Positions 1 through 64,000 of a stretch of DNA of 64,000 nt are shown here, piece after piece (position 1 is the stretch's first letter; each line of letters opens with the position of its first letter). A program made the position numbers and the translations under genes. Location: positions 1,694,001 through 1,758,000 of the forward strand of contig NZ_JBBOUI010000001.1 of the NCBI RefSeq assembly GCF_038005985.1, written 5' to 3'. Below the pieces are notes generated by a model. It was not told where the DNA came from. It saw only the letters and a list, made by a program, of their open reading frames with translations, and made no database searches. The DNA is from Solibacillus sp. FSL R7-0682. GTDB taxonomy: Bacteria > Bacillota > Bacilli > Bacillales_A > Planococcaceae.

Positions 1-440
1 AGTTCGTGTACGAAGCTGATGGAGCAAAGGTTAAATTAAAGAAAAAGGGTGGCGTTACGGAAGTCGTAGCACCTAAAAAAGAAGTAGTACAAACAGTAGT
101 AGAAAAAGTGGAAGCGGCTCCAGCACCAGTTGCACCAGCAGCTCCAGCACCAAAAGTAGAATCTCCAGCACCGGCTGCACCAGTAGCAGATACTGCAGAT
201 CTACATAAAATCACATCTCCAATGGTTGGTACGTTCTATCAAGCTCCAAATCCAGAGTCACCAGCTTACGTTAAGGTTGGCGATAAAGTGGGCGATGAAT
301 CAATCGTATGTATCGTTGAAGCAATGAAATTATTCAACGAGATTGAAGCTGAAGTTAAAGGTGAAATCGTAGAAATTTTAGTAAAAGATGGCCAATTAGT
401 AGAATATGGTCAACCTCTATTCCTAGTAAAAGCTGAATAA
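1..440 (+). CDS. accB: Biotin carboxyl carrier protein of acetyl-CoA carboxylase (5' end outside window)
   Basis: AccB carries the biotin that shuttles carboxyl groups from biotin carboxylase to the carboxyltransferase in malonyl-CoA synthesis. The frame (first full codon at base 3) is open at the window edge. The visible start [15 protein letters not shown] matches the usual internal N-terminal region, so roughly 20 codons lie upstream, and the GTG at base 6 is not the start. An Ala/Pro/Val-rich linker follows (about bases 110-190), then the biotinyl domain with the EAMKL motif; the biotin-accepting Lys codon is at 327-329. The accC ribosome site overlaps the stop. The same carrier might serve the carboxyltransferase at 50454, which has no BCCP of its own here (inference). 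Confidence 0.95.
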
Positions 441-455
441 GGAGCGCGATTACCA

Positions 456-1814
456 ATGAAAAAAGTATTGATTGCAAACCGTGGCGAAATTGCAGTACGT
501 ATTATCCGTGCTTGTAAAGAGCTAGGTATTCAAACTGTTGCAGTATATTCTGAGGCTGACGCAGAAGCGTTACATGTGAAATTAGCTGATGAGGCGTATT
601 GCATCGGTCCTAAATTATCTAAAGACTCATATTTAAGTTTCCCAGCTGTGCTTGGGGTAGCACAAAAAACAGGTGTAGACGGCATCCATCCGGGCTACGG
701 ATTCTTAGCAGAAAACGCAGCTTTTGCTGAAGCTTGTGAAAACGCTGGCATTAAATTTATCGGTCCTTCCTCAGATGCAATTAAAATCATGGGGATTAAA
801 GACGTAGCACGTGACACAATGGAAGCGGCTAATGTTCCTTTAGTTCCTGGTACTGGCATCGTACCTGATATCGAAACAGGTAAAGAATGGGCGAGCAATA
901 TCGGTTACCCAGTAATCATCAAGGCAACAGCCGGTGGTGGCGGTAAAGGGATTCGTGTAGCTCGTACAGAGGAAGAGTTAGTAAAAGGAATCGAAATTAC
1001 TCAAAAAGAAGCAGCAGCGGCATTCGGCAACCCTGGTGTTTACTTAGAGAAATTTATTGAGTACTTCCGTCACTGTGAAATTCAAGTTTTAGCTGATAGT
1101 CATGGTAATGTTGTTCACCTAGGTGAGCGTGACTGTACGGTTCAACGCCGTATGCAAAAGCTTGTAGAGGAAGCACCTTCTCCAGCTTTATCAGAAGAGC
1201 GTCGTGCTCAAATGGGTGAAGCCGCAGTGAAGGCTGCAAAAGCTTGTAATTATGAAGGTGCAGGTACAATTGAGTTCATCTACGATTACCAAGAAGACAA
1301 GTTCTACTTCATGGAAATGAACACACGTATCCAAGTAGAACACCCAGTAACAGAAATGATTACGGGTGTAGACCTTGTTCAACAGCAATTAAAAATCGCT
1401 TCAGGTGCAGCACTTCCATTTAAACAAGAAGATATTAAAATCAATGGTTGGGCAATTGAATGTCGTATTAATGCTGAAAATGCATACAAAAACTTCATGC
1501 CTTCAGCTGGTTCAGTAGATACTTATGTTGTACCAGGTGGTTATGGGGTACGTGTAGACTCTGCAGTATATGCGGGCTATACAATTCCACCATACTATGA
1601 TTCTATGGTAGCGAAGCTAATCGTTCATGCAGATACGCGTGATGAGGCAATCGCTAAAATGAATCGTGCACTATCAGAATTCGAAGTTGCTGGCCCAGGA
1701 ATCAACACAACAATTCCTTTCCACCAAGCATTAATGAACAATGAAGTGTTCCAATCAGCGAAATTCAACACGAAATTCCTTGAAGAGAACGATATTTTAA
1801 ACACAAAAAAATAA
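456..1814 (+). CDS. accC: Acetyl-CoA carboxylase biotin carboxylase subunit
   Basis: AccC carboxylates biotin on AccB using ATP and bicarbonate, the first half-reaction of fatty acid synthesis. The 452 aa length is normal. It has the N-terminal pre-ATP-grasp domain ([20 protein letters not shown]), the glycine-rich ATP loop GGGGKGIR near residues 164-171, the metal/catalytic segment [15 protein letters not shown], and the C-terminal biotin carboxylase domain. It starts at ATG 456, 15 bases after the accB stop, with AAGGAG overlapping that stop. A terminator follows, so the operon ends here; in B. subtilis yqhY follows directly, but here it is about 10.8 kb further on. Confidence 0.97.
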
Positions 1815-1856
1815 TAGATATGTTATTTGAGAAAATAATATAAAAATTTTAATTAT

Positions 1857-1892
1857 AGGTCTTCTAACTTAACCAGTTAGGGGGCCTTTTTG
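1857..1892 (+). terminator. Intrinsic terminator of accBC
   Basis: A 13-base stem (left arm AGGTCTTCTAACT at 1857-1869, right arm AGTTAGGGGGCCT at 1875-1887, with G-U pairs) has a 5-base loop and is followed by TTTTT. It lies 43 bases after the accC stop. Confidence 0.85.
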
Positions 1893-1934
1893 CATGAGTA
1901 GAATGGTGTAAAAAACAATTAGGGGGAAATTACC

Positions 1935-2070
1935 TTGAAAGGGAAATATAAATATATAATGTAAAGCAAATGCTGGGGGTATTCCACAAGATTAAGCTGG
2001 AAAATGGTATTGGGACGCTATTTGGGGTGGGTGGCCTGGAGATCATTGGTTTAGAACAGGCTATAACTGA
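1935..2070 (+). pseudogene. Possible remnant of a small secreted peptide gene
   Basis: A ribosome site (AGGGGGA at 1921-1927) precedes TTG 1935, which opens with MKGKYKYIM and stops at once (TAA 1962). From 1996 another stretch of the same frame class reads AGKWYWDAIWGG and then WPGDHWFRTGYN before TGA 2068, a Trp/Gly/aromatic-rich composition typical of mature secreted peptides. The leader-like start and the mature-like tail are separated by stops, so this may be a bacteriocin-type gene that lost its signal region. No family is recognised. An alternative is chance coding in AT-rich DNA; a competing frame (ATG 1970 to TGA 2095) is also open. Confidence 0.25.
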
Positions 2071-2091
2071 TCAACAGGAGTTGTCATATAT

Positions 2092-2310
2092 ATGACAAAT
2101 AAAGGGTACTTATATAAGGAATCGAATAAAAGTAAAGTTTTTGAGGGAAGTATTATGTATTGGAATAATACAAGCGATGTAGCATTAGTTACTTATGGCG
2201 ATAGTACGACAATTAAATATACGGAACACGGAGCTCAAGAAAGAAAAGATGTAGTACATAAAACTGAAAATGCTTCGTTCTATATGCCAAAAAGTTCAAT
2301 TTTAAAGTAA
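2092..2310 (+). CDS. Small hypothetical protein (72 aa)
   Basis: This ORF starts at ATG 2092, 11 bases after AGGAG at 2076-2080. The product is polar, with no signal peptide or membrane segment, and is not recognised. It has a Tyr/Thr-rich middle (MYWNNTSDVALVTYGDST) that looks like a beta-strand repeat. It follows the Trp-rich peptide remnant by about 20 bases and precedes a lipoprotein by 25 bases, so the three may have formed one small unit. It could also be the displaced C-terminal part of the upstream broken gene. Coding status is uncertain. Confidence 0.4.
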   Translation: MTNKGYLYKESNKSKVFEGSIMYWNNTSDVALVTYGDSTTIKYTEHGAQERKDVVHKTENASFYMPKSSILK

Positions 2311-2335
2311 TTACTAGTTATAAAGGGGAAAGAAA

Positions 2336-2806
2336 ATGAAAAAAACGCTCACTTTTATCCTGATTAGCCTACTTACTTTACTTATAAGTGGGTGTAGAGA
2401 TTCAAGTAATGAATACGTGTCTAAAGACAGTGAAAAGTATATTGGTTATGTTGCTTTAGATGGAAACAACATTCAGTTAGATGATTTTGAATTCATAAAA
2501 CAAGATGATAAGGAAAGAATGGAGGAGTTAGGGTTAACTGAAAGTGATATGCCAAATGGGTATTATATTCATAACGAATCAGAGGAAATACAATCCTTCA
2601 CTATAGATGAGCAGACGAAGTTTACTTTTTTTGATACAGGAAATTTATTTGTAACCGAAGAGGAAGACAAAAAATACACGACAACAAATATAGAAGAATT
2701 TAAACACTTTTTATACGGTGACAGTAATATGCCAATAAAAACCCCATTTTGGGTAGATGTACAGGATGGCAAGGTCATTTCTGTGGAAGAGGAATTCGTT
2801 AATTAA
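2336..2806 (+). CDS. Hypothetical lipoprotein (156 aa)
   Basis: The protein starts at ATG 2336 after GGGGAAAG. Residues 1-20 form a type II signal peptide ending in the lipobox LISGC, so Cys20 should be lipidated and the protein anchored outside the membrane. The mature part is acidic (runs of D and E) and ends VDVQDGKVISVEEEFVN. No enzymatic motif is seen and no family is recognised. It is closed by an intrinsic terminator 35 bases downstream. Small, variable lipoproteins of this kind are common in Bacillales; function unknown. Confidence 0.75.
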   Translation: MKKTLTFILISLLTLLISGCRDSSNEYVSKDSEKYIGYVALDGNNIQLDDFEFIKQDDKERMEELGLTESDMPNGYYIHNESEEIQSFTIDEQTKFTFFDTGNLFVTEEEDKKYTTTNIEEFKHFLYGDSNMPIKTPFWVDVQDGKVISVEEEFVN

Positions 2807-2840
2807 TTACTTCATGTGTACATTTAAAACAATTCGATTG

Positions 2841-2875
2841 AACCCCTACTTTCGTATGAGAATAGGGGTTTTTGT
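2841..2875 (+). terminator. Intrinsic terminator after lipoprotein gene
   Basis: The arms AACCCCTA (2841-2848) and TAGGGGTT (2863-2870) form a stem that can extend inward, followed by TTTTTG. Confidence 0.85.
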
Positions 2876-2928
2876 TTTGTTTAGAATAATAAGATAATTA
2901 CAACTTTTTCTTCTCGGTGATAAAAATA

Positions 2929-2957
2929 TTGCAAAACTTTCAATAAACGAATATTAT
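2929..2957 (+). promoter_or_regulatory. Probable sigma-A promoter of the purine permease
   Basis: TTGCAA (2929-2934) and TATTAT (2952-2957) are separated by 17 bases. The -10 element overlaps the first PurBox, so PurR binding would block polymerase. Confidence 0.5.
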
Positions 2958-2986
2958 AATAAAGTTCTTTTAAAATGTTCGTGTTT
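2943..2986 (+). promoter_or_regulatory. PurR operator (two inverted PurBoxes)
   Basis: CGAA at 2948-2951 and TTCG at 2978-2981 are the cores of two inverted PurBox-like 14-mers. The second reads ACACGAACATTT on the reverse strand, close to AWWWCCGAACWWT. The 26 bases between cores correspond to the 16-17 bp box spacing known for B. subtilis PurR sites. The position just before a purine permease supports the call. No G-box (purine riboswitch) core is visible in the leader. Confidence 0.75.
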
Positions 2987-3005
2987 TTCAGAAAGAGGGA
3001 TTGTC

Positions 3006-4307
3006 ATGTTTCAACTAAAGGAAAATCAAACTACAGTGAAAAAAGAGTTATTTGCGGGATTAACGACGTTTTTAACGATGGCTTATGTCATTATTGTCAA
3101 CCCAATTATATTAGCTGATGCAGGAGTGCCACTTGAGCAAGTATTTATGGCGACAATTATCGCTACTGTAATAGGTACAGGCTGGATGGCTCTATGTGCA
3201 AATTATCCAATTGCAGTTGCTCCTGGAATGGGCTTAAATGCATATTTTACTTATACAGTCGTACTTGCTTCAAATGGACAAATTCATTATTTGACTGCCT
3301 TCTCAGCAGTTTTTGTAGCAGGACTTTTATTTATTATTATTAGTTTGTCACCGCTTCGTGAAAAGCTAATTGTTGCAATTCCAGAAAACTTAAAGCTGGC
3401 TATTACAGCAGGAATTGGCTTATTTATTGCCTTTATTGGGCTTCGTATGTCAGGAATTGTTGTTGCTAATGAAACAAATTTTGTTGGGCTAGGCGATTTA
3501 AGTGCGCCGAGCACGTTATTAACATTATTTGGACTAGCTGTCACAGTTGCGTTAATGGCACGAAACGTAAATGGTGCCTTATTTATTGGGATGATTATTA
3601 CAGCAATCGTAGCAGTTTTAACAAATCAGCTACATATCGATAAAGTTATGGCAATGCCACATTTGCCAGACGGCATTTTAGTGTGGAATCCGATTACTGC
3701 AATCCGAGAAGTCATTGAATATGGTCTATATGGTGTTGTCTTTTCATTCATTTTAGTTACACTGTTTGATACGACAGGAACAATGATTGGTGTAGCAAAG
3801 CAAGCAGGATTGATGAAAGATAACAAACTTCCACGTGCACGTAAAGCGTTATTAGCCGATTCTATGGCAACGACAACTGGTGCAATGCTTGGGACTAGTC
3901 CTTCAACTGCATATTTAGAGTCAGGAGCTGGTGTAGCAGCTGGTGGCCGTACAGGTTTAACTTCCTTGACGGTAGCAGTATTATTTATCGTCGCATCATT
4001 TTTTGCACCACTAGTAGGATCACTTTCAACGGTTGCGGCGATTACATCTCCTGCTTTAATCATTGTAGGTAGTTTAATGATTAGCGTTGTTAAACAAATC
4101 GATTGGGATCAATTTGAAGTAGCCTTCCCAGCATTTTTAGTAATTTTAACGATGCCGTTAACATCAAGTATTTCAACAGGGATAGCGTTAGGTTTTATTA
4201 GTTATCCATTAGTAATGTTATTTAAAGGGCAAGGACGTCAAGTTCATCCGTTAGTTTATTTATTTGCTCTGTTATTCGTCATTCAACTTGTATTCATGCC
4301 ACATTAA
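3006..4307 (+). CDS. pbuO: NCS2-family (AzgA-type) purine permease, PbuO-like
   Basis: A proton-coupled purine base importer in the cell membrane, probably for guanine/hypoxanthine/adenine. The 433 aa protein is hydrophobic throughout, with about 12-14 membrane segments. The AzgA signature regions are clear: GLTTFLTMAYVIIVNP near residues 18-33, PIAVAPGMGLNAYF near 68-81, and the second half-repeat segment FDTTGTMIGVAKQAGLM and LGTSPSTAYLESGAGVAAGGRTG. The N-terminus (MFQLKENQT) resembles B. subtilis PbuO more than PbuG. The gene is single, between two terminators. A PurR operator without a purine riboswitch fits PbuO. The exact substrate cannot be read from sequence. Confidence 0.88.
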   Translation: MFQLKENQTTVKKELFAGLTTFLTMAYVIIVNPIILADAGVPLEQVFMATIIATVIGTGWMALCANYPIAVAPGMGLNAYFTYTVVLASNGQIHYLTAFSAVFVAGLLFIIISLSPLREKLIVAIPENLKLAITAGIGLFIAFIGLRMSGIVVANETNFVGLGDLSAPSTLLTLFGLAVTVALMARNVNGALFIGMIITAIVAVLTNQLHIDKVMAMPHLPDGILVWNPITAIREVIEYGLYGVVFSFILVTLFDTTGTMIGVAKQAGLMKDNKLPRARKALLADSMATTTGAMLGTSPSTAYLESGAGVAAGGRTGLTSLTVAVLFIVASFFAPLVGSLSTVAAITSPALIIVGSLMISVVKQIDWDQFEVAFPAFLVILTMPLTSSISTGIALGFISYPLVMLFKGQGRQVHPLVYLFALLFVIQLVFMPH

Positions 4308-4322
4308 CAACAATAAAAAGTG

Positions 4323-4360
4323 AAAACCAACATTTTGAGTAATCGAAATGTTGGTTTTTT
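4323..4360 (+). terminator. Intrinsic terminator of pbuO
   Basis: The 13-bp arms AAAACCAACATTT (4323-4335) and AAATGTTGGTTTT (4346-4358) are joined by a 10-base loop, with T7 at the 3' side. Confidence 0.9.
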
Positions 4361-4402
4361 TGCATGAAATTGTAATCTAATGTACCCGTTCCTTTCGTTT
4401 CA

Positions 4403-4416
4403 ACCAAACGCTTTCA
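4403..4416 (-). promoter_or_regulatory. Candidate cre (CcpA) site before the peptide transporter operon
   Basis: Read on the reverse strand, the 14-mer is TGAAAGCGTTTGGT, matching the cre consensus TGWAARCGYTWNCW at 13 of 14 positions (G for C at position 13). It lies about 140 bases before the binding-protein gene, so CcpA repression or promoter interference is plausible. Confidence 0.5.
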
Positions 4417-4554
4417 AAACTCTAAATATTTTAAATTTTCAAAATGTTGTTGCATTTAATGGGCGATTGTATGAAAATATTAACAATAATATTTAATTTT
4501 TTAGTTTTTAACAATATTTATATAAATCATATTTTGCAGGAGGGTGGATATTTC

Positions 4555-6111
4555 ATGTCAAAAAAAATATTTGCAATACTATTACTTTCGTTGATGCTAA
4601 TTTTGGTTGCTTGTAGTACAAATGAGTCTTCAGAAGGAGGCGAAAGTGGAGGAAACACACCTACAAATGATAATAAAGATTTAATAATCGCCATAGGTAG
4701 TGACATGGTTGGCTTTGATATTCATGATCATAACAACACCTCTACGGAGTCAATCCATCAGCATATGTTTGATTATTTGTTTAAACGAGATAAAAACAAT
4801 GAACTACAGCCAATGTTGGCGGAGTCTTATGAAATTTTAGATGACCAAACCGTTGAAATTAAATTAAAAAAAGGGGTTAAATTTCATAATGGTGATGAAT
4901 TTACAGCTGAGGATGTGAAGTTCACTTTAGAGCGCGTAGCACAAACAGACACGCTTCAGGAGCATGCAAACTATAAGCAAATTCAAGAAGTTAAAATTAT
5001 TGATCCTCTGACAGTGCAAATTATTACGAAAGCTCCTGAGCCATCGATAATTCACCGTTTGTCTCGTTTAGGTTCGGGGATGTTACCGAAAAAATATATT
5101 GAAGAAAACGGTTGGGATCATTTCTTAGAAAATCCTATCGGTACAGGACCATATAAATATGTGGAATGGGTGCGCGATAATAAAATCGTTTTTGAGCGAT
5201 TTGATGATTATTATCAAGGGGCAGTCGAGGAGTGGGATACGGTCACTTTCCGAATCATTCCTGAAAATTCAACAAGAGTTTCAGAGCTATTAACTGGTGG
5301 TGTTGATATAGCAACGAATATTCCACCAGCAGATTGGGATCGTGTGAATAATAACGATGGAACGAGCTTAAAGCAAGAAGTTTCAAACCGTACGATATTT
5401 TTAAATCTTCGTGCCTCTGATGGTTATCCAACCGCTGACGTAAAGGTTCGCCAAGCAATTGATTATGCAATTGATGATAAAACGTTAGCGGAAATCGCTT
5501 TAAAAGGAGCAGGGATTCCTGTGCGATCAATGGTAGGACCAGGTAATTTTGGACATGAACCGAGCCTATATAACAGCTATAACTATGATGTAGATAAAGC
5601 AAAGCAATTATTAGCAGACGCCGGCTATCCAGATGGCTTTGAAATGACGTTCCATTCGCCTAAAGGTCGTTACTTAATGGATGCTGAAGTAGCAGAGTTA
5701 ATTGTCGGAATGTTAAGCCAAGTGGGAATTAAAGTGAACCTGCAATTTATGGAATGGAGTAGTTTCGTTCAAATGCGAAATGCGAATGAAAATAAAGACA
5801 TGTATTTATTAGGCTTAGGAAATTCCATGTTTGACGGTGCATATGCGGTTGACTGGTTTAATGCTGCTCGTAATGAAGGGCATACAGATTACGAAAATCA
5901 ACAAGTGGAGGAACTTCTAGCTCAATCTAAAGTGAATATGGACCCTACAACTCGAGAAAAACAAATTCAAGAAATCCAAAAAGTTGTCGCAGAGGATGTA
6001 CCATATGTATTTTTATATCTCGAGAAAATTAATGTTGGTGTCAATGACAGAGTAGACTTTACGCCTTCTTCTGACGAAATGCTATATGCACCAAACATGT
6101 CATTAAAATAA
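4555..6111 (+). CDS. Peptide ABC transporter substrate-binding lipoprotein (SBP family 5)
   Basis: This extracytoplasmic receptor captures peptides (possibly nickel or other small ligands) and delivers them to the permease pair downstream. ATG 4555 is chosen, not the in-frame ATG 4444, because AGGAGGG sits at 4539-4545 and a clean lipoprotein signal follows, with lipobox LVAC. The linker is Ser/Gly/Glu-rich. The family-5 core is clear: PMLAESYEILDDQTVEIKLKKGVKFHNGDEFTAEDVKFTLERV and later NPIGTGPYKYVEW, each listed only as recognisable blocks. The 518 aa length is typical. It is first in a five-gene operon, separated from the permease by a weak hairpin that could set stoichiometry. Confidence 0.93.
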   Translation: MSKKIFAILLLSLMLILVACSTNESSEGGESGGNTPTNDNKDLIIAIGSDMVGFDIHDHNNTSTESIHQHMFDYLFKRDKNNELQPMLAESYEILDDQTVEIKLKKGVKFHNGDEFTAEDVKFTLERVAQTDTLQEHANYKQIQEVKIIDPLTVQIITKAPEPSIIHRLSRLGSGMLPKKYIEENGWDHFLENPIGTGPYKYVEWVRDNKIVFERFDDYYQGAVEEWDTVTFRIIPENSTRVSELLTGGVDIATNIPPADWDRVNNNDGTSLKQEVSNRTIFLNLRASDGYPTADVKVRQAIDYAIDDKTLAEIALKGAGIPVRSMVGPGNFGHEPSLYNSYNYDVDKAKQLLADAGYPDGFEMTFHSPKGRYLMDAEVAELIVGMLSQVGIKVNLQFMEWSSFVQMRNANENKDMYLLGLGNSMFDGAYAVDWFNAARNEGHTDYENQQVEELLAQSKVNMDPTTREKQIQEIQKVVAEDVPYVFLYLEKINVGVNDRVDFTPSSDEMLYAPNMSLK

Positions 6112-6121
6112 TGGAATGTAG

Positions 6122-6154
6122 AGGGCCAGTTGATATTGATCACTGGTCTTTCTA
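6122..6154 (+). terminator. Leaky terminator or attenuator hairpin inside the transporter operon
   Basis: AGGGCCAGT (6122-6130) pairs with ACTGGTCTT (6142-6150) with G-U pairs, then TCTATTTTT. It lies between the binding-protein gene and the first permease, where such hairpins commonly make the receptor more abundant than the membrane parts. Confidence 0.5.
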
Positions 6155-6171
6155 TTTTTGGAGGTGGACCA

Positions 6172-7086
6172 ATGCTAAAGTTTTTGCTAAAAAGACTTCT
6201 AGAAATTATACCCGTTTTACTTATTATCTCATTTATTGTTTTTACGTTAGTTTTTGTTGCAGGAGATCCTGTTGCGTTAATGCTACCAGAGGATGCTAGC
6301 CAAGAGGATATTGAAAATCTACGGGAAGCGCTAGGGCTAAATGATCCCTTCATCGTACAGTACGGTACATATATGTTGAATTTACTGCAAGGTGATTTTG
6401 GGGACTCGTTTCGCTATAACACAGCAGCTCTTCCGTTAGTTCTTGAACGGTTACCGGCCACATTAGAACTAGCCTTTGCATCTCTAGTGATTGCAATTAT
6501 CATCGCTATCCCATTTGGAATTTGGTCTGCGACAAAACGTAATACAGTATTTGATTTATTTATCACTGGTACGTCAGTAGTCGCAAAGGCGATGCCAAAT
6601 TTCTGGTTAGGGATCATGCTCATTTTGCTTTTCTCAGTCACATTAGGTATGTTGCCCGTATCAGGATATGGTAGTTGGCAACATTTAGTTTTACCGGCAA
6701 TTACGTTAGGTACGGGGATTGGCGCAGAAATGACGAGGCTTGTTCGTTCAAGCATGGTTGAAATTATTAACCAGGATTATGTAAGAACTGCAAAAAGTAA
6801 AGGGATTCACAAATTTTTCGTTATCTATAAACATGCATTCCGAAATTCATTACTACCTGTAGTGACGATTACAGCTCTTCAAATATCAACGTTAGTAGGA
6901 GGAGCGTTAATTACTGAAACGGTATTCTCTTGGCCAGGACTTGGTCAATTACTAATTCAAGCTGTGAATACACGAGATATGGCTATCGTTCAAGCAAGTG
7001 TTTTTGTCATTGCCATCCTCGTCATTATGACGAACTTATTTGCGGATATTTTATATCGTGTGCTAGACCCACGTATTAAGTATTAA
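6172..7086 (+). CDS. Peptide ABC transporter permease (DppB/OppB type)
   Basis: This is the inner-membrane half of the peptide importer. ATG 6172 is preferred over ATG 6130 because GGAGGTGG is at 6160-6167. The start MLKFLLKRLLEIIPVLLIIS is typical of the DppB family. There are about six membrane segments. The EAA loop that contacts the ATPases lies in the region VRTAKSKGIHKFFVIYKHAFRNSLLPV, and the family ending LFADILYRVLDPRIKY is present. 304 aa is normal. The next gene starts 13 bases after the stop. Confidence 0.93.
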   Translation: MLKFLLKRLLEIIPVLLIISFIVFTLVFVAGDPVALMLPEDASQEDIENLREALGLNDPFIVQYGTYMLNLLQGDFGDSFRYNTAALPLVLERLPATLELAFASLVIAIIIAIPFGIWSATKRNTVFDLFITGTSVVAKAMPNFWLGIMLILLFSVTLGMLPVSGYGSWQHLVLPAITLGTGIGAEMTRLVRSSMVEIINQDYVRTAKSKGIHKFFVIYKHAFRNSLLPVVTITALQISTLVGGALITETVFSWPGLGQLLIQAVNTRDMAIVQASVFVIAILVIMTNLFADILYRVLDPRIKY

Positions 7087-7099
7087 GGGAGGAGACAAT

Positions 7100-8020
7100 A
7101 TGGCCAATCAAGTATTAGAAGTAAAAGAAGAAGTGCACTACACCAAACCTAAAAAACAATTTGCCTTAAAAAAACTCCTTCATTCCTTATGGAAAAGTAA
7201 AACAGGTTTAGTTGGTTTTATCATTGTTTTATTTGTCGTTATTATTGCGGTTTTTGCTCCAGTATTAGCACCCTACGATCCACAAGCGATGAACCCAGCA
7301 ATGATGTTGAAGCCTCCTTTTTGGGTTGAAGGCAATGATCCAGCTTATTTATTAGGGACGGATAATTTAGGGAGAGATATTTTAAGCCGGATTATTTATG
7401 GTTCCCAAGTTTCGCTATTGGTGGGAATTTCTTCTGTTGTATTAGCCGGTATTATTGGCATATTTGTAGGGCTCGTTTCAGGCTTCTATGGCGGTGTAGT
7501 AGATATGCTCTTAATGAGATTAGTTGATTCATTTCTAGCAATTCCTAATATTCTATTTGCGTTAGTATTTTTAGCAGTATTTGGGCCAAGTGTTACAACC
7601 TTAATTATTGTTATTGGCGTGACCAATTGGGTTGCCTATGCACGCATTGTACGAAGCGAAACACTTTCCATTAAGGAGCGTGAATATGTAAAAGCTGCAC
7701 GCTCAATTGGTGTGAAAAGTCCGATTATTATATTCCGACATGTATTACCAAATGTGATGTCATCCTTTATTGTTATATCCACATTGAGTGTCGCATCGAC
7801 GATTATTTTAGAGGCTTCGCTAAGCTTTCTTGGCTTAGGAATTCAACCGCCAACGATATCATGGGGAGGAATTTTAAGTGACGGGCGGGATTATATTGCA
7901 ACAAGCTGGTGGCTCGCCACATTACCTGGAATAGCCATTACAATTACCGTACTTGGGATTATCTTTTTAGGAGACTGGTTACGCGATATTCTAGACCCAC
8001 GTTCACAAGGGAGAAGCTAA
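7100..8020 (+). CDS. Peptide ABC transporter permease (DppC/OppC type)
   Basis: This is the second permease of the importer. The 306 aa protein has an N-terminal cytoplasmic tail of about 35 residues, the first membrane helix (GLVGFIIVLFVVIIAVFAPV), the conserved periplasm-side block LLGTDNLGRDILSRIIYG, the EAA loop EYVKAARSIGVKSPIIIFRHVLPN, and SFLGLGIQPPTISWGG, all DppC hallmarks. It starts at ATG 7100 after GGGAGGAG. Its stop is 12 bases before the ATPase start, in the same operon. Confidence 0.93.
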   Translation: MANQVLEVKEEVHYTKPKKQFALKKLLHSLWKSKTGLVGFIIVLFVVIIAVFAPVLAPYDPQAMNPAMMLKPPFWVEGNDPAYLLGTDNLGRDILSRIIYGSQVSLLVGISSVVLAGIIGIFVGLVSGFYGGVVDMLLMRLVDSFLAIPNILFALVFLAVFGPSVTTLIIVIGVTNWVAYARIVRSETLSIKEREYVKAARSIGVKSPIIIFRHVLPNVMSSFIVISTLSVASTIILEASLSFLGLGIQPPTISWGGILSDGRDYIATSWWLATLPGIAITITVLGIIFLGDWLRDILDPRSQGRS

Positions 8021-8032
8021 GGGGGACTTTGT

Positions 8033-9019
8033 ATGCAATCAGAAGTAATTTTACAAGTAGAGGATCTTCACACATATTTTAAGACGGGCTCTGGAGACGT
8101 CCCATCTGTTAACGGGGTTTCTTTCGATATTCGTGAAGGAGAAACACTCGCCATTGTCGGAGAATCTGGCTCAGGAAAAAGTGTTACATCACTGTCCATA
8201 ATGGGGTTGATTGAAAAACCAGGTGAAGTACGAAAAGGGAAAATTCAGTTTAAAAATAAAGATTTAATGAAAATAAGTGAGAAGGAATACCGCAATCTTC
8301 GAGGAAATGAAATCGCAATGATTTTCCAGGAGCCTTTAACAGCGCTTAATCCGCTGTTTACTGTCGGCAATCAAATTTCCGAAACGATTCGATTACATCA
8401 AAAACTAGATAAGAAAAAAGCAAAAGAAAAAGGAATCGACATGTTAAGGCATGTAGGGATTCCTCGACCAGAAAAAGTATATAACACGTATCCTCATACT
8501 TTAAGTGGTGGGATGCGTCAACGAGTGATGATCGCGATGGCTCTTTCTTGTCATCCAAAGTTACTTATAGCCGATGAACCAACGACTGCACTTGATGTGA
8601 CAATACAAGCACAAATTTTGGATCTTATGCGCAACCTTTCAAAAGGAGATCAGACAGCCATCTTATTAATTACCCATGACTTGGGGGTTGTAGCGGAAAT
8701 GGCAGACCGTGTAGTAGTGATGTACTGTGGGCAAGTAGTGGAAAGTGCAGATGTTTATAAAATTTTTGAACAACCATTGCATCCCTACACGAAAGGATTG
8801 TTAGATAGTACACCTAAATTTTTTATAGAAGATGAGCAACTCAAATCGATTCTTGGGACAGTACCGACGATGGATAATATGCCTCTTGGGTGTAAATTTT
8901 GCCCACGTTGTACAGTAGCAATTGATCAATGCTATAAAGAGGAGCCGAAATTAACCGAACTTTCCGATGGGCGCCAAGTACGCTGCTGGCTTGTAGGCAA
9001 AAAGGGGGAGACTGGATGA
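8033..9019 (+). CDS. Peptide ABC transporter ATP-binding protein (DppD/OppD type)
   Basis: One of two ATPases energising the importer. Walker A is GESGSGKS near residues 43-50, the Q-loop is FQEPLTALNP, the signature is LSGGMRQR, Walker B is LLIADEPTTALD, and the H-loop is THDLG. The C-terminal oligopeptide-binding extension carries the Cys cluster LGCKFCPRCTVAIDQC, a presumed iron-sulfur site seen in DppD/OppD ATPases. Length is 328 aa. The stop overlaps the start of the next ATPase gene (ATGA), indicating translational coupling. Confidence 0.94.
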   Translation: MQSEVILQVEDLHTYFKTGSGDVPSVNGVSFDIREGETLAIVGESGSGKSVTSLSIMGLIEKPGEVRKGKIQFKNKDLMKISEKEYRNLRGNEIAMIFQEPLTALNPLFTVGNQISETIRLHQKLDKKKAKEKGIDMLRHVGIPRPEKVYNTYPHTLSGGMRQRVMIAMALSCHPKLLIADEPTTALDVTIQAQILDLMRNLSKGDQTAILLITHDLGVVAEMADRVVVMYCGQVVESADVYKIFEQPLHPYTKGLLDSTPKFFIEDEQLKSILGTVPTMDNMPLGCKFCPRCTVAIDQCYKEEPKLTELSDGRQVRCWLVGKKGETG

Positions 9020-10020
9020 CGTCATCTTTAGTTGAAAAAAAGGTTTTATTAGATGTAGCGCATTTAAAAAAGTATTTTGAAATAAAAGAAGGCTTTAAGG
9101 AAAAGAAATATTTAAAGGCAGTTGACGACATTTCTTTTCACGTATACGAAGGTGAAACGCTAGGTATCGTTGGAGAATCCGGCTGTGGTAAATCAACAAC
9201 GGGAAATCTTCTGCTTCATTTATTAGAAAAAACGAGCGGTACAATTATCTTTAATGGTAAGAATATGGATGAGATGTCCAAGGAACAGCTACGAAAATGC
9301 CGTGCTGATATACAAATGATTTTCCAAGATCCGTTTTCCTCTTTAAATCCACGTATGCGTGTCATTGATATTATTGGGGAGCCGATAAAAACACATGCGA
9401 AGAAAACTAAAAAGGAACGTCAGGAACTTGTTTATCAATTGATGGATTCGGTAGGCTTGCCAAGAGAATATGCACTACGTTATCCCCATGAATTTTCAGG
9501 AGGACAAAGGCAGCGCATCGGAATTGCTCGAGCAATAGCGTTAAAACCAAAGCTAATTATTTGTGATGAACCTGTATCTGCGTTGGATGTATCCATACAA
9601 GCCCAAATATTAAACCTACTACTAAAGTTGCAAAAGGAATTTCAATTAACATTTATTTTCATAGCTCATGGGTTACCAGCAGTAAAATATATTAGTGATC
9701 GAATTGCGGTTATGTACTTAGGTAAAATAATTGAGATTACAACAAAGGCCAAACTTTTTAATAACCCAATGCATCCCTATACGAATAGTCTTGTTTCCGC
9801 AGTACCGTTACCTAACCCAAAAATTCGAGAGCAACGTCAGCGATTAATATTAGAGGGGGATATTCCGAGTAATGTGGATTTACCAAACGGATGCCGTTTT
9901 CACACACGATGTCCATTTGTTCAAGAGAAATGTAAAATGGAAACGCCTGAGTTAGAAGAGTTAGAACCAGGTCATTATGTAGCCTGCCTCTATCCAGTGA
10001 AGCATGACAAAAATGAATGA
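9016..10020 (+). CDS. Peptide ABC transporter ATP-binding protein (DppF/OppF type)
   Basis: The second ATPase of the importer. Walker A is GESGCGKST, Q-loop FQDPFSSLNP, signature FSGGQRQR, Walker B LIICDEPVSALD, and H-loop FIAHGLPAV (AHG in place of the common SHD, a variant known in this family). The C-terminal extension has a Cys cluster, CRFHTRCPFVQEKC. The start overlaps the upstream gene by four bases with GGGGGAG ahead, and its end overlaps the start of the M20 peptidase, so the transporter and peptidase look co-translated. Confidence 0.94.
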   Translation: MTSSLVEKKVLLDVAHLKKYFEIKEGFKEKKYLKAVDDISFHVYEGETLGIVGESGCGKSTTGNLLLHLLEKTSGTIIFNGKNMDEMSKEQLRKCRADIQMIFQDPFSSLNPRMRVIDIIGEPIKTHAKKTKKERQELVYQLMDSVGLPREYALRYPHEFSGGQRQRIGIARAIALKPKLIICDEPVSALDVSIQAQILNLLLKLQKEFQLTFIFIAHGLPAVKYISDRIAVMYLGKIIEITTKAKLFNNPMHPYTNSLVSAVPLPNPKIREQRQRLILEGDIPSNVDLPNGCRFHTRCPFVQEKCKMETPELEELEPGHYVACLYPVKHDKNE

Positions 10021-11219
10021 GAGGTGCTAAAGTAGTAACCACTACGTTAATTATGGAGAGATTTTTAGAGAAGAGCATAACTGACATGTTATCTTTATTG
10101 AAGGAACTAGTAAATCAGGATTCGGGGAGTCAATATATAATAGGCGTAAACAAGGTTGGTCAAATAATTCGACAACAGTTTGAACACTTAGGGTTTGAAG
10201 TGAAGGAAGTCAAACAACAAAAAACTGGTAATCATTTAGTTATTCAACATAAAGATGCAGTAAATCCATCCATATTGTTAATTGCACATATGGATACAGT
10301 TTATAAAGAGGGAACGGCCGCCATACGTCCATTTACTATTGCCCATAATCGTGCTTATGGTCCGGGTGTCATTGATATGAAAGGGAGCCATGTAGCAATC
10401 ATTTATGCTGTAAAAGCACTTCTTGATGCTGGGAAGTACGATGTTTTAAAAAACATTGTGTTACTCTTTAATTCTGACGAAGAAATTGGCTCTCCTACTT
10501 CAAGAAAATTAATTGAACGCGTTGCACTTGATAAAGATTGTTGTATTTGTTTAGAACCAGCTCGAGAAAATGGTGCGCTCGTGAGTGCTCGTAGAGGTGG
10601 TGGTGATTATATTATCAAGGTTCATGGTCGTGCTTCCCATGCTGGGATTGCACCAGAAGAAGGGGCAAATGCCATTGAAGAAATTGCGCATAAAATTATT
10701 AAGTTACATAAGCTTAATAGACCAATTGAGGGCATAAGTGTAAATTGCGACATTATTCATGGGGGTATGGCTGCAAATGTAATTGCAGATTATGCAGAAA
10801 CTTGTGTAGATATCCGTACGTCTAAAGTGGAACAAGCTGAATTTTTAGAAGAAAAGATACAAGAAATTTGCAATGAAACGTTTGTACCTGGGACGAAAAC
10901 CGAATTGTTTGGAACAATCAATCGCCCTCCAATGGAAAAAAATCGAGGAACAATCGCATTACTGGAACGAATTTATTCATTAGCAGAGCAATTAGAAATA
11001 AAATTATCCGATGTAGCAACAGGTGGTGGAGGAGATGCCTCCTTTACATCTGCTTTAGGAATTCCGACGATTGATGGTTTAGGTCCGATTGGTGGCTTTG
11101 CTCATTCAGAAAGAGAATATTTAGAAATACCTTCGTTAGTGGAGCGTACGTTACTGTTAGCGAAATTTATGGAAAGTTTAACGGCCAAGAAACTTGAAAC
11201 GGATAAAGTTTTCACTTAG
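10017..11219 (+). CDS. M20-family metallopeptidase (carboxypeptidase G2-like)
   Basis: A predicted di-zinc hydrolase of short peptides or N-acyl amino acids, probably processing what the upstream importer brings in. Metal-site blocks: AHMDTVYKEG, GPGVIDMKGSH, NSDEEIGSPTSR, the dimerisation-domain block GRASHAGIAPEEGANAIEEIA, and the last metal-region block GIPTIDGLGPIGGFAHSEREY. The ATG at 10017 overlaps the upstream stop (ATGA) but has no ribosome site of its own; ATG 10053 gives a 388 aa protein beginning at MERFLEKS. The start therefore remains uncertain. With the start at 10017 it is 400 aa. A terminator follows. Confidence 0.88.
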   Translation: MRGAKVVTTTLIMERFLEKSITDMLSLLKELVNQDSGSQYIIGVNKVGQIIRQQFEHLGFEVKEVKQQKTGNHLVIQHKDAVNPSILLIAHMDTVYKEGTAAIRPFTIAHNRAYGPGVIDMKGSHVAIIYAVKALLDAGKYDVLKNIVLLFNSDEEIGSPTSRKLIERVALDKDCCICLEPARENGALVSARRGGGDYIIKVHGRASHAGIAPEEGANAIEEIAHKIIKLHKLNRPIEGISVNCDIIHGGMAANVIADYAETCVDIRTSKVEQAEFLEEKIQEICNETFVPGTKTELFGTINRPPMEKNRGTIALLERIYSLAEQLEIKLSDVATGGGGDASFTSALGIPTIDGLGPIGGFAHSEREYLEIPSLVERTLLLAKFMESLTAKKLETDKVFT

Positions 11220-11257
11220 GATTTCATATTAAAATTATATACATGATGAAACTTCAT

Positions 11258-11300
11258 ACACTAGTCGAACGTTCATATAGAACGATTGGCTAGTGTTTTT
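11258..11300 (+). terminator. Terminator of the peptide transporter operon
   Basis: ACACTAG (11258-11264) pairs with CTAGTGT (11290-11296), with partly paired inner sequence (AACGTTC / AACGATT), and runs into TTTTT. It lies about 40 bases after the M20 peptidase stop. Confidence 0.75.
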
Positions 11301-11435
11301 ATGTAGTATTCCTTAGTTTAAAATCGTTATTAGTCCTACAAGAGGGTTGAATATGTAGTGTAGTGCTTATAATAGTAATCTAATGGAAAGCGTGATATGA
11401 TGCTAGCGCAAGAATGAAGTAGGTTAGGTGAACAT

Positions 11436-12515
11436 ATGTGGGATTCAATTAAATGGCTCATACCAACCATCAAGGTGCCAACATGGCAGGATGGTATTGT
11501 AGCTATAGGTATTTTAATCGTAGGATTTGCTTTGATTCGTTGGATTATTCGACCGCTCATTATGAAATGTGCAAAGCAGTTGGATAAACGGAATCATCCG
11601 GTCATGAGTGATATGGCAAAAAATATATATCCATCACTTCGCAACGCGCTTATTTTTAGTTTATTCATTATAGCGCTTTCTTTATTAGTCGAGGTTTGGC
11701 TTTTTGATAATGTGAAATTACGGATGTTAATCAATTCGTTTTATGTATTTTTTGCCTTTAAAGCACTGTATGACATATTAGGTTTCTATTTGGAAAATCC
11801 AGAGCGCTTTGAGACGGGGAAAGATCAGGATATTTTAACGCCCTTTTTCTTACGTATTAGTAAAGTACTAGTGATGGGAATTGCGATGTTTTCAATCGCA
11901 TCACTGTGGAATTTTAATTTAAATGGCTTTTTAACAGCGATTGGTTTGACAGGGGTAGCGTTGGCCTTTGGAATTCGTGATACGTTAGCGCATATTTTTG
12001 GGGGTATGAGTGTAGTGCTCGACAAGCCTTTTCAAATTGGTGATTGGGTGATGACTGGGGATGAAAAAATTGATGGTACAATCGAAGATATAAATTTGCG
12101 CAGTACGCTCATTCAAACTTCTGATAAGGGACTCGTCTACGTACCAAACTCCTATTTAGTAAATCGTCCAATTTACAATTTATCGAAGCGCACACAGCGA
12201 AAAGTAGAGCATTATTTATTTGTTTCGAATGACAATAGCGAGGAATCAATTATCCAGTTTCTTGAAATGCTACGCGAACAAATTGCATTGCATCCTAAAA
12301 CATTAAAAAATATAATCCATGTCGCAGTCGACGAATTACGCCCAAGTGCATATCGGATTTTAATTCGATATTTTGTTAAAACAAATGATTCAGAAGAAAT
12401 GCTTCAGGTGAGACAGGATATATTATTTGTAGCACAGCACTATTGTAAGGAATATGAAATTCAACTTGTTGAACCAAATCAAGCACAATTTGTATGGAAT
12501 GATACGAGTTCCTAA
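11436..12515 (+). CDS. Mechanosensitive ion channel, MscS family
   Basis: A membrane channel releasing solutes on hypo-osmotic shock. The 359 aa protein has four to five predicted membrane segments. The pore-lining helix is ALAFGIRDTLAHIFGGM near residues 180-196, followed by the beta-domain start VLDKPFQIGDWV and the loop DLR-type block IEDINLRSTLIQTSDKGLVYVPNS (recognised as MscS beta domain), then a C-terminal alpha/beta domain. It starts at ATG 11436 after TTAGGTGA. It is single, flanked by intergenic regions of 216 and 128 bases. The larger N-terminus puts it in the YbdG/YnaI-like size class rather than minimal MscS. Confidence 0.9.
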   Translation: MWDSIKWLIPTIKVPTWQDGIVAIGILIVGFALIRWIIRPLIMKCAKQLDKRNHPVMSDMAKNIYPSLRNALIFSLFIIALSLLVEVWLFDNVKLRMLINSFYVFFAFKALYDILGFYLENPERFETGKDQDILTPFFLRISKVLVMGIAMFSIASLWNFNLNGFLTAIGLTGVALAFGIRDTLAHIFGGMSVVLDKPFQIGDWVMTGDEKIDGTIEDINLRSTLIQTSDKGLVYVPNSYLVNRPIYNLSKRTQRKVEHYLFVSNDNSEESIIQFLEMLREQIALHPKTLKNIIHVAVDELRPSAYRILIRYFVKTNDSEEMLQVRQDILFVAQHYCKEYEIQLVEPNQAQFVWNDTSS

Positions 12516-12643
12516 GTCGGAATTATTTTTGGAAAACGAGTTTTCAACCGTACATCCCATCACTAATTGTAGTATACTAAACTTAGGTAATAGTATTAGA
12601 AAACCTTTATACACAAGTTTACATAAGAGAGGATGTTTCACAT

Positions 12644-13048
12644 ATGGCTGAAAAACAACCAGTATCATTCGTTCAACCAACTCCAGTTGGAAAAGAGGAG
12701 CTAGGTAAAATCGAAGTAGCACCAGAAGTAATCGAAGTAATTGCGGGAATAGCCGCTACAGAAGTAGAAGGCATTGCATCTACTCGCGGAAACTTTGCTT
12801 CAGGTGTAGCTGAACGTTTTGGTAAAAAAGTGCATTCTAAAGGAATTAAATCAGCAATGTCAGAGAACGGTAATATTGTTATTGATGTATTTTGCACAGT
12901 AAAATACGGATATGCGATTCCAAAAGTGGCGAAGGATGTTCAATCAACTATTCGTCAAGCCATCTTAAATATGACATCAATCGAAACGAGTGAAGTGAAT
13001 ATCCATATTACAGGTATTCAGTTCGAAACAGTAAAAGACGCAGAATAA
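12644..13048 (+). CDS. yqhY: Asp23/Gls24 family protein YqhY
   Basis: In B. subtilis yqhY lies between accC and nusB and is linked to control of acetyl-CoA carboxylase activity. The 134 aa protein has the Asp23 core EVIAGIAATEVEGIASTRG, then VDVFCTVKYGYAIPKVAKDVQ and the ending VNIHITGIQFE. It starts at ATG 12644 after GAGAGGATG. Here it has its own promoter region and terminator and is separated from accC by about 10.8 kb and from nusB by the glp genes, so the ancestral cluster has been broken on both sides. Confidence 0.9.
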   Translation: MAEKQPVSFVQPTPVGKEELGKIEVAPEVIEVIAGIAATEVEGIASTRGNFASGVAERFGKKVHSKGIKSAMSENGNIVIDVFCTVKYGYAIPKVAKDVQSTIRQAILNMTSIETSEVNIHITGIQFETVKDAE

Positions 13049-13066
13049 TATTTTTTTATTTGAAAC

Positions 13067-13111
13067 AGGTAATGCAGAAGACGTTTTGTCAATTCTGCAT
13101 TACCTTTTTTT
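13067..13111 (+). terminator. Terminator of yqhY
   Basis: The 13-bp perfect arms AGGTAATGCAGAA (13067-13079) and TTCTGCATTACCT (13093-13105) have a 13-base loop and are followed by T7. Confidence 0.92.
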
Positions 13112-13181
13112 AATTTGTGTTTAATTTTTCATAAAAAAATGGGTATAGATAATAAGTTGAAATGTGAGGAGGGCTATGAAG

Positions 13182-14819
13182 GTGACAAATTTTTCAGCGT
13201 TACATCGGCAACAGAGTTTACAGAAATTGAGTGAAGAAACCTTTGATTTATTCGTTATTGGCGGAGGGATTACAGGCGCAGGGATCGCGCTTGATGCAAC
13301 AACTCGTGGGCTATCGGTTGCATTAGCTGAAATGCAAGATTTTGCTGAGGGAACGAGCAGTCGTTCAACAAAACTTGTTCATGGTGGCTTACGTTATTTA
13401 AAACAATTTGAAATAAAAGAAGTGGCAGAACTAGGGAGAGAGCGGGCTATCGTTTATGAAAATGGTCCACACGTCACAACTCCTGTGTGGATGTTATTGC
13501 CGTTTCATAAGGGTGGTACATTTGGTCCGTTCACAACGTCACTTGGGCTAAAGGTGTACGATATTTTAGCTGGCGTAAAAAAAGGAGAGCGCCGGTTTAT
13601 GCTATCGGCGGATGAAACGATTGCGCGAGAACCACTTATTAAAAAAGAAGGCTTACTTGGGGGCGGGGTATATGTAGAATACCGTACGGATGATGCCCGA
13701 CTTACGCTAGAGGTAATAAAAGCGGCTGTTGCCTACGGTACAACAGCTATGAATTACTTAAAGGTGATTGCAATTGATTCTGAAAATGTCGCCTTCTCTA
13801 AGGTAACTGTGGAGGATCAGCTTACCGGAGAACAAGTTGTTGTGAAGGCTAAAAAGGTAGTGAATGCTGCAGGGCCTTGGGTAGATGATGTTCGTAAGCT
13901 AAATGGAGAATTAAATGAAAAGCATTTAATTTTATCTAAAGGGGTCCATCTCGTATTTGATGGGAATGATTTCCCGCTTCAACAGGCGATTTATTTTGAT
14001 ACAGAAGATGGACGTATGGTATTTGCGATTCCACGTGATGGTAAAACGTATGTCGGGACTACCGACACCTTTTATGAAGGAGATCCTCTTGAAATAACAA
14101 TTACAGAGGAAGATCGTTCATACCTACTTCAAGCGATTCGCTACATGTTCCCTCAGCTAAATATAACTGAGGAAAAAATTGAATCTGGATGGGCAGGCGT
14201 GCGCCCGCTAATTCATGAGCAAGGAAAAGGACCGTCTGAAATTTCCCGTAAGGATGAAATTTGGCAAAATGAAAGCGGGCTAATTACGATTGCAGGTGGA
14301 AAATTGACTGGCTATCGTAAAATGGCGGAAAAAATTGTAGATCTTGTCGTGAAGCAGTTAAACAGCGAATATAATATGCACTATAGAGGGTCTATTACAA
14401 AAAGCCTACCGATATCCGGTGGCGATTTAAATGGCTCGAAATTTTTCGAAAGCTTCGTTCAAAAACGCACAGTAGAGGGACAGCAGCTTGGGCTAACAGA
14501 GGAACAAAGTCGGTATTTAGCACAATTTTATGGAACAAATGTTGATAAAGTATTTCATTATATTAAAAAGGCGGAAGGGAGCTTACCGCCAATCGTTTAT
14601 GGGCAATTGTATTACGCAATAAATGAAGAATCGGCTTGTACAGCGACAGATTTCTTTATGCGAAGAACAGGGACATTACTGTTTAATATTCAATTTGTTC
14701 AAGAAATGAAAGATTTAGTTATTGACGAGATGGCAACAACCTTGGGCTGGTCACAGCACGAAAAGGATCGGAACAAGGAGCAAATACAAAGAGCAATTAC
14801 ACATGCAAGGACAACTTAG
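13182..14819 (+). CDS. glpD: Aerobic glycerol-3-phosphate dehydrogenase
   Basis: An FAD enzyme at the membrane face that oxidises glycerol-3-phosphate to dihydroxyacetone phosphate and passes electrons to quinone. The N-terminal FAD motif is LFVIGGGITGAGIALDA, followed by the family block FAEGTSSRSTKLVHGGLRYLKQFE and the later FAIPRDGKTYVGTTDT. Start choice: AGGAGG at 13167-13172 is only 3 bases from ATG 13176 but 9 bases from GTG 13182, so GTG 13182 (MTNFSALHRQQ, 545 aa) is preferred; both are possible. It is first in glpD-glpF-glpK. I see no GlpP antiterminator hairpin or cre in the short leader. Confidence 0.95.
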   Translation: MTNFSALHRQQSLQKLSEETFDLFVIGGGITGAGIALDATTRGLSVALAEMQDFAEGTSSRSTKLVHGGLRYLKQFEIKEVAELGRERAIVYENGPHVTTPVWMLLPFHKGGTFGPFTTSLGLKVYDILAGVKKGERRFMLSADETIAREPLIKKEGLLGGGVYVEYRTDDARLTLEVIKAAVAYGTTAMNYLKVIAIDSENVAFSKVTVEDQLTGEQVVVKAKKVVNAAGPWVDDVRKLNGELNEKHLILSKGVHLVFDGNDFPLQQAIYFDTEDGRMVFAIPRDGKTYVGTTDTFYEGDPLEITITEEDRSYLLQAIRYMFPQLNITEEKIESGWAGVRPLIHEQGKGPSEISRKDEIWQNESGLITIAGGKLTGYRKMAEKIVDLVVKQLNSEYNMHYRGSITKSLPISGGDLNGSKFFESFVQKRTVEGQQLGLTEEQSRYLAQFYGTNVDKVFHYIKKAEGSLPPIVYGQLYYAINEESACTATDFFMRRTGTLLFNIQFVQEMKDLVIDEMATTLGWSQHEKDRNKEQIQRAITHARTT

Positions 14820-14836
14820 GAAAAGGGGGAAATAGG

Positions 14837-17136
<2,300 letters not shown>

Positions 17137-17145
17137 AATGATGAG

Positions 17146-17189
17146 CAGTCGACTTTGTTGGAATCTTTCAACAAAGTCGACTGTTTTTT
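17146..17189 (+). terminator. Terminator of the glpDFK operon
   Basis: A perfect 15-bp stem (CAGTCGACTTTGTTG at 17146-17160 with its complement at 17169-17183), an 8-base loop and a T6 tail. Confidence 0.95.
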
Positions 17190-17263
17190 GTATAATAATT
17201 GTAATATATTACCTTATTGAGTATAGGTTATTTAATTTATGTTTTAATGGAGAGGAGAATAAA

Positions 17264-17394
17264 ATGATAATAAGGAATATGAACTGGTAACTGATTATTC
17301 GATGCTAAATTACGAAGATTTGAATCGTTTAAGTGCATATAATCGTTATAAAAATGTTGGAGCGCTCAAAAACTTAGTAAAAAAGGTGTTTTAA
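17264..17394 (+). pseudogene. Small ORF with apparent frameshift
   Basis: AGAGGAG (17251-17257) is ideally placed before ATG 17264, but this frame ends after eight codons (MIIRNMNW). The neighbouring frame, entered by a one-base shift, reads NDNKEYELVTDYSM and then LNYEDLNRLSAYNRY, KNVGALKNLVKKVF and TAA 17392, directly followed by a terminator-like hairpin. A good ribosome site, a plausible 45-residue product and a terminator suggest a real small gene with a frameshift. A 30-codon ORF from ATG 17302 is the intact alternative. No family recognised. Confidence 0.4.
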
Positions 17395-17414
17395 AAGAAA
17401 AATAACACTTTTTT
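17379..17414 (+). terminator. Terminator-like hairpin after the small ORF
   Basis: AAAAAGGTGTT (17380-17390) pairs with AACACTTTTTT (17404-17414) with one G-U pair, and the right arm ends in six T. From here to nusB (about 190 bases) there is only AT-rich sequence, presumably with the nusB promoter near TGCTATTAT at about 17561-17570. Confidence 0.6.
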
Positions 17415-17607
17415 AACCCTTTAAACGTTATTAGATTGAAAATAATTAGTTCCATTTACCAGTCAGGTATTTTCTCAAAATTTTGCCTTTATAAGCAGAA
17501 AACGTATATATCATATTACTTTCAAAATATTTCAGTGAAACGATGCTAGCGTCATAAAAATATGCTATTATAGGAACTAATGCTACTTATGAAGGAGAGC
17601 TTTAATC

Positions 17608-17994
17608 ATGAAACGAACTGAAGCGCGCCAAAAAGCGTTGCAAGCTTTGTTTCAGTTAGATAGCACAGAACTTTCGGTAGAAGAGGCAATTGGACATGTT
17701 CTTGAAGAAGAACAAAAATCAAACGCCTTTCTAGAAAAATTAGTTCGTGGAACAACTGAAAAACAAGCAGAAATCGACGCAGCGCTAGAGCAAAAATTAG
17801 AAAAATGGACGCTAAGCCGTCTACCTAAAATTGAGAGAACTGTATTACGTCTTGCTATATACGAATTACTGTTTGATCAAGAAACACCAAATAAAGTCGT
17901 TATGAACGAGGCAATCGAGCTTGCCAAAACATTTGGTGATGAAAAATCAAGCAAATTCGTCAATGGTGTACTTTCGAAATTTACTGAGCAATAA
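17608..17994 (+). CDS. nusB: Transcription antitermination factor NusB
   Basis: NusB, with NusE/S10, supports rRNA antitermination through boxA. The 128 aa protein starts [18 protein letters not shown], and has the second conserved block [25 protein letters not shown] and [23 protein letters not shown], all standard NusB features. It starts at ATG 17608 after AAGGAGAG. It opens the conserved nusB-folD-xseAB-ispA-dxs block. Confidence 0.96.
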
Positions 17995-18045
17995 AATCAA
18001 TAACTGTATGCGAGTCTAGTTTAGATAGATATATGAAGATTGAAT

Positions 18046-18079
18046 GAGACGACTAGTTTTCCTTGCGAAAGCTAGTCTC
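18046..18079 (+). other. Inverted repeat in the nusB-folD gap
   Basis: GAGACGACTAGTTTTC (18046-18061) pairs imperfectly with GAAAGCTAGTCTC (18067-18079), with a 3-base bulge and a 5-base loop. It has no T tract, so it is probably an RNA-stability or leader hairpin before folD rather than a terminator. A leftward or processing role is equally possible. Confidence 0.4.
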
Positions 18080-18113
18080 TAAAATTGTAGTGATCACTGG
18101 AAGGAGTAACAAC

Positions 18114-18977
18114 ATGTCAAGTGCAATTATTAATGGTAAAGAAATTGGTCAAGAAATACGAGGGGCGGTCGCAACTCGCGTAGAAGCCTTAAAAGAAAAA
18201 GGTGTAACACCTGGTTTAGCGGTTATTTTAGTAGGGGACAATCCTGCTTCAAAAACATACGTAGCAAACAAACAAAAGTCTTGTGATGCAATCGGGATGT
18301 TTTCAGAATTAATTAAGCTACCAGCGGATACGTCCGAAAAAACTTTATTAGATCAAATTCGTACTTTAAACGAACGTGATGACATTCACGGTATTTTAGT
18401 TCAGCTCCCATTACCAAAACATATAAATGAGGATGAAGTAATCGCCACAATTTCTCCGGAAAAAGATGTCGATGGCTTTTCACCAGTAAGTGTTGGGAAA
18501 ATGATGTTAGGACAAGATACATACTTGCCATGTACGCCTTACGGGGTTATGAAATTATTAGAACACTCAGGAATTGATGTCGCTGGAAAGCATGCAGTTA
18601 TTGTTGGGCGTAGCCATATCGTAGGAAAACCTATGGGGCAACTATTATTACATAAGGATGCTACAGTAACGTATACACACTCAAAAACGAAAGATTTACA
18701 ATCCTTTACGAAACAAGCGGACATATTAATTGCAGCCGTTGGACGTGCGAATTTTATTACGAAGGAGCATGTGAAAGAAGGGGCTGTTGTTATTGATGTC
18801 GGCATTAATCGTAATGAAAACAACAAATTATGCGGCGATGTTAATTTTGAGTCAGTAGACGGAATTGCCTCACATATTACACCAGTTCCTGGTGGTGTAG
18901 GTCCAATGACCATTACGATGCTTTTAGAAAACACAGTACAAGCTGCGGAAAAAAAGTTAGAACGTAAAGAGAAATAA
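18114..18977 (+). CDS. folD: Bifunctional methylenetetrahydrofolate dehydrogenase/cyclohydrolase
   Basis: Converts 5,10-methylene-THF to 10-formyl-THF through the methenyl intermediate for purine and fMet synthesis. ATG 18114 (MSSAIINGKEIGQEIRG) is chosen over the upstream in-frame start because AAGGAG lies at 18101-18106; 287 aa is normal. It has the catalytic block YVANKQKSCDAIGM with the essential Lys, the HGILVQLPLPKHI block, the Rossmann region VIVGRSHIVGKPMGQLL, and the C-terminal signature PGGVGPMTITMLLENT. Confidence 0.97.
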   Translation: MSSAIINGKEIGQEIRGAVATRVEALKEKGVTPGLAVILVGDNPASKTYVANKQKSCDAIGMFSELIKLPADTSEKTLLDQIRTLNERDDIHGILVQLPLPKHINEDEVIATISPEKDVDGFSPVSVGKMMLGQDTYLPCTPYGVMKLLEHSGIDVAGKHAVIVGRSHIVGKPMGQLLLHKDATVTYTHSKTKDLQSFTKQADILIAAVGRANFITKEHVKEGAVVIDVGINRNENNKLCGDVNFESVDGIASHITPVPGGVGPMTITMLLENTVQAAEKKLERKEK

Positions 18978-18986
18978 TCTAACTTC

Positions 18987-19027
18987 AAAAATCACTATTT
19001 TGGTTTTGATCAAAATAGTGATTTTTA
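18987..19027 (+). terminator. Terminator after folD
   Basis: A 16-bp perfect stem (AAAAATCACTATTTTG and its complement, 18987-19002 and 19011-19026) with an 8-base loop. The T-rich 3' arm acts as the U tract. Confidence 0.85.
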
Positions 19028-19158
19028 GCTTAAAGAGTAATGTTCATTTATAATGGACATTTGAACATACATACGTTTTGATATGCGTTAAATAGCGCAT
19101 TTATATTAATTAATTCATTTACCTCATGGGTAAAAAATGCAAAGGAGCGTAAACATCT

Positions 19159-20514
19159 ATGTCATCGTCTTCATATTTAACCGTAAAAGCGTTAACGAAG
19201 TATATAAAACGAAAATTTGATGCCGATCCGCATTTGCGAGATGTTTATGTGACCGGGGAGCTTTCGAATGTTAAAATTCACAGCTCAGGCCATATTTACT
19301 TTACATTAAAGGATGACAGCTCGCGTATCCAAGCGACGATGTTTAAAAGCCAAGCGAGCAAATTATCATTCAAGCCAGAAGAAGGAATGAAGGTATTTAT
19401 TCGCGGAGATGTCAATGTTTATGAAGCGAGTGGCGCATACCAATTATACGCCCAATCGATGGAACCAGATGGCATTGGCGGGCTTTTTGTCGCGTTCAAT
19501 CAATTGAAGGAACGTCTACAAAAGGAAGGACTTTTTAATCCAAACTTTAAGCAGCTCATACCCCAATATCCACAAACAATTGGGGTATTAACTGCGACTA
19601 CAGGTGCTGCCATTCGAGATATTTGTACGACGATTAAACGACGTTATCCGCAAGCAGAGATATTAATTTATCCAACGCTTGTACAAGGAGCAGGAGCAGC
19701 ACCTAATATTACTGAAAATATATATTTAGCAAATCGCCAAGCATTATGTGATGTTTTAATCGTCGGGCGTGGTGGTGGATCGATTGAAGATTTATGGGCA
19801 TTCAATGAGGAAGTTGTTGCCCGGGCAATTTTTGAAAGTCGTATTCCGATCATTAGCGCAGTTGGTCATGAAACAGATACGACGATTGCGGATTTTGTAG
19901 CAGACCTTCGAGCACCAACACCTACTGCAGCAGCAGAAATGGCCGTGCCAAATCAGCAAGAGCTGTATCAACAAATACTACAAAAGCAGTCCTTTATGCA
20001 TCAAGTAATGACGTCACGTTTAAACTTTGAACGTACGCGTTTAACTAAATTACAAAATTCGTATCCACTTGCAACACCTGAGCGATTATATCGTCCTTTT
20101 ATAGAAAAGCTCCTACAAAGTGATATGGCATTACAAAATGCATCGAAATTATATGTACTAAATATAAAATCGACCTTACAATCAATTGATAGTAAGATGA
20201 AGCTCTTTTCACCGCAGTATCAGTTGAGCAATGCAAAGCAGCAATTAACTCATAAACAGGAGTATTTACAGCGCTTAATGCAACAACAACTTGCACAAAG
20301 TAAAGTCGCATTTTCAAACCAACTGCGAATGTTAGAGGCACTCAATCCATTAGCGCTCATGAGTAAAGGGTTTAGCGTAGCGTATAAAGATGAAAACGTA
20401 GTAAAATCAATCCATGAGCTGCAAAAAAATGATCTTTTGGATGTAACATTCCATGATGGTCATGCAAAAGCAAAAATTGTATCAACCCACGTGCGACAGG
20501 AAGGGGAAGAATAA
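19159..20514 (+). CDS. xseA: Exodeoxyribonuclease VII large subunit
   Basis: Catalytic subunit of ExoVII, which degrades single-stranded DNA in both directions. The N-terminal OB-fold (YLTVKALTKYIKRKFDADP, VYVTGELSNVKIHSSGHIYF) is followed by the nuclease core GVLTATTGAAIRDI, RGGGSIEDLWAFNEE and AVGHETDTTIADFVADLRAPTPTAAAE, then a coiled-coil C-terminal region that binds XseB. Length is 451 aa. It starts at ATG 19159 after AAAGGAGC. The stop overlaps the xseB start by one base. Confidence 0.97.
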   Translation: MSSSSYLTVKALTKYIKRKFDADPHLRDVYVTGELSNVKIHSSGHIYFTLKDDSSRIQATMFKSQASKLSFKPEEGMKVFIRGDVNVYEASGAYQLYAQSMEPDGIGGLFVAFNQLKERLQKEGLFNPNFKQLIPQYPQTIGVLTATTGAAIRDICTTIKRRYPQAEILIYPTLVQGAGAAPNITENIYLANRQALCDVLIVGRGGGSIEDLWAFNEEVVARAIFESRIPIISAVGHETDTTIADFVADLRAPTPTAAAEMAVPNQQELYQQILQKQSFMHQVMTSRLNFERTRLTKLQNSYPLATPERLYRPFIEKLLQSDMALQNASKLYVLNIKSTLQSIDSKMKLFSPQYQLSNAKQQLTHKQEYLQRLMQQQLAQSKVAFSNQLRMLEALNPLALMSKGFSVAYKDENVVKSIHELQKNDLLDVTFHDGHAKAKIVSTHVRQEGEE

Positions 20515-20738
20515 TGGCAAAACCTACATTTGCAACAGCGATGGCGGAATTAGAAGAGGTTGTTCGCAAGCTTGAACAAGGCGATGTACCTTTAGAAGAA
20601 GCAATCGATTTATATAAAAAGGGGATGGAGCTATCGAAGCTTTGTCATGATACTCTTCAAAATGCCGAACAGCAATTAATTTCAATCGTTGGTGAAAACG
20701 GTGAAAAAGAACCGTTCCAACAAGGAAATGGAGAATAG
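20514..20738 (+). CDS. xseB: Exodeoxyribonuclease VII small subunit
   Basis: Small helical subunit of ExoVII that coats the coiled coil of XseA. The 74 aa protein has the signature FATAMAELEEVVRKLEQGDVPLEEAIDLYKKGMEL, recognisable in blocks, and a short charged tail. It starts at ATG 20514 within TAATG, coupled to xseA. ispA follows 6 bases after its stop. Confidence 0.96.
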   Translation: MAKPTFATAMAELEEVVRKLEQGDVPLEEAIDLYKKGMELSKLCHDTLQNAEQQLISIVGENGEKEPFQQGNGE

Positions 20739-20744
20739 TAACTA

Positions 20745-21629
20745 ATGGGAAACGAGTTAAAGCAATTTATCGATCGAAATATTCCAACAATCGAATCTGC
20801 TATGTTTGAGCTTGTTGAAAAAATTTCTGCACCAGCTCATTTAAAAGAATCGATGCTTTATTCATTAAAGGCTGGAGGAAAGCGTATTCGTCCACTTTTT
20901 GTAGCTGCAGTTTGTGAAATGTATAATAAACCATTACATGCAAGCTACAAGGTAGGTGCTGCGGTAGAAATGATTCATACGTATTCTTTAATTCATGATG
21001 ATTTGCCTTGCATGGATGATGATGAACTACGTCGTGGTAAACCAACAAACCATGTTGTTTACGGTGAAGCATTAGCAACATTAGCAGGAGACGCGTTAAA
21101 TACATTAGCATTTGGGGTATTAGCACGTTTAGAAGACGTAACAGCAGAAAAACGTATTGAATTAGTTAATTTACTAAGTATTGCTGCAGGTGCTGAAGGA
21201 ATGGTTGGCGGACAAATTTTAGATATGGACGGCGAGAAACGTTTATTAAATATACAGGAACTTGAAACCGTTCATGTAAATAAAACAGGTGCATTACTTC
21301 GCTTTAGTATCGAGTCTGGGGCAGTATTAGCGGATGCTTCAAATGAAGATCGTAAAGCATTAGTAGAATACGCACACCATATTGGCCTTGCCTTCCAAAT
21401 TCAAGATGATATTTTAGATATTGAAGGTACATCTGAACAATTAGGTAAAACAGCTGGAAAAGATGTAGCAAGTGAAAAAAGTACATACCCAGCATTACTT
21501 ACATTAGATGGGGCAAAACAAAAGCTAGAGGAGCATTATACATTCGCTCTACAAGCACTACAATCCATAAAAACTGATACTTCCCTTCTACAACAATTTG
21601 CGGGGTATATCGTAAGACGTTCAAATTAA
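20745..21629 (+). CDS. ispA: Polyprenyl (farnesyl diphosphate) synthase
   Basis: Condenses DMAPP with IPP to geranyl and farnesyl diphosphate, precursor of undecaprenol, heme O and menaquinone side chains. It has the first Asp-rich motif [17 protein letters not shown], the [10 protein letters not shown] block near residues 43-52, and the second Asp-rich motif [12 protein letters not shown]. Length 294 aa is usual for bacterial FPP synthases. It sits directly upstream of dxs, so isoprenoid genes are clustered as in B. subtilis. Confidence 0.95.
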
Positions 21630-21718
21630 AGTATGTTAAACTTTTGTCTGTCGTTGTACATTGTTATAATAGAAAAATCACAATGGTGAATAAACTGATG
21701 AAAAGGTGTGTGGATGAG

Positions 21719-23614
21719 ATGGATTTAACGAAAATTTCTAGTCCATCCTTTTTAAAAGACTTGAATAAAAAGCAACTGGAGGCGCTAGCAGGAGATGTTC
21801 GCGCTTTCTTAATCGAGAAGTGTTCAGCAACTGGTGGCCATATTGGTCCGAATCTTGGTGTTGTTGAATTGACGATTGCATTGCATAAAGCTTTTAACAG
21901 TCCAAAGGATAAATTTTTATGGGATGTGGGTCACCAAGCTTACGTCCACAAAATCTTAACAGGTCGCGCGGATCAATTTGATACGCTCCGTCAATTTAAA
22001 GGTCTTTGCGGTTTCCCTAAGTTAGTTGAAAGTGAACACGACATGTGGGAAACAGGGCATAGTTCTACTTCTTTATCGGCTGCTATGGGTATGGCAGCAG
22101 CAAGGGATATTAAAGGGGATAAAAACTTTGTCGTGCCAATTATTGGTGATGGTGCGTTGACAGGTGGTATGGCGTTAGAAGCGCTTAATCATATCGGTCA
22201 TGAAAAGACAAATATGATCGTTATTTTAAATGATAACGAAATGTCGATTGCACCAAACGTAGGCGCATTGCACAGTGTTTTAGGTCGTCTGCGTACCGCT
22301 AAAGAATACTCACGAGCAAAGGAAGATTTAGAATCATTAATGCTAAAAATTCCAATGGTTGGTGACAAACTAGCAGCAACAGCAGAGCGAGTAAAAGATA
22401 GCTTAAAATATTTAGTTGTTTCTGGTGTGTTTTTCGAAGAGATGGGCTTTAAGTATTTGGGTCCAATCGATGGACATGATTTTGAAGTGCTTGAAAAAAC
22501 TTTAGAGTATGCAAAAAAAGTAGAAGGTCCGGTCATCGTTCACGTCATTACGAAAAAAGGGAAGGGCTACAAACCAGCTGAAGATGATACAGTTGGTACA
22601 TGGCACGGCACAGGTCCATACAAAATTGAAACGGGTGCGTTTGTAAAATCAGCAGCAAAAGGTCCAGCATGGAGTAGTTTAGTGGCGGAATCCGTTCGCA
22701 AATGTATGAAAGAGGACGAGCGTATTGTAGCTATAACACCAGCTATGCCTGTAGGCTCAAAGCTAGAAGGGATTCAAAAAGATTACCCGAGTCGTTTCTT
22801 TGATGTGGGAATTGCAGAGCAGCATGCAACGACGATGGCAGCAGGTTTAGCAACACAGCATATGAAGCCGTTTTTAGCAATCTATTCAACATTTTTACAA
22901 CGTGCCTATGACCAAGTACTACATGACATTGCACGTCCTAACTTAAATGTCTTTATTGGTATTGATCGTGCAGGTTTAGTTGGTGCTGATGGCGAAACGC
23001 ATCAAGGTGTATTTGATATTTCATTCTTACGCCATATCCCAAACATTGTTTTAATGATGCCAAAGGATGAAAATGAAGGCCAGCATATGGTAAAAACAGC
23101 CCTACAATATAATGATGGCCCGATTGCAATGCGTTATCCACGTGGCAATGGTTTAGGTGTCGAAATGGATAGCGAAATGAAAACTTTGCCAATAGGTTCA
23201 TGGGAAATATTACGTGAAGGTAATGATGCAGTCATTTTAACATTCGGTACGACGATTTCGATGGCACTAACTGCAGCGAATACATTGGCTGAACAAGGGA
23301 TTAGTGTACGTGTTGTCAATGCACGCTTTATTAAACCAATGGACGAGGCAATGCTTCATGACATTATGAAGACAGATTTACCGATTTTAACAATTGAAGA
23401 AACTATGCTTCAAGGTGGATTTGGTAGTGCAGTATTAGAGTTTGCAAACGATCATGGCTACCGTAATGTAACGATTGACCGAATTGGAATTCCTGATGAG
23501 TTTATCGAGCATGGCGATGTAGATTTACTACTAGCAGAAATTAATGTTACTTCAGAAGAAGCGGTGAAGCGCATTGAGCAGCTAGTACCGAAAAAACAGT
23601 CAGGTAGGGTTTAA
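21719..23614 (+). CDS. dxs: 1-deoxy-D-xylulose-5-phosphate synthase
   Basis: A thiamine-diphosphate enzyme joining pyruvate and glyceraldehyde-3-phosphate at the entry of the MEP isoprenoid pathway. ATG 21719 ([15 protein letters not shown]) is preferred to the in-frame start at 21644; it matches the usual Dxs N-terminus, gives 631 aa, and has AAAGGTG upstream. Key blocks: [29 protein letters not shown], ThDP motif [16 protein letters not shown] with [12 protein letters not shown], and the C-terminal [12 protein letters not shown] and [16 protein letters not shown]. Confidence 0.97.
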
Positions 23615-23620
23615 AATAGT

Positions 23621-24439
23621 ATGACAAAGCAACCAAAAGAACGTGTAGACATTTTACTAGTGGAACGTGGTTTATGTGAAACACGAGAAAAAGCGAAGCG
23701 TTCTATAATGGCGGGGCTTGTATATTCAAATGAAGTTCGTATTGATAAAGCAGGCGAAAAAATTGGAATTGATGCACCGCTACAAGTAAAAGGTTCTGAT
23801 TTAAAATATGTGTCACGAGGTGGGCTAAAGCTAGAAAAAGCGTTAGACATCTTTGACATGTCAGTTGAAGGAAAATTAATGCTTGATATTGGCTCTTCAA
23901 CAGGTGGTTTTACAGATTGTGCGTTGCAAAACGGTGCGCGTCATTGTTACGCACTTGATGTAGGATCAAACCAGCTCGCATGGAAAATTCGTTCTGATGA
24001 GCGTGTTACCGTGATGGAGAAAACAAATTTCCGTTATACAAAGCCAGAAGATTTAGTCGAAGGCTTACCAGATTTTGCGACGATTGATGTGTCATTTATT
24101 TCGCTTTCACTAATTTTGCCTGTTCTAAAAACGGTATTAATGCCTGGTGGCGATGTTATGGCATTAGTGAAACCTCAATTTGAAGCAGGCCGTGAAAATG
24201 TTGGGAAAAAAGGTATTGTACGAGAGCCAAAAGTTCATTTAGCCGTTTTAGAAGAAACGGCTAAAATGGCTACAGAAGTTGGCTTTATCGTAAAAGATGC
24301 GTCGTTCTCACCAATCACTGGTGGAGAGGGGAATATCGAGTTTTTATTCCATCTCTACAATCCGCGTGACGGAGAGGAAGTTCCATCATTTACAGAGTTC
24401 AATGCTGTAGTAAATGATGCACATTCACAATTAAAGTAA
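23621..24439 (+). CDS. tlyA: TlyA-family rRNA 2'-O-methyltransferase (YqxC type)
   Basis: A predicted SAM-dependent RNA methyltransferase, with the hemolysin-A/TlyA name kept from mycobacteria. The N-terminal S4 RNA-binding domain (RVDILLVERGLCETREKAKR) is followed by a FtsJ-like domain with the SAM loop MLDIGSSTGGFTDCALQNGA, FATIDVSFISL, and the ending ITGGEGNIEFLFHL. Length is 272 aa. It is in the normal position between dxs and argR. A terminator follows, then the reverse psiE gene. Confidence 0.92.
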   Translation: MTKQPKERVDILLVERGLCETREKAKRSIMAGLVYSNEVRIDKAGEKIGIDAPLQVKGSDLKYVSRGGLKLEKALDIFDMSVEGKLMLDIGSSTGGFTDCALQNGARHCYALDVGSNQLAWKIRSDERVTVMEKTNFRYTKPEDLVEGLPDFATIDVSFISLSLILPVLKTVLMPGGDVMALVKPQFEAGRENVGKKGIVREPKVHLAVLEETAKMATEVGFIVKDASFSPITGGEGNIEFLFHLYNPRDGEEVPSFTEFNAVVNDAHSQLK

Positions 24440-24440
24440 A

Positions 24441-24486
24441 AAAAGTACAAGATAGGTCATACCGACTATATCTTGTGCTTTTTTGT
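24441..24486 (+). terminator. Terminator of the nusB-tlyA cluster
   Basis: AAGTACAAGATA (24443-24454) pairs with TATCTTGTGCTT (24469-24480) with one G-U pair, followed by TTTTG. The A-rich left flank could also serve psiE from the other strand weakly. Confidence 0.8.
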
Positions 24487-24585
24487 TTTTAAGTGAAATT
24501 TTAGTTTCGAAAAGACAAGTAGTGTAGGAAATGAATTTACTACGCTTAAAAACGGGAAAGCAGAACGATGTGAATTAGGTAGTAG

Positions 24586-25023
24586 TTATTTATAATTTTT
24601 ATTATTAGGTCTTTCACGTGGGGTAATATTAATAATGTAATAGCTAATGATCAGGACAAAAATGACAAGAGAATATACAAGTGTGTCCACTGGGTGATCA
24701 TGCTCTACAATTATAAGTCGGATCATCGCGGTAATGCCAATATACATAAAATAACGTAATGGGAAATGGTAGTCTTCCTTGAAGTATTTAACGATCATCG
24801 TTATAAACTCGAAATATAAAAAGAAAATGAGGATGTTAGCTAAGATAAGCTTGTAATCTTTCTTACTAGTTGAAAACAAAATATTAATAAACTCTACAAT
24901 TTCCATAAGCAGCAATATTGATAAAACAAAGGCTAATATCGTTAAGCCCGCATTTAATATAATCTGCAATACTCTTGGGATAATCTTATTGATACTGTTT
25001 ACTTTTGCTAGTCTTTGCTCCAT
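24586..25023 (-). CDS. psiE: Phosphate-starvation-inducible PsiE family membrane protein
   Basis: A small integral membrane protein of the PsiE family; the molecular role is unknown. The 145 aa protein has four predicted membrane helices, the conserved segment YHFPLRYFMYIGITAMIRLII and a polar C-terminus ending PRERPNNKNYK. It starts at 25023 on the reverse strand with GGAGGG 5 bases ahead. It is a reverse-oriented insertion in the otherwise forward tlyA-argR block, diverging from argR across a 318-base gap. Confidence 0.85.
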   Translation of the reverse strand: MEQRLAKVNSINKIIPRVLQIILNAGLTILAFVLSILLLMEIVEFINILFSTSKKDYKLILANILIFFLYFEFITMIVKYFKEDYHFPLRYFMYIGITAMIRLIIVEHDHPVDTLVYSLVIFVLIISYYIINITPRERPNNKNYK

Positions 25024-25341
25024 AAAAACCCTCCAATCATTTTTTATAATATGTACTATAACAGGAAAATAATAGGAAGTTTAGTCCTTTACGGGAAATG
25101 TCATAATGAAACCGTTTACGTTCATAATTACATGGAAAATAAGTGGAAAGTGACAATTAAACACTTAAGTTTGCAAACAGGTTGTTTGAAATAAAAATGA
25201 TTTTCTTTTTGTAAAAGTAGCTTGTATTCATTGATAAAAAAGGATTTTTGAACGTATGTACGGTTTTTTCTTGTATTTCCTTTATGCAAGTGGTAGTGTA
25301 ATTATACATAGTTTGTAAATATAATTTATGAGGTGACTCAG
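25024..25341. other. Divergent intergenic region psiE/argR
   Basis: 318 AT-rich bases hold both promoters. A segment GAAATAAAAATGATTTT (around 25188-25204) faintly resembles an ARG box (consensus CATGAATAAAAATKCAAK) but with several mismatches, so autoregulation by ArgR is only a possibility. Nothing coding is seen. Confidence 0.3.
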
Positions 25342-25791
25342 GTGAATAAAGGACAACGCCATATTCGCATTCGCGATATTATTACAAATAACGAAATCGA
25401 AACACAAGATGATTTAGTCGAACAATTAAAAAATGCGGGTTATAATGTCACTCAAGCTACAGTTTCACGAGATATTAAAGAACTACATTTAGTTAAGGTC
25501 CCATTACAAGATGGGCGATATAAATACAGCTTACCAGCTGATCAACGCTTTAATCCAATTCAAAAATTGCACCGTTCATTAGCGGATGCATTTGTATCAA
25601 TCGACGGAGCTTCTCACTTCCTTGTAATGAAAACTTTACCTGGTAACGCCAATGCAATTGGTTCATTACTTGACCATTTAGATTGGAATGAAGTGCTTGG
25701 TACAATTTGTGGAGACGACACAATTTTAATTATGTGTCGTACAGAGGACGATCGTGAAGAGATAAAAAATCGTTTATTAGATATGCTATAA
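25342..25791 (+). CDS. argR: Arginine repressor/activator ArgR (AhrC)
   Basis: Hexameric arginine-dependent regulator of arginine synthesis and breakdown. GTG 25342 ([15 protein letters not shown]) is chosen over GTG 25333: it gives 149 aa, the exact B. subtilis AhrC length, and has GAGGTGA 4-5 bases ahead. The wHTH domain includes [19 protein letters not shown]. The C-terminal arginine-binding domain has the Asp pair in [15 protein letters not shown]. recN starts 16 bases downstream, as in other Bacillales. Confidence 0.96.
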
Positions 25792-25807
25792 ACCGAGGTG
25801 GATGGGT

Positions 25808-27502
25808 TTGTTAAGAGAATTAAGCATTCGAAACTTTGCAATCATTGATGACTTAACAGTTAGCTTTTTTGATGGTTTGACTGTATTAACTGGAGAAACA
25901 GGTGCTGGGAAATCCATTATCATTGATGCAGTAAATATTTTAGCAGGTGGTCGTGGGTCGACAGAATTTATTCGTCATGGTGCTAAAAAGGCGGAGCTTG
26001 GCGGGTTATTTCAAATTAATGATGACAGCCACCCGATCTTTTTAAAGCTAGACGAGCATGGGATTGAAGCCGAAGAGGGCACAATTATTTTACGTCGGGA
26101 TTTAAATGAATCTGGTAAAAGTATTTGTCGTGTTAATGGGAAGCTTGTTCCGTTGTCTGTTTTACGAGATATTGGTGGTAGCTTAATCGACATTCATGGA
26201 CAGCATGAAAATCAAGAGCTCATGGATGAAAAATTTCATATTCATTTATTAGATCATTTTGCACAGCATGAGTTAGAAACTGTGAAAAATAAGTATGATG
26301 AGGCTTATGAGGCATACCGACAATTAAAGCGTGAAGTCGCTGAATTAAGCATTGATGAGCAACGTATGGCGCAGCGTATAGACTTATATCAATTCCAAAT
26401 TCAAGAGCTTGAACAAGCTGCACTTCAAGTTGATGAAGAGGATGCATTAAATGAAGAGCGTATACGTTTAATGAATTTTCACAAAATTTTTGAACGCGCA
26501 AATATGGCTTATGAAGCTATTTCAGGGGATTCAAACGGCTTAGATAAAATCGGTAACGCGATGAATGCATTAGATGATATTGTCGTACTTGATCCAATCT
26601 TTAAAGAGTCATCAGAAGCCGTGACATCGAGTTTTTATGCATTACAAGATGCAGCATATCAAATTAAAAACGCCTTGGATGATTTAGAGTATGATGCGGA
26701 ACGCTTAAATGATGTAGAGCAACGTTTAGCACTCTATCAAAATATGAAGCGAAAATATGGGACAACTGTCGAAGAAATTTTAGCGTATTATGATAAGATT
26801 GAAGAAGAATTAAGTCAATTAATGAATCGTGACGAAACGATGCAAAAAAATGAGCAATTGTTAGCAGAAATGGAAGAAACGCTTAATAATCTAGCGCGTG
26901 AATTAACTGCCATACGAAAAGAAAATGCATTGCATTTAAGTGAAGCGATTATGAATGAGCTTCGTATGCTACATATGGAAAAGGCGAAATTTATCGTCAA
27001 CTTTGAACCATTAAATCAGTTTGACGCTAATGGGAAAGATGCTGTCGCATTTTATATTTCGACAAACGTTGGAGAGCCACCGAAGTCATTACCAAAAGTT
27101 GCTTCAGGAGGAGAACTTTCACGCATGATGCTTGCGTTAAAAACGATTTTTTCAACCTCAAATGGTATTACATCCATCATTTTTGACGAGGTTGATACTG
27201 GGGTGAGTGGACGTGTCGCACAGGCGATTGCAGAAAAAATTGCCGCAATTTCCGTTAACTCGCAAGTTTTATGTATTTCCCATTTACCGCAAGTAGCGGC
27301 AATGGCGGATCATCAATATTATATTAAAAAGCAAGTCGAGCAAGAGCGTACGTTTACGACAGTTACAGAAATGCAGCAGCGACAACGTATCGAAGAAATT
27401 AGTCGTATGATGAGTGGATCAGAAATAACAGAGCTCACATTACAACATGCCTCTGAACTGATTCAAATGGCGAATGAACGCAAAGAAGCTTTCCTTAAAT
27501 AG
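25808..27502 (+). CDS. recN: DNA repair protein RecN
   Basis: An SMC-like ATPase acting early in double-strand break repair. TTG 25808 (MLRELSIRNFAIID) is chosen over ATG 25802 because GAGGTGG at 25794-25800 is 7 bases away and the sequence then aligns with other RecN starts; 564 aa. Walker A is TGETGAGKSIIIDA, the Q-loop block is DIHGQHENQELM, the centre is coiled coil, and the C-terminal lobe has the signature VASGGELSRMMLALK and Walker B IIFDEVDTGVSG. Confidence 0.96.
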   Translation: MLRELSIRNFAIIDDLTVSFFDGLTVLTGETGAGKSIIIDAVNILAGGRGSTEFIRHGAKKAELGGLFQINDDSHPIFLKLDEHGIEAEEGTIILRRDLNESGKSICRVNGKLVPLSVLRDIGGSLIDIHGQHENQELMDEKFHIHLLDHFAQHELETVKNKYDEAYEAYRQLKREVAELSIDEQRMAQRIDLYQFQIQELEQAALQVDEEDALNEERIRLMNFHKIFERANMAYEAISGDSNGLDKIGNAMNALDDIVVLDPIFKESSEAVTSSFYALQDAAYQIKNALDDLEYDAERLNDVEQRLALYQNMKRKYGTTVEEILAYYDKIEEELSQLMNRDETMQKNEQLLAEMEETLNNLARELTAIRKENALHLSEAIMNELRMLHMEKAKFIVNFEPLNQFDANGKDAVAFYISTNVGEPPKSLPKVASGGELSRMMLALKTIFSTSNGITSIIFDEVDTGVSGRVAQAIAEKIAAISVNSQVLCISHLPQVAAMADHQYYIKKQVEQERTFTTVTEMQQRQRIEEISRMMSGSEITELTLQHASELIQMANERKEAFLK

Positions 27503-27513
27503 TAAAAAATAGT

Positions 27514-27547
27514 GGTACCTAACAATGAGATGTTAGGTGCCTTTTTT
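27514..27547 (+). terminator. Terminator between recN and spoIVB
   Basis: GGTACCTAACA (27514-27524) pairs with TGTTAGGTGCC (27531-27541) with one G-U pair, followed by T6. Confidence 0.9.
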
Positions 27548-27568
27548 CAAGTTGGACAAAAATTTCCG

Positions 27569-27598
27569 TTCATAACTCCCCATTTTTATCACATAGTA
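27569..27598 (+). promoter_or_regulatory. Candidate forespore (sigma-G/sigma-F) promoter of spoIVB
   Basis: TTCATA (27569-27574) and CATAGTA (27592-27598) are 17 bases apart. CATAGTA matches the forespore -10 CATACTA at six of seven bases, and the -35 fits GYATA-type sequences at four of five. In B. subtilis spoIVB is transcribed in the forespore, which supports the reading. Confidence 0.5.
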
Positions 27599-27620
27599 AG
27601 CAAAGAAGAGGAGGTGAGAT

Positions 27621-28547
27621 ATGAATCGAAAAATGCCTGTCATGTTGTTGCTAATGCTCTTGATATTCCCGATACAAAGCTTTGCAAAGGAATTGATTCC
27701 AATGGGGAACTCCATTGGCGTGCAGCTCCAAATGCCATATGTGTTTGTATCGCATGATGTGTTGCTCGAATCAGGTGATTGGTTAAAGCAAGGTGATCGT
27801 ATTACAAGTCTAAATAACAAAGAGTTAACGGATTTAAATACACTATTTCAACAAAAAGATGATGTCGAGCTAACAGTCGAAAAAGAAGGAAAAAAACGAA
27901 AAATTACTGTATCTAAAGATCAGCTTGCCCATTTAAGACCCTTTTTAAAAAGTGAAACAGATGGTATTGGCACTTTAACCTTTATTGATCCTGATACATT
28001 GGAGTACGGAGCGTTAGGTCACCAAATTATGGATTCGGTTTTAAAGCAACCACCTGCTTTTTATGATGGAGCCATTTTTGAGGCATCGATTTCCCAAGTG
28101 AAAAAGAGCGTGCCTGGACAACCAGGATATAAAGTCTCAATTGTCGATAAATCATTATCACCACTAGGCACTGTGTTAAGTAATGATATTTACGGTATAT
28201 TTGGTAAATGGGAACAACCGTTACACCAAAGTTTGCATCAGCCTTTAGAAATTATACATGCGGAACAGTTAAAAGAAGGAAAGGCTGAATTATTAACGAG
28301 TATAAATGGTGAAAAAGTGGAGTCTTTTGAAATAAAAATAGAGAAAAACGAAGGAAATACCTTCACATTCCACGTTACAGATAAAAGGCTAATCCAACAA
28401 ACTGGAGGCATTGTTCAGGGAATGAGCGGCAGTCCTATTCTACAGGATAACCAATTTGTCGGAGCTGTAACCCATATGTTTGTCGAAGAACCGACAAAAG
28501 GTGCCGGGATTCTACTTGTTGAGATGCTGAAAAAAAGCCCTAATTAA
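27621..28547 (+). CDS. spoIVB: SpoIVB serine peptidase, compact form
   Basis: A forespore-secreted S55 protease that triggers pro-sigma-K processing in the mother cell. It has an N-terminal membrane/signal segment (MPVMLLLMLLIFPIQ), a PDZ domain around residues 30-100, and a catalytic domain with GALGH (His134), TDKRL (Asp254) and GMSGSP (Ser269), aligning with the B. subtilis triad. At 308 aa it is much shorter than the about 425 aa B. subtilis protein: the region between membrane anchor and PDZ is nearly absent and the PDZ is trimmed. ATG 27621 has GAGGAGGTGAG ahead. Confidence 0.93.
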   Translation: MNRKMPVMLLLMLLIFPIQSFAKELIPMGNSIGVQLQMPYVFVSHDVLLESGDWLKQGDRITSLNNKELTDLNTLFQQKDDVELTVEKEGKKRKITVSKDQLAHLRPFLKSETDGIGTLTFIDPDTLEYGALGHQIMDSVLKQPPAFYDGAIFEASISQVKKSVPGQPGYKVSIVDKSLSPLGTVLSNDIYGIFGKWEQPLHQSLHQPLEIIHAEQLKEGKAELLTSINGEKVESFEIKIEKNEGNTFTFHVTDKRLIQQTGGIVQGMSGSPILQDNQFVGAVTHMFVEEPTKGAGILLVEMLKKSPN

Positions 28548-28556
28548 TAACTTTTT

Positions 28557-28592
28557 GACTATACTTTGCATAAAAGTGTAGTCATTTCTTAT
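28557..28592 (+). terminator. Terminator of spoIVB
   Basis: GACTATACTTT (28557-28567) pairs with AAAGTGTAGTC (28573-28583), with one G-U pair and a 5-base loop, followed by a T-rich tail ATTTCTTATTTT. Confidence 0.75.
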
Positions 28593-28621
28593 TTTATACC
28601 TTACAATATACATAAAGTAAA

Positions 28622-28657
28622 TTCGACAAATGTAAACCCATATATTTCTATGTCAAA
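28622..28657 (+). promoter_or_regulatory. Upstream 0A-box-like sites of spo0A
   Basis: TTCGACA at 28622-28628 is the exact complement of the Spo0A box TGTCGAA. TGTCAAA at 28651-28657 is a one-mismatch box. Together with the box at 28721 they give three sites in about 100 bases, consistent with Spo0A~P autoregulation. Confidence 0.5.
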
Positions 28658-28701
28658 AAAGAAAGAAAATACATTACTTCATACTCATTTTTGTGCTTTA
28701 T

Positions 28702-28730
28702 AGAGGAATTTTCTTTATTCTGTCGAAATT
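28702..28730 (+). promoter_or_regulatory. Sigma-H promoter of spo0A with overlapping 0A box
   Basis: AGAGGAATT (28702-28710) matches the sigma-H -35 consensus RNAGGAWWW at every position. GTCGAAATT (28722-28730) matches -10 RNNGAATWW at eight of nine, with an 11-base spacer. The exact 0A box TGTCGAA (28721-28727) overlaps the -10. This matches the known logic of the Ps promoter of spo0A in B. subtilis. Confidence 0.65.
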
Positions 28731-28813
28731 TCTCTAAAGTCAAAGCAATAAAATGAGGATGCTAGACATAGTGATGTCGCTAATTTCGTTGTAAATTGTA
28801 AAAGCGAATCGTG

Positions 28814-28840
28814 GAAAAGAGAATTATGAACTCTCTTTTC
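28814..28840 (+). other. Leader hairpin upstream of spo0A
   Basis: GAAAAGAGA (28814-28822) and TCTCTTTTC (28832-28840) form a 9-bp perfect stem with a 9-base loop, 66 bases before the start codon. There is no T tract after it, so a terminator is unlikely; it may be an RNA-stabilising leader structure. Confidence 0.4.
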
Positions 28841-28906
28841 GTTTAGGGAAAGTTTATATAGACTTTGCCAGCTCGAATATCAACAACAATTAAAGGGGGA
28901 TTTTGT

Positions 28907-29698
28907 TTGACGAAAGTGAAAATTGCGATAGTTGACGATAACCGTGAACTTGTGAAAATGATGGAAATGTATTTTAATAATCATCCACAAATCGAAGTTG
29001 TAGCTACTGCATCAAATGGGAAAATGTGTATAAAAATGTTGAGTGAACATACAATTGATGTATTATTGCTAGATATAATAATGCCTCATTTAGATGGACT
29101 TGCCGTATTGGAAGCGATGCATAAAGAAGAACGCCATTACAACACACAAGTTATTATGTTAACAGCATTTGGACAAGAAGATGTCATGAAGCAAGCTGTT
29201 GACTTTGGTGCCTCTTACTTTATGTTAAAGCCGTTTGAATTTGAGCAACTTGAACAAAAAATCCTCCATTGTGCTGGTCAGAAAGTAGAAACAGTAAAAA
29301 GGAAATCAATTTTAGAACCGAATGCTGTTACAAAACTTGATCAACGTCAACTAGATACAACAATTACTTCTATTATAAAAGAAATCGGTGTACCAGCTCA
29401 TATTAAAGGCTACGCTTATTTAAGAGAAGCCATTCAAATGGTTTATTATGATATTGAACTTCTAGGGTCTGTGACGAAAATTTTATATCCTGAAATTGCG
29501 AAAAAATTTAGTACAACCCCGTCGAGAGTTGAGCGTGCTATCCGCCATGCTATTGAAGTCGCATGGAACAGAGGAAGCTATGAAAATATTTCGGAGCTTT
29601 TCGGTTACACAGTTCACCATATGAAGTCAAAACCAACAAATTCAGAATTCATTGCCATGATTGCGGACAAGATCCGTATTGAAATTGTCGCGAGTTAA
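28907..29698 (+). CDS. spo0A: Sporulation master response regulator Spo0A
   Basis: Phosphorelay endpoint controlling entry into sporulation. TTG 28907 is the start: AAGGGGGA is 6 bases ahead, the next residues ([14 protein letters not shown]) fit the receiver start, and 263 aa matches the family. The receiver domain has the acidic pair D10-D11, the phosphorylation Asp56 in [17 protein letters not shown], and the [24 protein letters not shown] block. The C-terminal Spo0A DNA-binding domain includes [21 protein letters not shown]. It follows spoIVB as in all Bacillaceae. Confidence 0.97.
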
Positions 29699-29767
29699 GC
29701 GTTGGTATGACCGACTTTATAGCGGACAGGCTAGCGCAGAATATGCGGTGAACCTAGTTTATATTAT

Positions 29768-29812
29768 CGCCTTCTTAAACAGTTATTTACGACTGCTTAA
29801 GGGGGCGTTTTT
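29768..29812 (+). terminator. Terminator of spo0A
   Basis: CGCCTTCTTAAACAGT (29768-29783) pairs with ACTGCTTAAGGGGGCG (29792-29807) with one mismatch and G-U pairs, followed by T5. Confidence 0.85.
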
Positions 29813-29921
29813 ATGTCTTTTTGTACATCTATGCTATTTCAACGCAAAGCAAATTAAAAATTACCCCAAGCACGGGACGCTACCTGCCCATCCGTAATAT
29901 TTTTTAACTGAGGCCATACTA

Positions 29922-30047
29922 TTGAGTAACATTTTTTTTGTAAGTTTAATAAACTTGAAATGCCACGTTTGCAAGGCACAATTATCAGGTGAAGGTTTAA
30001 TCGATATGGATAAATCAAATGTCTTTCCGTTAGATAATTTGAATTGA
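29922..30047 (+). pseudogene. Short ORF with CxxC, possible gene remnant (41 codons)
   Basis: TTG 29922 follows GAGG by 8 bases and opens a short frame MSNIFFVSLINLKCHVCKAQ then LSGEGLIDMDKSNVFPLDNLN. The CHVC pair and the well-formed polar tail look like protein rather than noise, but no family is recognised. The rest of the 327 bases between the spo0A terminator and the next gene shows only AT-rich sequence. It may be a genuine small protein or the end of a decayed gene. Confidence 0.25.
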
Positions 30048-30139
30048 ATTGTAATACGGTTTATGGAGTTTACAAATATTGTTATTTACGTTATGGTCAA
30101 TCATATAATTTTTTAATTGCATAAAAGGGGGAATCGTTA

Positions 30140-30694
30140 ATGAAGAAAATACTTTTAATTGCTATACCTTTACTGCTACTGACTGCTTGCTCTTTTACTT
30201 CAAATAGTAATATTACAGAAGAATTTTTAGAAAGTGTTCCATATCCAAACTCAACAGAGATATTAGATAAACAGCAAAAGGATGATTATGAAGTTGTATT
30301 CTATAAAGATGAATCCGGATTTCGTATAGGATATAAAAAGTTGGATTATAAATATTGGACAAATACTGCCAACGGTGAGATAAATCCAGATGACGGTTTT
30401 GACTGGGTAATGATTAATGATCCAAAAGTACCTATAACTTTGTTTGGTGGAATTATTACAAATAAACAAATTACAACTGTTCTTGTAAAACAAAAAACAA
30501 TAGAAAAAGAAGCAACAATTGTTGAGACTAATGAAGGGTTTAGAGGATGGTTTGTAAAATTTGATTCTTTAGAAAATGCAATTTCTGGGGAACCAGACCC
30601 ATTGAAAATTGAAGCATATGATACAAATGGAACGATTTTGTGGAAAGATGGCGTGTATGAAGATGGGTATTTTTCTGGGGAGATAAGTAATTAA
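30140..30694 (+). CDS. Hypothetical lipoprotein (184 aa)
   Basis: The protein starts at ATG 30140 after AAAGGGGGAA. The signal peptide ends in the lipobox LLTAC, so Cys17 is the predicted lipid anchor. The mature part is acidic and aromatic (FLESVPYPNSTEI, GFDWVMINDPKVPITLFGGII), probably beta-rich, with no catalytic motif that I recognise. It has no clear operon partner: a decayed coding fragment lies between it and the Ere-like gene. Function unknown. Confidence 0.75.
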   Translation: MKKILLIAIPLLLLTACSFTSNSNITEEFLESVPYPNSTEILDKQQKDDYEVVFYKDESGFRIGYKKLDYKYWTNTANGEINPDDGFDWVMINDPKVPITLFGGIITNKQITTVLVKQKTIEKEATIVETNEGFRGWFVKFDSLENAISGEPDPLKIEAYDTNGTILWKDGVYEDGYFSGEISN

Positions 30695-30710
30695 CCTAAA
30701 ATATCTTGAG

Positions 30711-30847
30711 GATTTCGGCTGGATCTGTATAAAGGGGCCCCGGTTTGTTTTGAGACACCATTTGCCCTTTTAAGACTACTGCTCGCCCTTATGGCTGTAT
30801 TCTTTTGTATCGGTTTCATTAAAGCTTATCAAAACGATTCAAAATAA
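30711..30847 (+). pseudogene. C-terminal gene remnant with a membrane helix
   Basis: An open stretch without an upstream start reads DLYKGAPVCFETPFALLR, then LLLALMAVFFCIGFIKAYQ and NDSK before TAA 30845. A hydrophobic helix capped by charged residues is typical of a small membrane protein, and an in-frame stop (TGA) lies just upstream, so this looks like the tail of a lost gene. ATG 30791 inside it has no ribosome site. Family not recognised. Confidence 0.3.
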
Positions 30848-30872
30848 AAAGAAGAATAATCCTTGGAGGTTA

Positions 30873-32141
30873 ATGATGACGTTTTTCAAAAAAGGTTCTT
30901 TATTGTTTGGGGCAGGATCTCTATGTATTTTATTATGTGGATGCGGGATTGCTGAAGCACTTGATGAAATAGATCCGTACGTATCAGCTATCGAAGAAAT
31001 CGATATTCCCGATGATGTAAAGGTGATCGGCTTGGGTGAGGCAACACATGGAAATATAGAATTTCAACAGTTGAAAAAAGACGTTTTTGAAGTACTTATA
31101 AAAAATGAAAATGTCCGTGTTTTTGTGTTAGAAGGTGATTTTGGAGCCGGACAGCAAATTAATCAATTCATTTTAAAGGGAACTGGTACTGCAGAAGAGG
31201 TAGTAAACAGCCTAGATTACGGTATTTATAAGACAGAACAAATGATTGATCTTGTTCAATGGATGCATGATTATAACAAGACCGTGAACGAGGACAAGAA
31301 AGTTTATTTTTACGGAAATGATATGCAACGGTATGACTATAGCAAGAAAGCCGTATTTGACTACTATAAACTTGTGAATGCAGATGCTTTCAAGCAATAT
31401 GCATTACAGCTGGAACATGTGTCAAATGATACAATGCGCGAGTTAACGACGGAACAATTGAACGAGTTTGATGAAACAATAGATAATATCATTTTAGACC
31501 TACAAGCAAATGAAGTATTTTACGTGGAACAATCATCTACTGAAGCATATCTCTTTGCATTACAATACGCACAAATCATGAAACAGCGTACACAGTTATT
31601 TTTAAACGACGGAGATTATACGAAGCTTCGCGATCAATATTTGGCGGATAATTTACAATGGATTGCTGAATTTGAAGCACAGCGAGGTCACGATAAACTA
31701 TTCATTACCGGACATAATGGGCACATTGAAAAAACGTCTGCATCGTTAGCTGGCTACAAATCGATGGGAGATTATTTAGATGAGCTATATGGTGAAGAAT
31801 ACTTTGCAATTGGTACTGATTTTATCAGCAGCGAGTTTCAGGCGAAGAATGGTGGCTCTGGTGATCGACAAATTCATACACTAGAGAATCATAATGGTTT
31901 AGTTGATGCATTTAGTGAAGCGGAGTCAAATGTTTTCTATGTTGATTTTGAAAAAGTTAGTAAGTCGGATGAGTTGTTTGAAATTATCTCGAAAGAACAA
32001 AAAATGGCGAATGTTGGGGATGATTTCCAGTGGTGGTACAAAACTTTAAAGATGTTTTACACGATTGAAATGATACCGAATGAAGCATATGACGGTATTA
32101 TAATTGTAAAGGTTGCAACACCAACAAATGTCATAGAATAG
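30873..32141 (+). CDS. Erythromycin-esterase-like lipoprotein
   Basis: A member of the erythromycin esterase/succinoglycan-type hydrolase family, here anchored outside the cell: the signal peptide ends in lipobox LLCGC. Family motifs are GLGEATHGNIEF near residues 50-61 (with the active-site Glu and His), RVFVLEGDFGAGQQIN, YGNDMQ, YTKLRDQYLADNLQWI and FITGHNGHIEK (second active-site His). Length is 422 aa. It starts at ATG 30873 or 30876 after GGAGG. True macrolide esterases are cytoplasmic, so an extracytoplasmic form probably has another substrate. No resistance claim is made. Confidence 0.85.
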   Translation: MMTFFKKGSLLFGAGSLCILLCGCGIAEALDEIDPYVSAIEEIDIPDDVKVIGLGEATHGNIEFQQLKKDVFEVLIKNENVRVFVLEGDFGAGQQINQFILKGTGTAEEVVNSLDYGIYKTEQMIDLVQWMHDYNKTVNEDKKVYFYGNDMQRYDYSKKAVFDYYKLVNADAFKQYALQLEHVSNDTMRELTTEQLNEFDETIDNIILDLQANEVFYVEQSSTEAYLFALQYAQIMKQRTQLFLNDGDYTKLRDQYLADNLQWIAEFEAQRGHDKLFITGHNGHIEKTSASLAGYKSMGDYLDELYGEEYFAIGTDFISSEFQAKNGGSGDRQIHTLENHNGLVDAFSEAESNVFYVDFEKVSKSDELFEIISKEQKMANVGDDFQWWYKTLKMFYTIEMIPNEAYDGIIIVKVATPTNVIE

Positions 32142-32320
32142 CACTATTTATTAAGTACAAAGCATAAAACAAGGAAAGGCAGCAATCACTTTCTTGATAT
32201 ATAGCAATCGGACGCCCATTCACTAAAAATTCGTCTATTTTCATTTTATGACGATTTAGTAATCAGGTAGGATATTTTTAGTATTCAGTCATATCCTTAA
32301 ATTAAAAAGGAGGGTAGAAG

Positions 32321-32716
32321 CTGAAAAAGGATAGAGTTACTATTGTGGGGACCGTAGTAATTTTGATTGTAGGAACCTTCTTTTTTATTAATAATTCCTT
32401 GTTTAAAGAAAAATTTTCTGAAATTCCATCTATAGTAAGTTCTGAGGAAATGGAGAATTTCCTCTATCGAGATCCTGGAATTATAAATCAGATGCAAAAT
32501 GAATTATCGGGAAGAGGTTATGAATACAGAATTTTGATTGCAGCGTATTCAAAAGAGAATATTCAAATGAAAATAATCTTATTAAACAAAGAAGCAACAG
32601 AATTAGAACAAAATAGGGTGAAATCAATCTTTCATGAATTAGTTGAAAAATCCAATTTAAATCTGAAGTCATTTACTCTTAAAGTGAATGACTCATATGA
32701 TGGACCAGATTGGTAA
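32321..32716 (+). CDS. Small membrane-anchored protein with probable CTG start
   Basis: AAGGAGGG at 32307-32314 is ideally spaced (6 bases) before CTG 32321, giving MKKDRVTIVGTVVILIVGTF, a textbook N-terminal anchor. The nearest standard start, GTG 32345, has no ribosome site and cuts off the positively charged end of the helix. The 131 aa product has an external domain (IPSIVSSEEMENFL, FHELVEKSNLNLKSFTLKV) ending NDSYDGPDW. No family is recognised with certainty. It is monocistronic. Confidence 0.65.
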   Translation: MKKDRVTIVGTVVILIVGTFFFINNSLFKEKFSEIPSIVSSEEMENFLYRDPGIINQMQNELSGRGYEYRILIAAYSKENIQMKIILLNKEATELEQNRVKSIFHELVEKSNLNLKSFTLKVNDSYDGPDW

Positions 32717-32810
32717 GGAGTGTACATTGGCACAAAAATCAAGTTATAATCCGCTAGTTTAAACAATAAGATAATAGGGAAAAATATGAAAAAAGGTATG
32801 AGGTGTGGCA

Positions 32811-33188
32811 TTGAGTATATTTAATGGATTGATGGGAAATGCAAGCGAAGTTAATTTAGAAGCGCTGCAAAAAGATGTACAAAAATTACTTGTAGAAGGC
32901 GAAAGTATCCAAAGTGCTTATAAAGTAATTCGAGACACCTTTATATTTACAAATAGACGTTTAATTCTTGTCGATAAACAAGGGGTAACCGGCAAGAAAA
33001 CAGAATATCTTTCTATACCATATAAAAGTATTGTTCACTTTTCAGTAGAAACCGCTGGAACATTTGATTTAGATGCAGAGCTTAAAATTTGGATTTCAGG
33101 TAATGCGACGCCTTTACAGAAGAACTTTAATAAATCGACTAATATTTATGATGTGCAGCGTGTGTTAGCTAAATATGTCATAGGATAA
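32811..33188 (+). CDS. Bacterial PH-domain protein
   Basis: The single domain is a bacterial pleckstrin-homology fold (bPH_1/DUF1696-like): IRDTFIFTNRRLILVDKQG, LSIPYKSIVHFSVE, DLDAELKIWISG are its usual strands. TTG 32811 (MSIFNGLMGNASEV, 125 aa) is preferred to GTG 32805, since the GAGGTG ribosome site ends only one base before the GTG. No membrane segment. The cellular role of these proteins is poorly known. The nearest upstream gene is about 95 bases away. Confidence 0.8.
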   Translation: MSIFNGLMGNASEVNLEALQKDVQKLLVEGESIQSAYKVIRDTFIFTNRRLILVDKQGVTGKKTEYLSIPYKSIVHFSVETAGTFDLDAELKIWISGNATPLQKNFNKSTNIYDVQRVLAKYVIG

Positions 33189-33358
33189 ATCATGATCGAA
33201 ATCGACATTGTTGTTCGTTTTTAAAGGATAACAGACAAAACCTATGTGGACATTATGGATTTAAATACAATTTTTTGAAAAAACGTTTAACCTCTTCGAA
33301 AAAGGGGTATTACTTAAATCAGTAAGACATTTCTTATGTAGTTTTACCTCCTTTCATA

Positions 33359-33386
33359 GAATAATATGCGATAAGTCATATTATTC
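33359..33386 (+). other. Perfect inverted repeat in a gene-free gap
   Basis: GAATAATATG (33359-33368) and CATATTATTC (33377-33386) form a 10-bp perfect palindrome with an 8-base centre. It stands just before a strong terminator in the 321-base gap after the PH-domain gene; no ORF lies between them. Confidence 0.5.
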
Positions 33387-33393
33387 CTTTTAG

Positions 33394-33422
33394 GCGCCTA
33401 ATATAGATTAGGCGCTTTTTTT
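33394..33422 (+). terminator. Strong intrinsic terminator in the 33.2-33.5 kb gap
   Basis: The 9-bp stem GCGCCTAAT/ATTAGGCGC (33394-33402, 33407-33415) has a 4-base loop and T7. It lies 206 bases after the PH-domain gene, so either that mRNA has a long 3' tail or a non-coding transcript ends here. Confidence 0.9.
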
Positions 33423-33509
33423 GTCATGGTAATTTAATATTCTTTTTACATACATGTTCAATTTCTAGGGTAATGTAAAAGAAAATTATCCTAAATTGAG
33501 GTGAATTAG

Positions 33510-33971
33510 TTGAAGAGCTGGAGTTTATTATTTGTATTATTACTGTTTTTAGTTATATGGGTACTTTTTCTCTTGCCCCGAGAAGTAGATAATACTACTT
33601 CCGTTGCTTCTGATTCTTCAGAAACCCCATTAACGAATTATATTATGAATTTGGAACTACAGCGGGAAGAATGTTATAGTGATATACTGATACTTGGGAC
33701 GCTTAATATACAACAGTTAGAAAGACTCAAATTTATGTTGGAAATCTACTTAGAAGAACTAACAAACGTTAAAAGGGTAGTGCAATTCGAAGAAAAGCAA
33801 GATTGGCGCTTAAATCAATCAATTGAACTAGATATGAAATTAATAGAGAAAGTAATACTAGCAATTGAGACTAAAGACGAGGAATATTTACGTGATTCTA
33901 TGCAAATTTATCAGCAATTGATAAAGTTACAGCAGATGCTTAAGAAAGAAATTGAAAATAGTAATTTCTAA
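33510..33971 (+). CDS. Hypothetical single-pass membrane protein (153 aa)
   Basis: It starts at TTG 33510 after TTGAGGTGA. Residues 3-23 ([20 protein letters not shown]) form a membrane anchor, and the rest is a polar, mostly helical Glu/Leu-rich domain (LERLKFMLEIYLEELTNV, LIKLQQMLKKEIENSNF) with coiled-coil character. Not recognised. It lies 121 bases before the FapA-type gene and could be read with it. Confidence 0.7.
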   Translation: MKSWSLLFVLLLFLVIWVLFLLPREVDNTTSVASDSSETPLTNYIMNLELQREECYSDILILGTLNIQQLERLKFMLEIYLEELTNVKRVVQFEEKQDWRLNQSIELDMKLIEKVILAIETKDEEYLRDSMQIYQQLIKLQQMLKKEIENSNF

Positions 33972-34092
33972 TAGGCAGAACATTTATTGAATAGTACAAA
34001 TATTTGCTAATTATCACAAAATGTATTCAATATTTAGCTAAACAAAATTCTAAATATTGTATATACTGTATTGTATGGGGAGGAGGATATGC

Positions 34093-35664
34093 GTGGTCCT
34101 TTTTGAAAATCGTTTTTTTGAAATTACAGAGCAGAATGGAAAAGTTTATTTAACAACATTACAGACTGGTTTTTTGTTAAAAGATTTTGATGCAATTGTA
34201 CGCTTAAATCCTCGCATTAAATTAACGAACTTCGCCGTATTGAAAAAGGTTTTATTAGAGGTTTCTACTGCACCGGTAGAAATAGGAATTTGGTTACCGC
34301 CTATGACATTAGAAGTTTCCCGTGATAAAATGTCAGCTTCATTATTTGTCTATGAAACACAGGAGCACATTCGATCGAATGCGCAGTCTTTCCAACGAGA
34401 TGTAATGAAGCATTTAAATGAACATAATATAAAGCACGGTATTTTAGACATTAAGCTAGAATCGATTGTATGCGGTAAAGCAATATTAATTGCACAAGGT
34501 ACGCCTCCTATTAAAGGAGAAGATGCTAAAATAACGTACTTACAAATTCCAGAGCGAAAGCCTGTTATTCGTGAAGATGGAAAAGCTGATTACTATGACA
34601 TGAACTTCATTTATGAAATTGAGGAAGGGGCTTGGTTAGGTGAAAAAATTCATGCACAACCAGGCACTCCTGGGCGAAATGTCCATGATGAGCTAGTAGC
34701 GGCTCAAAGTGGTCGAGATATGCCGTTAAAATATGACCGTAAATCTGCCTATGAAGTAGAAGAGAATGGGAAAACGGTTATCCGCTCAAAAATTAGTGGG
34801 GTATTAGAAGAAAATCAAGGAATGGTCGGAGTTAATCATCATTTACCGATTAATGGTGATGTGGGCGTTGAGACAGGAAATATTGATTTTGCTGGATCAA
34901 TTTCAATTCGAGGAACGGTGCAAGCTGGATTTACGGTAATTGCTAAAGGGGATATCTCAATCGAAGGTCCTGAAGGGGTTTCAGGTGCAAAATTAATTAA
35001 ATCGATTGAAGGAGACGTCTTTATTCGTGGAGGAATATTCGGCCTAGGTCAAACGCGAGTAGAGGCAAGTGGGAACATTTTCGTAAAGCATGTAAATGAA
35101 GCGAATTTAGTAGCTGGAAACGATGTCCATATTGGCTTTTATGCATTAGGTTCAAATATAAATGCGCAGTCAATTCTCGTGGACGAGCGAAAAGGTAAAA
35201 TTATCGGTGGAACAGCTATTGCGAAAAATACGATTGTAACTGCAGTTTCTGGTAATCGTTTAGAAAGAAGAACAGAATTAATTATTAATAGTGTAAATAA
35301 AGCAGAAGGGCTTGAAGCTATTCAAACGAAAGCTGCTTTATTAAAATCAATGCAAGATGACATATTACATTCAGAGTCCCAAATTAATCGTGTACTTCCG
35401 GTCGTTAACAATTTAACAAAGCCTCAAATAGCTGCCTTTGAACAAACAAAGCAACGATTAGTAGCTAATAAAGAATCAGCTGCAAACTTAGACAGGGAAA
35501 TTAAGCAATTGATGAATGATTTGCGAAGTGTAGGAAAAGAAGAAATCCAAGTTACTAAGGAAGCATACCCAGGTACATATATCCAAATTGGTAAAAAGTC
35601 TACTATATTATCAAAAATGACGAATGGAAGATTTTTATTAGAATTTGGAGAGTTGAACGTATAA
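34093..35664 (+). CDS. FapA-family (DUF342) protein
   Basis: DUF342/FapA proteins have a right-handed beta-helix core and are linked to surface or cytoskeletal polymers; the biochemical role is not settled. GTG 34093 (MVLFENRFFEIT, 523 aa) is chosen because AGGAGG is 6 bases ahead; the upstream in-frame TTG and ATG lack a site. The core runs from about residue 150 (YYDMNFIYEIEEG, GTPGRNVHDELV) through Gly/Ile-rich beta-helix turns (IDFAGSISIRGTVQAG, VFIRGGIFGLGQTRVEASG), then a C-terminal coiled coil. The stop overlaps the next start by one base. Confidence 0.85.
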   Translation: MVLFENRFFEITEQNGKVYLTTLQTGFLLKDFDAIVRLNPRIKLTNFAVLKKVLLEVSTAPVEIGIWLPPMTLEVSRDKMSASLFVYETQEHIRSNAQSFQRDVMKHLNEHNIKHGILDIKLESIVCGKAILIAQGTPPIKGEDAKITYLQIPERKPVIREDGKADYYDMNFIYEIEEGAWLGEKIHAQPGTPGRNVHDELVAAQSGRDMPLKYDRKSAYEVEENGKTVIRSKISGVLEENQGMVGVNHHLPINGDVGVETGNIDFAGSISIRGTVQAGFTVIAKGDISIEGPEGVSGAKLIKSIEGDVFIRGGIFGLGQTRVEASGNIFVKHVNEANLVAGNDVHIGFYALGSNINAQSILVDERKGKIIGGTAIAKNTIVTAVSGNRLERRTELIINSVNKAEGLEAIQTKAALLKSMQDDILHSESQINRVLPVVNNLTKPQIAAFEQTKQRLVANKESAANLDREIKQLMNDLRSVGKEEIQVTKEAYPGTYIQIGKKSTILSKMTNGRFLLEFGELNV

Positions 35665-36404
35665 TGAAACATATTCCAATTTTTGCGCATCGCGGTGCAT
35701 CGGGCTATGCACTTGAAAATACTTTAAAAGCGTTTGAGAAAGCAAAGGCTCTTGGAGCAGATGGTATTGAAATTGACCTTCAAATTTCAAAGGATGCTAT
35801 TTTTGTCGTTTTTCATGATTTAGATTTAAAACGATTAGTCGGGATAAGGAAGTTAGTTTCAGATTGTACCGCTGAAGAGTTGATGAAATACAATTTAGGC
35901 TCAAGATGGGAACGAATATTCCAGCGTCAGCGAATGATGTCATTTCAACAACTTATTCAATGGGCGACTAAAGAAAAAATGGCATTAAACATCGAATTAA
36001 AAGAGTCGATACTTGAAAATCATGATGTACTCCGTCAAACAATGCGAACAATCGAATTACCTGAAAACAGTCATATTTCATCATTTCACACTTCATTATT
36101 AAAAACGGTAAAAGAAGTGCGTCCTGATATTGAAACAGCGATTTTAGTTACGAAGAAATTTGATTGGCACAATGTAAGCAAACAGAACTGTTTTGATGTA
36201 ATACATGCACATAAAAAGTATTATAAGCCACAATATTTAAACTGTTGTGATGAAGCAAAAATTGGAATCCGCTTTTATGGGATAAAGGGCAACGAATCCT
36301 ATCTTGCAAATCCTCATCCTGCAGTTTTAGGCTGGATAACTGATTATCCAGATAAAGTTCGTAAAGCTCAAAAATATAAAGTGGATTTCAACCGCGGGGT
36401 TTGA
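35664..36404 (+). CDS. glpQ: Glycerophosphodiester phosphodiesterase (YqiK type)
   Basis: Hydrolyses glycerophosphodiesters from lipid turnover to glycerol-3-phosphate, which the glpD product can use. The 246 aa protein has the GDPD start PIFAHRGASGYALENTLKAF (catalytic His and Arg), the metal site IEIDLQISKDAIFVVFHD, and LNIELKES. There is no signal peptide, so it is cytoplasmic. It starts at ATG 35664 inside TAATG, coupled to the FapA-type gene. YqiK stands near spo0A in B. subtilis too. The symbol is by family, not strict orthology. Confidence 0.88.
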   Translation: MKHIPIFAHRGASGYALENTLKAFEKAKALGADGIEIDLQISKDAIFVVFHDLDLKRLVGIRKLVSDCTAEELMKYNLGSRWERIFQRQRMMSFQQLIQWATKEKMALNIELKESILENHDVLRQTMRTIELPENSHISSFHTSLLKTVKEVRPDIETAILVTKKFDWHNVSKQNCFDVIHAHKKYYKPQYLNCCDEAKIGIRFYGIKGNESYLANPHPAVLGWITDYPDKVRKAQKYKVDFNRGV

Positions 36405-36447
36405 AAAAAATAGCTAAGACCGAAAACGATTAGGTTTTACTAACGAA

Positions 36448-36491
36448 AAAAGACAGCGATTACGGTAAAGAACCGGAAAGGCTGTCTTTTC
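36448..36491. terminator. Bidirectional terminator between glpQ and the DUF2627 gene
   Basis: AAAAGACAGC (36448-36457) pairs with GCTGTCTTTT (36481-36490), with a partly paired inner part. T- and A-rich flanks let it serve both convergent genes. Confidence 0.8.
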
Positions 36492-36494
36492 AAA

Positions 36495-36728
36495 TTACTT
36501 TTGCCATTTTTGTGCGACTTTTCCACGCTTGCGATCCCTATGTAATAAGAAGCCTGCAAAAAATAAAAAGGCTACTACGAAGAAAATAATCCCTACGACA
36601 AATTGCAACCAAATCCATGGAAATGGTGGAATGAGAACACCGAAAAGTGTATCGCGCATAAACTTAATCCCGGCAGCCATCATAATTGCTGGAATAACAA
36701 GAATAATAAACGCAACGAAACGTGCCAT
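36495..36728 (-). CDS. DUF2627 family membrane protein (YqzF type)
   Basis: A 77 aa protein with two predicted membrane helices (FVAFIILVIPAIMMAAGI and VVGIIFFVVAFLFFAGFLL), a short loop with PPFPWIW, and a basic tail HRDRKRGKVAQKWQK. This matches the DUF2627/YqzF family found next to the bkd genes in Bacillales. The start on the reverse strand at 36728 has AAGGAGGG ahead. It diverges from bcd. Function unknown. Confidence 0.88.
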   Translation of the reverse strand: MARFVAFIILVIPAIMMAAGIKFMRDTLFGVLIPPFPWIWLQFVVGIIFFVVAFLFFAGFLLHRDRKRGKVAQKWQK

Positions 36729-37097
36729 TCAAAACCCTCCTTACAACTAAGTTCATTTTACAATTGTCATCTTCAAAGTCAAGGAAACTCCAAAAATTCC
36801 AATAAAAAACAATAGAATTATGTCGAATACTAGTCGAAATGCTTTATTAAGATAATAATATCAATAAAAAATAAGTGCTTCTAAATATGAAAATCTATTC
36901 AATTAACCTATTAAATTATCCGAATTTTCCAACTTAATCAAAATTAGCTATTTATAGTTGCGTGATTGAATAATTGAAAGTATTGTAAATTTAAAGATAA
37001 TAAATTATTCATTTTTAAATATCTATTTATCTTTAAGTAGAATAAAATAATTAAAACGAGAAAGTAAGCGCTTTCTTTGTAAAAGGAGAAGAGTATT
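36729..37097. other. Intergenic control region of bcd/bkd
   Basis: A very AT-rich 369-base gap between divergent genes. It holds a possible sigma-A promoter (TTGAAA 36974-36979, 16 bases, GATAAT 36996-37001), a weak CodY-like sequence at 36914-36928 (AATTATCCGAATTTT, four mismatches to AATTTTCWGAAAATT), and the cre listed separately. No sigma-54 GG-N10-GC promoter (TGGCAC-N5-TTGC) is seen, although B. subtilis bkd uses one. Confidence 0.4.
37063..37076 (+). promoter_or_regulatory. cre (CcpA-binding) site upstream of bcd
   Basis: AGTAAGCGCTTTCT fits the cre consensus TGWAARCGYTWNCW at 13 of 14 positions (A for T at position 1). It sits 22 bases before the bcd start and downstream of the likely promoter, a position expected for roadblock repression. 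Confidence 0.7.
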
Positions 37098-38192
37098 ATG
37101 GAAATTTTCAAGTACATGCAGAAATATGATTTTGAGCAATTAGTATTTTGCCAAGATGAAGCATCTGGCTTAAAAGCGGTTATAGCAATTCATGATACAA
37201 CGTTAGGTCCAGCTCTAGGTGGGTCGCGTATGTGGACTTACGCCTCTGAAGAAGCCGCTATCGAAGATGCTCTTCGACTAGCTCGTGGAATGACTTATAA
37301 AAATGCTGCAGCAGGCTTAAATTTAGGGGGCGGCAAAACGGTCATTATTGGAGATCCATTTAAAGATAAAAATGAAGAAATGTTCCGTGCGCTTGGTCGT
37401 TTTATTCAAGGGCTAAATGGTCGATATATTACAGCTGAGGATGTTGGTACGACAGTTGCAGATATGGATTTAATTCACGAAGAAACCAATTATGTTACAG
37501 GCATTTCACCGGCATTTGGAAGTTCGGGCAACCCTTCACCGGTAACAGCATATGGCGTATTTCTAGGGATGAAGGCCGCGGCAAAAGAAGCTTTCGGAGA
37601 TGATTCACTTCGTGGGAAATCTGTCGCGATACAAGGCTTAGGCAATGTAGCATACACTTTATGTGAATACTTGCATAAAGAAGGTGCGAACCTAATTGTA
37701 ACGGATATCAATCCAAATGCAGTAGAGCGTGTAGTAAATGATTTTGGTGCAACTGCTGTAGCGCCAAATGAAATATATGAACAAGAAGTTGATATTTTCT
37801 CTCCATGTGCACTTGGTGCAGTGATTAACGATGAAACATTACCAAAGTTAAAAGTAAAAGTAATTGCAGGATCAGCAAATAACCAATTAGCTGAATCAAA
37901 ACATGGTAAAGCATTGCATGAAATGGGTATTGTATATGCACCAGACTACGTAATTAACGCTGGTGGAGTAATTAACGTAGCGGATGAATTATACGGCTAC
38001 AATCGTGATCGTGCAATGAAGCGAGTAGAAACGATTTATACAAGCCTAGAAAAAATCTTTGCAATTTCAAAGCAAGAAAATATTCCAACGTATGTAGCAG
38101 CTAACCGCTTAGCGGAGGAGCGAATTGCTCGTGTCGCAAAATCACGAAGTCAGTTTTTACAAAATGAAAAAAACATATTAAATGGTCGTTAA
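37098..38192 (+). CDS. bcd: Leucine dehydrogenase
   Basis: NAD-dependent deamination of leucine, valine and isoleucine to the 2-oxo acids, the substrate of the Bkd complex downstream. The 364 aa protein is typical. The catalytic Lys region is [18 protein letters not shown], the substrate domain start is [10 protein letters not shown], and the NAD loop is [14 protein letters not shown]. It starts at ATG 37098 after AAAGGAG. First gene of bcd-lpdV-bkdAA-bkdAB-bkdB; ptb and buk, which surround bcd in B. subtilis, are absent. Confidence 0.96.
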
Positions 38193-38235
38193 AATCATAA
38201 AAGTTCTTTCTATTGCATGAAAAGGGGTGTTTGGC

Positions 38236-39648
38236 ATGGCAAAAGAATATGATGTCGTCATTTTAGGTGGAGGTACAGGGGGCTATGTTGCAGCCATTCG
38301 TGCATCACAGCTTGGCTTGAAAACAGCCATCGTAGAAAAAAATAAACTTGGGGGCACCTGCTTACATGCTGGATGTATCCCAACAAAAGCATTGCTTCGC
38401 AGTGCAGAAGTATATACACAATCAAAACGTGCAAATGAGTTTGGGATCGAAATCAACGGCATTGAAATCAATTTCAGTGCGGTACAGCAACGTAAGCAGT
38501 CGGTTGTAGAACAGCTCTATAATGGTGTGCAGCATTTGATGAAAAAAGGAAACATCGATGTATACAACGGCTACGGCCGAATTTTAGGACCTTCGATATT
38601 TTCACCAATGCCCGGAACGATTTCAGTCGAAATGAATGACGGTACTGAAAATGAGATGCTAATCCCGAAAAATGTTGTCATTGCTACAGGTTCAAGGCCA
38701 CGTCATCTTGATGGTTTAAAAGTAGATGGGGAAAAAGTATTTACTTCAGATGAATTTTTAACGATTGAGAAATTACCGAAGTCGATCATCATTATTGGTG
38801 GAGGAGTAATTGGGGTAGAATGGGCTTCGATGCTAGCAGATTTTAATGTAGACGTCACGATTTTAGAAATAGGAGATCGTCTATTGCCTACAGAGGATGA
38901 GGCGATCTCAGCTGAAATGCAAAAGCTTCTAAAAAAACGCGGAATTAAAATCTTTACGAATGTGTCATTTGATGCAAAAGAAATAGCTGTAGGTAAAGAT
39001 GTAACCGTTACATTATCCGAAAAAGAAAATATAACTGCAGAAGCCTTACTATTATCAATTGGTCGCCAAGCAAATGTAGAAAATATCGGGATTGAAAATA
39101 CGGAAATTTCTACAGAGACGGGTTTTATTGACGTAAATGAATACTTCCAAACGAAGGAAAGTCATATTTATGCAATAGGAGATGTTATTGGTGGGATGCA
39201 ATTAGCACATGTTGCGTCTCATGAAGGAATTCGGGCAATTGAACATATTGCGGGAGAACAATTAATCCCAATCAAGTATGCCAATATTGCACGTGGTGTT
39301 TATAGTCATCCTGAAGTAGCGAGTGTTGGCCTAACTGAGGCACAGGCAAATAAGGAAGGCTACCATGTGAAAACGGCAACATTTCCATTTAAAGCAATCG
39401 GAAAAGCAATGGTCTATGGTGAGACAGATGGTTTTGTAAAGCTGATTGCAGATGAAGCGAGCAACGATGTTATTGGGGTTCACTTAATTGGACCGCATGC
39501 GACAGATTTAATTTCAGAAGCAGCGCTAGGGTTGTTTTTAAATGCCTCGCCGTGGGAAATCGGGCAAATGATCCATCTACATCCATCACTTAGTGAGGTA
39601 ATCGGTGAAGCGGCATTAGCGATCGATGGGAAAGCGATCCACTTTTAA
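38236..39648 (+). CDS. lpdV: Dihydrolipoyl dehydrogenase (E3) of the branched-chain oxo-acid complex
   Basis: Reoxidises the lipoyl group of the E2 subunit with NAD. ATG 38236 is preferred over GTG 38227 because AAAGGGGTG lies 6 bases ahead of it; 470 aa. The FAD motif is ILGGGTGGYVAAIRA; the redox disulfide is Cys42/Cys47 in GGTCLHAGCIP; the NAD motif is IIGGGVIGVEWASML; the second FAD block is IYAIGDVIGGMQLAHVA; and the catalytic His-Glu is in HLHPSLSEVIGEA. It lies inside the bkd operon. Confidence 0.95.
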   Translation: MAKEYDVVILGGGTGGYVAAIRASQLGLKTAIVEKNKLGGTCLHAGCIPTKALLRSAEVYTQSKRANEFGIEINGIEINFSAVQQRKQSVVEQLYNGVQHLMKKGNIDVYNGYGRILGPSIFSPMPGTISVEMNDGTENEMLIPKNVVIATGSRPRHLDGLKVDGEKVFTSDEFLTIEKLPKSIIIIGGGVIGVEWASMLADFNVDVTILEIGDRLLPTEDEAISAEMQKLLKKRGIKIFTNVSFDAKEIAVGKDVTVTLSEKENITAEALLLSIGRQANVENIGIENTEISTETGFIDVNEYFQTKESHIYAIGDVIGGMQLAHVASHEGIRAIEHIAGEQLIPIKYANIARGVYSHPEVASVGLTEAQANKEGYHVKTATFPFKAIGKAMVYGETDGFVKLIADEASNDVIGVHLIGPHATDLISEAALGLFLNASPWEIGQMIHLHPSLSEVIGEAALAIDGKAIHF

Positions 39649-39724
39649 TAGAAGTTTAAAGCGATAATACAAAGGGGTTCAATCAACTTATCGTTATGAA
39701 TTGAAACAAATGGGGGTTGATGAA

Positions 39725-40735
39725 ATGAGTGAAATAAAACTAACACATCAACAATTAGGGTTATCTGATGAAGATGTGATGAAAATGTATGAAACGATGT
39801 TACTAGCACGTCGTATTGATGAGCGTATGTGGTTATTAAACCGCGCAGGGAAAATTCCATTCGTGATTTCCTGTCAAGGGCAAGAGGCGGCTCAAGTGGG
39901 TGCTGCCTTTGCTCTCGACAATTCTAAAGATTATATTGCGCCGTATTATCGGGATATGGGAGTTGTCTTGCATTTTGGCATGACAGCAAAAGATTTAATG
40001 CTATCCGCCTTTGCAAAAGAAGAGGATCCAAACTCAGGTGGACGACAAATGCCAGGTCACTTTGGGCAAAAGAAAAACCGCATCTTAACAGGGTCATCCC
40101 CGGTTACGACACAAGTACCTCATGCAGTAGGTGTGGCGTTAGCAGGGAAAATGCAACAAAAGGATTTTATTACCTTTGTAACACTTGGGGAAGGTTCATC
40201 CAATCAGGGAGATTTCCATGAAGGGGCAAACTTCGCAGGAGTACACAAATTACCAGTCATTATTATGGTTGAAAATAATCAGTATGCAATTTCGGTTCCA
40301 GTAGATCGGCAATTAGGCTGTGCAAAAGTGTCAGACCGAGCAATCGGCTATGGGATGCCTGGCGTAACAGTTGATGGTAAAAATCCATTAGAAGTGTATC
40401 GTGTGGTTAAAGAGGCTGCAGATCGCGCAAGAAGTGGAGAAGGGCCATCATTAATTGAAACGGTAACATTTCGTTTGACAGCTCATTCCTCAGATGATGA
40501 TGACCGACAATATCGAACAGCAGAAGATATTGCTGAAGGCAAAGCGAAGGATCCAATTTTATTGTTTGAGACGTATTTAAAAGAACAAGGTGTTGCAGAT
40601 GATGCTTTACTACAATCTGTAAATGAAAAGATTATGGAATTGGTAAATGAGGCAACAGATTATGCGGAAAATGCCGCATATGCACCACCAGAACATGCAT
40701 TGAAATATGTCTATGCGGAAGGAGAAGATGCGTAA
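39725..40735 (+). CDS. bkdAA: Branched-chain 2-oxo acid dehydrogenase E1 alpha
   Basis: With BkdAB, it decarboxylates branched 2-oxo acids using thiamine diphosphate and acylates lipoyl-E2. ATG 39725 (MSEIKLTHQQLGL, 336 aa) is chosen over an upstream TTG; GGGGG lies at 39712-39716. The ThDP-binding motif is GEGSSNQGDFHEGANFAGVHKLPVIIMVENN, recognised in parts; the phosphorylation-loop-like YRMG-type segment is LTAHSSDDDDRQYR. The stop overlaps the bkdAB start by one base. Confidence 0.95.
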   Translation: MSEIKLTHQQLGLSDEDVMKMYETMLLARRIDERMWLLNRAGKIPFVISCQGQEAAQVGAAFALDNSKDYIAPYYRDMGVVLHFGMTAKDLMLSAFAKEEDPNSGGRQMPGHFGQKKNRILTGSSPVTTQVPHAVGVALAGKMQQKDFITFVTLGEGSSNQGDFHEGANFAGVHKLPVIIMVENNQYAISVPVDRQLGCAKVSDRAIGYGMPGVTVDGKNPLEVYRVVKEAADRARSGEGPSLIETVTFRLTAHSSDDDDRQYRTAEDIAEGKAKDPILLFETYLKEQGVADDALLQSVNEKIMELVNEATDYAENAAYAPPEHALKYVYAEGEDA

Positions 40736-41718
40736 TGGCGGTAATTTCTTATATTGATGCGATTAACTTAGCGATGAAAGAAGAAATGGAACGTGATGAA
40801 CGTGTCTTTATTCTCGGGGAAGACGTTGGACGTAAAGGTGGCGTATTCAAAGCGACAACGGGCTTGTATGACCAATTTGGTGAAGCACGAGTACTCGATA
40901 CGCCTTTAGCTGAAAGTGCAATTGCAGGGGTGGCTATTGGAGCTGCCATGTATGGATTACGTCCAATTGCTGAAATGCAGTTTGCTGATTTTATTATGCC
41001 AGCGGTGAACCAAATCGTCTCAGAAGCGGCAAAAATACGTTATCGAACAAATAATGATTGGAGCTGTCCGCTTGTAGTCCGGGCTCCATTTGGTGGAGGG
41101 ATTCATGGGGCACTATATCATTCCCAATCCGTTGAAGCATTATTTGCTGGAACACCTGGATTGAAAATCGTTATTCCATCAACGCCTTATGATGCAAAAG
41201 GGTTATTAAAAGCAGCGATTCGAGACCCAGATCCGGTATTGTTTTTTGAGCATAAGCGTGCCTATCGCTTAATTAAAGGGGAAGTTCCGGCAGATGATTA
41301 TACACTTCCGATTGGAAAAGCTGACATTAAACGTGCTGGAGACGATGTAACAGTAATTACGTATGGTCTCGCAGTACACTTTGCGCTGCAAGCTGCGGAA
41401 CGCCTTGAAAAGGATGGGATTGAAACACATATTCTTGATTTACGTACAGTTTATCCATTAGATCAAGAAGCAATTATTGAGGCCGCACAAAAAACCGGAA
41501 AGGTGCTTCTTATTACAGAAGACAATAAAGAAGGCAGTATCATGAGTGAAGTTGCAGCGATTATCGCGGAGCATTGCCTCTTTGAATTAGATGCACCGAT
41601 TAAACGTTTAGCAGGTCCAGATGTACCTGCAATGCCTTATGCACCTACGATGGAAAAGTTTTTCATGATCAATCCTGAAAAAGTAGAACGAGCAATTCGT
41701 GAATTAGCAGCCTTTTAA
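40735..41718 (+). CDS. bkdAB: Branched-chain 2-oxo acid dehydrogenase E1 beta
   Basis: The E1 partner of BkdAA, a transketolase-like pyrimidine-binding subunit with C-terminal domain. The 327 aa protein has VFILGEDVGRKGGVFKAT, LDTPLAESAIAGVAIGAAMYGLRPIAEMQFADF (recognised as E1-beta blocks), GGGIHGALYHSQSVEA and LFFEHKRAYRL. It starts in TAATG after bkdAA; bkdB follows 18 bases after its stop with a GGGGGG ribosome site. Confidence 0.95.
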   Translation: MAVISYIDAINLAMKEEMERDERVFILGEDVGRKGGVFKATTGLYDQFGEARVLDTPLAESAIAGVAIGAAMYGLRPIAEMQFADFIMPAVNQIVSEAAKIRYRTNNDWSCPLVVRAPFGGGIHGALYHSQSVEALFAGTPGLKIVIPSTPYDAKGLLKAAIRDPDPVLFFEHKRAYRLIKGEVPADDYTLPIGKADIKRAGDDVTVITYGLAVHFALQAAERLEKDGIETHILDLRTVYPLDQEAIIEAAQKTGKVLLITEDNKEGSIMSEVAAIIAEHCLFELDAPIKRLAGPDVPAMPYAPTMEKFFMINPEKVERAIRELAAF

Positions 41719-41736
41719 GTATAAGGGGGGATTTTT

Positions 41737-43062
41737 ATGACGATTCAAAATATACTCATGCCTCAGCTTGGAGAAAGTGTAACGGAAGGGAAAATCGAAC
41801 GTTGGCTTGTGCAAGTAGGCGATAAAGTAAATAAATATGATCCAATTGCGGAAGTAACAACTGATAAAGTGAATGCGGAAATTCCGTCATCCTTTACAGG
41901 GACTATTAAAGAATTTATTGCAACTGAGGGAGAAACATTGCCAGTTGGTGCTGTTGTATGCTCGATCGAAGTTGAAGAGGCAAATATTCCAGCTGCACCA
42001 GCTCCAAAAAGTTCAAATGTTAGCTCGGCAATTTTAAATGCAGGTATACAGCGTCAAGAACAAACGCCACCGACAAAATTAACGGAAAAAGCAGAACGAC
42101 CTCAGCGTAAAGGAGGTCGTTATTCACCAGCCGTATTGATGTTAGCTGAAAAGCATGATGTAGATTTATCACAAATTGTCGGTACGGGTGCAGAAAATCG
42201 TATTACCCGTAAGGATGTTGAAGCATACGTTGCAGCTGGAAAGCCGATGAAACAAGTAAACACTAATAATGAAATGTCTATGCAGACAGAACAGGAATCA
42301 AAAGTTTCCTCTTCGGCAATACTGGAAGATAAGCAACAGCAATTGATTGAAAGTGCAACAGGTGATATCGAAATTCCTGTAACACAAGTTCGAAAGGCGA
42401 TTGCTAAAAACATGCTACGAAGCACACATGAAATTCCGCATGCATGGATGATGATGGAAGTAGATGTAACAGAACTTGTAGAATATCGTGATAGCATTAA
42501 ATCGGAATTTAAGAAAAAGGAAGGGTTTAACTTAACCTACTTTGCCTTCTTCTTAAAGGCTGTTTCTCAAGCGTTAAAGGAGTTCCCGATGATGAACTCT
42601 GTTTGGGCAGAAGATAAAATTATACAAAAGAAGGATATTAATTTATCAATTGCTGTCGCTACGGAGGACGCACTTTTTGTGCCAGTAATCAAAAATGTTG
42701 ATGAAAAGTCGATTAAGGGAATCGCGAAAGAAATCCATGAATATGCACAAATTGTTCGGAACGGTCAATTGAAACTTGAACATATGCAAGGTGGAACATT
42801 TACGGTAAACAACACAGGTTCTTTTGGATCTGTCCAATCAATGGGAATTATCAATTATCCACAAGCTGCCATTTTGCAAGTGGAAAGTATTGTAAAAAGA
42901 CCTGTAATAGTACAGGGGAATATGATTGCTCCACGTTATATGGTGAACTTATGTTTGTCATTAGACCATAGAATTTTAGACGGACTTATTTGTGGTAAAT
43001 TCTTATCTCGTGTCAAAAATATACTCGAAAATGTCGATAAACAGAAGATGTCAGTCTACTAA
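41737..43062 (+). CDS. bkdB: Branched-chain 2-oxo acid dehydrogenase E2 (lipoamide acyltransferase)
   Basis: The core of the complex transfers the acyl group to CoA, giving isovaleryl-, isobutyryl- and 2-methylbutyryl-CoA, also the starters of branched fatty acids. The lipoyl domain has the lipoylated Lys44 in EVTTDKVNAEIPS, the peripheral subunit-binding domain is around residues 130-165 (YSPAVLMLAEKHDVDLSQI), linkers are Ala/Pro/Gln-rich, and the catalytic domain ends in LSLDHRILDG (His411, Asp415). Length 441 aa. The operon terminator follows. Confidence 0.95.
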   Translation: MTIQNILMPQLGESVTEGKIERWLVQVGDKVNKYDPIAEVTTDKVNAEIPSSFTGTIKEFIATEGETLPVGAVVCSIEVEEANIPAAPAPKSSNVSSAILNAGIQRQEQTPPTKLTEKAERPQRKGGRYSPAVLMLAEKHDVDLSQIVGTGAENRITRKDVEAYVAAGKPMKQVNTNNEMSMQTEQESKVSSSAILEDKQQQLIESATGDIEIPVTQVRKAIAKNMLRSTHEIPHAWMMMEVDVTELVEYRDSIKSEFKKKEGFNLTYFAFFLKAVSQALKEFPMMNSVWAEDKIIQKKDINLSIAVATEDALFVPVIKNVDEKSIKGIAKEIHEYAQIVRNGQLKLEHMQGGTFTVNNTGSFGSVQSMGIINYPQAAILQVESIVKRPVIVQGNMIAPRYMVNLCLSLDHRILDGLICGKFLSRVKNILENVDKQKMSVY

Positions 43063-43070
43063 AAACCTCT

Positions 43071-43109
43071 CGGAAGCCTGTAAATAAAGGCTTCCGTTGT
43101 TTTTTTTTC
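43071..43109 (+). terminator. Terminator of the bcd-bkdB operon
   Basis: CGGAAGCCT (43071-43079) and AGGCTTCCG (43088-43096) form a perfect 9-bp stem with an 8-base loop, followed by TTGT9. Confidence 0.93.
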
Positions 43110-43121
43110 TTTATTGTCAGA

Positions 43122-43140
43122 ACATTCTCGTGTAGAATGT
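43122..43140 (+). promoter_or_regulatory. Operator-like palindrome upstream of mutA
   Basis: ACATTCT (43122-43128) and AGAATGT (43134-43140) form a perfect 7-5-7 palindrome 43 bases before mutA, next to a possible -35 TTGTCA at 43114-43119. It looks like a dimeric repressor site. No regulator gene is adjacent, so the binding protein is unknown. Confidence 0.4.
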
Positions 43141-43182
43141 AGTACAGAACTATAACAAGGGGGGAAGCTAGTAAGCGTCCAC

Positions 43183-44874
43183 ATGTCAACTAATATGAAA
43201 GAAATCGAATTTCAATCGGCTAGTTATGGAGAGTGGCAAGAACAGGCAATCAAAGCGTTAAAAGGAAAGCCGTTTGAATCACTTTTTACGAAGACGATTG
43301 AAAATATCACATTAGAACCACTTTATACGCAGGAAAGCTTAATTGAAAAATTAGGGGAGCAATTAGACAAGCAAGTATCGACAATCCGTACGCTTTCTAA
43401 TTCAACAAGCTTTGAAATTGCACAGCAAATTGTAGGAACAAATGCAGAAAGCTTTTTTAAAAATATGGAGGAAAGCTTAGCGCGGGGGAATCAAGTAATT
43501 ACAATAAACAGCCCAACATCATTTGAGTGGACTGAAGATGTAATTACAAAATTAGCGGGTTATTTTTCTGAACATTCATTTAAAATTACAATCCAATCAA
43601 CTGACGATACTTTGTTAAGCGTTTTCAATAAAATTGATGTATCAATACGTAATGATGTTAAAGGTTACATCGTTGCACCAGAAAATGTGGACTTAAAAGA
43701 CTATCCTAACGTGCGTACGTACGTAGCAAATACAATCCCATTCCATAATGATGGAGCAAATGTTGTACAGGAGTTAGCGATTGCATTAGCACAAGCTTCT
43801 CAACTCGTTAAGGAAACACAGGACTATAAAGCATTTGAAAACAAATTCTTTGTTCAATTTGCAGTAGATACGCAGTTCTTTACAGAAGTTGCAAAAATTC
43901 GCGCATTTAAAGTGTTATGGAAAGCGTTTGCTTCAGGATTCGGCAATGAAGCAAGCGCTGTCCCAGTAGTAGTTGAAACATCTGTCCGAAGCTTTTCGAA
44001 ACTCGATGTTTATGTAAATCTACTACGCGCAGGCAACGAGGCCTTCTCAGCGGCAATCGGTGGAGCTGATGTAATTACGGTTCATCCACATGATTGTTTA
44101 ACGAAAGAAACAGATCAATCCGTGCGTATTGCTCGTAACGTGTCCCTCGTTACGAAGGAAGAGTCTCACGTGTTAAATGTACTTGATCCAGCAGGTGGCT
44201 CATATTTCGTTGAGTCATTAACAGCGGATTACGTGAAGGCGGCATGGGCATTATTTTTAGAAATAGAAAACGTAGGTGGGTTAGAGGCGTATGCAGCAAT
44301 TAACGCACAAATCGAGGAAGTGTATGCTACTCGAATTAAAGCAGTAGAAACACGTAAACATTCATTAATCGGTACAAATATTTATGCCAATCCCGTGGAT
44401 GAGCTAGCAACTGAAGAAAACGCTCAGTTTGCTGAGGTGAAGCGTCTAGCGATTCCATTTGAAGATTTACGTACAAGCTTCAAGCAAGTAGGTTTAAAAC
44501 CAGCGATTTTAACTTATGGTCAGTTGAAAAACTATAAGCCACGTGCAGATTTTGTTCAAGGCTTCTTTGCTACTGCAGGTGTTGTCGCGGAGCAAACGGA
44601 TGGCTTCCAAACAATTGAAGAAGCAAAAGCTTGGTTAAATAAAACAGATTTTAATTACGTAGTAGTGGCAGCGACAGATGATGACACAAAAGCGTTAATT
44701 CCAGTCTTACTTGAAGGGAAAAAGGCTTCCATCGTACTTGATGCTGCGGGTAAATATAAAGAAGAAGAAGCAGCATGGCTTACTGCAGGCTTAAACGGCT
44801 TTATTTTTGCCGGTCAAAACATCGTTCAAAAGCTAAATGATGTAGTCGTGAGCGTGAAGGGGGCACAACAATGA
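43183..44874 (+). CDS. mutA: Methylmalonyl-CoA mutase small (beta) subunit
   Basis: Non-catalytic partner of the adenosylcobalamin mutase that makes succinyl-CoA. The 563 aa protein shares the mutase TIM-barrel pattern ([41 protein letters not shown]) but its C-terminal cobalamin-like domain lacks the DxHxxG motif, as expected for MutA. ATG 43183 is used; GGGGGGAAG lies 14 bases upstream, a long spacing, and ATG 43195 is the alternative. The stop overlaps mutB by four bases (ATGA). Confidence 0.94.
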
Positions 44875-47021
44875 TAAAAGCAAATTTTGAATCTGTTGTT
44901 ATCGAAGACGTATTAAGTCAAGAGCAACTAACTTCAACAGGCTCATTTATGACAAATGAAGGAATCGAAGTGAAATCTGTTTATAATGCAGAGGATATTA
45001 AAGATGCTAAGCATACGAAAGACGTTGCTGGTATTGCACCAAATACACGTGGACCATACCCAACAATGTACGTTGCGCGTCCTTGGACAGTGCGTCAGTA
45101 TGCGGGTTTCTCTACAGCGGAAGAATCAAATGCCTTTTATCGTCGAAACTTAGCGATGGGGCAAAAAGGTTTATCAGTTGCCTTCGACTTAGCTACACAC
45201 CGTGGCTATGACTCGGATCACCCACGAGTAAAGGGTGATGTCGGAAAAGCTGGGGTAGCCATCGACTCAATCGAGGATATGAAAATTTTATTTGACGGGA
45301 TTCCACTTGATCAAATGTCAGTCTCGATGACAATGAATGGCGCAGTATTACCAATTTTGGCATTCTACATTGTCGCTGCTGAAGAGCAAGGTGTAACTCC
45401 TGACAAATTAGCGGGTACAATCCAAAATGACATTTTAAAAGAGTACATGGTGCGTAACACATACATTTATCCACCAGCGATGTCGATGAAAATTATCGCG
45501 GATATTTTCGAATATACGGCAAAATTCATGCCAAAATTCAATTCGATTTCAATTTCTGGATACCACATTCAAGAAGCTGGTGCGACAAATGATATCGAAC
45601 TTGCATACACATTAGCTGATGGGCTTGAATATGTACGTACAGGGTTAAAGGCGGGTATTGATATTGATGCCTTTGCACCACGTTTATCATTCTTCTGGGC
45701 AATCGGTATGAATTACTACATGGAAATTGCAAAAATGCGTGCAGCACGTCGTATTTGGGCGCAAATGATGTCAACGTTCAATCCGAAAAACCCAAAAACA
45801 TTAGCATTACGTACCCACTCACAAACGTCTGGATGGTCCTTAACAGAGCAAGATCCATTCAACAATGTGACACGTACATTAATCGAAGCAAACGCAGCAG
45901 CTATGGGTCATACCCAATCTCTTCACACGAATGCGTTAGACGAAGCGATTGCGTTACCGACAGATTTCTCTGCTCGTATTGCACGTAATACACAGCTTTT
46001 CCTACAAGAAGAAACAGGCATGACGAAAGTAATCGATCCATGGGGCGGTTCTTACTATGTAGAAAAATTAACAGAAGAATTAACAGAAAAAGCATGGGCA
46101 TTGATCGAGGAAATCGAACAGCTTGGCGGAATGGCGAAAGCAATCGAAACAGGTCTTCCAAAAATGAAGGTTGAAGAAGCTGCTGCAAAACGTCAAGCGA
46201 AAATCGACTCAAAAACAGAAACAATTGTTGGCGTAAACAAATATCGTTTAACAGAAGAAGAGCCGTTAGACATTTTAGACATCGATAATGCGATCGTACG
46301 TGAAGCTCAAATTGATCGTCTTGAAAAAATGAAAGCAAACCGTGACGAACAAGAAGTGCAAAAGCATTTAGCACGCTTAACAAAAGCCGCACAGGATGGT
46401 TCGGAAAACTTACTTGCTATCGCAGTAGATGCGGCACGTGCGCGTGCTTCATTAGGTGAAATTTCTGATGCAATTGAAGCGGTATCAGGTCGACATAAAG
46501 CAATCATTCGCTCAATTTCAGGTGTGTATTCTGCAAACTTCTCTGATGACGAAATGATTTCAGAAGTAAAGCAAATGACTGAGGACTTCTTAGAAGCTGA
46601 AGGTCGACGTCCACGTATTCTCGTAGCGAAAATGGGTCAAGATGGTCATGACCGCGGTGCAAAAGTTGTCGCAACAGGCTATGCCGACTTAGGGTTTGAC
46701 GTCGACATTTCACCATTATTCATGACGCCAGAAGAAACAGCGCAAATGGCTAATGAAAATGACGTGCACTGTGTTGGCGTTTCAAGCTTAGCGGCAGGTC
46801 ACAAAACATTAGTACCAGAACTTGTTGCAGAGCTTAAAAAGCTTGGACGTGAAGATATCATTGTTATTTGTGGAGGGGTAATTCCAGCACAAGATTATGA
46901 TTTCTTATATGAAGCCGGTGCGGTTGCCATCTTTGGACCAGGATCTGTTATCCCAGTTTCAGCGATGCGAATTATTGAAGAAATTTATAAAAAGCTTGGC
47001 TACGAGGAAGTGGCAGAATAA
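44871..47021 (+). CDS. mutB: Methylmalonyl-CoA mutase large (alpha) subunit
   Basis: Catalytic adenosylcobalamin subunit converting (R)-methylmalonyl-CoA to succinyl-CoA. The 716 aa protein has the N-terminal barrel ([61 protein letters not shown]) and the C-terminal B12 domain with base-off motif D591-x-H593-xx-G596 in [15 protein letters not shown]. It overlaps mutA at the start and meaB at the end (TAATG), a fully coupled three-gene operon. Confidence 0.97.
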
Positions 47022-48106
47022 TGACGAAAGCGAGTCAAGAGCAGAGCGCTTTATTTGTCATGGAAGGTGTGAAGGGTGGTCATGATGGTATGAGCTATTC
47101 AAACCCGAAAAAATTCCGTAAAAAAAAGCAGGATCATCTTGATATTTCGAAATTAGCGAAGGAAGTGCGCGTAGGTGATCGCACTTCCTTAGCAAAAGCA
47201 ATTACCCTCATTGAAAGTTCGAACAGTGCACATAAAGAGGACGCTCAGAAATTACTACAGGAGCTATTGCCCTATACAGGCAACAGTATTCGTATTGGTA
47301 TAACAGGGGTACCAGGTGCTGGAAAAAGTTCGTTCATCGAGGCGTTTGGTACGATGCTTTGTAAAATGGGCAAAAGGGTTGCGGTCCTTGCAATCGACCC
47401 AAGTTCGTCTTTGTCAGGTGGAAGTATTTTAGGGGATAAAACTCGGATGGAAGAGCTCGTTCGTCAACCGAATGCGTTTGTTCGCCCATCGCCAAGTGCT
47501 GGTACATTAGGTGGTGTTCATAAAAAATCCCGTGAAACGATGCTTATTTGTGAAGCGGCTGGCTATGACGTTATCTTAATAGAAACAGTAGGTGTTGGCC
47601 AGAGTGAGACATATGTACGCGGTATGGTCGATTTCTTCCTATTGCTTGTATTAACCGGTGCAGGGGATGAGCTACAAGGGATGAAGAAGGGAATTATGGA
47701 GCTTGCTGACGGTATCGTTGTGCATAAAGCGGATGGTGACAATGTCCGTTTTGCACGTCGTACGATGCAAGAATATAAGCAAATCCTTCATTTTTTACAG
47801 CCAGCAACACCAGGCTGGATGAGTACAGCTTTAACCGTTTCTTCGTTGGAGAAAAAAGGGCTTGATGATGTTTGGAATATGCTAATGGATTTCGAAAAAA
47901 CGGGAAAGGATACAAATTATTGGTCAATTAGACGCCATGAGCAAACGCGTGACTGGTTCCATTCAATGATTACCGACCAATTAATTGACTCGTTTTATCA
48001 AAATTCGGAGCGAAAAAAACAAGTCCGTTCATTGGAAGAAGATATCCTTCATGGACGCTTAACTGTCACACAAGGTGTAAACGCGCTATTTGACGAAAAA
48101 GAATAG
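47021..48106 (+). CDS. meaB: Methylmalonyl-CoA mutase-associated GTPase MeaB
   Basis: A G3E/ArgK-type GTPase that guards cofactor loading and protects the mutase from inactivation. Walker A is GVPGAGKS near residues 96-103, the switch block is IDPSSSLSGGSILGDKTRM, RPSPSAGTLGGVHKK is the MeaB signature, ETVGVGQSE is the G3 region, and NKADG-type recognition is VVHKADGDN. The first about 45 residues form a basic, low-complexity extension (NPKKFRKKKQDH) beyond the usual domain. Length 361 aa. It ends the mutAB-meaB operon; no clear terminator is seen before brxB. Confidence 0.95.
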   Translation: MTKASQEQSALFVMEGVKGGHDGMSYSNPKKFRKKKQDHLDISKLAKEVRVGDRTSLAKAITLIESSNSAHKEDAQKLLQELLPYTGNSIRIGITGVPGAGKSSFIEAFGTMLCKMGKRVAVLAIDPSSSLSGGSILGDKTRMEELVRQPNAFVRPSPSAGTLGGVHKKSRETMLICEAAGYDVILIETVGVGQSETYVRGMVDFFLLLVLTGAGDELQGMKKGIMELADGIVVHKADGDNVRFARRTMQEYKQILHFLQPATPGWMSTALTVSSLEKKGLDDVWNMLMDFEKTGKDTNYWSIRRHEQTRDWFHSMITDQLIDSFYQNSERKKQVRSLEEDILHGRLTVTQGVNALFDEKE

Positions 48107-48189
48107 CGGGTTTTGTAATCACTGGTCTTTGCAGTTCGGAAGTAACCTTGCTATGATAATAGGGAACTTTGAAAGGAGCTAAAAAGCTT

Positions 48190-48630
48190 ATGAATATGGA
48201 CTATGATTTATTTATGCAACAAATTACAAACACTGCTCGTGCAGAAATGGAAGCAGCAGGCTACGAACAGCTTCGCACACCAGAAGATGTAGAGGCAGCC
48301 TTTGAACGTAAAGGAACTACATTAGTAATGGTCAATTCTGTATGTGGATGTGCAGGCGGTATCGCTCGTCCAGCAGCAGGGGCAGCTGTCCACTATGACA
48401 AGCGTCCAGACCATTTAGTAACAGTATTTGCAGGACAAGACAAAGAAGCAACTGCTGCTGCACGTTACTTATTCGGTGAAGATCATATCCCATCATCACC
48501 ATCATTTGTTTTATTAAAAGATGGACAAGTAGTAGCAGAAGTAGGTCGCTATGAAATCGAAGGTCATGACCCAATGTCAGTCGTAACAAACTTACAAGGC
48601 AACTTCGAAGAATATTGCGAAGAAGTTTAA
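48190..48630 (+). CDS. brxB: Bacilliredoxin BrxB (YqiW)
   Basis: A small redox protein that removes bacillithiol from S-bacillithiolated proteins. The CGC active site (Cys52-Gly-Cys54) sits in [18 protein letters not shown], the block that defines the BrxA/BrxB (DUF1094) family, and the end NFEEYCEEV is also typical. ATG 48190 ([12 protein letters not shown], 146 aa) is chosen, with GAAAGGAG 10 bases ahead. YqiW precedes yqjA in B. subtilis as here, so it is the BrxB ortholog by position. Confidence 0.95.
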
Positions 48631-48650
48631 GAGATTAACTGTTAGTGTGC

Positions 48651-48670
48651 GGGGTTAGTTTTTTAACCCC
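48651..48670 (+). other. Short hairpin between brxB and yqjA
   Basis: GGGGTTA (48651-48657) and TAACCCC (48664-48670) pair around a T-rich loop. There is no T tract after the stem, so termination is doubtful. A second small pairing, ACTCC with GGAGT (48676-48695), could partly mask the yqjA ribosome site. Confidence 0.35.
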
Positions 48671-48704
48671 AATCACTCCTAATGAAATGGGGAGTATTTC
48701 CGAT

Positions 48705-49670
48705 ATGAAGAAATTTTCAATCGGCTATCGTACACTTAAAACGGCGCTCGGCACTTCTATTGCGATAGCGATCGCGAGCTATTTTGATCTACAATTTTTT
48801 ACTGCAGCAGGTATTTTAACAATTCTCTGCATTCAACCAACAAAACGCAAATCCGTGCATGCTGTGTATACACGCATCATATCAAGTCTTGTCGGCATGA
48901 CATATGCATTCATATTTTTCGAAATATTCGGATATTCGCCAATTGTATTAGGCATTGTCTTATTGCTCTTTATTCCAACAATTGTCTCGCTTGGAGTAGC
49001 AGAGGGCTTTGTCTCAAGTGCGGTTATTATGATGCATATATTTTTAACGGCAAACTTTACAGTGGATTTATTTATAAATGAAATTGCTTTAATGGCAATT
49101 GGATTCGGTATGGGCTTAATAGTGAATATGTATATGCCAGATATTAGTAAGGAACTAAATAATCATCGTGAAAAAATCGAACATTTATACAAAAAAATAC
49201 TAGCAGAAATTGCCAGTTATTTACGAAATGGCGATACGATGTGGGATGGGAAGGAACTAATTGAAGCGGCAAAGGTGCTGGATGCTGCAAAGGCACTCGC
49301 ATTCCAAGATGTACAAAATCACTTAACGCGTAAAGATAATATTTATTATGTGTATTTTGATATGCGTGAAAAGCAGCTAGAAATAATTGAGCGTGTACTA
49401 CCGAAAATTACTGCTTTGCCTGTAATGACCGAACAAGCACCATTAATAGCGGCTTTTTTAGAAGATGTAAGTGAGCATGTTCACTCTGGCAATACCGCCA
49501 ATCATTTCTTAGAGAAGTTGGACAACGTAAAAGACGAGTTTGCAAAGATGCCATTGCCTAAAGATCATGAAACCTTTTTAGCGATGGCAGCGATGTATCA
49601 GTTTATTGAAGAGATGGATGAATATCTAGTAATTAAACAATCGTTTAGAGGATTTAGAGGATTGAAATAA
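48705..49670 (+). CDS. yqjA: Aromatic acid exporter family protein (YqjA type)
   Basis: A FUSC-like (ArAE_1) membrane protein, predicted to export organic acids; the substrate is not known. ATG 48705 (MKKFSIGYRTLKTALGTSI, 321 aa) is chosen over an upstream in-frame start because GGGGAG lies 10 bases ahead and it gives the usual family N-terminus. Residues 10-145 hold four to six membrane helices (IAIAIASYFDLQFFTAAGIL, YSPIVLGIVLLLFIPTIVSL), and the C-terminal half is a soluble helical domain. It sits in the yqiW-yqjA order of B. subtilis. Confidence 0.88.
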   Translation: MKKFSIGYRTLKTALGTSIAIAIASYFDLQFFTAAGILTILCIQPTKRKSVHAVYTRIISSLVGMTYAFIFFEIFGYSPIVLGIVLLLFIPTIVSLGVAEGFVSSAVIMMHIFLTANFTVDLFINEIALMAIGFGMGLIVNMYMPDISKELNNHREKIEHLYKKILAEIASYLRNGDTMWDGKELIEAAKVLDAAKALAFQDVQNHLTRKDNIYYVYFDMREKQLEIIERVLPKITALPVMTEQAPLIAAFLEDVSEHVHSGNTANHFLEKLDNVKDEFAKMPLPKDHETFLAMAAMYQFIEEMDEYLVIKQSFRGFRGLK

Positions 49671-49697
49671 AAAACGGATGTTAAAATTTAACATCCG
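49667..49697 (-). terminator. Terminator of prli42 (reverse strand)
   Basis: An 11-bp perfect stem (CGGATGTTAAA at 49675-49685 and its complement at 49687-49697). Read on the reverse strand it is followed by T6 (the A run at 49669-49674). It can also serve as a convergent end for yqjA. Confidence 0.85.
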
Positions 49698-49793
49698 CTA
49701 CATGATTGCTGCGACACCCATTGCAACAGTTGAGATTAACATAATCACAACCATTGAGTAAACGACTATTTTCTGAAACTTTTTGTTGCTCAT
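49698..49793 (-). CDS. prli42: Stressosome-associated miniprotein Prli42
   Basis: A 31-codon reverse gene, too short for most gene callers. The product starts MSNKKFQKIVVYSMVVIM and continues LISTVAMGVAAIM. This is the Prli42 pattern: exactly 31 aa, a lysine-rich start and one membrane helix. In Listeria, Prli42 anchors the stressosome (RsbR/RsbS) to the membrane and is needed for sigma-B activation by oxidative stress. AAGGAGC lies 8 bases before the ATG at 49793, a promoter is visible upstream and a terminator follows the stop, so it is a complete single transcription unit. Identification is by length, pattern and position. Confidence 0.85.
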   Translation of the reverse strand: MSNKKFQKIVVYSMVVIMLISTVAMGVAAIM

Positions 49794-49824
49794 TTTTTTC
49801 GCTCCTTCATGGTGAACTAGTACT

Positions 49825-49852
49825 AGTTTATCAAATCTCAAGGAATTCTCAA
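49825..49852 (-). promoter_or_regulatory. Probable promoter of prli42
   Basis: On the reverse strand, TTGAGA (49852-49847) and TAAACT (49830-49825) are 16 bases apart, with a TGA just before the -10. Transcription would start about 25 bases before the prli42 start codon. Confidence 0.45.
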
Positions 49853-50037
49853 GTACATTTTACTTCTGAAAGGCATGTCTATTTACCAAAGGAAGCAAAA
49901 TGTCTCCGACGGATGTCACAAATTCGGTAAAAGCATTTTGTAAAAGCCCAAAGCCGTATTCGGACCTGGATTTTTGCCTTAGCAAAATATTCGTACATTT
50001 TCGAAATTATTAAATTTTTATTAGGGGAGTCATAATC

Positions 50038-50451
50038 GTGGAAAAAGTAGATCACATTGGTATCGCAGTCCGCAATATAGAAGAACGGATTACATACTAC
50101 ACAGAAACGTTAGGCTTAAAATTGTTAAAAGTAGAAGAAGTAGAGTCACAGCAAGTGAAGGTAGCATTTATTGATGCTGGTAACGTGAAAATTGAACTAT
50201 TAGAGCCAATGAGTGAAAAAAGTGCAATTCATGGCTTTTTAGAAAAACGAGGAGAAGGTATTCACCATGTTGCATTTGGCGTAACGGGGATTCGTGAGCG
50301 CATGGCAGAACTTCGTGAAAAGGGTGTTCGTTTATTATCTGACGAGCCAGGTCCTGGGGCTGGTGGTGCGGAAGTAGCGTTTTTACATCCAAAGGACTCG
50401 TATGGTGTACTTTATGAATTATGTGATAAAAGCAAAAAAGGGGACAAATAA
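50038..50451 (+). CDS. mce: Methylmalonyl-CoA epimerase
   Basis: Interconverts (S)- and (R)-methylmalonyl-CoA, linking the carboxylase product to the mutase. The 137 aa VOC/glyoxalase-fold protein has the paired motifs VDHIGIAVRNIEE (metal His), KIELLEPMSEKSAI (metal Glu), GIHHVAFGV (second His) and the final GVLYELCD (Glu). It starts at GTG 50038 after AGGGGAG. Two bases separate it from the carboxyltransferase gene. Equivalent to yqjC of B. subtilis. Confidence 0.95.
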   Translation: MEKVDHIGIAVRNIEERITYYTETLGLKLLKVEEVESQQVKVAFIDAGNVKIELLEPMSEKSAIHGFLEKRGEGIHHVAFGVTGIRERMAELREKGVRLLSDEPGPGAGGAEVAFLHPKDSYGVLYELCDKSKKGDK

Positions 50452-50453
50452 TA

Positions 50454-52013
50454 ATGACAGTTACAATGGATATGTTTGACAAAATCAATGAGCTTTATGA
50501 TCGTAAGGAATTAATCCAACTAGGTGGTGGCGATTCACGAATTGAAAAGCAACATGAAAAGGGTAAAATGACAGCTCGTGAGCGTATCGAAATGTTATTA
50601 GATGAAGGTACATTCGTTGAAATTAACCCATTCATCACACACCGTACTGTAGACTTTGGTATGGAAAAATTAGAAGGACCTGGTGATGGTGTTGTCACTG
50701 GTTTTGGTAAAATTAATGGTCGTAACATTTACTTATTCGCTCAGGACTTCACTGTATTTGGTGGTGCACTTGGGGAAATGCACGCCAAAAAAATTGCAGC
50801 AGTCATGGATTTAGCAGCTAAAAACGGAACACCATTTATCGGAATTAACGATTCTGGCGGTGCACGTATTCAAGAAGGCGTACTTTCATTAGACGGCTAT
50901 GGTCATATTTTCTATCGTAACTCGATTTACTCTGGTGTGATTCCACAAATCTCAGTTATTATGGGGCCATGTGCAGGCGGCGCGGTATATTCACCAGCAA
51001 TTACAGACTTTATTTTAATGGTCGACAAAACATCTCAAATGTTCATCACTGGACCAAAAGTTATTGAAACCGTAACAGGTGAAAAGATTTCTTCTGAAGG
51101 CTTAGGTGGGTCAAAAGTGCATAATGCTATTTCGGGTAATGCACACTTCCGCGCTGAAAACGAAGAGGCGGCAATTGCTCAAATTCAGCAATTACTTTCT
51201 TACCTACCACAAAACAACAAAGAAAAAGCACCGAAGCAACTAGCTCCAGAAGGCGACAACTACCGTTCAGAGTTAGTGGATGTTGTGCCAATCGACCAAA
51301 CAAAATCTTATGATGTGCGTAAAGTTGTAGAACAAGTAGTAGATGAAGGCTCGTTCATGGAAGTTCAAAAAGAGTTTGCGAAAAACATCGTAGTAGGATT
51401 TGCTCGTATTGCTGGAGAATCAGTTGGATTAGTTTGTAACCAACCGAAATTCCTAGCAGGTGGACTTGATATCGACTCTTCTGACAAGCTAGCACGTTTC
51501 GTACGTACATGTGATGCATTTAACGTACCTGTAATTACATTTGAGGATGTATCTGGATTCTTCCCAGGAGTTAAGCAGGAGCATGGTGGTATTATCCGTC
51601 ACGGTGCAAAAATCCTTTATGCTTATTCAGAAGCAACTGTACCGAAAATTACAGTTATTTTACGAAAAGCATATGGTGGGGCATATGTTGCGTTAAACTC
51701 AAAAGCAATTGGTGCTGACTTAGTATTTGCATGGCCGAACGCTGAAATCGCGGTAATGGGTGCAGCAGGTGCAGCAAACATTATCCATGCAGGTGAAATT
51801 GCAAAATCAGCAGATCCAGAAGCAACACGTGCCGCCAAAATTGAAGAATACAAAGAAAAATTCGCAAACCCTTATGTGGCAGCATCACGTGGTATGGTAG
51901 ATGATGTAATCGACCCACGTGAAACACGTATTAAATTAATTCAAGCATTAGATATGCTATCAACAAAGCAGGAAGATCGCCCATACAAAAAACACGGCAA
52001 TATTCCACTTTGA
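50454..52013 (+). CDS. pccB: Acyl-CoA (propionyl-CoA/methylmalonyl-CoA) carboxyltransferase subunit
   Basis: The crotonase-fold carboxyltransferase of a biotin-dependent enzyme, either propionyl-CoA carboxylase or methylmalonyl-CoA decarboxylase (MmdA). The 519 aa length, N-terminal block KMTARERIEMLLDEGTFVE, the oxyanion blocks GINDSGGARIQEGV and GPCAGGAVYSPAITDF, and C-terminal RKAYGGAYVALNSK are typical. It corresponds to yqjD. No biotin carboxylase or carrier gene is adjacent and no sodium-pump subunits are present, so propionyl-CoA carboxylation is favoured, with AccC/AccB or distant subunits supplying biotin (inference). A terminator follows. Confidence 0.9.
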   Translation: MTVTMDMFDKINELYDRKELIQLGGGDSRIEKQHEKGKMTARERIEMLLDEGTFVEINPFITHRTVDFGMEKLEGPGDGVVTGFGKINGRNIYLFAQDFTVFGGALGEMHAKKIAAVMDLAAKNGTPFIGINDSGGARIQEGVLSLDGYGHIFYRNSIYSGVIPQISVIMGPCAGGAVYSPAITDFILMVDKTSQMFITGPKVIETVTGEKISSEGLGGSKVHNAISGNAHFRAENEEAAIAQIQQLLSYLPQNNKEKAPKQLAPEGDNYRSELVDVVPIDQTKSYDVRKVVEQVVDEGSFMEVQKEFAKNIVVGFARIAGESVGLVCNQPKFLAGGLDIDSSDKLARFVRTCDAFNVPVITFEDVSGFFPGVKQEHGGIIRHGAKILYAYSEATVPKITVILRKAYGGAYVALNSKAIGADLVFAWPNAEIAVMGAAGAANIIHAGEIAKSADPEATRAAKIEEYKEKFANPYVAASRGMVDDVIDPRETRIKLIQALDMLSTKQEDRPYKKHGNIPL

Positions 52014-52023
52014 TTTTTACAAG

Positions 52024-52057
52024 GCGTACAGTAAGGAATACTTATTGTACGCTTTTT
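52024..52057 (+). terminator. Terminator of mce-pccB
   Basis: GCGTACAGTAAG (52024-52035) pairs with CTTATTGTACGC (52041-52052), with one G-U pair and a 5-base loop, followed by T5. Confidence 0.93.
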
Positions 52058-52100
52058 CTGCCTAGTATGGATTCAATCTAAAAAGAAAGTAGGAAAAGTT

Positions 52101-52817
52101 ATGATTCCTTCTGTATATGACCAAGTGAACAGTTTTAGTAAATATGATGAATTCTTTTTAGCGCTTTTAGAACGAATAAATGTAAAAAAGTTGGCTGATT
52201 TAGGATGTGGTACTGGTCGTTTAACAAGGTATTTTGCCGAAGCGGGTTATCAAATTACAGCCGTTGATCCAAATGAAGAAGCAATAGAAATTGCAAAAAC
52301 AAAAGGATTTGACGAACAGGTGGAATGGGTTGTTGGTGATAGTACGTATTTACAATCGAATAGCTTTGATACTGTTATTATGACAGCCAACGTTGCACAA
52401 GTATTTCTGACCGATGAAAGCTGGGAAAAAGTAATCTTTGATGTCTATAATTCTCTAAAGCCGGGAGGACACTTTATATTTGATACTCGGAACCCCCTTA
52501 CAAAAGTTTGGGAAAGCTGGCAGCTTGATACGACACCAGATTACGTAGTAGATGAAAAAAGTGGGGAATCTCTAAAAATACTTACTCACTATGAAGACTA
52601 TGTAGATGGGGTCTTTACCTTCTATGAAACCGTAAAAAATGCTACTACAAATGAGATTTTAGACCAAGTTAAAATGCAGTTAAAATTTCGAACAGAAGAA
52701 GCATTACATCATTCATTAACTCAAGTTGGGTTTTCAGACATTGTAAACTATGGAGATGCGCAGTTTGAACGCGCAACAAACACATCAAATTCATTCATTT
52801 TTCATTGTATAAAATAA
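52101..52817 (+). CDS. Class I SAM-dependent methyltransferase
   Basis: A small-molecule-type methyltransferase of unknown substrate. The 238 aa protein has the SAM motif I LADLGCGTGRLTRYFAEAG, motif II ITAVDPNEEAIEIAK, and motif III-like LKPGGHFIFDTRNP; the C-terminal half resembles the accessory sheet of methyltransferase_25/YodH-like proteins. It starts at ATG 52101 with GTAGGAAA ahead. It opens the accessory stretch after pccB and is closed by a shared terminator. Confidence 0.85.
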   Translation: MIPSVYDQVNSFSKYDEFFLALLERINVKKLADLGCGTGRLTRYFAEAGYQITAVDPNEEAIEIAKTKGFDEQVEWVVGDSTYLQSNSFDTVIMTANVAQVFLTDESWEKVIFDVYNSLKPGGHFIFDTRNPLTKVWESWQLDTTPDYVVDEKSGESLKILTHYEDYVDGVFTFYETVKNATTNEILDQVKMQLKFRTEEALHHSLTQVGFSDIVNYGDAQFERATNTSNSFIFHCIK

Positions 52818-52830
52818 TCGCCTAACATTA

Positions 52831-52866
52831 AAAAACAGCCTTTATGCATAAGAAAGGCTGTTTTTA
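52831..52866. terminator. Bidirectional terminator
   Basis: AAAAACAGCCTTT (52831-52843) and AAAGGCTGTTTTT (52853-52865) form a 13-bp perfect stem with a 9-base loop. Its A- and T-rich ends serve both the forward methyltransferase and the reverse stress gene. Confidence 0.92.
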
Positions 52867-52875
52867 CTATGCTTG

Positions 52876-53370
52876 TTACATATCTAAAGTTTGATTTGTA
52901 CTACTATTGGAATTTGCATGGTCTTCATTACCAACTATTTTTTTCACCATGTTTACAACTGATTTTATAGTTGCACCTGTATCCCAATATTCTGCTGAAT
53001 CGATATGAACTTTAATTAATGTAAGGTTAGGGTCTGTATAGTCCATGCCAAACATCTTTTCATATGCTTTATTCCAATATTTCTTCTTTCGCTCTATATC
53101 GTCAACAATTTCCGCATTACCACTTAATGAGGCGTAGGATTTGTCGGCAATAATAACGTTAACTTCATCGTTATGCTTAATTTCATCATATTTCTCGGTA
53201 TTTTTGGCTGTTAAAAACCATAAATCCCCATCAAATTCTACTTCCTGTAGTTGCATAGGGCGAGACACTAGTTTCCCTTCGTCATTAATAGTAACAAGCA
53301 TTGCTACCTTTGCATTTTCAATAATTTTTTTTAATGTTTCAAAGGCGGCTGAATTTGATTCATGATTCAT
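52876..53370 (-). CDS. General stress protein 26-like, pyridoxamine-phosphate-oxidase fold
   Basis: A split-barrel flavin-binding-fold protein of the general stress protein 26 (YdaG) type. The 164 aa product has AMLVTINDEGKLVSRPMQLQE, LWFLTAKNTEKYDEI and VNVIIADKSYASLSGNAEIV, and then a variable tail ending SSTNQTLDM. The start at 53370 has AAGGAGTG 8 bases ahead. A candidate sigma-B promoter lies just upstream, matching the sigma-B control of ydaG in B. subtilis. Molecular role unknown, perhaps flavin or heme-related stress tolerance. Confidence 0.85.
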   Translation of the reverse strand: MNHESNSAAFETLKKIIENAKVAMLVTINDEGKLVSRPMQLQEVEFDGDLWFLTAKNTEKYDEIKHNDEVNVIIADKSYASLSGNAEIVDDIERKKKYWNKAYEKMFGMDYTDPNLTLIKVHIDSAEYWDTGATIKSVVNMVKKIVGNEDHANSNSSTNQTLDM

Positions 53371-53398
53371 TGTGGATCACTCCTTTTCTATTCAACTA

Positions 53399-53423
53399 TT
53401 TCACGAATGGGGAATATTTAAAC
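53399..53423 (-). promoter_or_regulatory. Candidate sigma-B promoter of the GSP26-like gene
   Basis: On the reverse strand GTTTAA (53423-53418) is an exact sigma-B -35, and GTGAAA (53404-53399) fits GGGWAW at five of six bases, with a 13-base spacer, within the known 12-15 range. Transcription would start roughly 20 bases before the start codon. Confidence 0.55.
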
Positions 53424-53477
53424 ATGGAATTTATATACGGTCTATGATTTTCCTGTATTAATCGTTTCTTATGCATA

Positions 53478-53509
53478 ATAAAAATCCCGACTAGGAAAAC
53501 TATCGGGAT
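53478..53509 (-). terminator. Terminator of the KstD-like gene (reverse strand)
   Basis: ATCCCGA (53484-53490) pairs with TCGGGAT (53503-53509), extended by CTA/TAG. On the reverse strand it is followed by TTTTATT. Confidence 0.8.
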
Positions 53510-53526
53510 GCTGAACTATGATTTCA

Positions 53527-55191
53527 TTAATTTTTTTTATTTTTACAATGTAGTGCAGCTAAATAGCCAAACGTCATACCCGGTCCTAACGTGGCACCTG
53601 GTCCTGGGTAAGATTGTCCCATAATCGAAGCTGAGCAGTTTCCACATGCATACACACCCTCAATCGCTGTTCCATCCTCCCGTATAACCTGTGCGTCCTT
53701 ATCAATGACGACACCACCTTTTGTCCCAATATCACCGGGATACACTTTTAATGCATAAAACGGAGGATGATTTAATTCGAGTAAGTTTGGATTATTTAAT
53801 GTTGGGTCGCCATAATACGTATCATGAGGCGTTTCCCCTCGATGGAAATCTAAATCTTTCCCATTTCGTGCAAATTCATTGAAGCGCTCGATTGTTTTTA
53901 CTAGATTGCCTGCAGGTATGTTTAATTTTTCTTCCAGTTCACTTACGGTTTGCGCGGTATAGACGATTTGGTGTTCGTAATATGGCTTAGGGAAGTCCTG
54001 CATTGGGAACAGTCCAGCAAAAAGATAGCGTTTTTTCGTTCGAGCATCTAAAATAATCCAGGATGTAATGGCTTTTCCACCTGTTTTTTCGTTATGCTCA
54101 TACATTTTATCGACAAATTCATGGTAAGGGGTTGGTTCATTAACATAACGATTTCCATTTTGATCCGTAATAATCATATTCGGAATCCCACGATCCGCTA
54201 CTAAGAAAAATGGTCTTCCTTCATGGTCGATAATCGACGGAGCACCCCATACCCGGTCCATTAAGCCAAATTTTGCATCAAGTTTTTCAAATGGAGAAAT
54301 AATATCACCTGTTTGACCAACAGGGGAGCTTGTCCATTCCGTCTTCTGCGGAGCAGGTAAAAAACGTTCACGAAGCTTTTGATTTCTGGAGAAACCACCT
54401 GAGCTAAAAATAACCCCGTTAGTCGCTTTAATCAAAATTTCCTTCCCATCTTTGATCGCTTTAATTCCAGTGACCTTATCCTCTTCGTAAACAAAATCAA
54501 CGAACGGCGTTTCAATCCAAAGCTCACCATTTAATTCCTTATATGTTAAGGCCAACCGAGCAATTAGTGCTTGTCCTAATGCTGCATAATTCCTTTTTAG
54601 TAATAAGTGCTTGACTAGTCTCCAGCCTAATGTTAGGGATCGTGCTTTACCCGCCATCGTTCGTGTAATCATATTTACCTTTACAAAATCCTGTCCGGTC
54701 ATGACGAAACCTTTTGTATCAATCGTCGGTTTAAGCAATAAATTCTTCCAATCGCCTAATTTATTTAGATCAATTATGAGAGGCTCAATGGAACGACCAG
54801 TTCCTTTCCCACCTGCTAAAGTAGGATAATAATCTGAATAATTTTTTGCGTAAGAAAAGCGCATGTGTTGACTTAAATCATGCATATAATCAAGCATTTC
54901 CACGCCTTTTTTTAAGTAGGTTTCCTTTATGTCATCGCTTACAATATTTCCAACTGTTGCATCTAAATACTTTTTTGCCTCTTCATAGGAATCAAAAACA
55001 CCGGCCTCTACTAAATAACGATTGTTAGGAATCCACACCCCACCTCCAGATAGGGCGGATGCACCACCAAAATGCTTTTCTTTTTCGATTAAAAGGGTGG
55101 TTAAACCTTCATTTTTAGCGGTAATTGCCGCTGCAAACCCTGATGCTCCTGAACCGATAACTACGACGTCATATTCATAATTCCAACGCAT
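53527..55191 (-). CDS. FAD-dependent oxidoreductase, 3-ketosteroid dehydrogenase/fumarate reductase-like
   Basis: A flavoprotein of the FAD_binding_2 superfamily. The N-terminal motif is VVVIGSGASGFAAAITAK (residues 10-27), with GGASALSGGGVWIPNN next; the C-terminal block CGNCSASIMGQSYPGPGATLGPGMTFGYLAALH (in parts) is closest to 3-ketosteroid delta-1-dehydrogenases. The 554 aa length fits KstD-like enzymes. It starts at 55191 with GAAGGAGG ahead. No other steroid-degradation genes are near, so the true substrate is open; related Bacillales enzymes may act on other cyclic or unsaturated carbonyls. Confidence 0.8.
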   Translation of the reverse strand: MRWNYEYDVVVIGSGASGFAAAITAKNEGLTTLLIEKEKHFGGASALSGGGVWIPNNRYLVEAGVFDSYEEAKKYLDATVGNIVSDDIKETYLKKGVEMLDYMHDLSQHMRFSYAKNYSDYYPTLAGGKGTGRSIEPLIIDLNKLGDWKNLLLKPTIDTKGFVMTGQDFVKVNMITRTMAGKARSLTLGWRLVKHLLLKRNYAALGQALIARLALTYKELNGELWIETPFVDFVYEEDKVTGIKAIKDGKEILIKATNGVIFSSGGFSRNQKLRERFLPAPQKTEWTSSPVGQTGDIISPFEKLDAKFGLMDRVWGAPSIIDHEGRPFFLVADRGIPNMIITDQNGNRYVNEPTPYHEFVDKMYEHNEKTGGKAITSWIILDARTKKRYLFAGLFPMQDFPKPYYEHQIVYTAQTVSELEEKLNIPAGNLVKTIERFNEFARNGKDLDFHRGETPHDTYYGDPTLNNPNLLELNHPPFYALKVYPGDIGTKGGVVIDKDAQVIREDGTAIEGVYACGNCSASIMGQSYPGPGATLGPGMTFGYLAALHCKNKKN

Positions 55192-55337
55192 TATTTATGA
55201 CCTCCTTCTTGAATAATAAATTTCCATTTTTTTAAAGCTATCGCAACTATCATATTATTCAACTAGTTAATTCATGCTCTTTTTCTCAAAAGTGTTTCAA
55301 TATTTTAACGGACAGTTGCACAATTATTGCGTTGGAA

Positions 55338-55368
55338 ATAAAAAAATGCGCCCCTTTTTTGAACGCAT
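55338..55368 (-). terminator. Terminator of the GSP17M-like gene (reverse strand)
   Basis: ATGCG (55346-55350) pairs with CGCAT (55364-55368) around a 13-base loop. On the reverse strand T8 follows. It ends transcription of the gene at 55401. Confidence 0.65.
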
Positions 55369-55400
55369 AATAGTTATAGAAAAGCTGTATTTAGTAGTTG

Positions 55401-55787
55401 TTAATCCGTCACATTGGAAACTTTCCATGCAACGTTTGCTTTCTTCGGTTCCTTATCCAGCGGGTAATCGTGTTGCGCAATAATAAAGATGCCACCTTGT
55501 TCAATGCCGTGTCCATAATGTCTCATCTCTTCGGAAGAGAGATTCATATTACGTAAACTGATTTCATAAATATTTTGATTTAGTAAGATACTAAGCAATT
55601 GATCGAGAAAGTTACCTGCTACATGAATGTGAATATCTGTATTCATTTTTATTGATTGCAATGGGCGAATGTCCTTTGAAAAAATGTGAATGTCAAACTC
55701 AGAAAAGCCATGCCCCCTGATGATGTTTAGTTTTTCGATCGCTTCTTCAATAGAAAACACAAATGCAATTTCACGTCGATATTCCAT
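55401..55787 (-). CDS. General stress protein 17M-like (YflT-type domain)
   Basis: A small cytoplasmic protein with the general stress protein 17M-like fold: VFSIEEAIEKLNIIRGHGFSE followed by DIHIFSKDIRPLQSI. Proteins of this family (YflT, YsnF N-terminal part) belong to the general stress regulon in B. subtilis. The start is taken at ATG 55787 (MEYRREIAFVF, 128 aa) rather than GTG 55796, because AAGGAT lies 9 bases before the ATG. No clear sigma-B promoter was found. It diverges from the ATPase gene at 55902. Confidence 0.75.
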   Translation of the reverse strand: MEYRREIAFVFSIEEAIEKLNIIRGHGFSEFDIHIFSKDIRPLQSIKMNTDIHIHVAGNFLDQLLSILLNQNIYEISLRNMNLSSEEMRHYGHGIEQGGIFIIAQHDYPLDKEPKKANVAWKVSNVTD

Positions 55788-55901
55788 TTTTTTCACATCC
55801 TTATATGCTTTTAATCATTTTAATGGATTTTAAAGGGATTGGGTAGTTAATCGAAGTACGCTCCATGGTAAAATAAAGGAAAAACCGTATGGAGGATAAG
55901 A

Positions 55902-56627
55902 ATGTTTTTAAAATCTGTAAGGCTAAAGAAAGATCAAATTTTAAACTATGTGGATTATCCATTTTCCATCCCCTTTGTAAGGAGTATGGAGGAGCTTAAT
56001 TTAGATGCGGCAGTTACGTTTTTTGTTGGTGAAAATGGTGCAGGTAAATCGACATTACTCGAAGCAATTGCTGAAAATATCGGCTTTAATCCAGCGGGAG
56101 GGAGTACACAAAATTTCCGAGCTTATGAAGTACATAAATCTGATTCGGCCCTTGGGGACTACGTAAAGCTATCTTGGTGGCCAAAAGTAACGAACGGCTT
56201 TTTTCTCCGAGCAGAAACTTTTTATCAATTTGCCTCTCACATTGATGAGGTGGACTTAACCGGTTATAAAGCATATGGAGGTAAGTCACTACATCATCAG
56301 TCTCACGGGGAATCTTTTTTTTCTTTATTTCAACACCGTTTTAATGGCAATGCGATTTATTTGCTAGACGAGCCAGAAGCAGCACTTTCTCCAATGCGTC
56401 AGCTTGCATTTTTAACACTGATCCATGACTTAGTAAAGGAGGAGAATGTACAGTTTATTATCGCTACTCATTCACCGATATTACTTGGTTATCCTGATGC
56501 AGTCATTTACCAATTTGATGAGCGAGGCATTGAACAAGTGACCTATGAACAAACCGAGCATTATCAAGTAACTTCTTATTTTTTACAGCACCGAGATAAA
56601 ATGCTTAAGGAGTTATTTGAAGAATAA
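55902..56627 (+). CDS. AAA/ABC-type ATPase (COG3910-like)
   Basis: A stand-alone ATPase without membrane or transport domains. Walker A is FFVGENGAGKSTLLEAIAENIG (residues about 41-62), then GGSTQNFRAYE, the signature-like block HQSHGESFFSLFQHRF, Walker B IYLLDEPEAALSP and the H-loop FIIATHSPILLGYPDA. Length is 241 aa. This pattern is of the RecF/SMC-like predicted ATPases of unknown role. GGAGG lies before ATG 55902. It is followed after 75 bases by the AIM24 gene. Confidence 0.85.
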   Translation: MFLKSVRLKKDQILNYVDYPFSIPFVRSMEELNLDAAVTFFVGENGAGKSTLLEAIAENIGFNPAGGSTQNFRAYEVHKSDSALGDYVKLSWWPKVTNGFFLRAETFYQFASHIDEVDLTGYKAYGGKSLHHQSHGESFFSLFQHRFNGNAIYLLDEPEAALSPMRQLAFLTLIHDLVKEENVQFIIATHSPILLGYPDAVIYQFDERGIEQVTYEQTEHYQVTSYFLQHRDKMLKELFEE

Positions 56628-56702
56628 TAACTATAAATTTAGAAAATTTCGAATCAAATTCCACGCTCCACTCGTATATCTGTATAAAGGGGGCGTTAGC
56701 AC

Positions 56703-57392
56703 ATGGGAAATTATTCGTTAAGTGAATTTGTAAAAACTACCCAGCAAGATCAGATGGAGAATGACTTTTTTGAGTTAGAAACGGAGCGCGTGCTTGAGGT
56801 GAACTTAAACGGTGAAGTATGGGCAAAAATGGGTTCTATGATTGCCTATGTAGGAAATATTAAATTTGAACGTGAGCGGATGCTCGAGCATGGGATGTCG
56901 AAAATGTTCAAGAAGGCATTAACTGGTGAAGGGACATCTTTAATGCGTGCGAAGGGGGAAGGACGCCTTTATTTAGCTGACCAAGGAAAAAAGGTTACTA
57001 TTTTTGAGTTGTATAACGAAAGTCTTTGTGTAAACGGAAATGATTTACTCGCCTTTGAAAAGTCGATTGATTGGGATATTAAGCTCATGCGGAAAATGGC
57101 AGGGATACTATCAGGCGGTTTATTTAATGTAACGCTTAAAGGGAAAGGTAAAGTGGCGATTACAACTCATTTTGAGCCATTAACATTACTCGTAGAGCCT
57201 GGGGAACCGGTATATACCGATCCAAATGCAACGGTTGCATGGAGCGGCAATTTACAGCCTGAATTTGTAACGGATATTACGTTTCGTACTTTAATTGGTA
57301 GAGGCAGTAGTGAATCAATTCAAATGGCTTTTTCGGGTGAAGGGTTTGTCATCATTCAACCGTTTGAAGAAGTTTATTTTGAAAAAAGTTGA
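56703..57392 (+). CDS. AIM24 family protein
   Basis: AIM24-family proteins (named from a yeast mitochondrial protein) have a double-psi/jelly-roll type beta fold; the bacterial role is unknown. The 229 aa protein has VNLNGEVWAKMGSMIAYVG, LMRAKGEGRLYLADQGKKVTIFEL, the LTLLVEPGEPVYTDPNATVAWSG block and GEGFVIIQPFEE, characteristic of the family. GGGGGCG precedes ATG 56703. Downstream, 66 bases away, comes a coiled-coil gene. Confidence 0.85.
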   Translation: MGNYSLSEFVKTTQQDQMENDFFELETERVLEVNLNGEVWAKMGSMIAYVGNIKFERERMLEHGMSKMFKKALTGEGTSLMRAKGEGRLYLADQGKKVTIFELYNESLCVNGNDLLAFEKSIDWDIKLMRKMAGILSGGLFNVTLKGKGKVAITTHFEPLTLLVEPGEPVYTDPNATVAWSGNLQPEFVTDITFRTLIGRGSSESIQMAFSGEGFVIIQPFEEVYFEKS

Positions 57393-57458
57393 TTTACAAA
57401 AGAGCCTAAATTAGTGGATTGACTAGTCGGAATATTTTGTGTGAAAGAGGTGTTATCA

Positions 57459-58439
57459 TTGGAATGGCAACAATTACAGGCGCAAACGGAAAGCTATCGA
57501 TTACAATTAATGGAGGCTGAAAAATTAAAGACGAAAAAAGAGACGGTGGAACGTTTAATCGTTCATGCTGAGCGTGACATTGAACGTTACCAGCTTGATA
57601 TAAAATACGCTCAAAAAGAATTAAATAAGCTTGAGGGCTTTTCATTTGTGAATTTATTTCGAGAATGGACAGGAAAGAAAGATGCATTAATTGAACAACA
57701 GTTAGATGTTGTGGCAGTAAAAGAATTAAAACTTGTGGAAGCTCAATTAACTTTAGAGGATTTACAGGATGATTTAGTTGATATACTCCAAAAGCTTAAT
57801 GCGATTCATGAGCCTTTCGTCGAACAAGAGTTGAAGCGTATCGAAAATAAAAAGCAATTTTATGTTATGCAACATGCGCCACAATTAGCGGAAAAGTTAA
57901 CTGCTATTGCTGAACAGGAGCTGTTATTTAAACAGCTCATTAAGGAGATTCATGAAGCAATTGAAGCAGGACGCATCGCTTTAAGTGCGTTAACCGATGC
58001 TGGCTACGCACTGCATGAGGCAGAATCCTATTCCACATGGGATACATTTTTAGGGGGAGGCTTCATGGTAACAGCGTTGAAGCAAGGGAAATTGGACGAA
58101 TCCAATGGTTATTTGCATCGTGCGCAAATGGCCTTGCAACGTTTTAGTAATGAACTATTGGACATAAAGGAAATACGTCACGGAGCTTTGCAAATTGATA
58201 TAGATGGATTTGTGAAGTTTACCGATTATTTCTTCGATAATATTTTCACTGATTGGTCAATTCACTCGAAAATTTTAACATCAATTAATCAAATTTCAAG
58301 AGTTCAAGACGATGTTAATAATACAATCCAAGAGCTGCAACAAAAACTAAGTCTTACATTACGTAAGGAGAAGGAATTAGTAAAAGAAAAAGAAGAAATT
58401 TTAGGAGCAAATGACATTTCATTGTTTTTTCAAAAATAG
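57459..58439 (+). CDS. Hypothetical coiled-coil protein (326 aa)
   Basis: TTG 57459 (MEWQQLQAQTESYRLQ) is preferred to GTG 57441, as AGAGGTG lies 6 bases ahead. The protein is mostly long charged helices (residues 5-75, 100-150 and 265-320), with a compact centre, SYSTWDTFLGGGFMVTALKQGK, that resembles a conserved loop seen in other uncharacterised helical proteins. No signal peptide, membrane segment or enzyme motif. It may work with the AIM24 protein upstream (context only). Confidence 0.75.
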   Translation: MEWQQLQAQTESYRLQLMEAEKLKTKKETVERLIVHAERDIERYQLDIKYAQKELNKLEGFSFVNLFREWTGKKDALIEQQLDVVAVKELKLVEAQLTLEDLQDDLVDILQKLNAIHEPFVEQELKRIENKKQFYVMQHAPQLAEKLTAIAEQELLFKQLIKEIHEAIEAGRIALSALTDAGYALHEAESYSTWDTFLGGGFMVTALKQGKLDESNGYLHRAQMALQRFSNELLDIKEIRHGALQIDIDGFVKFTDYFFDNIFTDWSIHSKILTSINQISRVQDDVNNTIQELQQKLSLTLRKEKELVKEKEEILGANDISLFFQK

Positions 58440-58489
58440 AGGAGTAAAATAAAGCGTAAATTTGTTATTTCTAAAGGAGTTTTTCATAG

Positions 58490-59599
58490 ATGAGTCGTTT
58501 AGTAGAAGAGTTTTTAGAGCTTGTTCAAATTGATTCGGAAACAAAGCACGAGGAAATCATCGCCCCAATTTTGGTCGAAAAGTTAGAAGAAATGGGCTTT
58601 GAAGTATACCAAGATGATGCACATACTCGTAATGGGCATGGCGCGGGAAATATTATTGCGACATTACATGGGGATGCGTCAATTGAGCCAATATACTTCA
58701 CTGTACATATGGATACAGTTGTCCCAGGAAAGGGAATTAAGCCTGAAATTCGTGAAGACGGCTATATTTACTCAGATGGTACAACGATTTTAGGTGCAGA
58801 TGATAAGGCAGGAATGGCAGCCTTATTTGAAATGGCACGACGAGTGAAAGAGAAAAATATACAGCACGGAACAATCCAGTTTGTTATTACAGCAGGTGAG
58901 GAAAGTGGATTAGTTGGAGCGAAGGAATTAGATCCATCAAAAATTATTGCTAAATACGGATTCGCTGTTGATAGTGATGGAAAAGTTGGTGGCATTGTCG
59001 TAGCTGCTCCATTCCAAGCGAAAGTATTTACAAAAGTAATTGGGAAGAAAGCACACGCAGGTGTAGCGCCGGAAAAGGGTATTTCTGCCATTACATTAGC
59101 CGCAAAAGCAATAGCACAAATGAAACTTGGTCGTTTAGATGAAGAAACGACGGCTAATATCGGTCGCTTTGAAGGCGGCCAGGCAACAAATATCGTTTGT
59201 GATGAAGTAACAATTATTGCGGAAGCCCGTTCGATTGATGAAGCAAAATTACAGGCTCAAACAGCGCACATGAAGGAAACTTTTGAGCGTGTAGCAAAAG
59301 AAAATGGGGGCCGTGCTGAAGTTGAAGTGAAGCTTATGTATCCAGGCTTCCGAGTTACGGAAGAAGACAAGGTAGTACAAGTTGCCAAGGCTGCAGTAGA
59401 AGCAGTTAATCGTACACCACAATTAGGTATTTCAGGTGGCGGTAGTGATGCAAATGTGATTGCTGGCTTTGGTATTCCAACAGTAAATTTATCCGTAGGG
59501 TATGAAGAAATTCATACGACTAATGAAAGAATGCCAATTGAGGAACTAGAAAAATTAGCTGATTTATTAGAAGCAATTATTATTCAAACAGTCAAATAA
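58490..59599 (+). CDS. M20-family peptidase, peptidase T-like (YqjE type)
   Basis: A di-zinc aminopeptidase-like enzyme. Metal and catalytic blocks: VHMDTVVPGKG, TTILGADDKAGMAALFE, ITAGEESGLVGAKEL, the dimerisation-domain block GKKAHAGVAPEKGISAITLA, and the closing block GGGSDANVIAGFGIPTVNLSVGYEEIHTTNE with the last His. At 369 aa it matches YqjE of B. subtilis, which follows yqjD there; here about 6.5 kb of other genes lie between. AAAGGAG precedes ATG 58490. Confidence 0.9.
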   Translation: MSRLVEEFLELVQIDSETKHEEIIAPILVEKLEEMGFEVYQDDAHTRNGHGAGNIIATLHGDASIEPIYFTVHMDTVVPGKGIKPEIREDGYIYSDGTTILGADDKAGMAALFEMARRVKEKNIQHGTIQFVITAGEESGLVGAKELDPSKIIAKYGFAVDSDGKVGGIVVAAPFQAKVFTKVIGKKAHAGVAPEKGISAITLAAKAIAQMKLGRLDEETTANIGRFEGGQATNIVCDEVTIIAEARSIDEAKLQAQTAHMKETFERVAKENGGRAEVEVKLMYPGFRVTEEDKVVQVAKAAVEAVNRTPQLGISGGGSDANVIAGFGIPTVNLSVGYEEIHTTNERMPIEELEKLADLLEAIIIQTVK

Positions 59600-59610
59600 G
59601 AGGTGACCAT

Positions 59611-60099
59611 ATGGGTTTTGAAAAAGCAGTAGTATTTACTTGTGGAAATGAAGAATATGCGGTTCCAGTTGATCAAGTTGTGTCAATTGAAAAATTAGAA
59701 CGCGTTACCCCCATTCCACATTTACCAGAATATTTATTAGGCTTTACTAGAATTCGTAACGAATTAACACCAGTCATCGATTTCCAACGAATTTTATATA
59801 ATCGACCAACTAGTGGAAACGAATCGAAGGTTATTGTTTTATCAACAGATGTCATCAACTATGCTTTACTTGTAGGAGAGGCAAAAGAAATTCTTGATAT
59901 TGCTGAAAATGACTTAAAGCAACTAGGTTTAGTCAATTACTCAAAAACACAATATTTCACAGCTGTTGCAAATTTAGAAGACCGTATGATTTCTTGTGTA
60001 GATCCAGTTATTTTAGTGAACTCACTAGAAGGGATTCGGGAAATTATCGATTACCTGTACAAAATGTTGGAAAATGAGCAGGAAGAAATAGCAAAGTAA
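59611..60099 (+). CDS. CheW-like protein
   Basis: A chemotaxis coupling-protein fold linking receptors to CheA. The 162 aa protein has the CheW blocks VVFTCGNEEYAVPVDQVVSIEKL, PYLLGFTRIRNELTPVIDF-like segment (PEYLLGFTRIRNELTPVID) and VGEAKEILDIAENDL. AGAGGTGA precedes ATG 59611, 11 bases after the peptidase, so the two form a small operon. It is outside the main flagellar/che cluster, so it may be a second CheW or a CheV-like regulator without a receiver domain. Confidence 0.85.
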   Translation: MGFEKAVVFTCGNEEYAVPVDQVVSIEKLERVTPIPHLPEYLLGFTRIRNELTPVIDFQRILYNRPTSGNESKVIVLSTDVINYALLVGEAKEILDIAENDLKQLGLVNYSKTQYFTAVANLEDRMISCVDPVILVNSLEGIREIIDYLYKMLENEQEEIAK

Positions 60100-60148
60100 A
60101 TCTACCATCATTTAATGACGCAAACTTTAAATGAAGCCGTGATAAAAT

Positions 60149-60196
60149 AAAAATACAATTTTTCTTTGAGGTGAGGAGAAAAGTTGTATTTTTTTG
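60149..60196 (+). terminator. Terminator after the cheW-like gene
   Basis: AAAAATACAATTTTTCT (from 60149) pairs with GAGAAAAGTTGTATTTTT (ending near 60193) with one or two mismatches, giving a long stem and a T7 tail. Confidence 0.8.
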
Positions 60197-60223
60197 ATGC
60201 GTGTAAATTTGAATTTCGTTCCC

Positions 60224-60292
60224 GGTCGCTTTCCACGGGCACGGCCTGAGCCTGTAGTCTCAGGCGTCGTGCTGCCCGCCGGAGTCGCCCTT
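60224..60292. repeat. GC-rich nested-palindrome intergenic repeat element
   Basis: A GC-rich patch in AT-rich DNA made of nested inverted repeats: GCCTGAG (60244-60250) with CTCAGGC (60259-60265), GGGCACG (60237-60243) with CGTGCTGCCC (60268-60277), and outer CGGTCGCTTTCC with GGAGTCGCC. It resembles a family of dispersed stem-loop repeats that I know from intergenic regions of Bacillales (CGCTTTCC...GGGCACG...CTCAGGC). The rest of the 370-base gap before the GNAT gene is AT-rich with no gene seen. Confidence 0.7.
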
Positions 60293-60469
60293 CATTTCAA
60301 CCAATTCAAATAAAGTTTATTTTTATTATCCAAATTCCGCTAAATACAAAAGATTTCTACTTATGTCCCACTCTCGTTTTTTTCATTTGACAACAGTAAA
60401 AAATTTCATTCAATATAATTCCATTATCTGTTAATATTAAGGGCGTCATCTTTAATAGGGGGATCATAC

Positions 60470-60946
60470 ATGATTGAGCTTAGAAAAATTACATTAGAAA
60501 ACCGACGCGCAATATTTAACCTGGAAGTTTCAGAAGATCAACGCCGCTTCGTTGCGTCCAATCTGTCAAGTGTAGCCTTGTGCTATGTTCTTGCAACCAA
60601 TGGGGGACACCCATTTCCTTTTGCTATATACGCGGATGAACAGCCAGTCGGTTTTGTTATGCTAACTTATGGAAATACTGGATATGAACTCCCGTCAATC
60701 GTAGATGATAGTTATTGCATTTTACGACTTATGATTGACAAGCAATATCAGAACAAGGGTTACGGTCGGGAAGCTATGGAAAAAATCTTGGAATTTATAC
60801 GTACCTTTCCAGCAGGTCCTGCAAGCTACTGCTGGATTCCATATGGAACAGATAACATCGCAGCTAAAAAGCTTTATGAAAGCTTTGGTTTTCGAGATAA
60901 TGGAGAAATCTGTGACAATGAGCCAATAACCGTATTGCAACTTTAA
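60470..60946 (+). CDS. GNAT acetyltransferase (spermidine acetyltransferase-like)
   Basis: An acetyl-CoA dependent N-acetyltransferase. The 158 aa protein starts MIELRKITLENRRAIFNLEVS, similar to BltD/PaiA-type polyamine acetyltransferases, and has the acetyl-CoA loop KQYQNKGYGREAMEKIL and the C-terminal block NIAAKKLYESFGFRDNGE. GGGGG precedes ATG 60470. The substrate is a guess from the N-terminal pattern; any small amine is possible. It converges on the reverse frameshifted gene. Confidence 0.75.
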   Translation: MIELRKITLENRRAIFNLEVSEDQRRFVASNLSSVALCYVLATNGGHPFPFAIYADEQPVGFVMLTYGNTGYELPSIVDDSYCILRLMIDKQYQNKGYGREAMEKILEFIRTFPAGPASYCWIPYGTDNIAAKKLYESFGFRDNGEICDNEPITVLQL

Positions 60947-60998
60947 TTTCCCGTTACTCCGTGAAAGGGTGCTGTATTGCGGAATAGGAGGCTCTTTC

Positions 60999-61527
60999 TT
61001 ATTCTATTAATTGCCATTTTGTTGAATTAGAAGGGTCTATCCATTCCATTAAAACTAGATCGTTGTTTAGTTCTTTGATTCTCTTAAAACCACATTTTGT
61101 ATAGCTTGATATTGCTCTACAATTATTGCTTTTGACCTCTAATACAACCTTTGAAGCCCCATTCTCACAAAGGTAATTTAACATTAGTTGTATCATTTTT
61201 GTTCCTATTCCTTTACCCCATAACTCCGTTTCACCGATAAACTGGTCTATTCCGTAAATATTTTGCTCGTCCTTATAACCATATGTAATTAATTCAGTTT
61301 CCTGTATCTCATAATATTGCATATAACCTATTGGATTATCTCTGTATTCAATTATACAAGGTGTTACATAATGCTCACCATCAACTCTTGGGCCATACTT
61401 TCGATTCACTCTATCTAAATCCGTAGGTGGCTCTTCATAGAATTTTAATACCCTCTCATCATTTAGCCATTAAATGAAAGTCATGATGATTCATTAGTCT
61501 TATAGTTAACTCGTTCTGCTGTATCAA
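60999..61527 (-). pseudogene. AAC(6')-like GNAT acetyltransferase, frameshifted by an 8-bp deletion
   Basis: The intact part (136 aa, from codon NRKYGPRV) has family blocks YGIDQFIGETELWGKGIGTKMIQ and AISSYTKCGFKRIKEL, as in aminoglycoside 6'-N-acetyltransferase-like proteins. Upstream, AGGAGGA (61540-61534) and TTG 61527 start MIQQNELTIRLMNHHDFHLMAK, which then stops. The other frame resumes with WLNDERVLKFYEEPPTDLDRV. Restoring a second copy of TGGCTAAA near 61461-61474 rejoins both frames exactly as LMAKWLNDERVL, the family sequence. So one 8-bp direct repeat was lost. The remaining reading frame from GTG 61409 lacks a ribosome site. Confidence 0.75.
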
Positions 61528-61667
61528 TTTTATTCCTCCTTTTAATTATGAATTAAACATTTAAATCAGTATTTCCTTCTTCCAAAAAACCTACTTTGTT
61601 AAATAATAATAGTATTCTGGTTTAAAGATCTTTCGTTCCTTATTTAAAAATTAGTGTGTGCATTTTT

Positions 61668-61697
61668 TTGACTTTTATTATATTAATATTGTATTAT
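61668..61697 (+). promoter_or_regulatory. Sigma-A promoter of the ABC-2-type permease gene
   Basis: TTGACT (61668-61673) and TATTAT (61692-61697) are 18 bases apart. The predicted start near 61704 lies right at the edge of the palindrome. Confidence 0.55.
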
Positions 61698-61707
61698 GCT
61701 TAACACG

Positions 61708-61729
61708 AAGTACTTTGTTCAAAGTACTT
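61708..61729 (+). promoter_or_regulatory. 22-bp perfect palindromic operator
   Basis: AAGTACTTTGT (61708-61718) is followed directly by its exact complement ACAAAGTACTT-type arm (TCAAAGTACTT, 61719-61729): ten base pairs on each side of a TT centre. Immediately after the promoter, it is well placed to bind a dimeric repressor; the PadR-type regulator encoded two genes on is the obvious candidate. Confidence 0.65.
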
Positions 61730-61760
61730 TTACGAATGTTAACATGAAGGAGCATTATTA

Positions 61761-62915
61761 GTGAAATTTACACAGTTTTTAAGGTCAAAGGGTGCAATTG
61801 CATCAATTTTTATGGGGATATTTTATGCAATCGCCATGCTAGGCATATTTCTACCGGGTTACACAGCGTTACCAGGCAATATGGATGAATTAAAAATTGC
61901 CATTGTCAATGATGATAATGGAAAAACAGGAAGTCAAATAGCGGAGCAGTTAAGTGAAAGTCTACCATTTAAAACAATAGAATCCGAACTATCAAATAGT
62001 GAAGCACTAAAGGAATTAGAAAAAAATAAGCTAGCGCTTGTAATTCATATTCCAGAAAATTTCACTGCCAATGCACAAAGTGGTCAATCAGCAAGTCTTG
62101 ATTTTACGGTAAATGAAGCGACTGCAACAATGGTACCGTCTGCGATGAGTTCGATTGTAGGGGAAATAAATAACCAATTAAGTGCTAATTTTTCACAGCA
62201 AACAGCACAAGGGATTTTAATGAATGTAAATGTTCCAGAAGAGCAGGCTGCCGAGATGGCCAAACAAATTGAAACGAGTTATATAGGTAACTATGTCATT
62301 ATGAATGATGTGCCGGATGGGATGCACAACAATATGCTTCCAATGTTTTTAACAATGGCAAGCTATGTCGGTGCAATGATTGCCGGTATGCAATTAGTAG
62401 GATCTTTTAAAGCAAATCGAGGAAAAGCAAGCAAGACAAAACTATTCATATATGTACAATTAGTAGCATTAATTATTGCAGTAGTTTCAACAATCGGTGC
62501 TTTAGCCATTGCCTTTTCAATAGCAGACCTTGATATGTCTCTATTATTACCAGTCGCGGGTCAACAGATACTATTATATATGGCTGCATTTAATGTATGT
62601 TCCATCCTAATTTTCCTATTTGGAGAAGGCGGAATGATATTTAATATTCCAATTTTATTAATGCAAACAATTGCTAATGGTGCAACAATGCCACGTGACA
62701 TGATGTATGCGCCATACGAATGGTTTAGTTACATTACACCAATGTACCACTCCGTTCAGTCTTATTTTGCAATGATGTTTGGATCTATTAGCCCAGCACC
62801 ATTCCTTTGGGGATTAGCAACTGTAGGTGTCGGTGCAATGGTAATCAACATACTCATCGTATGGATTTTCCACAAGCCTCTTCCAGTGACGGATGACGTG
62901 CAAGTTCAAGAGTAA
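61761..62915 (+). CDS. ABC-2-type / YhgE-Pip-like membrane permease
   Basis: A membrane protein of the ABC-2 superfamily without its own ATPase. The 384 aa protein has an N-terminal helix (IASIFMGIFYAIAMLGIFLPGY), a large outside domain (residues 40-200: LKIAIVNDDNGKTGSQIAEQL, LALVIHIPENFTANAQSG), then five to six C-terminal helices with the ITPMYHSVQSYFAMMF segment. This layout is typical of YhgE/Pip or DUF3533 exporters, sometimes linked to drug or stress tolerance. GTG 61761 has GAAGGAGC 8 bases ahead. Confidence 0.8.
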   Translation: MKFTQFLRSKGAIASIFMGIFYAIAMLGIFLPGYTALPGNMDELKIAIVNDDNGKTGSQIAEQLSESLPFKTIESELSNSEALKELEKNKLALVIHIPENFTANAQSGQSASLDFTVNEATATMVPSAMSSIVGEINNQLSANFSQQTAQGILMNVNVPEEQAAEMAKQIETSYIGNYVIMNDVPDGMHNNMLPMFLTMASYVGAMIAGMQLVGSFKANRGKASKTKLFIYVQLVALIIAVVSTIGALAIAFSIADLDMSLLLPVAGQQILLYMAAFNVCSILIFLFGEGGMIFNIPILLMQTIANGATMPRDMMYAPYEWFSYITPMYHSVQSYFAMMFGSISPAPFLWGLATVGVGAMVINILIVWIFHKPLPVTDDVQVQE

Positions 62916-62991
62916 TTGGAAAAGATTCAGCTGAAATTACGTTTTAATTTTGGTAAGATGAAGGGAATAAATAGAGTTGGAGCTGTTTAGT

Positions 62992-63531
62992 ATGTTAATT
63001 CAAATTTTTATTTTAAGTAAATTGATGGAAGAAAATAACTATCCCTATAAGTTAAAAAAAGAGTTATCTAAATATATCCCTCTTGATAAATTAACCAATA
63101 TGACGGAAAGTAAGCTTTATTACAATTTTGAATCACTCTCGAAACGTGGCCTTATTCATCCTGTAGAGGTGATTAAAGAAGCGAATCGCCCTGATAAACA
63201 GGTTTTTGCTATTACCGATAAGGGACGCCAAGAATTACCACGTATTTTATATAAGCTTTTTGAAAAGGCGGATAAGCTCCAAGATATGCTTGTCGCGTTA
63301 ATTTATATTCGTTACGTTGATCGGGCGCAAGTTATAGAGATTCTTGAAAAAAGATACCGAGAATCGTTTTCTAGTAAAAACGAAATAATTAAAGCTTATG
63401 AAAATATTCAGATTGGTGGTTATGAGCAAGAAGTAGTCGATTTATTTCATGGCTTCTACTTAGGACGCACAGAAAATGAAATGTATTGGCTTGGTCAGAT
63501 TATTGACAAGTTAAAGACTCAATCAAACTAA
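62992..63531 (+). CDS. PadR-family transcriptional regulator
   Basis: A winged-helix repressor of the PadR type. ATG 62992 is chosen over TTG 62977 because TTGGAG lies 9 bases ahead. The wHTH covers residues 1-85: FILSKLMEENNYPYKLKKEL, LTESKLY-type recognition helix (MTESKLYYNFESLSKRGLI), wing KQVFAITDKGRQELP; the C-terminal 95 residues are the dimerising helices. At 179 aa it is a PadR-s2-like size. It lies 76 bases after the permease gene and probably controls it through the upstream palindrome. Confidence 0.8.
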   Translation: MLIQIFILSKLMEENNYPYKLKKELSKYIPLDKLTNMTESKLYYNFESLSKRGLIHPVEVIKEANRPDKQVFAITDKGRQELPRILYKLFEKADKLQDMLVALIYIRYVDRAQVIEILEKRYRESFSSKNEIIKAYENIQIGGYEQEVVDLFHGFYLGRTENEMYWLGQIIDKLKTQSN

Positions 63532-63534
63532 AAG

Positions 63535-63576
63535 GAACGTCTTCTTCACTTATACGTGGAGAGACGTTCTTTTTTT
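63535..63576 (+). terminator. Terminator of the permease/PadR unit
   Basis: GAACGTCTTCTTCAC (63535-63549) pairs with GTGGAGAGACGTTC (63556-63569) with one bulge and a G-U pair, followed by T7. Confidence 0.9.
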
Positions 63577-63961
63577 AACTTATACATTTATAAGTAAATA
63601 CAATTGGCCAATAATTAAACATTATGTCATAATGATAAACTTCACTTTCTAAACATACAATATTTTGGAAATTAGTTTCGCAAGTGGGACAGCCTATTTA
63701 AGTGCAATGTAATAGGAAGTTTTTTTAGAAGTTACACTAAGCGTTGCTACTAATAAAGAGAGAAAAGAGGAATTACAACAGGGCATTAAAGGAACAAAAT
63801 AATAGAAGTTATCGAGACTTTTGTATTCGAAGTTACATGACAAAATATCTATGTGCAAAGGGTTCATTAAGAAGTACCATCAATTGTAATTATATAGTTA
63901 AGTTTACTAATTTTGTAATTTAGTGTAAACTTTAGTGATTACAAAAATTAGGAGGGGTATT
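63577..63961. other. Gap with a coding-like remnant and a promoter palindrome
   Basis: 385 AT-rich bases. Bases 63716-63802 read EVFLEVTLSVATNKERKEEL and QQGIKGTK before TAA, without a start and with a stop just upstream, which looks like the end of a decayed gene. Then comes the inverted repeat TTTTGTAAT (63911-63919) / ATTACAAAA (63938-63946), with a second pair AGTTTAC / GTAAACT overlapping it, probably the control site of the next gene. Confidence 0.3.
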
Positions 63962-64000
63962 TTGAAAAATTTAAAAGCTATCGGGACTATTTTTGCTTCA
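63962..64000 (+). CDS. Start of a gene with signal-peptide-like N-terminus (truncated by window end)
   Basis: GGAGGGG at 63951-63957 precedes TTG 63962, which opens MKNLKAIGTIFAS. Two lysines followed by a hydrophobic start suggest a secreted or membrane protein. Only 13 codons are visible, so no family can be named. Confidence 0.6.
   Translation, partial: MKNLKAIGTIFAS

Follow-up and report, generated by a model that had tools for sequence, protein, structure and literature searches.

The window is a stretch of 64,000 nucleotides from the genome of Solibacillus sp. FSL R7-0682, and towards its far end it carries a very small reverse-strand gene, prli42, set between larger genes on the forward strand. 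The features that matter here are the following (+, forward strand; -, reverse strand):

48169-48630 (+), BrxA/BrxB family bacilliredoxin (TIGR04191, 182.6 bits), a conserved neighbour by synteny
48702-49670 (+), YqjA-like aromatic acid exporter family protein (PF06081, PF11728), a conserved neighbour by synteny
49673-49699 (-), putative intrinsic terminator, a 12-pair stem followed by a T run, beginning at the prli42 stop codon
49698-49793 (-), prli42, a predicted 31-aa single-pass membrane miniprotein with a basic N-terminus (K4, K5, K8), matching NF033880.1
49802-49807 (-), ribosome binding site AAGGAG, 8 nt upstream of the ATG
49825-49852 (-), putative SigA-type promoter TTGAGA-16-TAAACT with an extended -10 element, a sigma-70-type match with a footprint
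50038-50451 (+), methylmalonyl-CoA epimerase, mce (TIGR03081, 153.5 bits), a conserved neighbour by synteny
50454-52013 (+), MmdA-like acyl-CoA carboxyltransferase (TIGR01117, 837.6 bits, below the cut-off of 998.8), a conserved neighbour by synteny
52876-53370 (-), pyridoxamine-phosphate-oxidase-like protein
55401-55796 (-), YflT-domain protein

The prli42 open reading frame (ORF) is translated into 31 amino acids, MSNKKFQKIVVYSMVVIMLISTVAMGVAAIM, and the first-pass annotation had its coordinates, strand, length and sequence right. An ORF this small is no evidence in itself, 127 ORFs of at least 25 aa overlapping the 12 kb around it, so the case for a gene is carried by family match, synteny and codon conservation. 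The NCBIfam model for Prli42, NF033880.1, matches the product at 51.4 bits against a cut-off of 27.5, from position 1 to position 31 of its 31 positions, and finds no second match in the 4.06-Mb genome; Pfam holds no model for the peptide. The basic N-terminus leads into a single hydrophobic segment whose best 19-residue hydropathy mean, 2.42, lies at residues 9-27, consistent with the one membrane helix predicted earlier. The length of 31 residues, the end-to-end model match, the basic positions 4, 5 and 8 and the single hydrophobic segment are all shared with Prli42 of Listeria monocytogenes. A chance ORF is excluded by the family score, the synteny and the dN/dS values given below. Judged from its sequence, the gene is a real Prli42 orthologue, as had been proposed.

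The gene lies between the YqjA-like gene and mce, where it had been placed. Several families share this arrangement, in which prli42 runs opposite to BrxB, YqjA, Mce and MmdA, and the ORF is conserved along with the order of its neighbours. The name YqjA was given by eye and has Pfam support as well. The neighbourhood varies with distance: in the four loci taken from f9 only YqjA and BrxB accompany Prli42, and in families f17, f50, f27, f39 and f19 (one locus each) the neighbour found is a MutB-type gene. None of the BrxB, YqjA, Mce, MmdA or MutB-type genes occurs in the 3 kb around prli42 in 11 f3 loci. A peptidase-like gene, which we take to be YqjE-like, adjoins prli42 in the three f3 loci inspected, and a similar gene stands beside MmdA in G211. 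The two general-stress-type genes said to lie nearby are indeed there, at 52876-53370 and 55401-55796.

The ribosome site, promoter and terminator that had been described were all found as matches. A purine-rich ribosome site also precedes most prli42 copies of the relatives. The promoter and terminator scan runs near chance (two promoter sites against 3.0 expected, one terminator against 0.6) and by itself gives neither signal any weight; the promoter is supported by a phylogenetic footprint. The upstream block ACTTGAGAA ... ATTTGnTA(A/C)ACTA is kept in the aligned loci of genera g1 (the window's genus, which is that of Solibacillus merdavium), g4, g9, g124 and g127, while the flanks vary. 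Formulated as TTGA(A/C/G)A-15..18-TAnnnT upstream of prli42, the pattern is present in all ten g1 loci, the window's included, in 8/8 of g9, 7/10 of g3, 2/2 of g127 and the single loci of g4 and g124, compared with 29 of 1680 shuffled upstream regions. It occurs in 5/13 g7 loci, in neither of two g120 loci and in none of the loci examined from other families, so that the footprint does not reach the distant families. A hairpin directly 3' of the prli42 stop codon is also formed in the four other loci of the window's genus that were folded. No SigB-type promoter was found before prli42 or its two stress-type neighbours with one simple pattern, a weak test, as the same pattern finds none before rsbV either. 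A palindrome, AACTAGTACTAGTT (49815-49828), overlaps the -10 element in the window's copy; the upstream alignment shows that some genomes of the genus do not have it.

In the literature Prli42 figures as a small membrane protein whose function, anchoring the stressosome, is settled (e.g. PMC11539335), and the curated model NF033880 is itself named 'stressosome-associated protein Prli42'. In Listeria, Prli42 is reported to tie RsbR to the membrane through K4, K5 and R8, which bind RsbR, in a contact required for stress survival (PMC6614362). Another group saw small effects on RsbR1 diffusion, found growth of a prli42 deletion indistinguishable and acid survival independent of the peptide, and proposed that stressosome components may also be localised by other membrane proteins (PMC9840623). 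Prli42 precipitates from Listeria are described as containing RsbS and three RsbR1 paralogues, and no RsbT (PMC7705745). Staphylococcus aureus is described as having neither RsbRs nor RsbS nor RsbT (PMC7522486). A search of a limited literature collection returned nothing on a stressosome in Lysinibacillus, nor on Lysinibacillus with rsbT and sigB.

The partners reported for Listeria, RsbR1, its paralogues and RsbS (PMC6614362 and PMC7705745), were not found in the window's genome, unlike the peptide itself. The RsbR N-domain, PF08678, has no match there (G000); it is present in 40/299 genomes of the class, a lower bound since the model misses some true RsbR, as in G165 (locus L086), where RsbR adjoins RsbS and the genome has no PF08678 match. 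The RsbS profile A1, which also detects RsbR-type STAS domains in other genomes, has no match at 1e-10. A genome-wide scan for STAS domains at E-values up to 1 returns four places, none of them a scaffold candidate: a SpoIIAA-like protein beside SpoIIAB- and SigF-like ones, RsbV, a 477-aa transporter-like protein and a sub-threshold ABC-transporter-like match. The names SpoIIAA, SpoIIAB, SulP-like (for the transporter) and ABC transporter are presumed ones, given by eye.

The sigB locus of the same genome reads alr-mazE-mazF-rsbT-rsbU-rsbV-rsbW-sigB-tex, where alr, mazE, mazF and tex are presumed names, given by eye. RsbT (219.2 bits) and SigB (414.9 bits) are present, as are RsbV and RsbW, RsbU keeps its RsbU_N domain, and the output arm is thus in place. 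In tblastn searches of 18 kb of this locus with two RsbR, two RsbS and one RsbX, none of rsbR, rsbS and rsbX was found; the RsbS, RsbT, RsbR and RsbX probes owe their names to position and sequence, either in loci surrounding PF08678 hits or in L086, and RsbX was sought at sigB loci only. mazF and rsbT lie some 325 nt apart, with no long ORF in between, and the gap between sigB and tex is about 120 nt. The operon shares its location between alr and tex, and the order of mazEF and rsbT-U-V-W-sigB, with the mazEF-rsbR-rsbS-rsbT-rsbU-rsbV-rsbW-sigB-rsbX operon of Sporosarcina, Kurthia and Metalysinibacillus, and differs from it in having no rsbR, rsbS or rsbX. It resembles the Staphylococcus-type operon (rsbU-rsbV-rsbW-sigB) in being without RsbR and RsbS, but still has rsbT. 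A hidden or relocated stressosome is rejected, as A1, the STAS scan and tblastn at the locus yield no scaffold. The anchor role assigned by the first-pass annotation is therefore not supported for this genome: with rsbR, rsbS and RsbR-type STAS proteins missing, Prli42, as far as the genome sequence tells, cannot anchor a stressosome here.

The loss is shared by a large group of relatives, and Prli42 has survived it. RsbS was found in 167 of 260 genomes of the window's family. The remaining 93, obtained by subtraction, are made up of every genome sampled from nine genera (g1, g3, g4, g9, g120 and g124-g127), 92 in total, plus G313 of g122; Prli42 is matched in 92 of the 93, the exception being G329. 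In the family as a whole 256/260 genomes have a Prli42 match, 254 above the cut-off; the four without one are G329, G378, G434 and G528, with completeness of 90, 81, 99 and 88%, respectively. Among named sigB loci, 17 of 80 are without rsbR, rsbS and rsbX (3 Solibacillus, 11 Lysinibacillus, 3 Caryophanon), and 62 have both rsbR and rsbS, including those of Kurthia, Sporosarcina, Metalysinibacillus and Lysinibacillus alkalisoli, the last of which retains rsbX too. Prli42 scores above the cut-off in 26 of the 27 named genomes examined (17 rsbRS-less); the miss is a 2.1-Mb Caryophanon MAG. The coordinates of Prli42 in the S. merdavium genome coincide with those in G303, a member of g1, and this ties the genus to that species. 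In one further locus, L240, on a short contig of Bacillus MAG HOT.CON.97, the 1.3 kb preceding rsbT contain neither rsbR nor rsbS and about 2 kb separate rsbT from rsbU, possibly through a further loss or a rearrangement.

A tree of RsbW, SigB and Alr (85 loci, 29 of them rsbRS-less) requires four changes to the rsbRS-less state: one in a clade of 26 tips (support 0.98), and one each in G313, G299 and G140 of family f29. The tree covers 85 of 93 loci, the other eight having no Alr, RsbW or SigB in the available stretch, and the branch of G299 could be misplaced. In G140 (L336) rsbR was not found and rsbS is cut to 75 aa, with rsbT to sigB present, a case of independent decay. Prli42 is matched in every loss line, G140, G299 and G313 included.

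Decay has gone further in some lines. RsbT was found in 73 of the 80 RsbS-less genomes searched for it (13 of the 93, ten of g9 and three of g3, being outside this search); the seven without it are G340, G386, G426 and G436 of g9 and G299, G310 and G324 of g120. In G340, G436 and G299 (L332-L334) mazF is followed directly by rsbV, rsbW and sigB, rsbT and rsbU being lost from the locus; both are also lost from the locus of G310 (L335), a genome with no SigB above the cut-off. The ATP-lid motif of RsbT (TSGGLGAGLPGVKRL in relatives) is intact in the window's genome and degraded to a varying degree in g3, for which 16 genomes were aligned (L079, L083, L085 and L314-L326), as if kinase activity were being lost there after the loss of its substrates RsbR and RsbS. 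Beyond these lines, SigB above its curated cut-off is absent in 29 of 60 Prli42 genomes, which were chosen and not drawn at random: 16 of f3, five of f37, two each of f5 and f8, one each of f6, f10 and f12, and G310 of the window's family. Prli42 is matched in every one of these 29, above its cut-off in 27; the matches of G012 and G168 fall below it, and that of G168 is doubtful. The Staphylococcus-type layout rsbU-rsbV-rsbW-sigB is seen in G104 of f9, a family whose Prli42 copies score lower.

Selection on the peptide is strong throughout the rsbRS-less group. The analysis drew on 84 Prli42 loci that were given by the search or chosen by hand, with the best scorers over-represented; identical coding sequences were collapsed, alignment was ungapped from the start codon, and two sequences were compared only if their lengths agreed to within one codon. 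Among the rsbRS-less relatives (28 distinct coding sequences, the window's included) pS is 0.68, pN 0.14 and dN/dS 0.089; in the window's genus (five distinct) dN/dS is 0.008 at a pS of 0.48. Values of 0.095 in g9 (8 distinct) and 0.032 in g3 (10 distinct) may be set beside 0.069 in the rsbRS-bearing g7 (13 distinct) and 0.145 in f3 (11 distinct), all of them rough for 31 codons and with pS near saturation in the wider sets. It is unlikely, from these values, that constraint on Prli42 has been relaxed in the rsbRS-less relatives. Positions 4, 5 and 8, at which the Listeria peptide has its basic residues, are lysine in 20/20 distinct rsbRS-less proteins and in 13/13 of g7. In f3 position 4 is lysine in 5/9, position 5 in 9/9, and position 8 is K or R in 9/9; in f9, where three of the four copies are read from a chosen GTG start, position 4 is lysine in 2/4 and positions 5 and 8 in 4/4.

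Across the class, the relation between Prli42 and RsbR runs in one direction. A Prli42 match occurs in 142/299 genomes, 119 of them above the cut-off, some of the negatives being obtained by subtraction from the matches. All 40 genomes with the RsbR N-domain have one (39 above the cut-off, G023 below), as do 102 of the 259 without that domain (80 above). The association has a Fisher p of 4e-15, uncorrected for relatedness. Genomes with the RsbR N-domain thus seem always to have Prli42, and Prli42 does not need RsbR, a one-way co-occurrence in keeping with a peptide that has its own role and is put to use by RsbR as well. BrxB, a neighbour of the gene, is present in 38/40 Prli42 genomes vs 25/40 Prli42-less ones, which rules it out as a specific partner.

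The most probable reading, at about 0.72, is that this is a genuine prli42 gene with no stressosome to anchor in this genome, kept for a conserved, stressosome-independent role at the membrane, likeliest as a docking peptide. Strong selection in the rsbRS-less group, together with retention after the further losses of rsbR and rsbS, makes such a role the best explanation. The gene would be read from its own housekeeping-type promoter into a 31-aa single-pass membrane peptide, its lysine-rich tail probably in the cytosol. What remains of the system here is the rsbT-U-V-W-sigB output arm, rsbX being missing from its usual place. In its likeliest form, the basic tail of a small docking peptide would meet an acidic surface on another partner, a second one besides RsbR; in Listeria-type bacteria the RsbR N-domain would be among the clients of this tail. 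We know of no partner or phenotype for such a role, and none emerged from the present genome comparisons. Several points weigh on the other side: the link between Prli42 and RsbR is real, the N-terminal lysines may be kept only for membrane topology, some f3 and f9 copies have no basic residue at position 4, and the promoter footprint stops short of the distant families. A wider reading has about even odds: Prli42 would not primarily be a stressosome protein at all, its Bacilli-wide function would be independent of both the stressosome and SigB and exerted via another partner, and RsbR binding would be a secondary use of the basic tail.

The alternative that survives best, improbable as it is, has Prli42 hold the remaining SigB arm at the membrane through RsbT or RsbU, so that stress signals still reach SigB by way of the peptide. 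The window's genome does keep rsbT with an intact ATP lid, and rsbU with RsbU_N; yet Prli42 persists in G340, G436 and G299, whose locus has lost rsbT and rsbU, and in the 29 chosen genomes that have no SigB above the cut-off, and the Listeria report on anti-Prli42 precipitates describes them as free of RsbT (PMC7705745). That Prli42 anchors a stressosome built from a scaffold too diverged to detect is very unlikely: in its favour, the peptide and its RsbR-binding positions are unchanged, but the genome has only the four STAS places, the short mazF-rsbT stretch leaves no long ORF, and rsbX, which serves RsbR and RsbS, has gone from the locus as well. It is equally hard to credit that the gene is a relic which chance, or hitchhiking in a conserved locus, has preserved, for although one old loss explains most rsbRS-less loci (26 of 29 tips in one clade), the promoter is kept and synonymous sites have diverged far (pS 0.48 and 0.68) while the protein has barely changed.

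The preferred reading, a stressosome-independent membrane role, has consequences beyond this genome. Prli42 has repeatedly outlived the complex it is named after, under strong selection, so that 'stressosome-associated' misleads as a name in many genomes, and a second function can be tested directly. If the reading is right, that function stands isolated in Solibacillus and most Lysinibacillus, which amount to natural rsbR-rsbS knock-outs and no longer have rsbX at its usual site. An independent role may also bear on the differing Listeria reports (PMC6614362 vs PMC9840623). The stepwise series, in which rsbR, rsbS and rsbX are lost, the RsbT lid is degraded, rsbT and rsbU are lost and finally sigB is lost, offers natural material on SigB control in cells that have no stressosome.

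A separate pattern is seen in family f11. RsbS scores at least 150 bits in 48 genomes of the class, 41 of which have Prli42; the seven that do not (G011, G066, G116, G127, G160, G181 and G192) all belong to f11, and have strong RsbS and RsbT with neither the RsbR N-domain nor Prli42. Their stressosome perhaps uses another kind of sensor or anchor.
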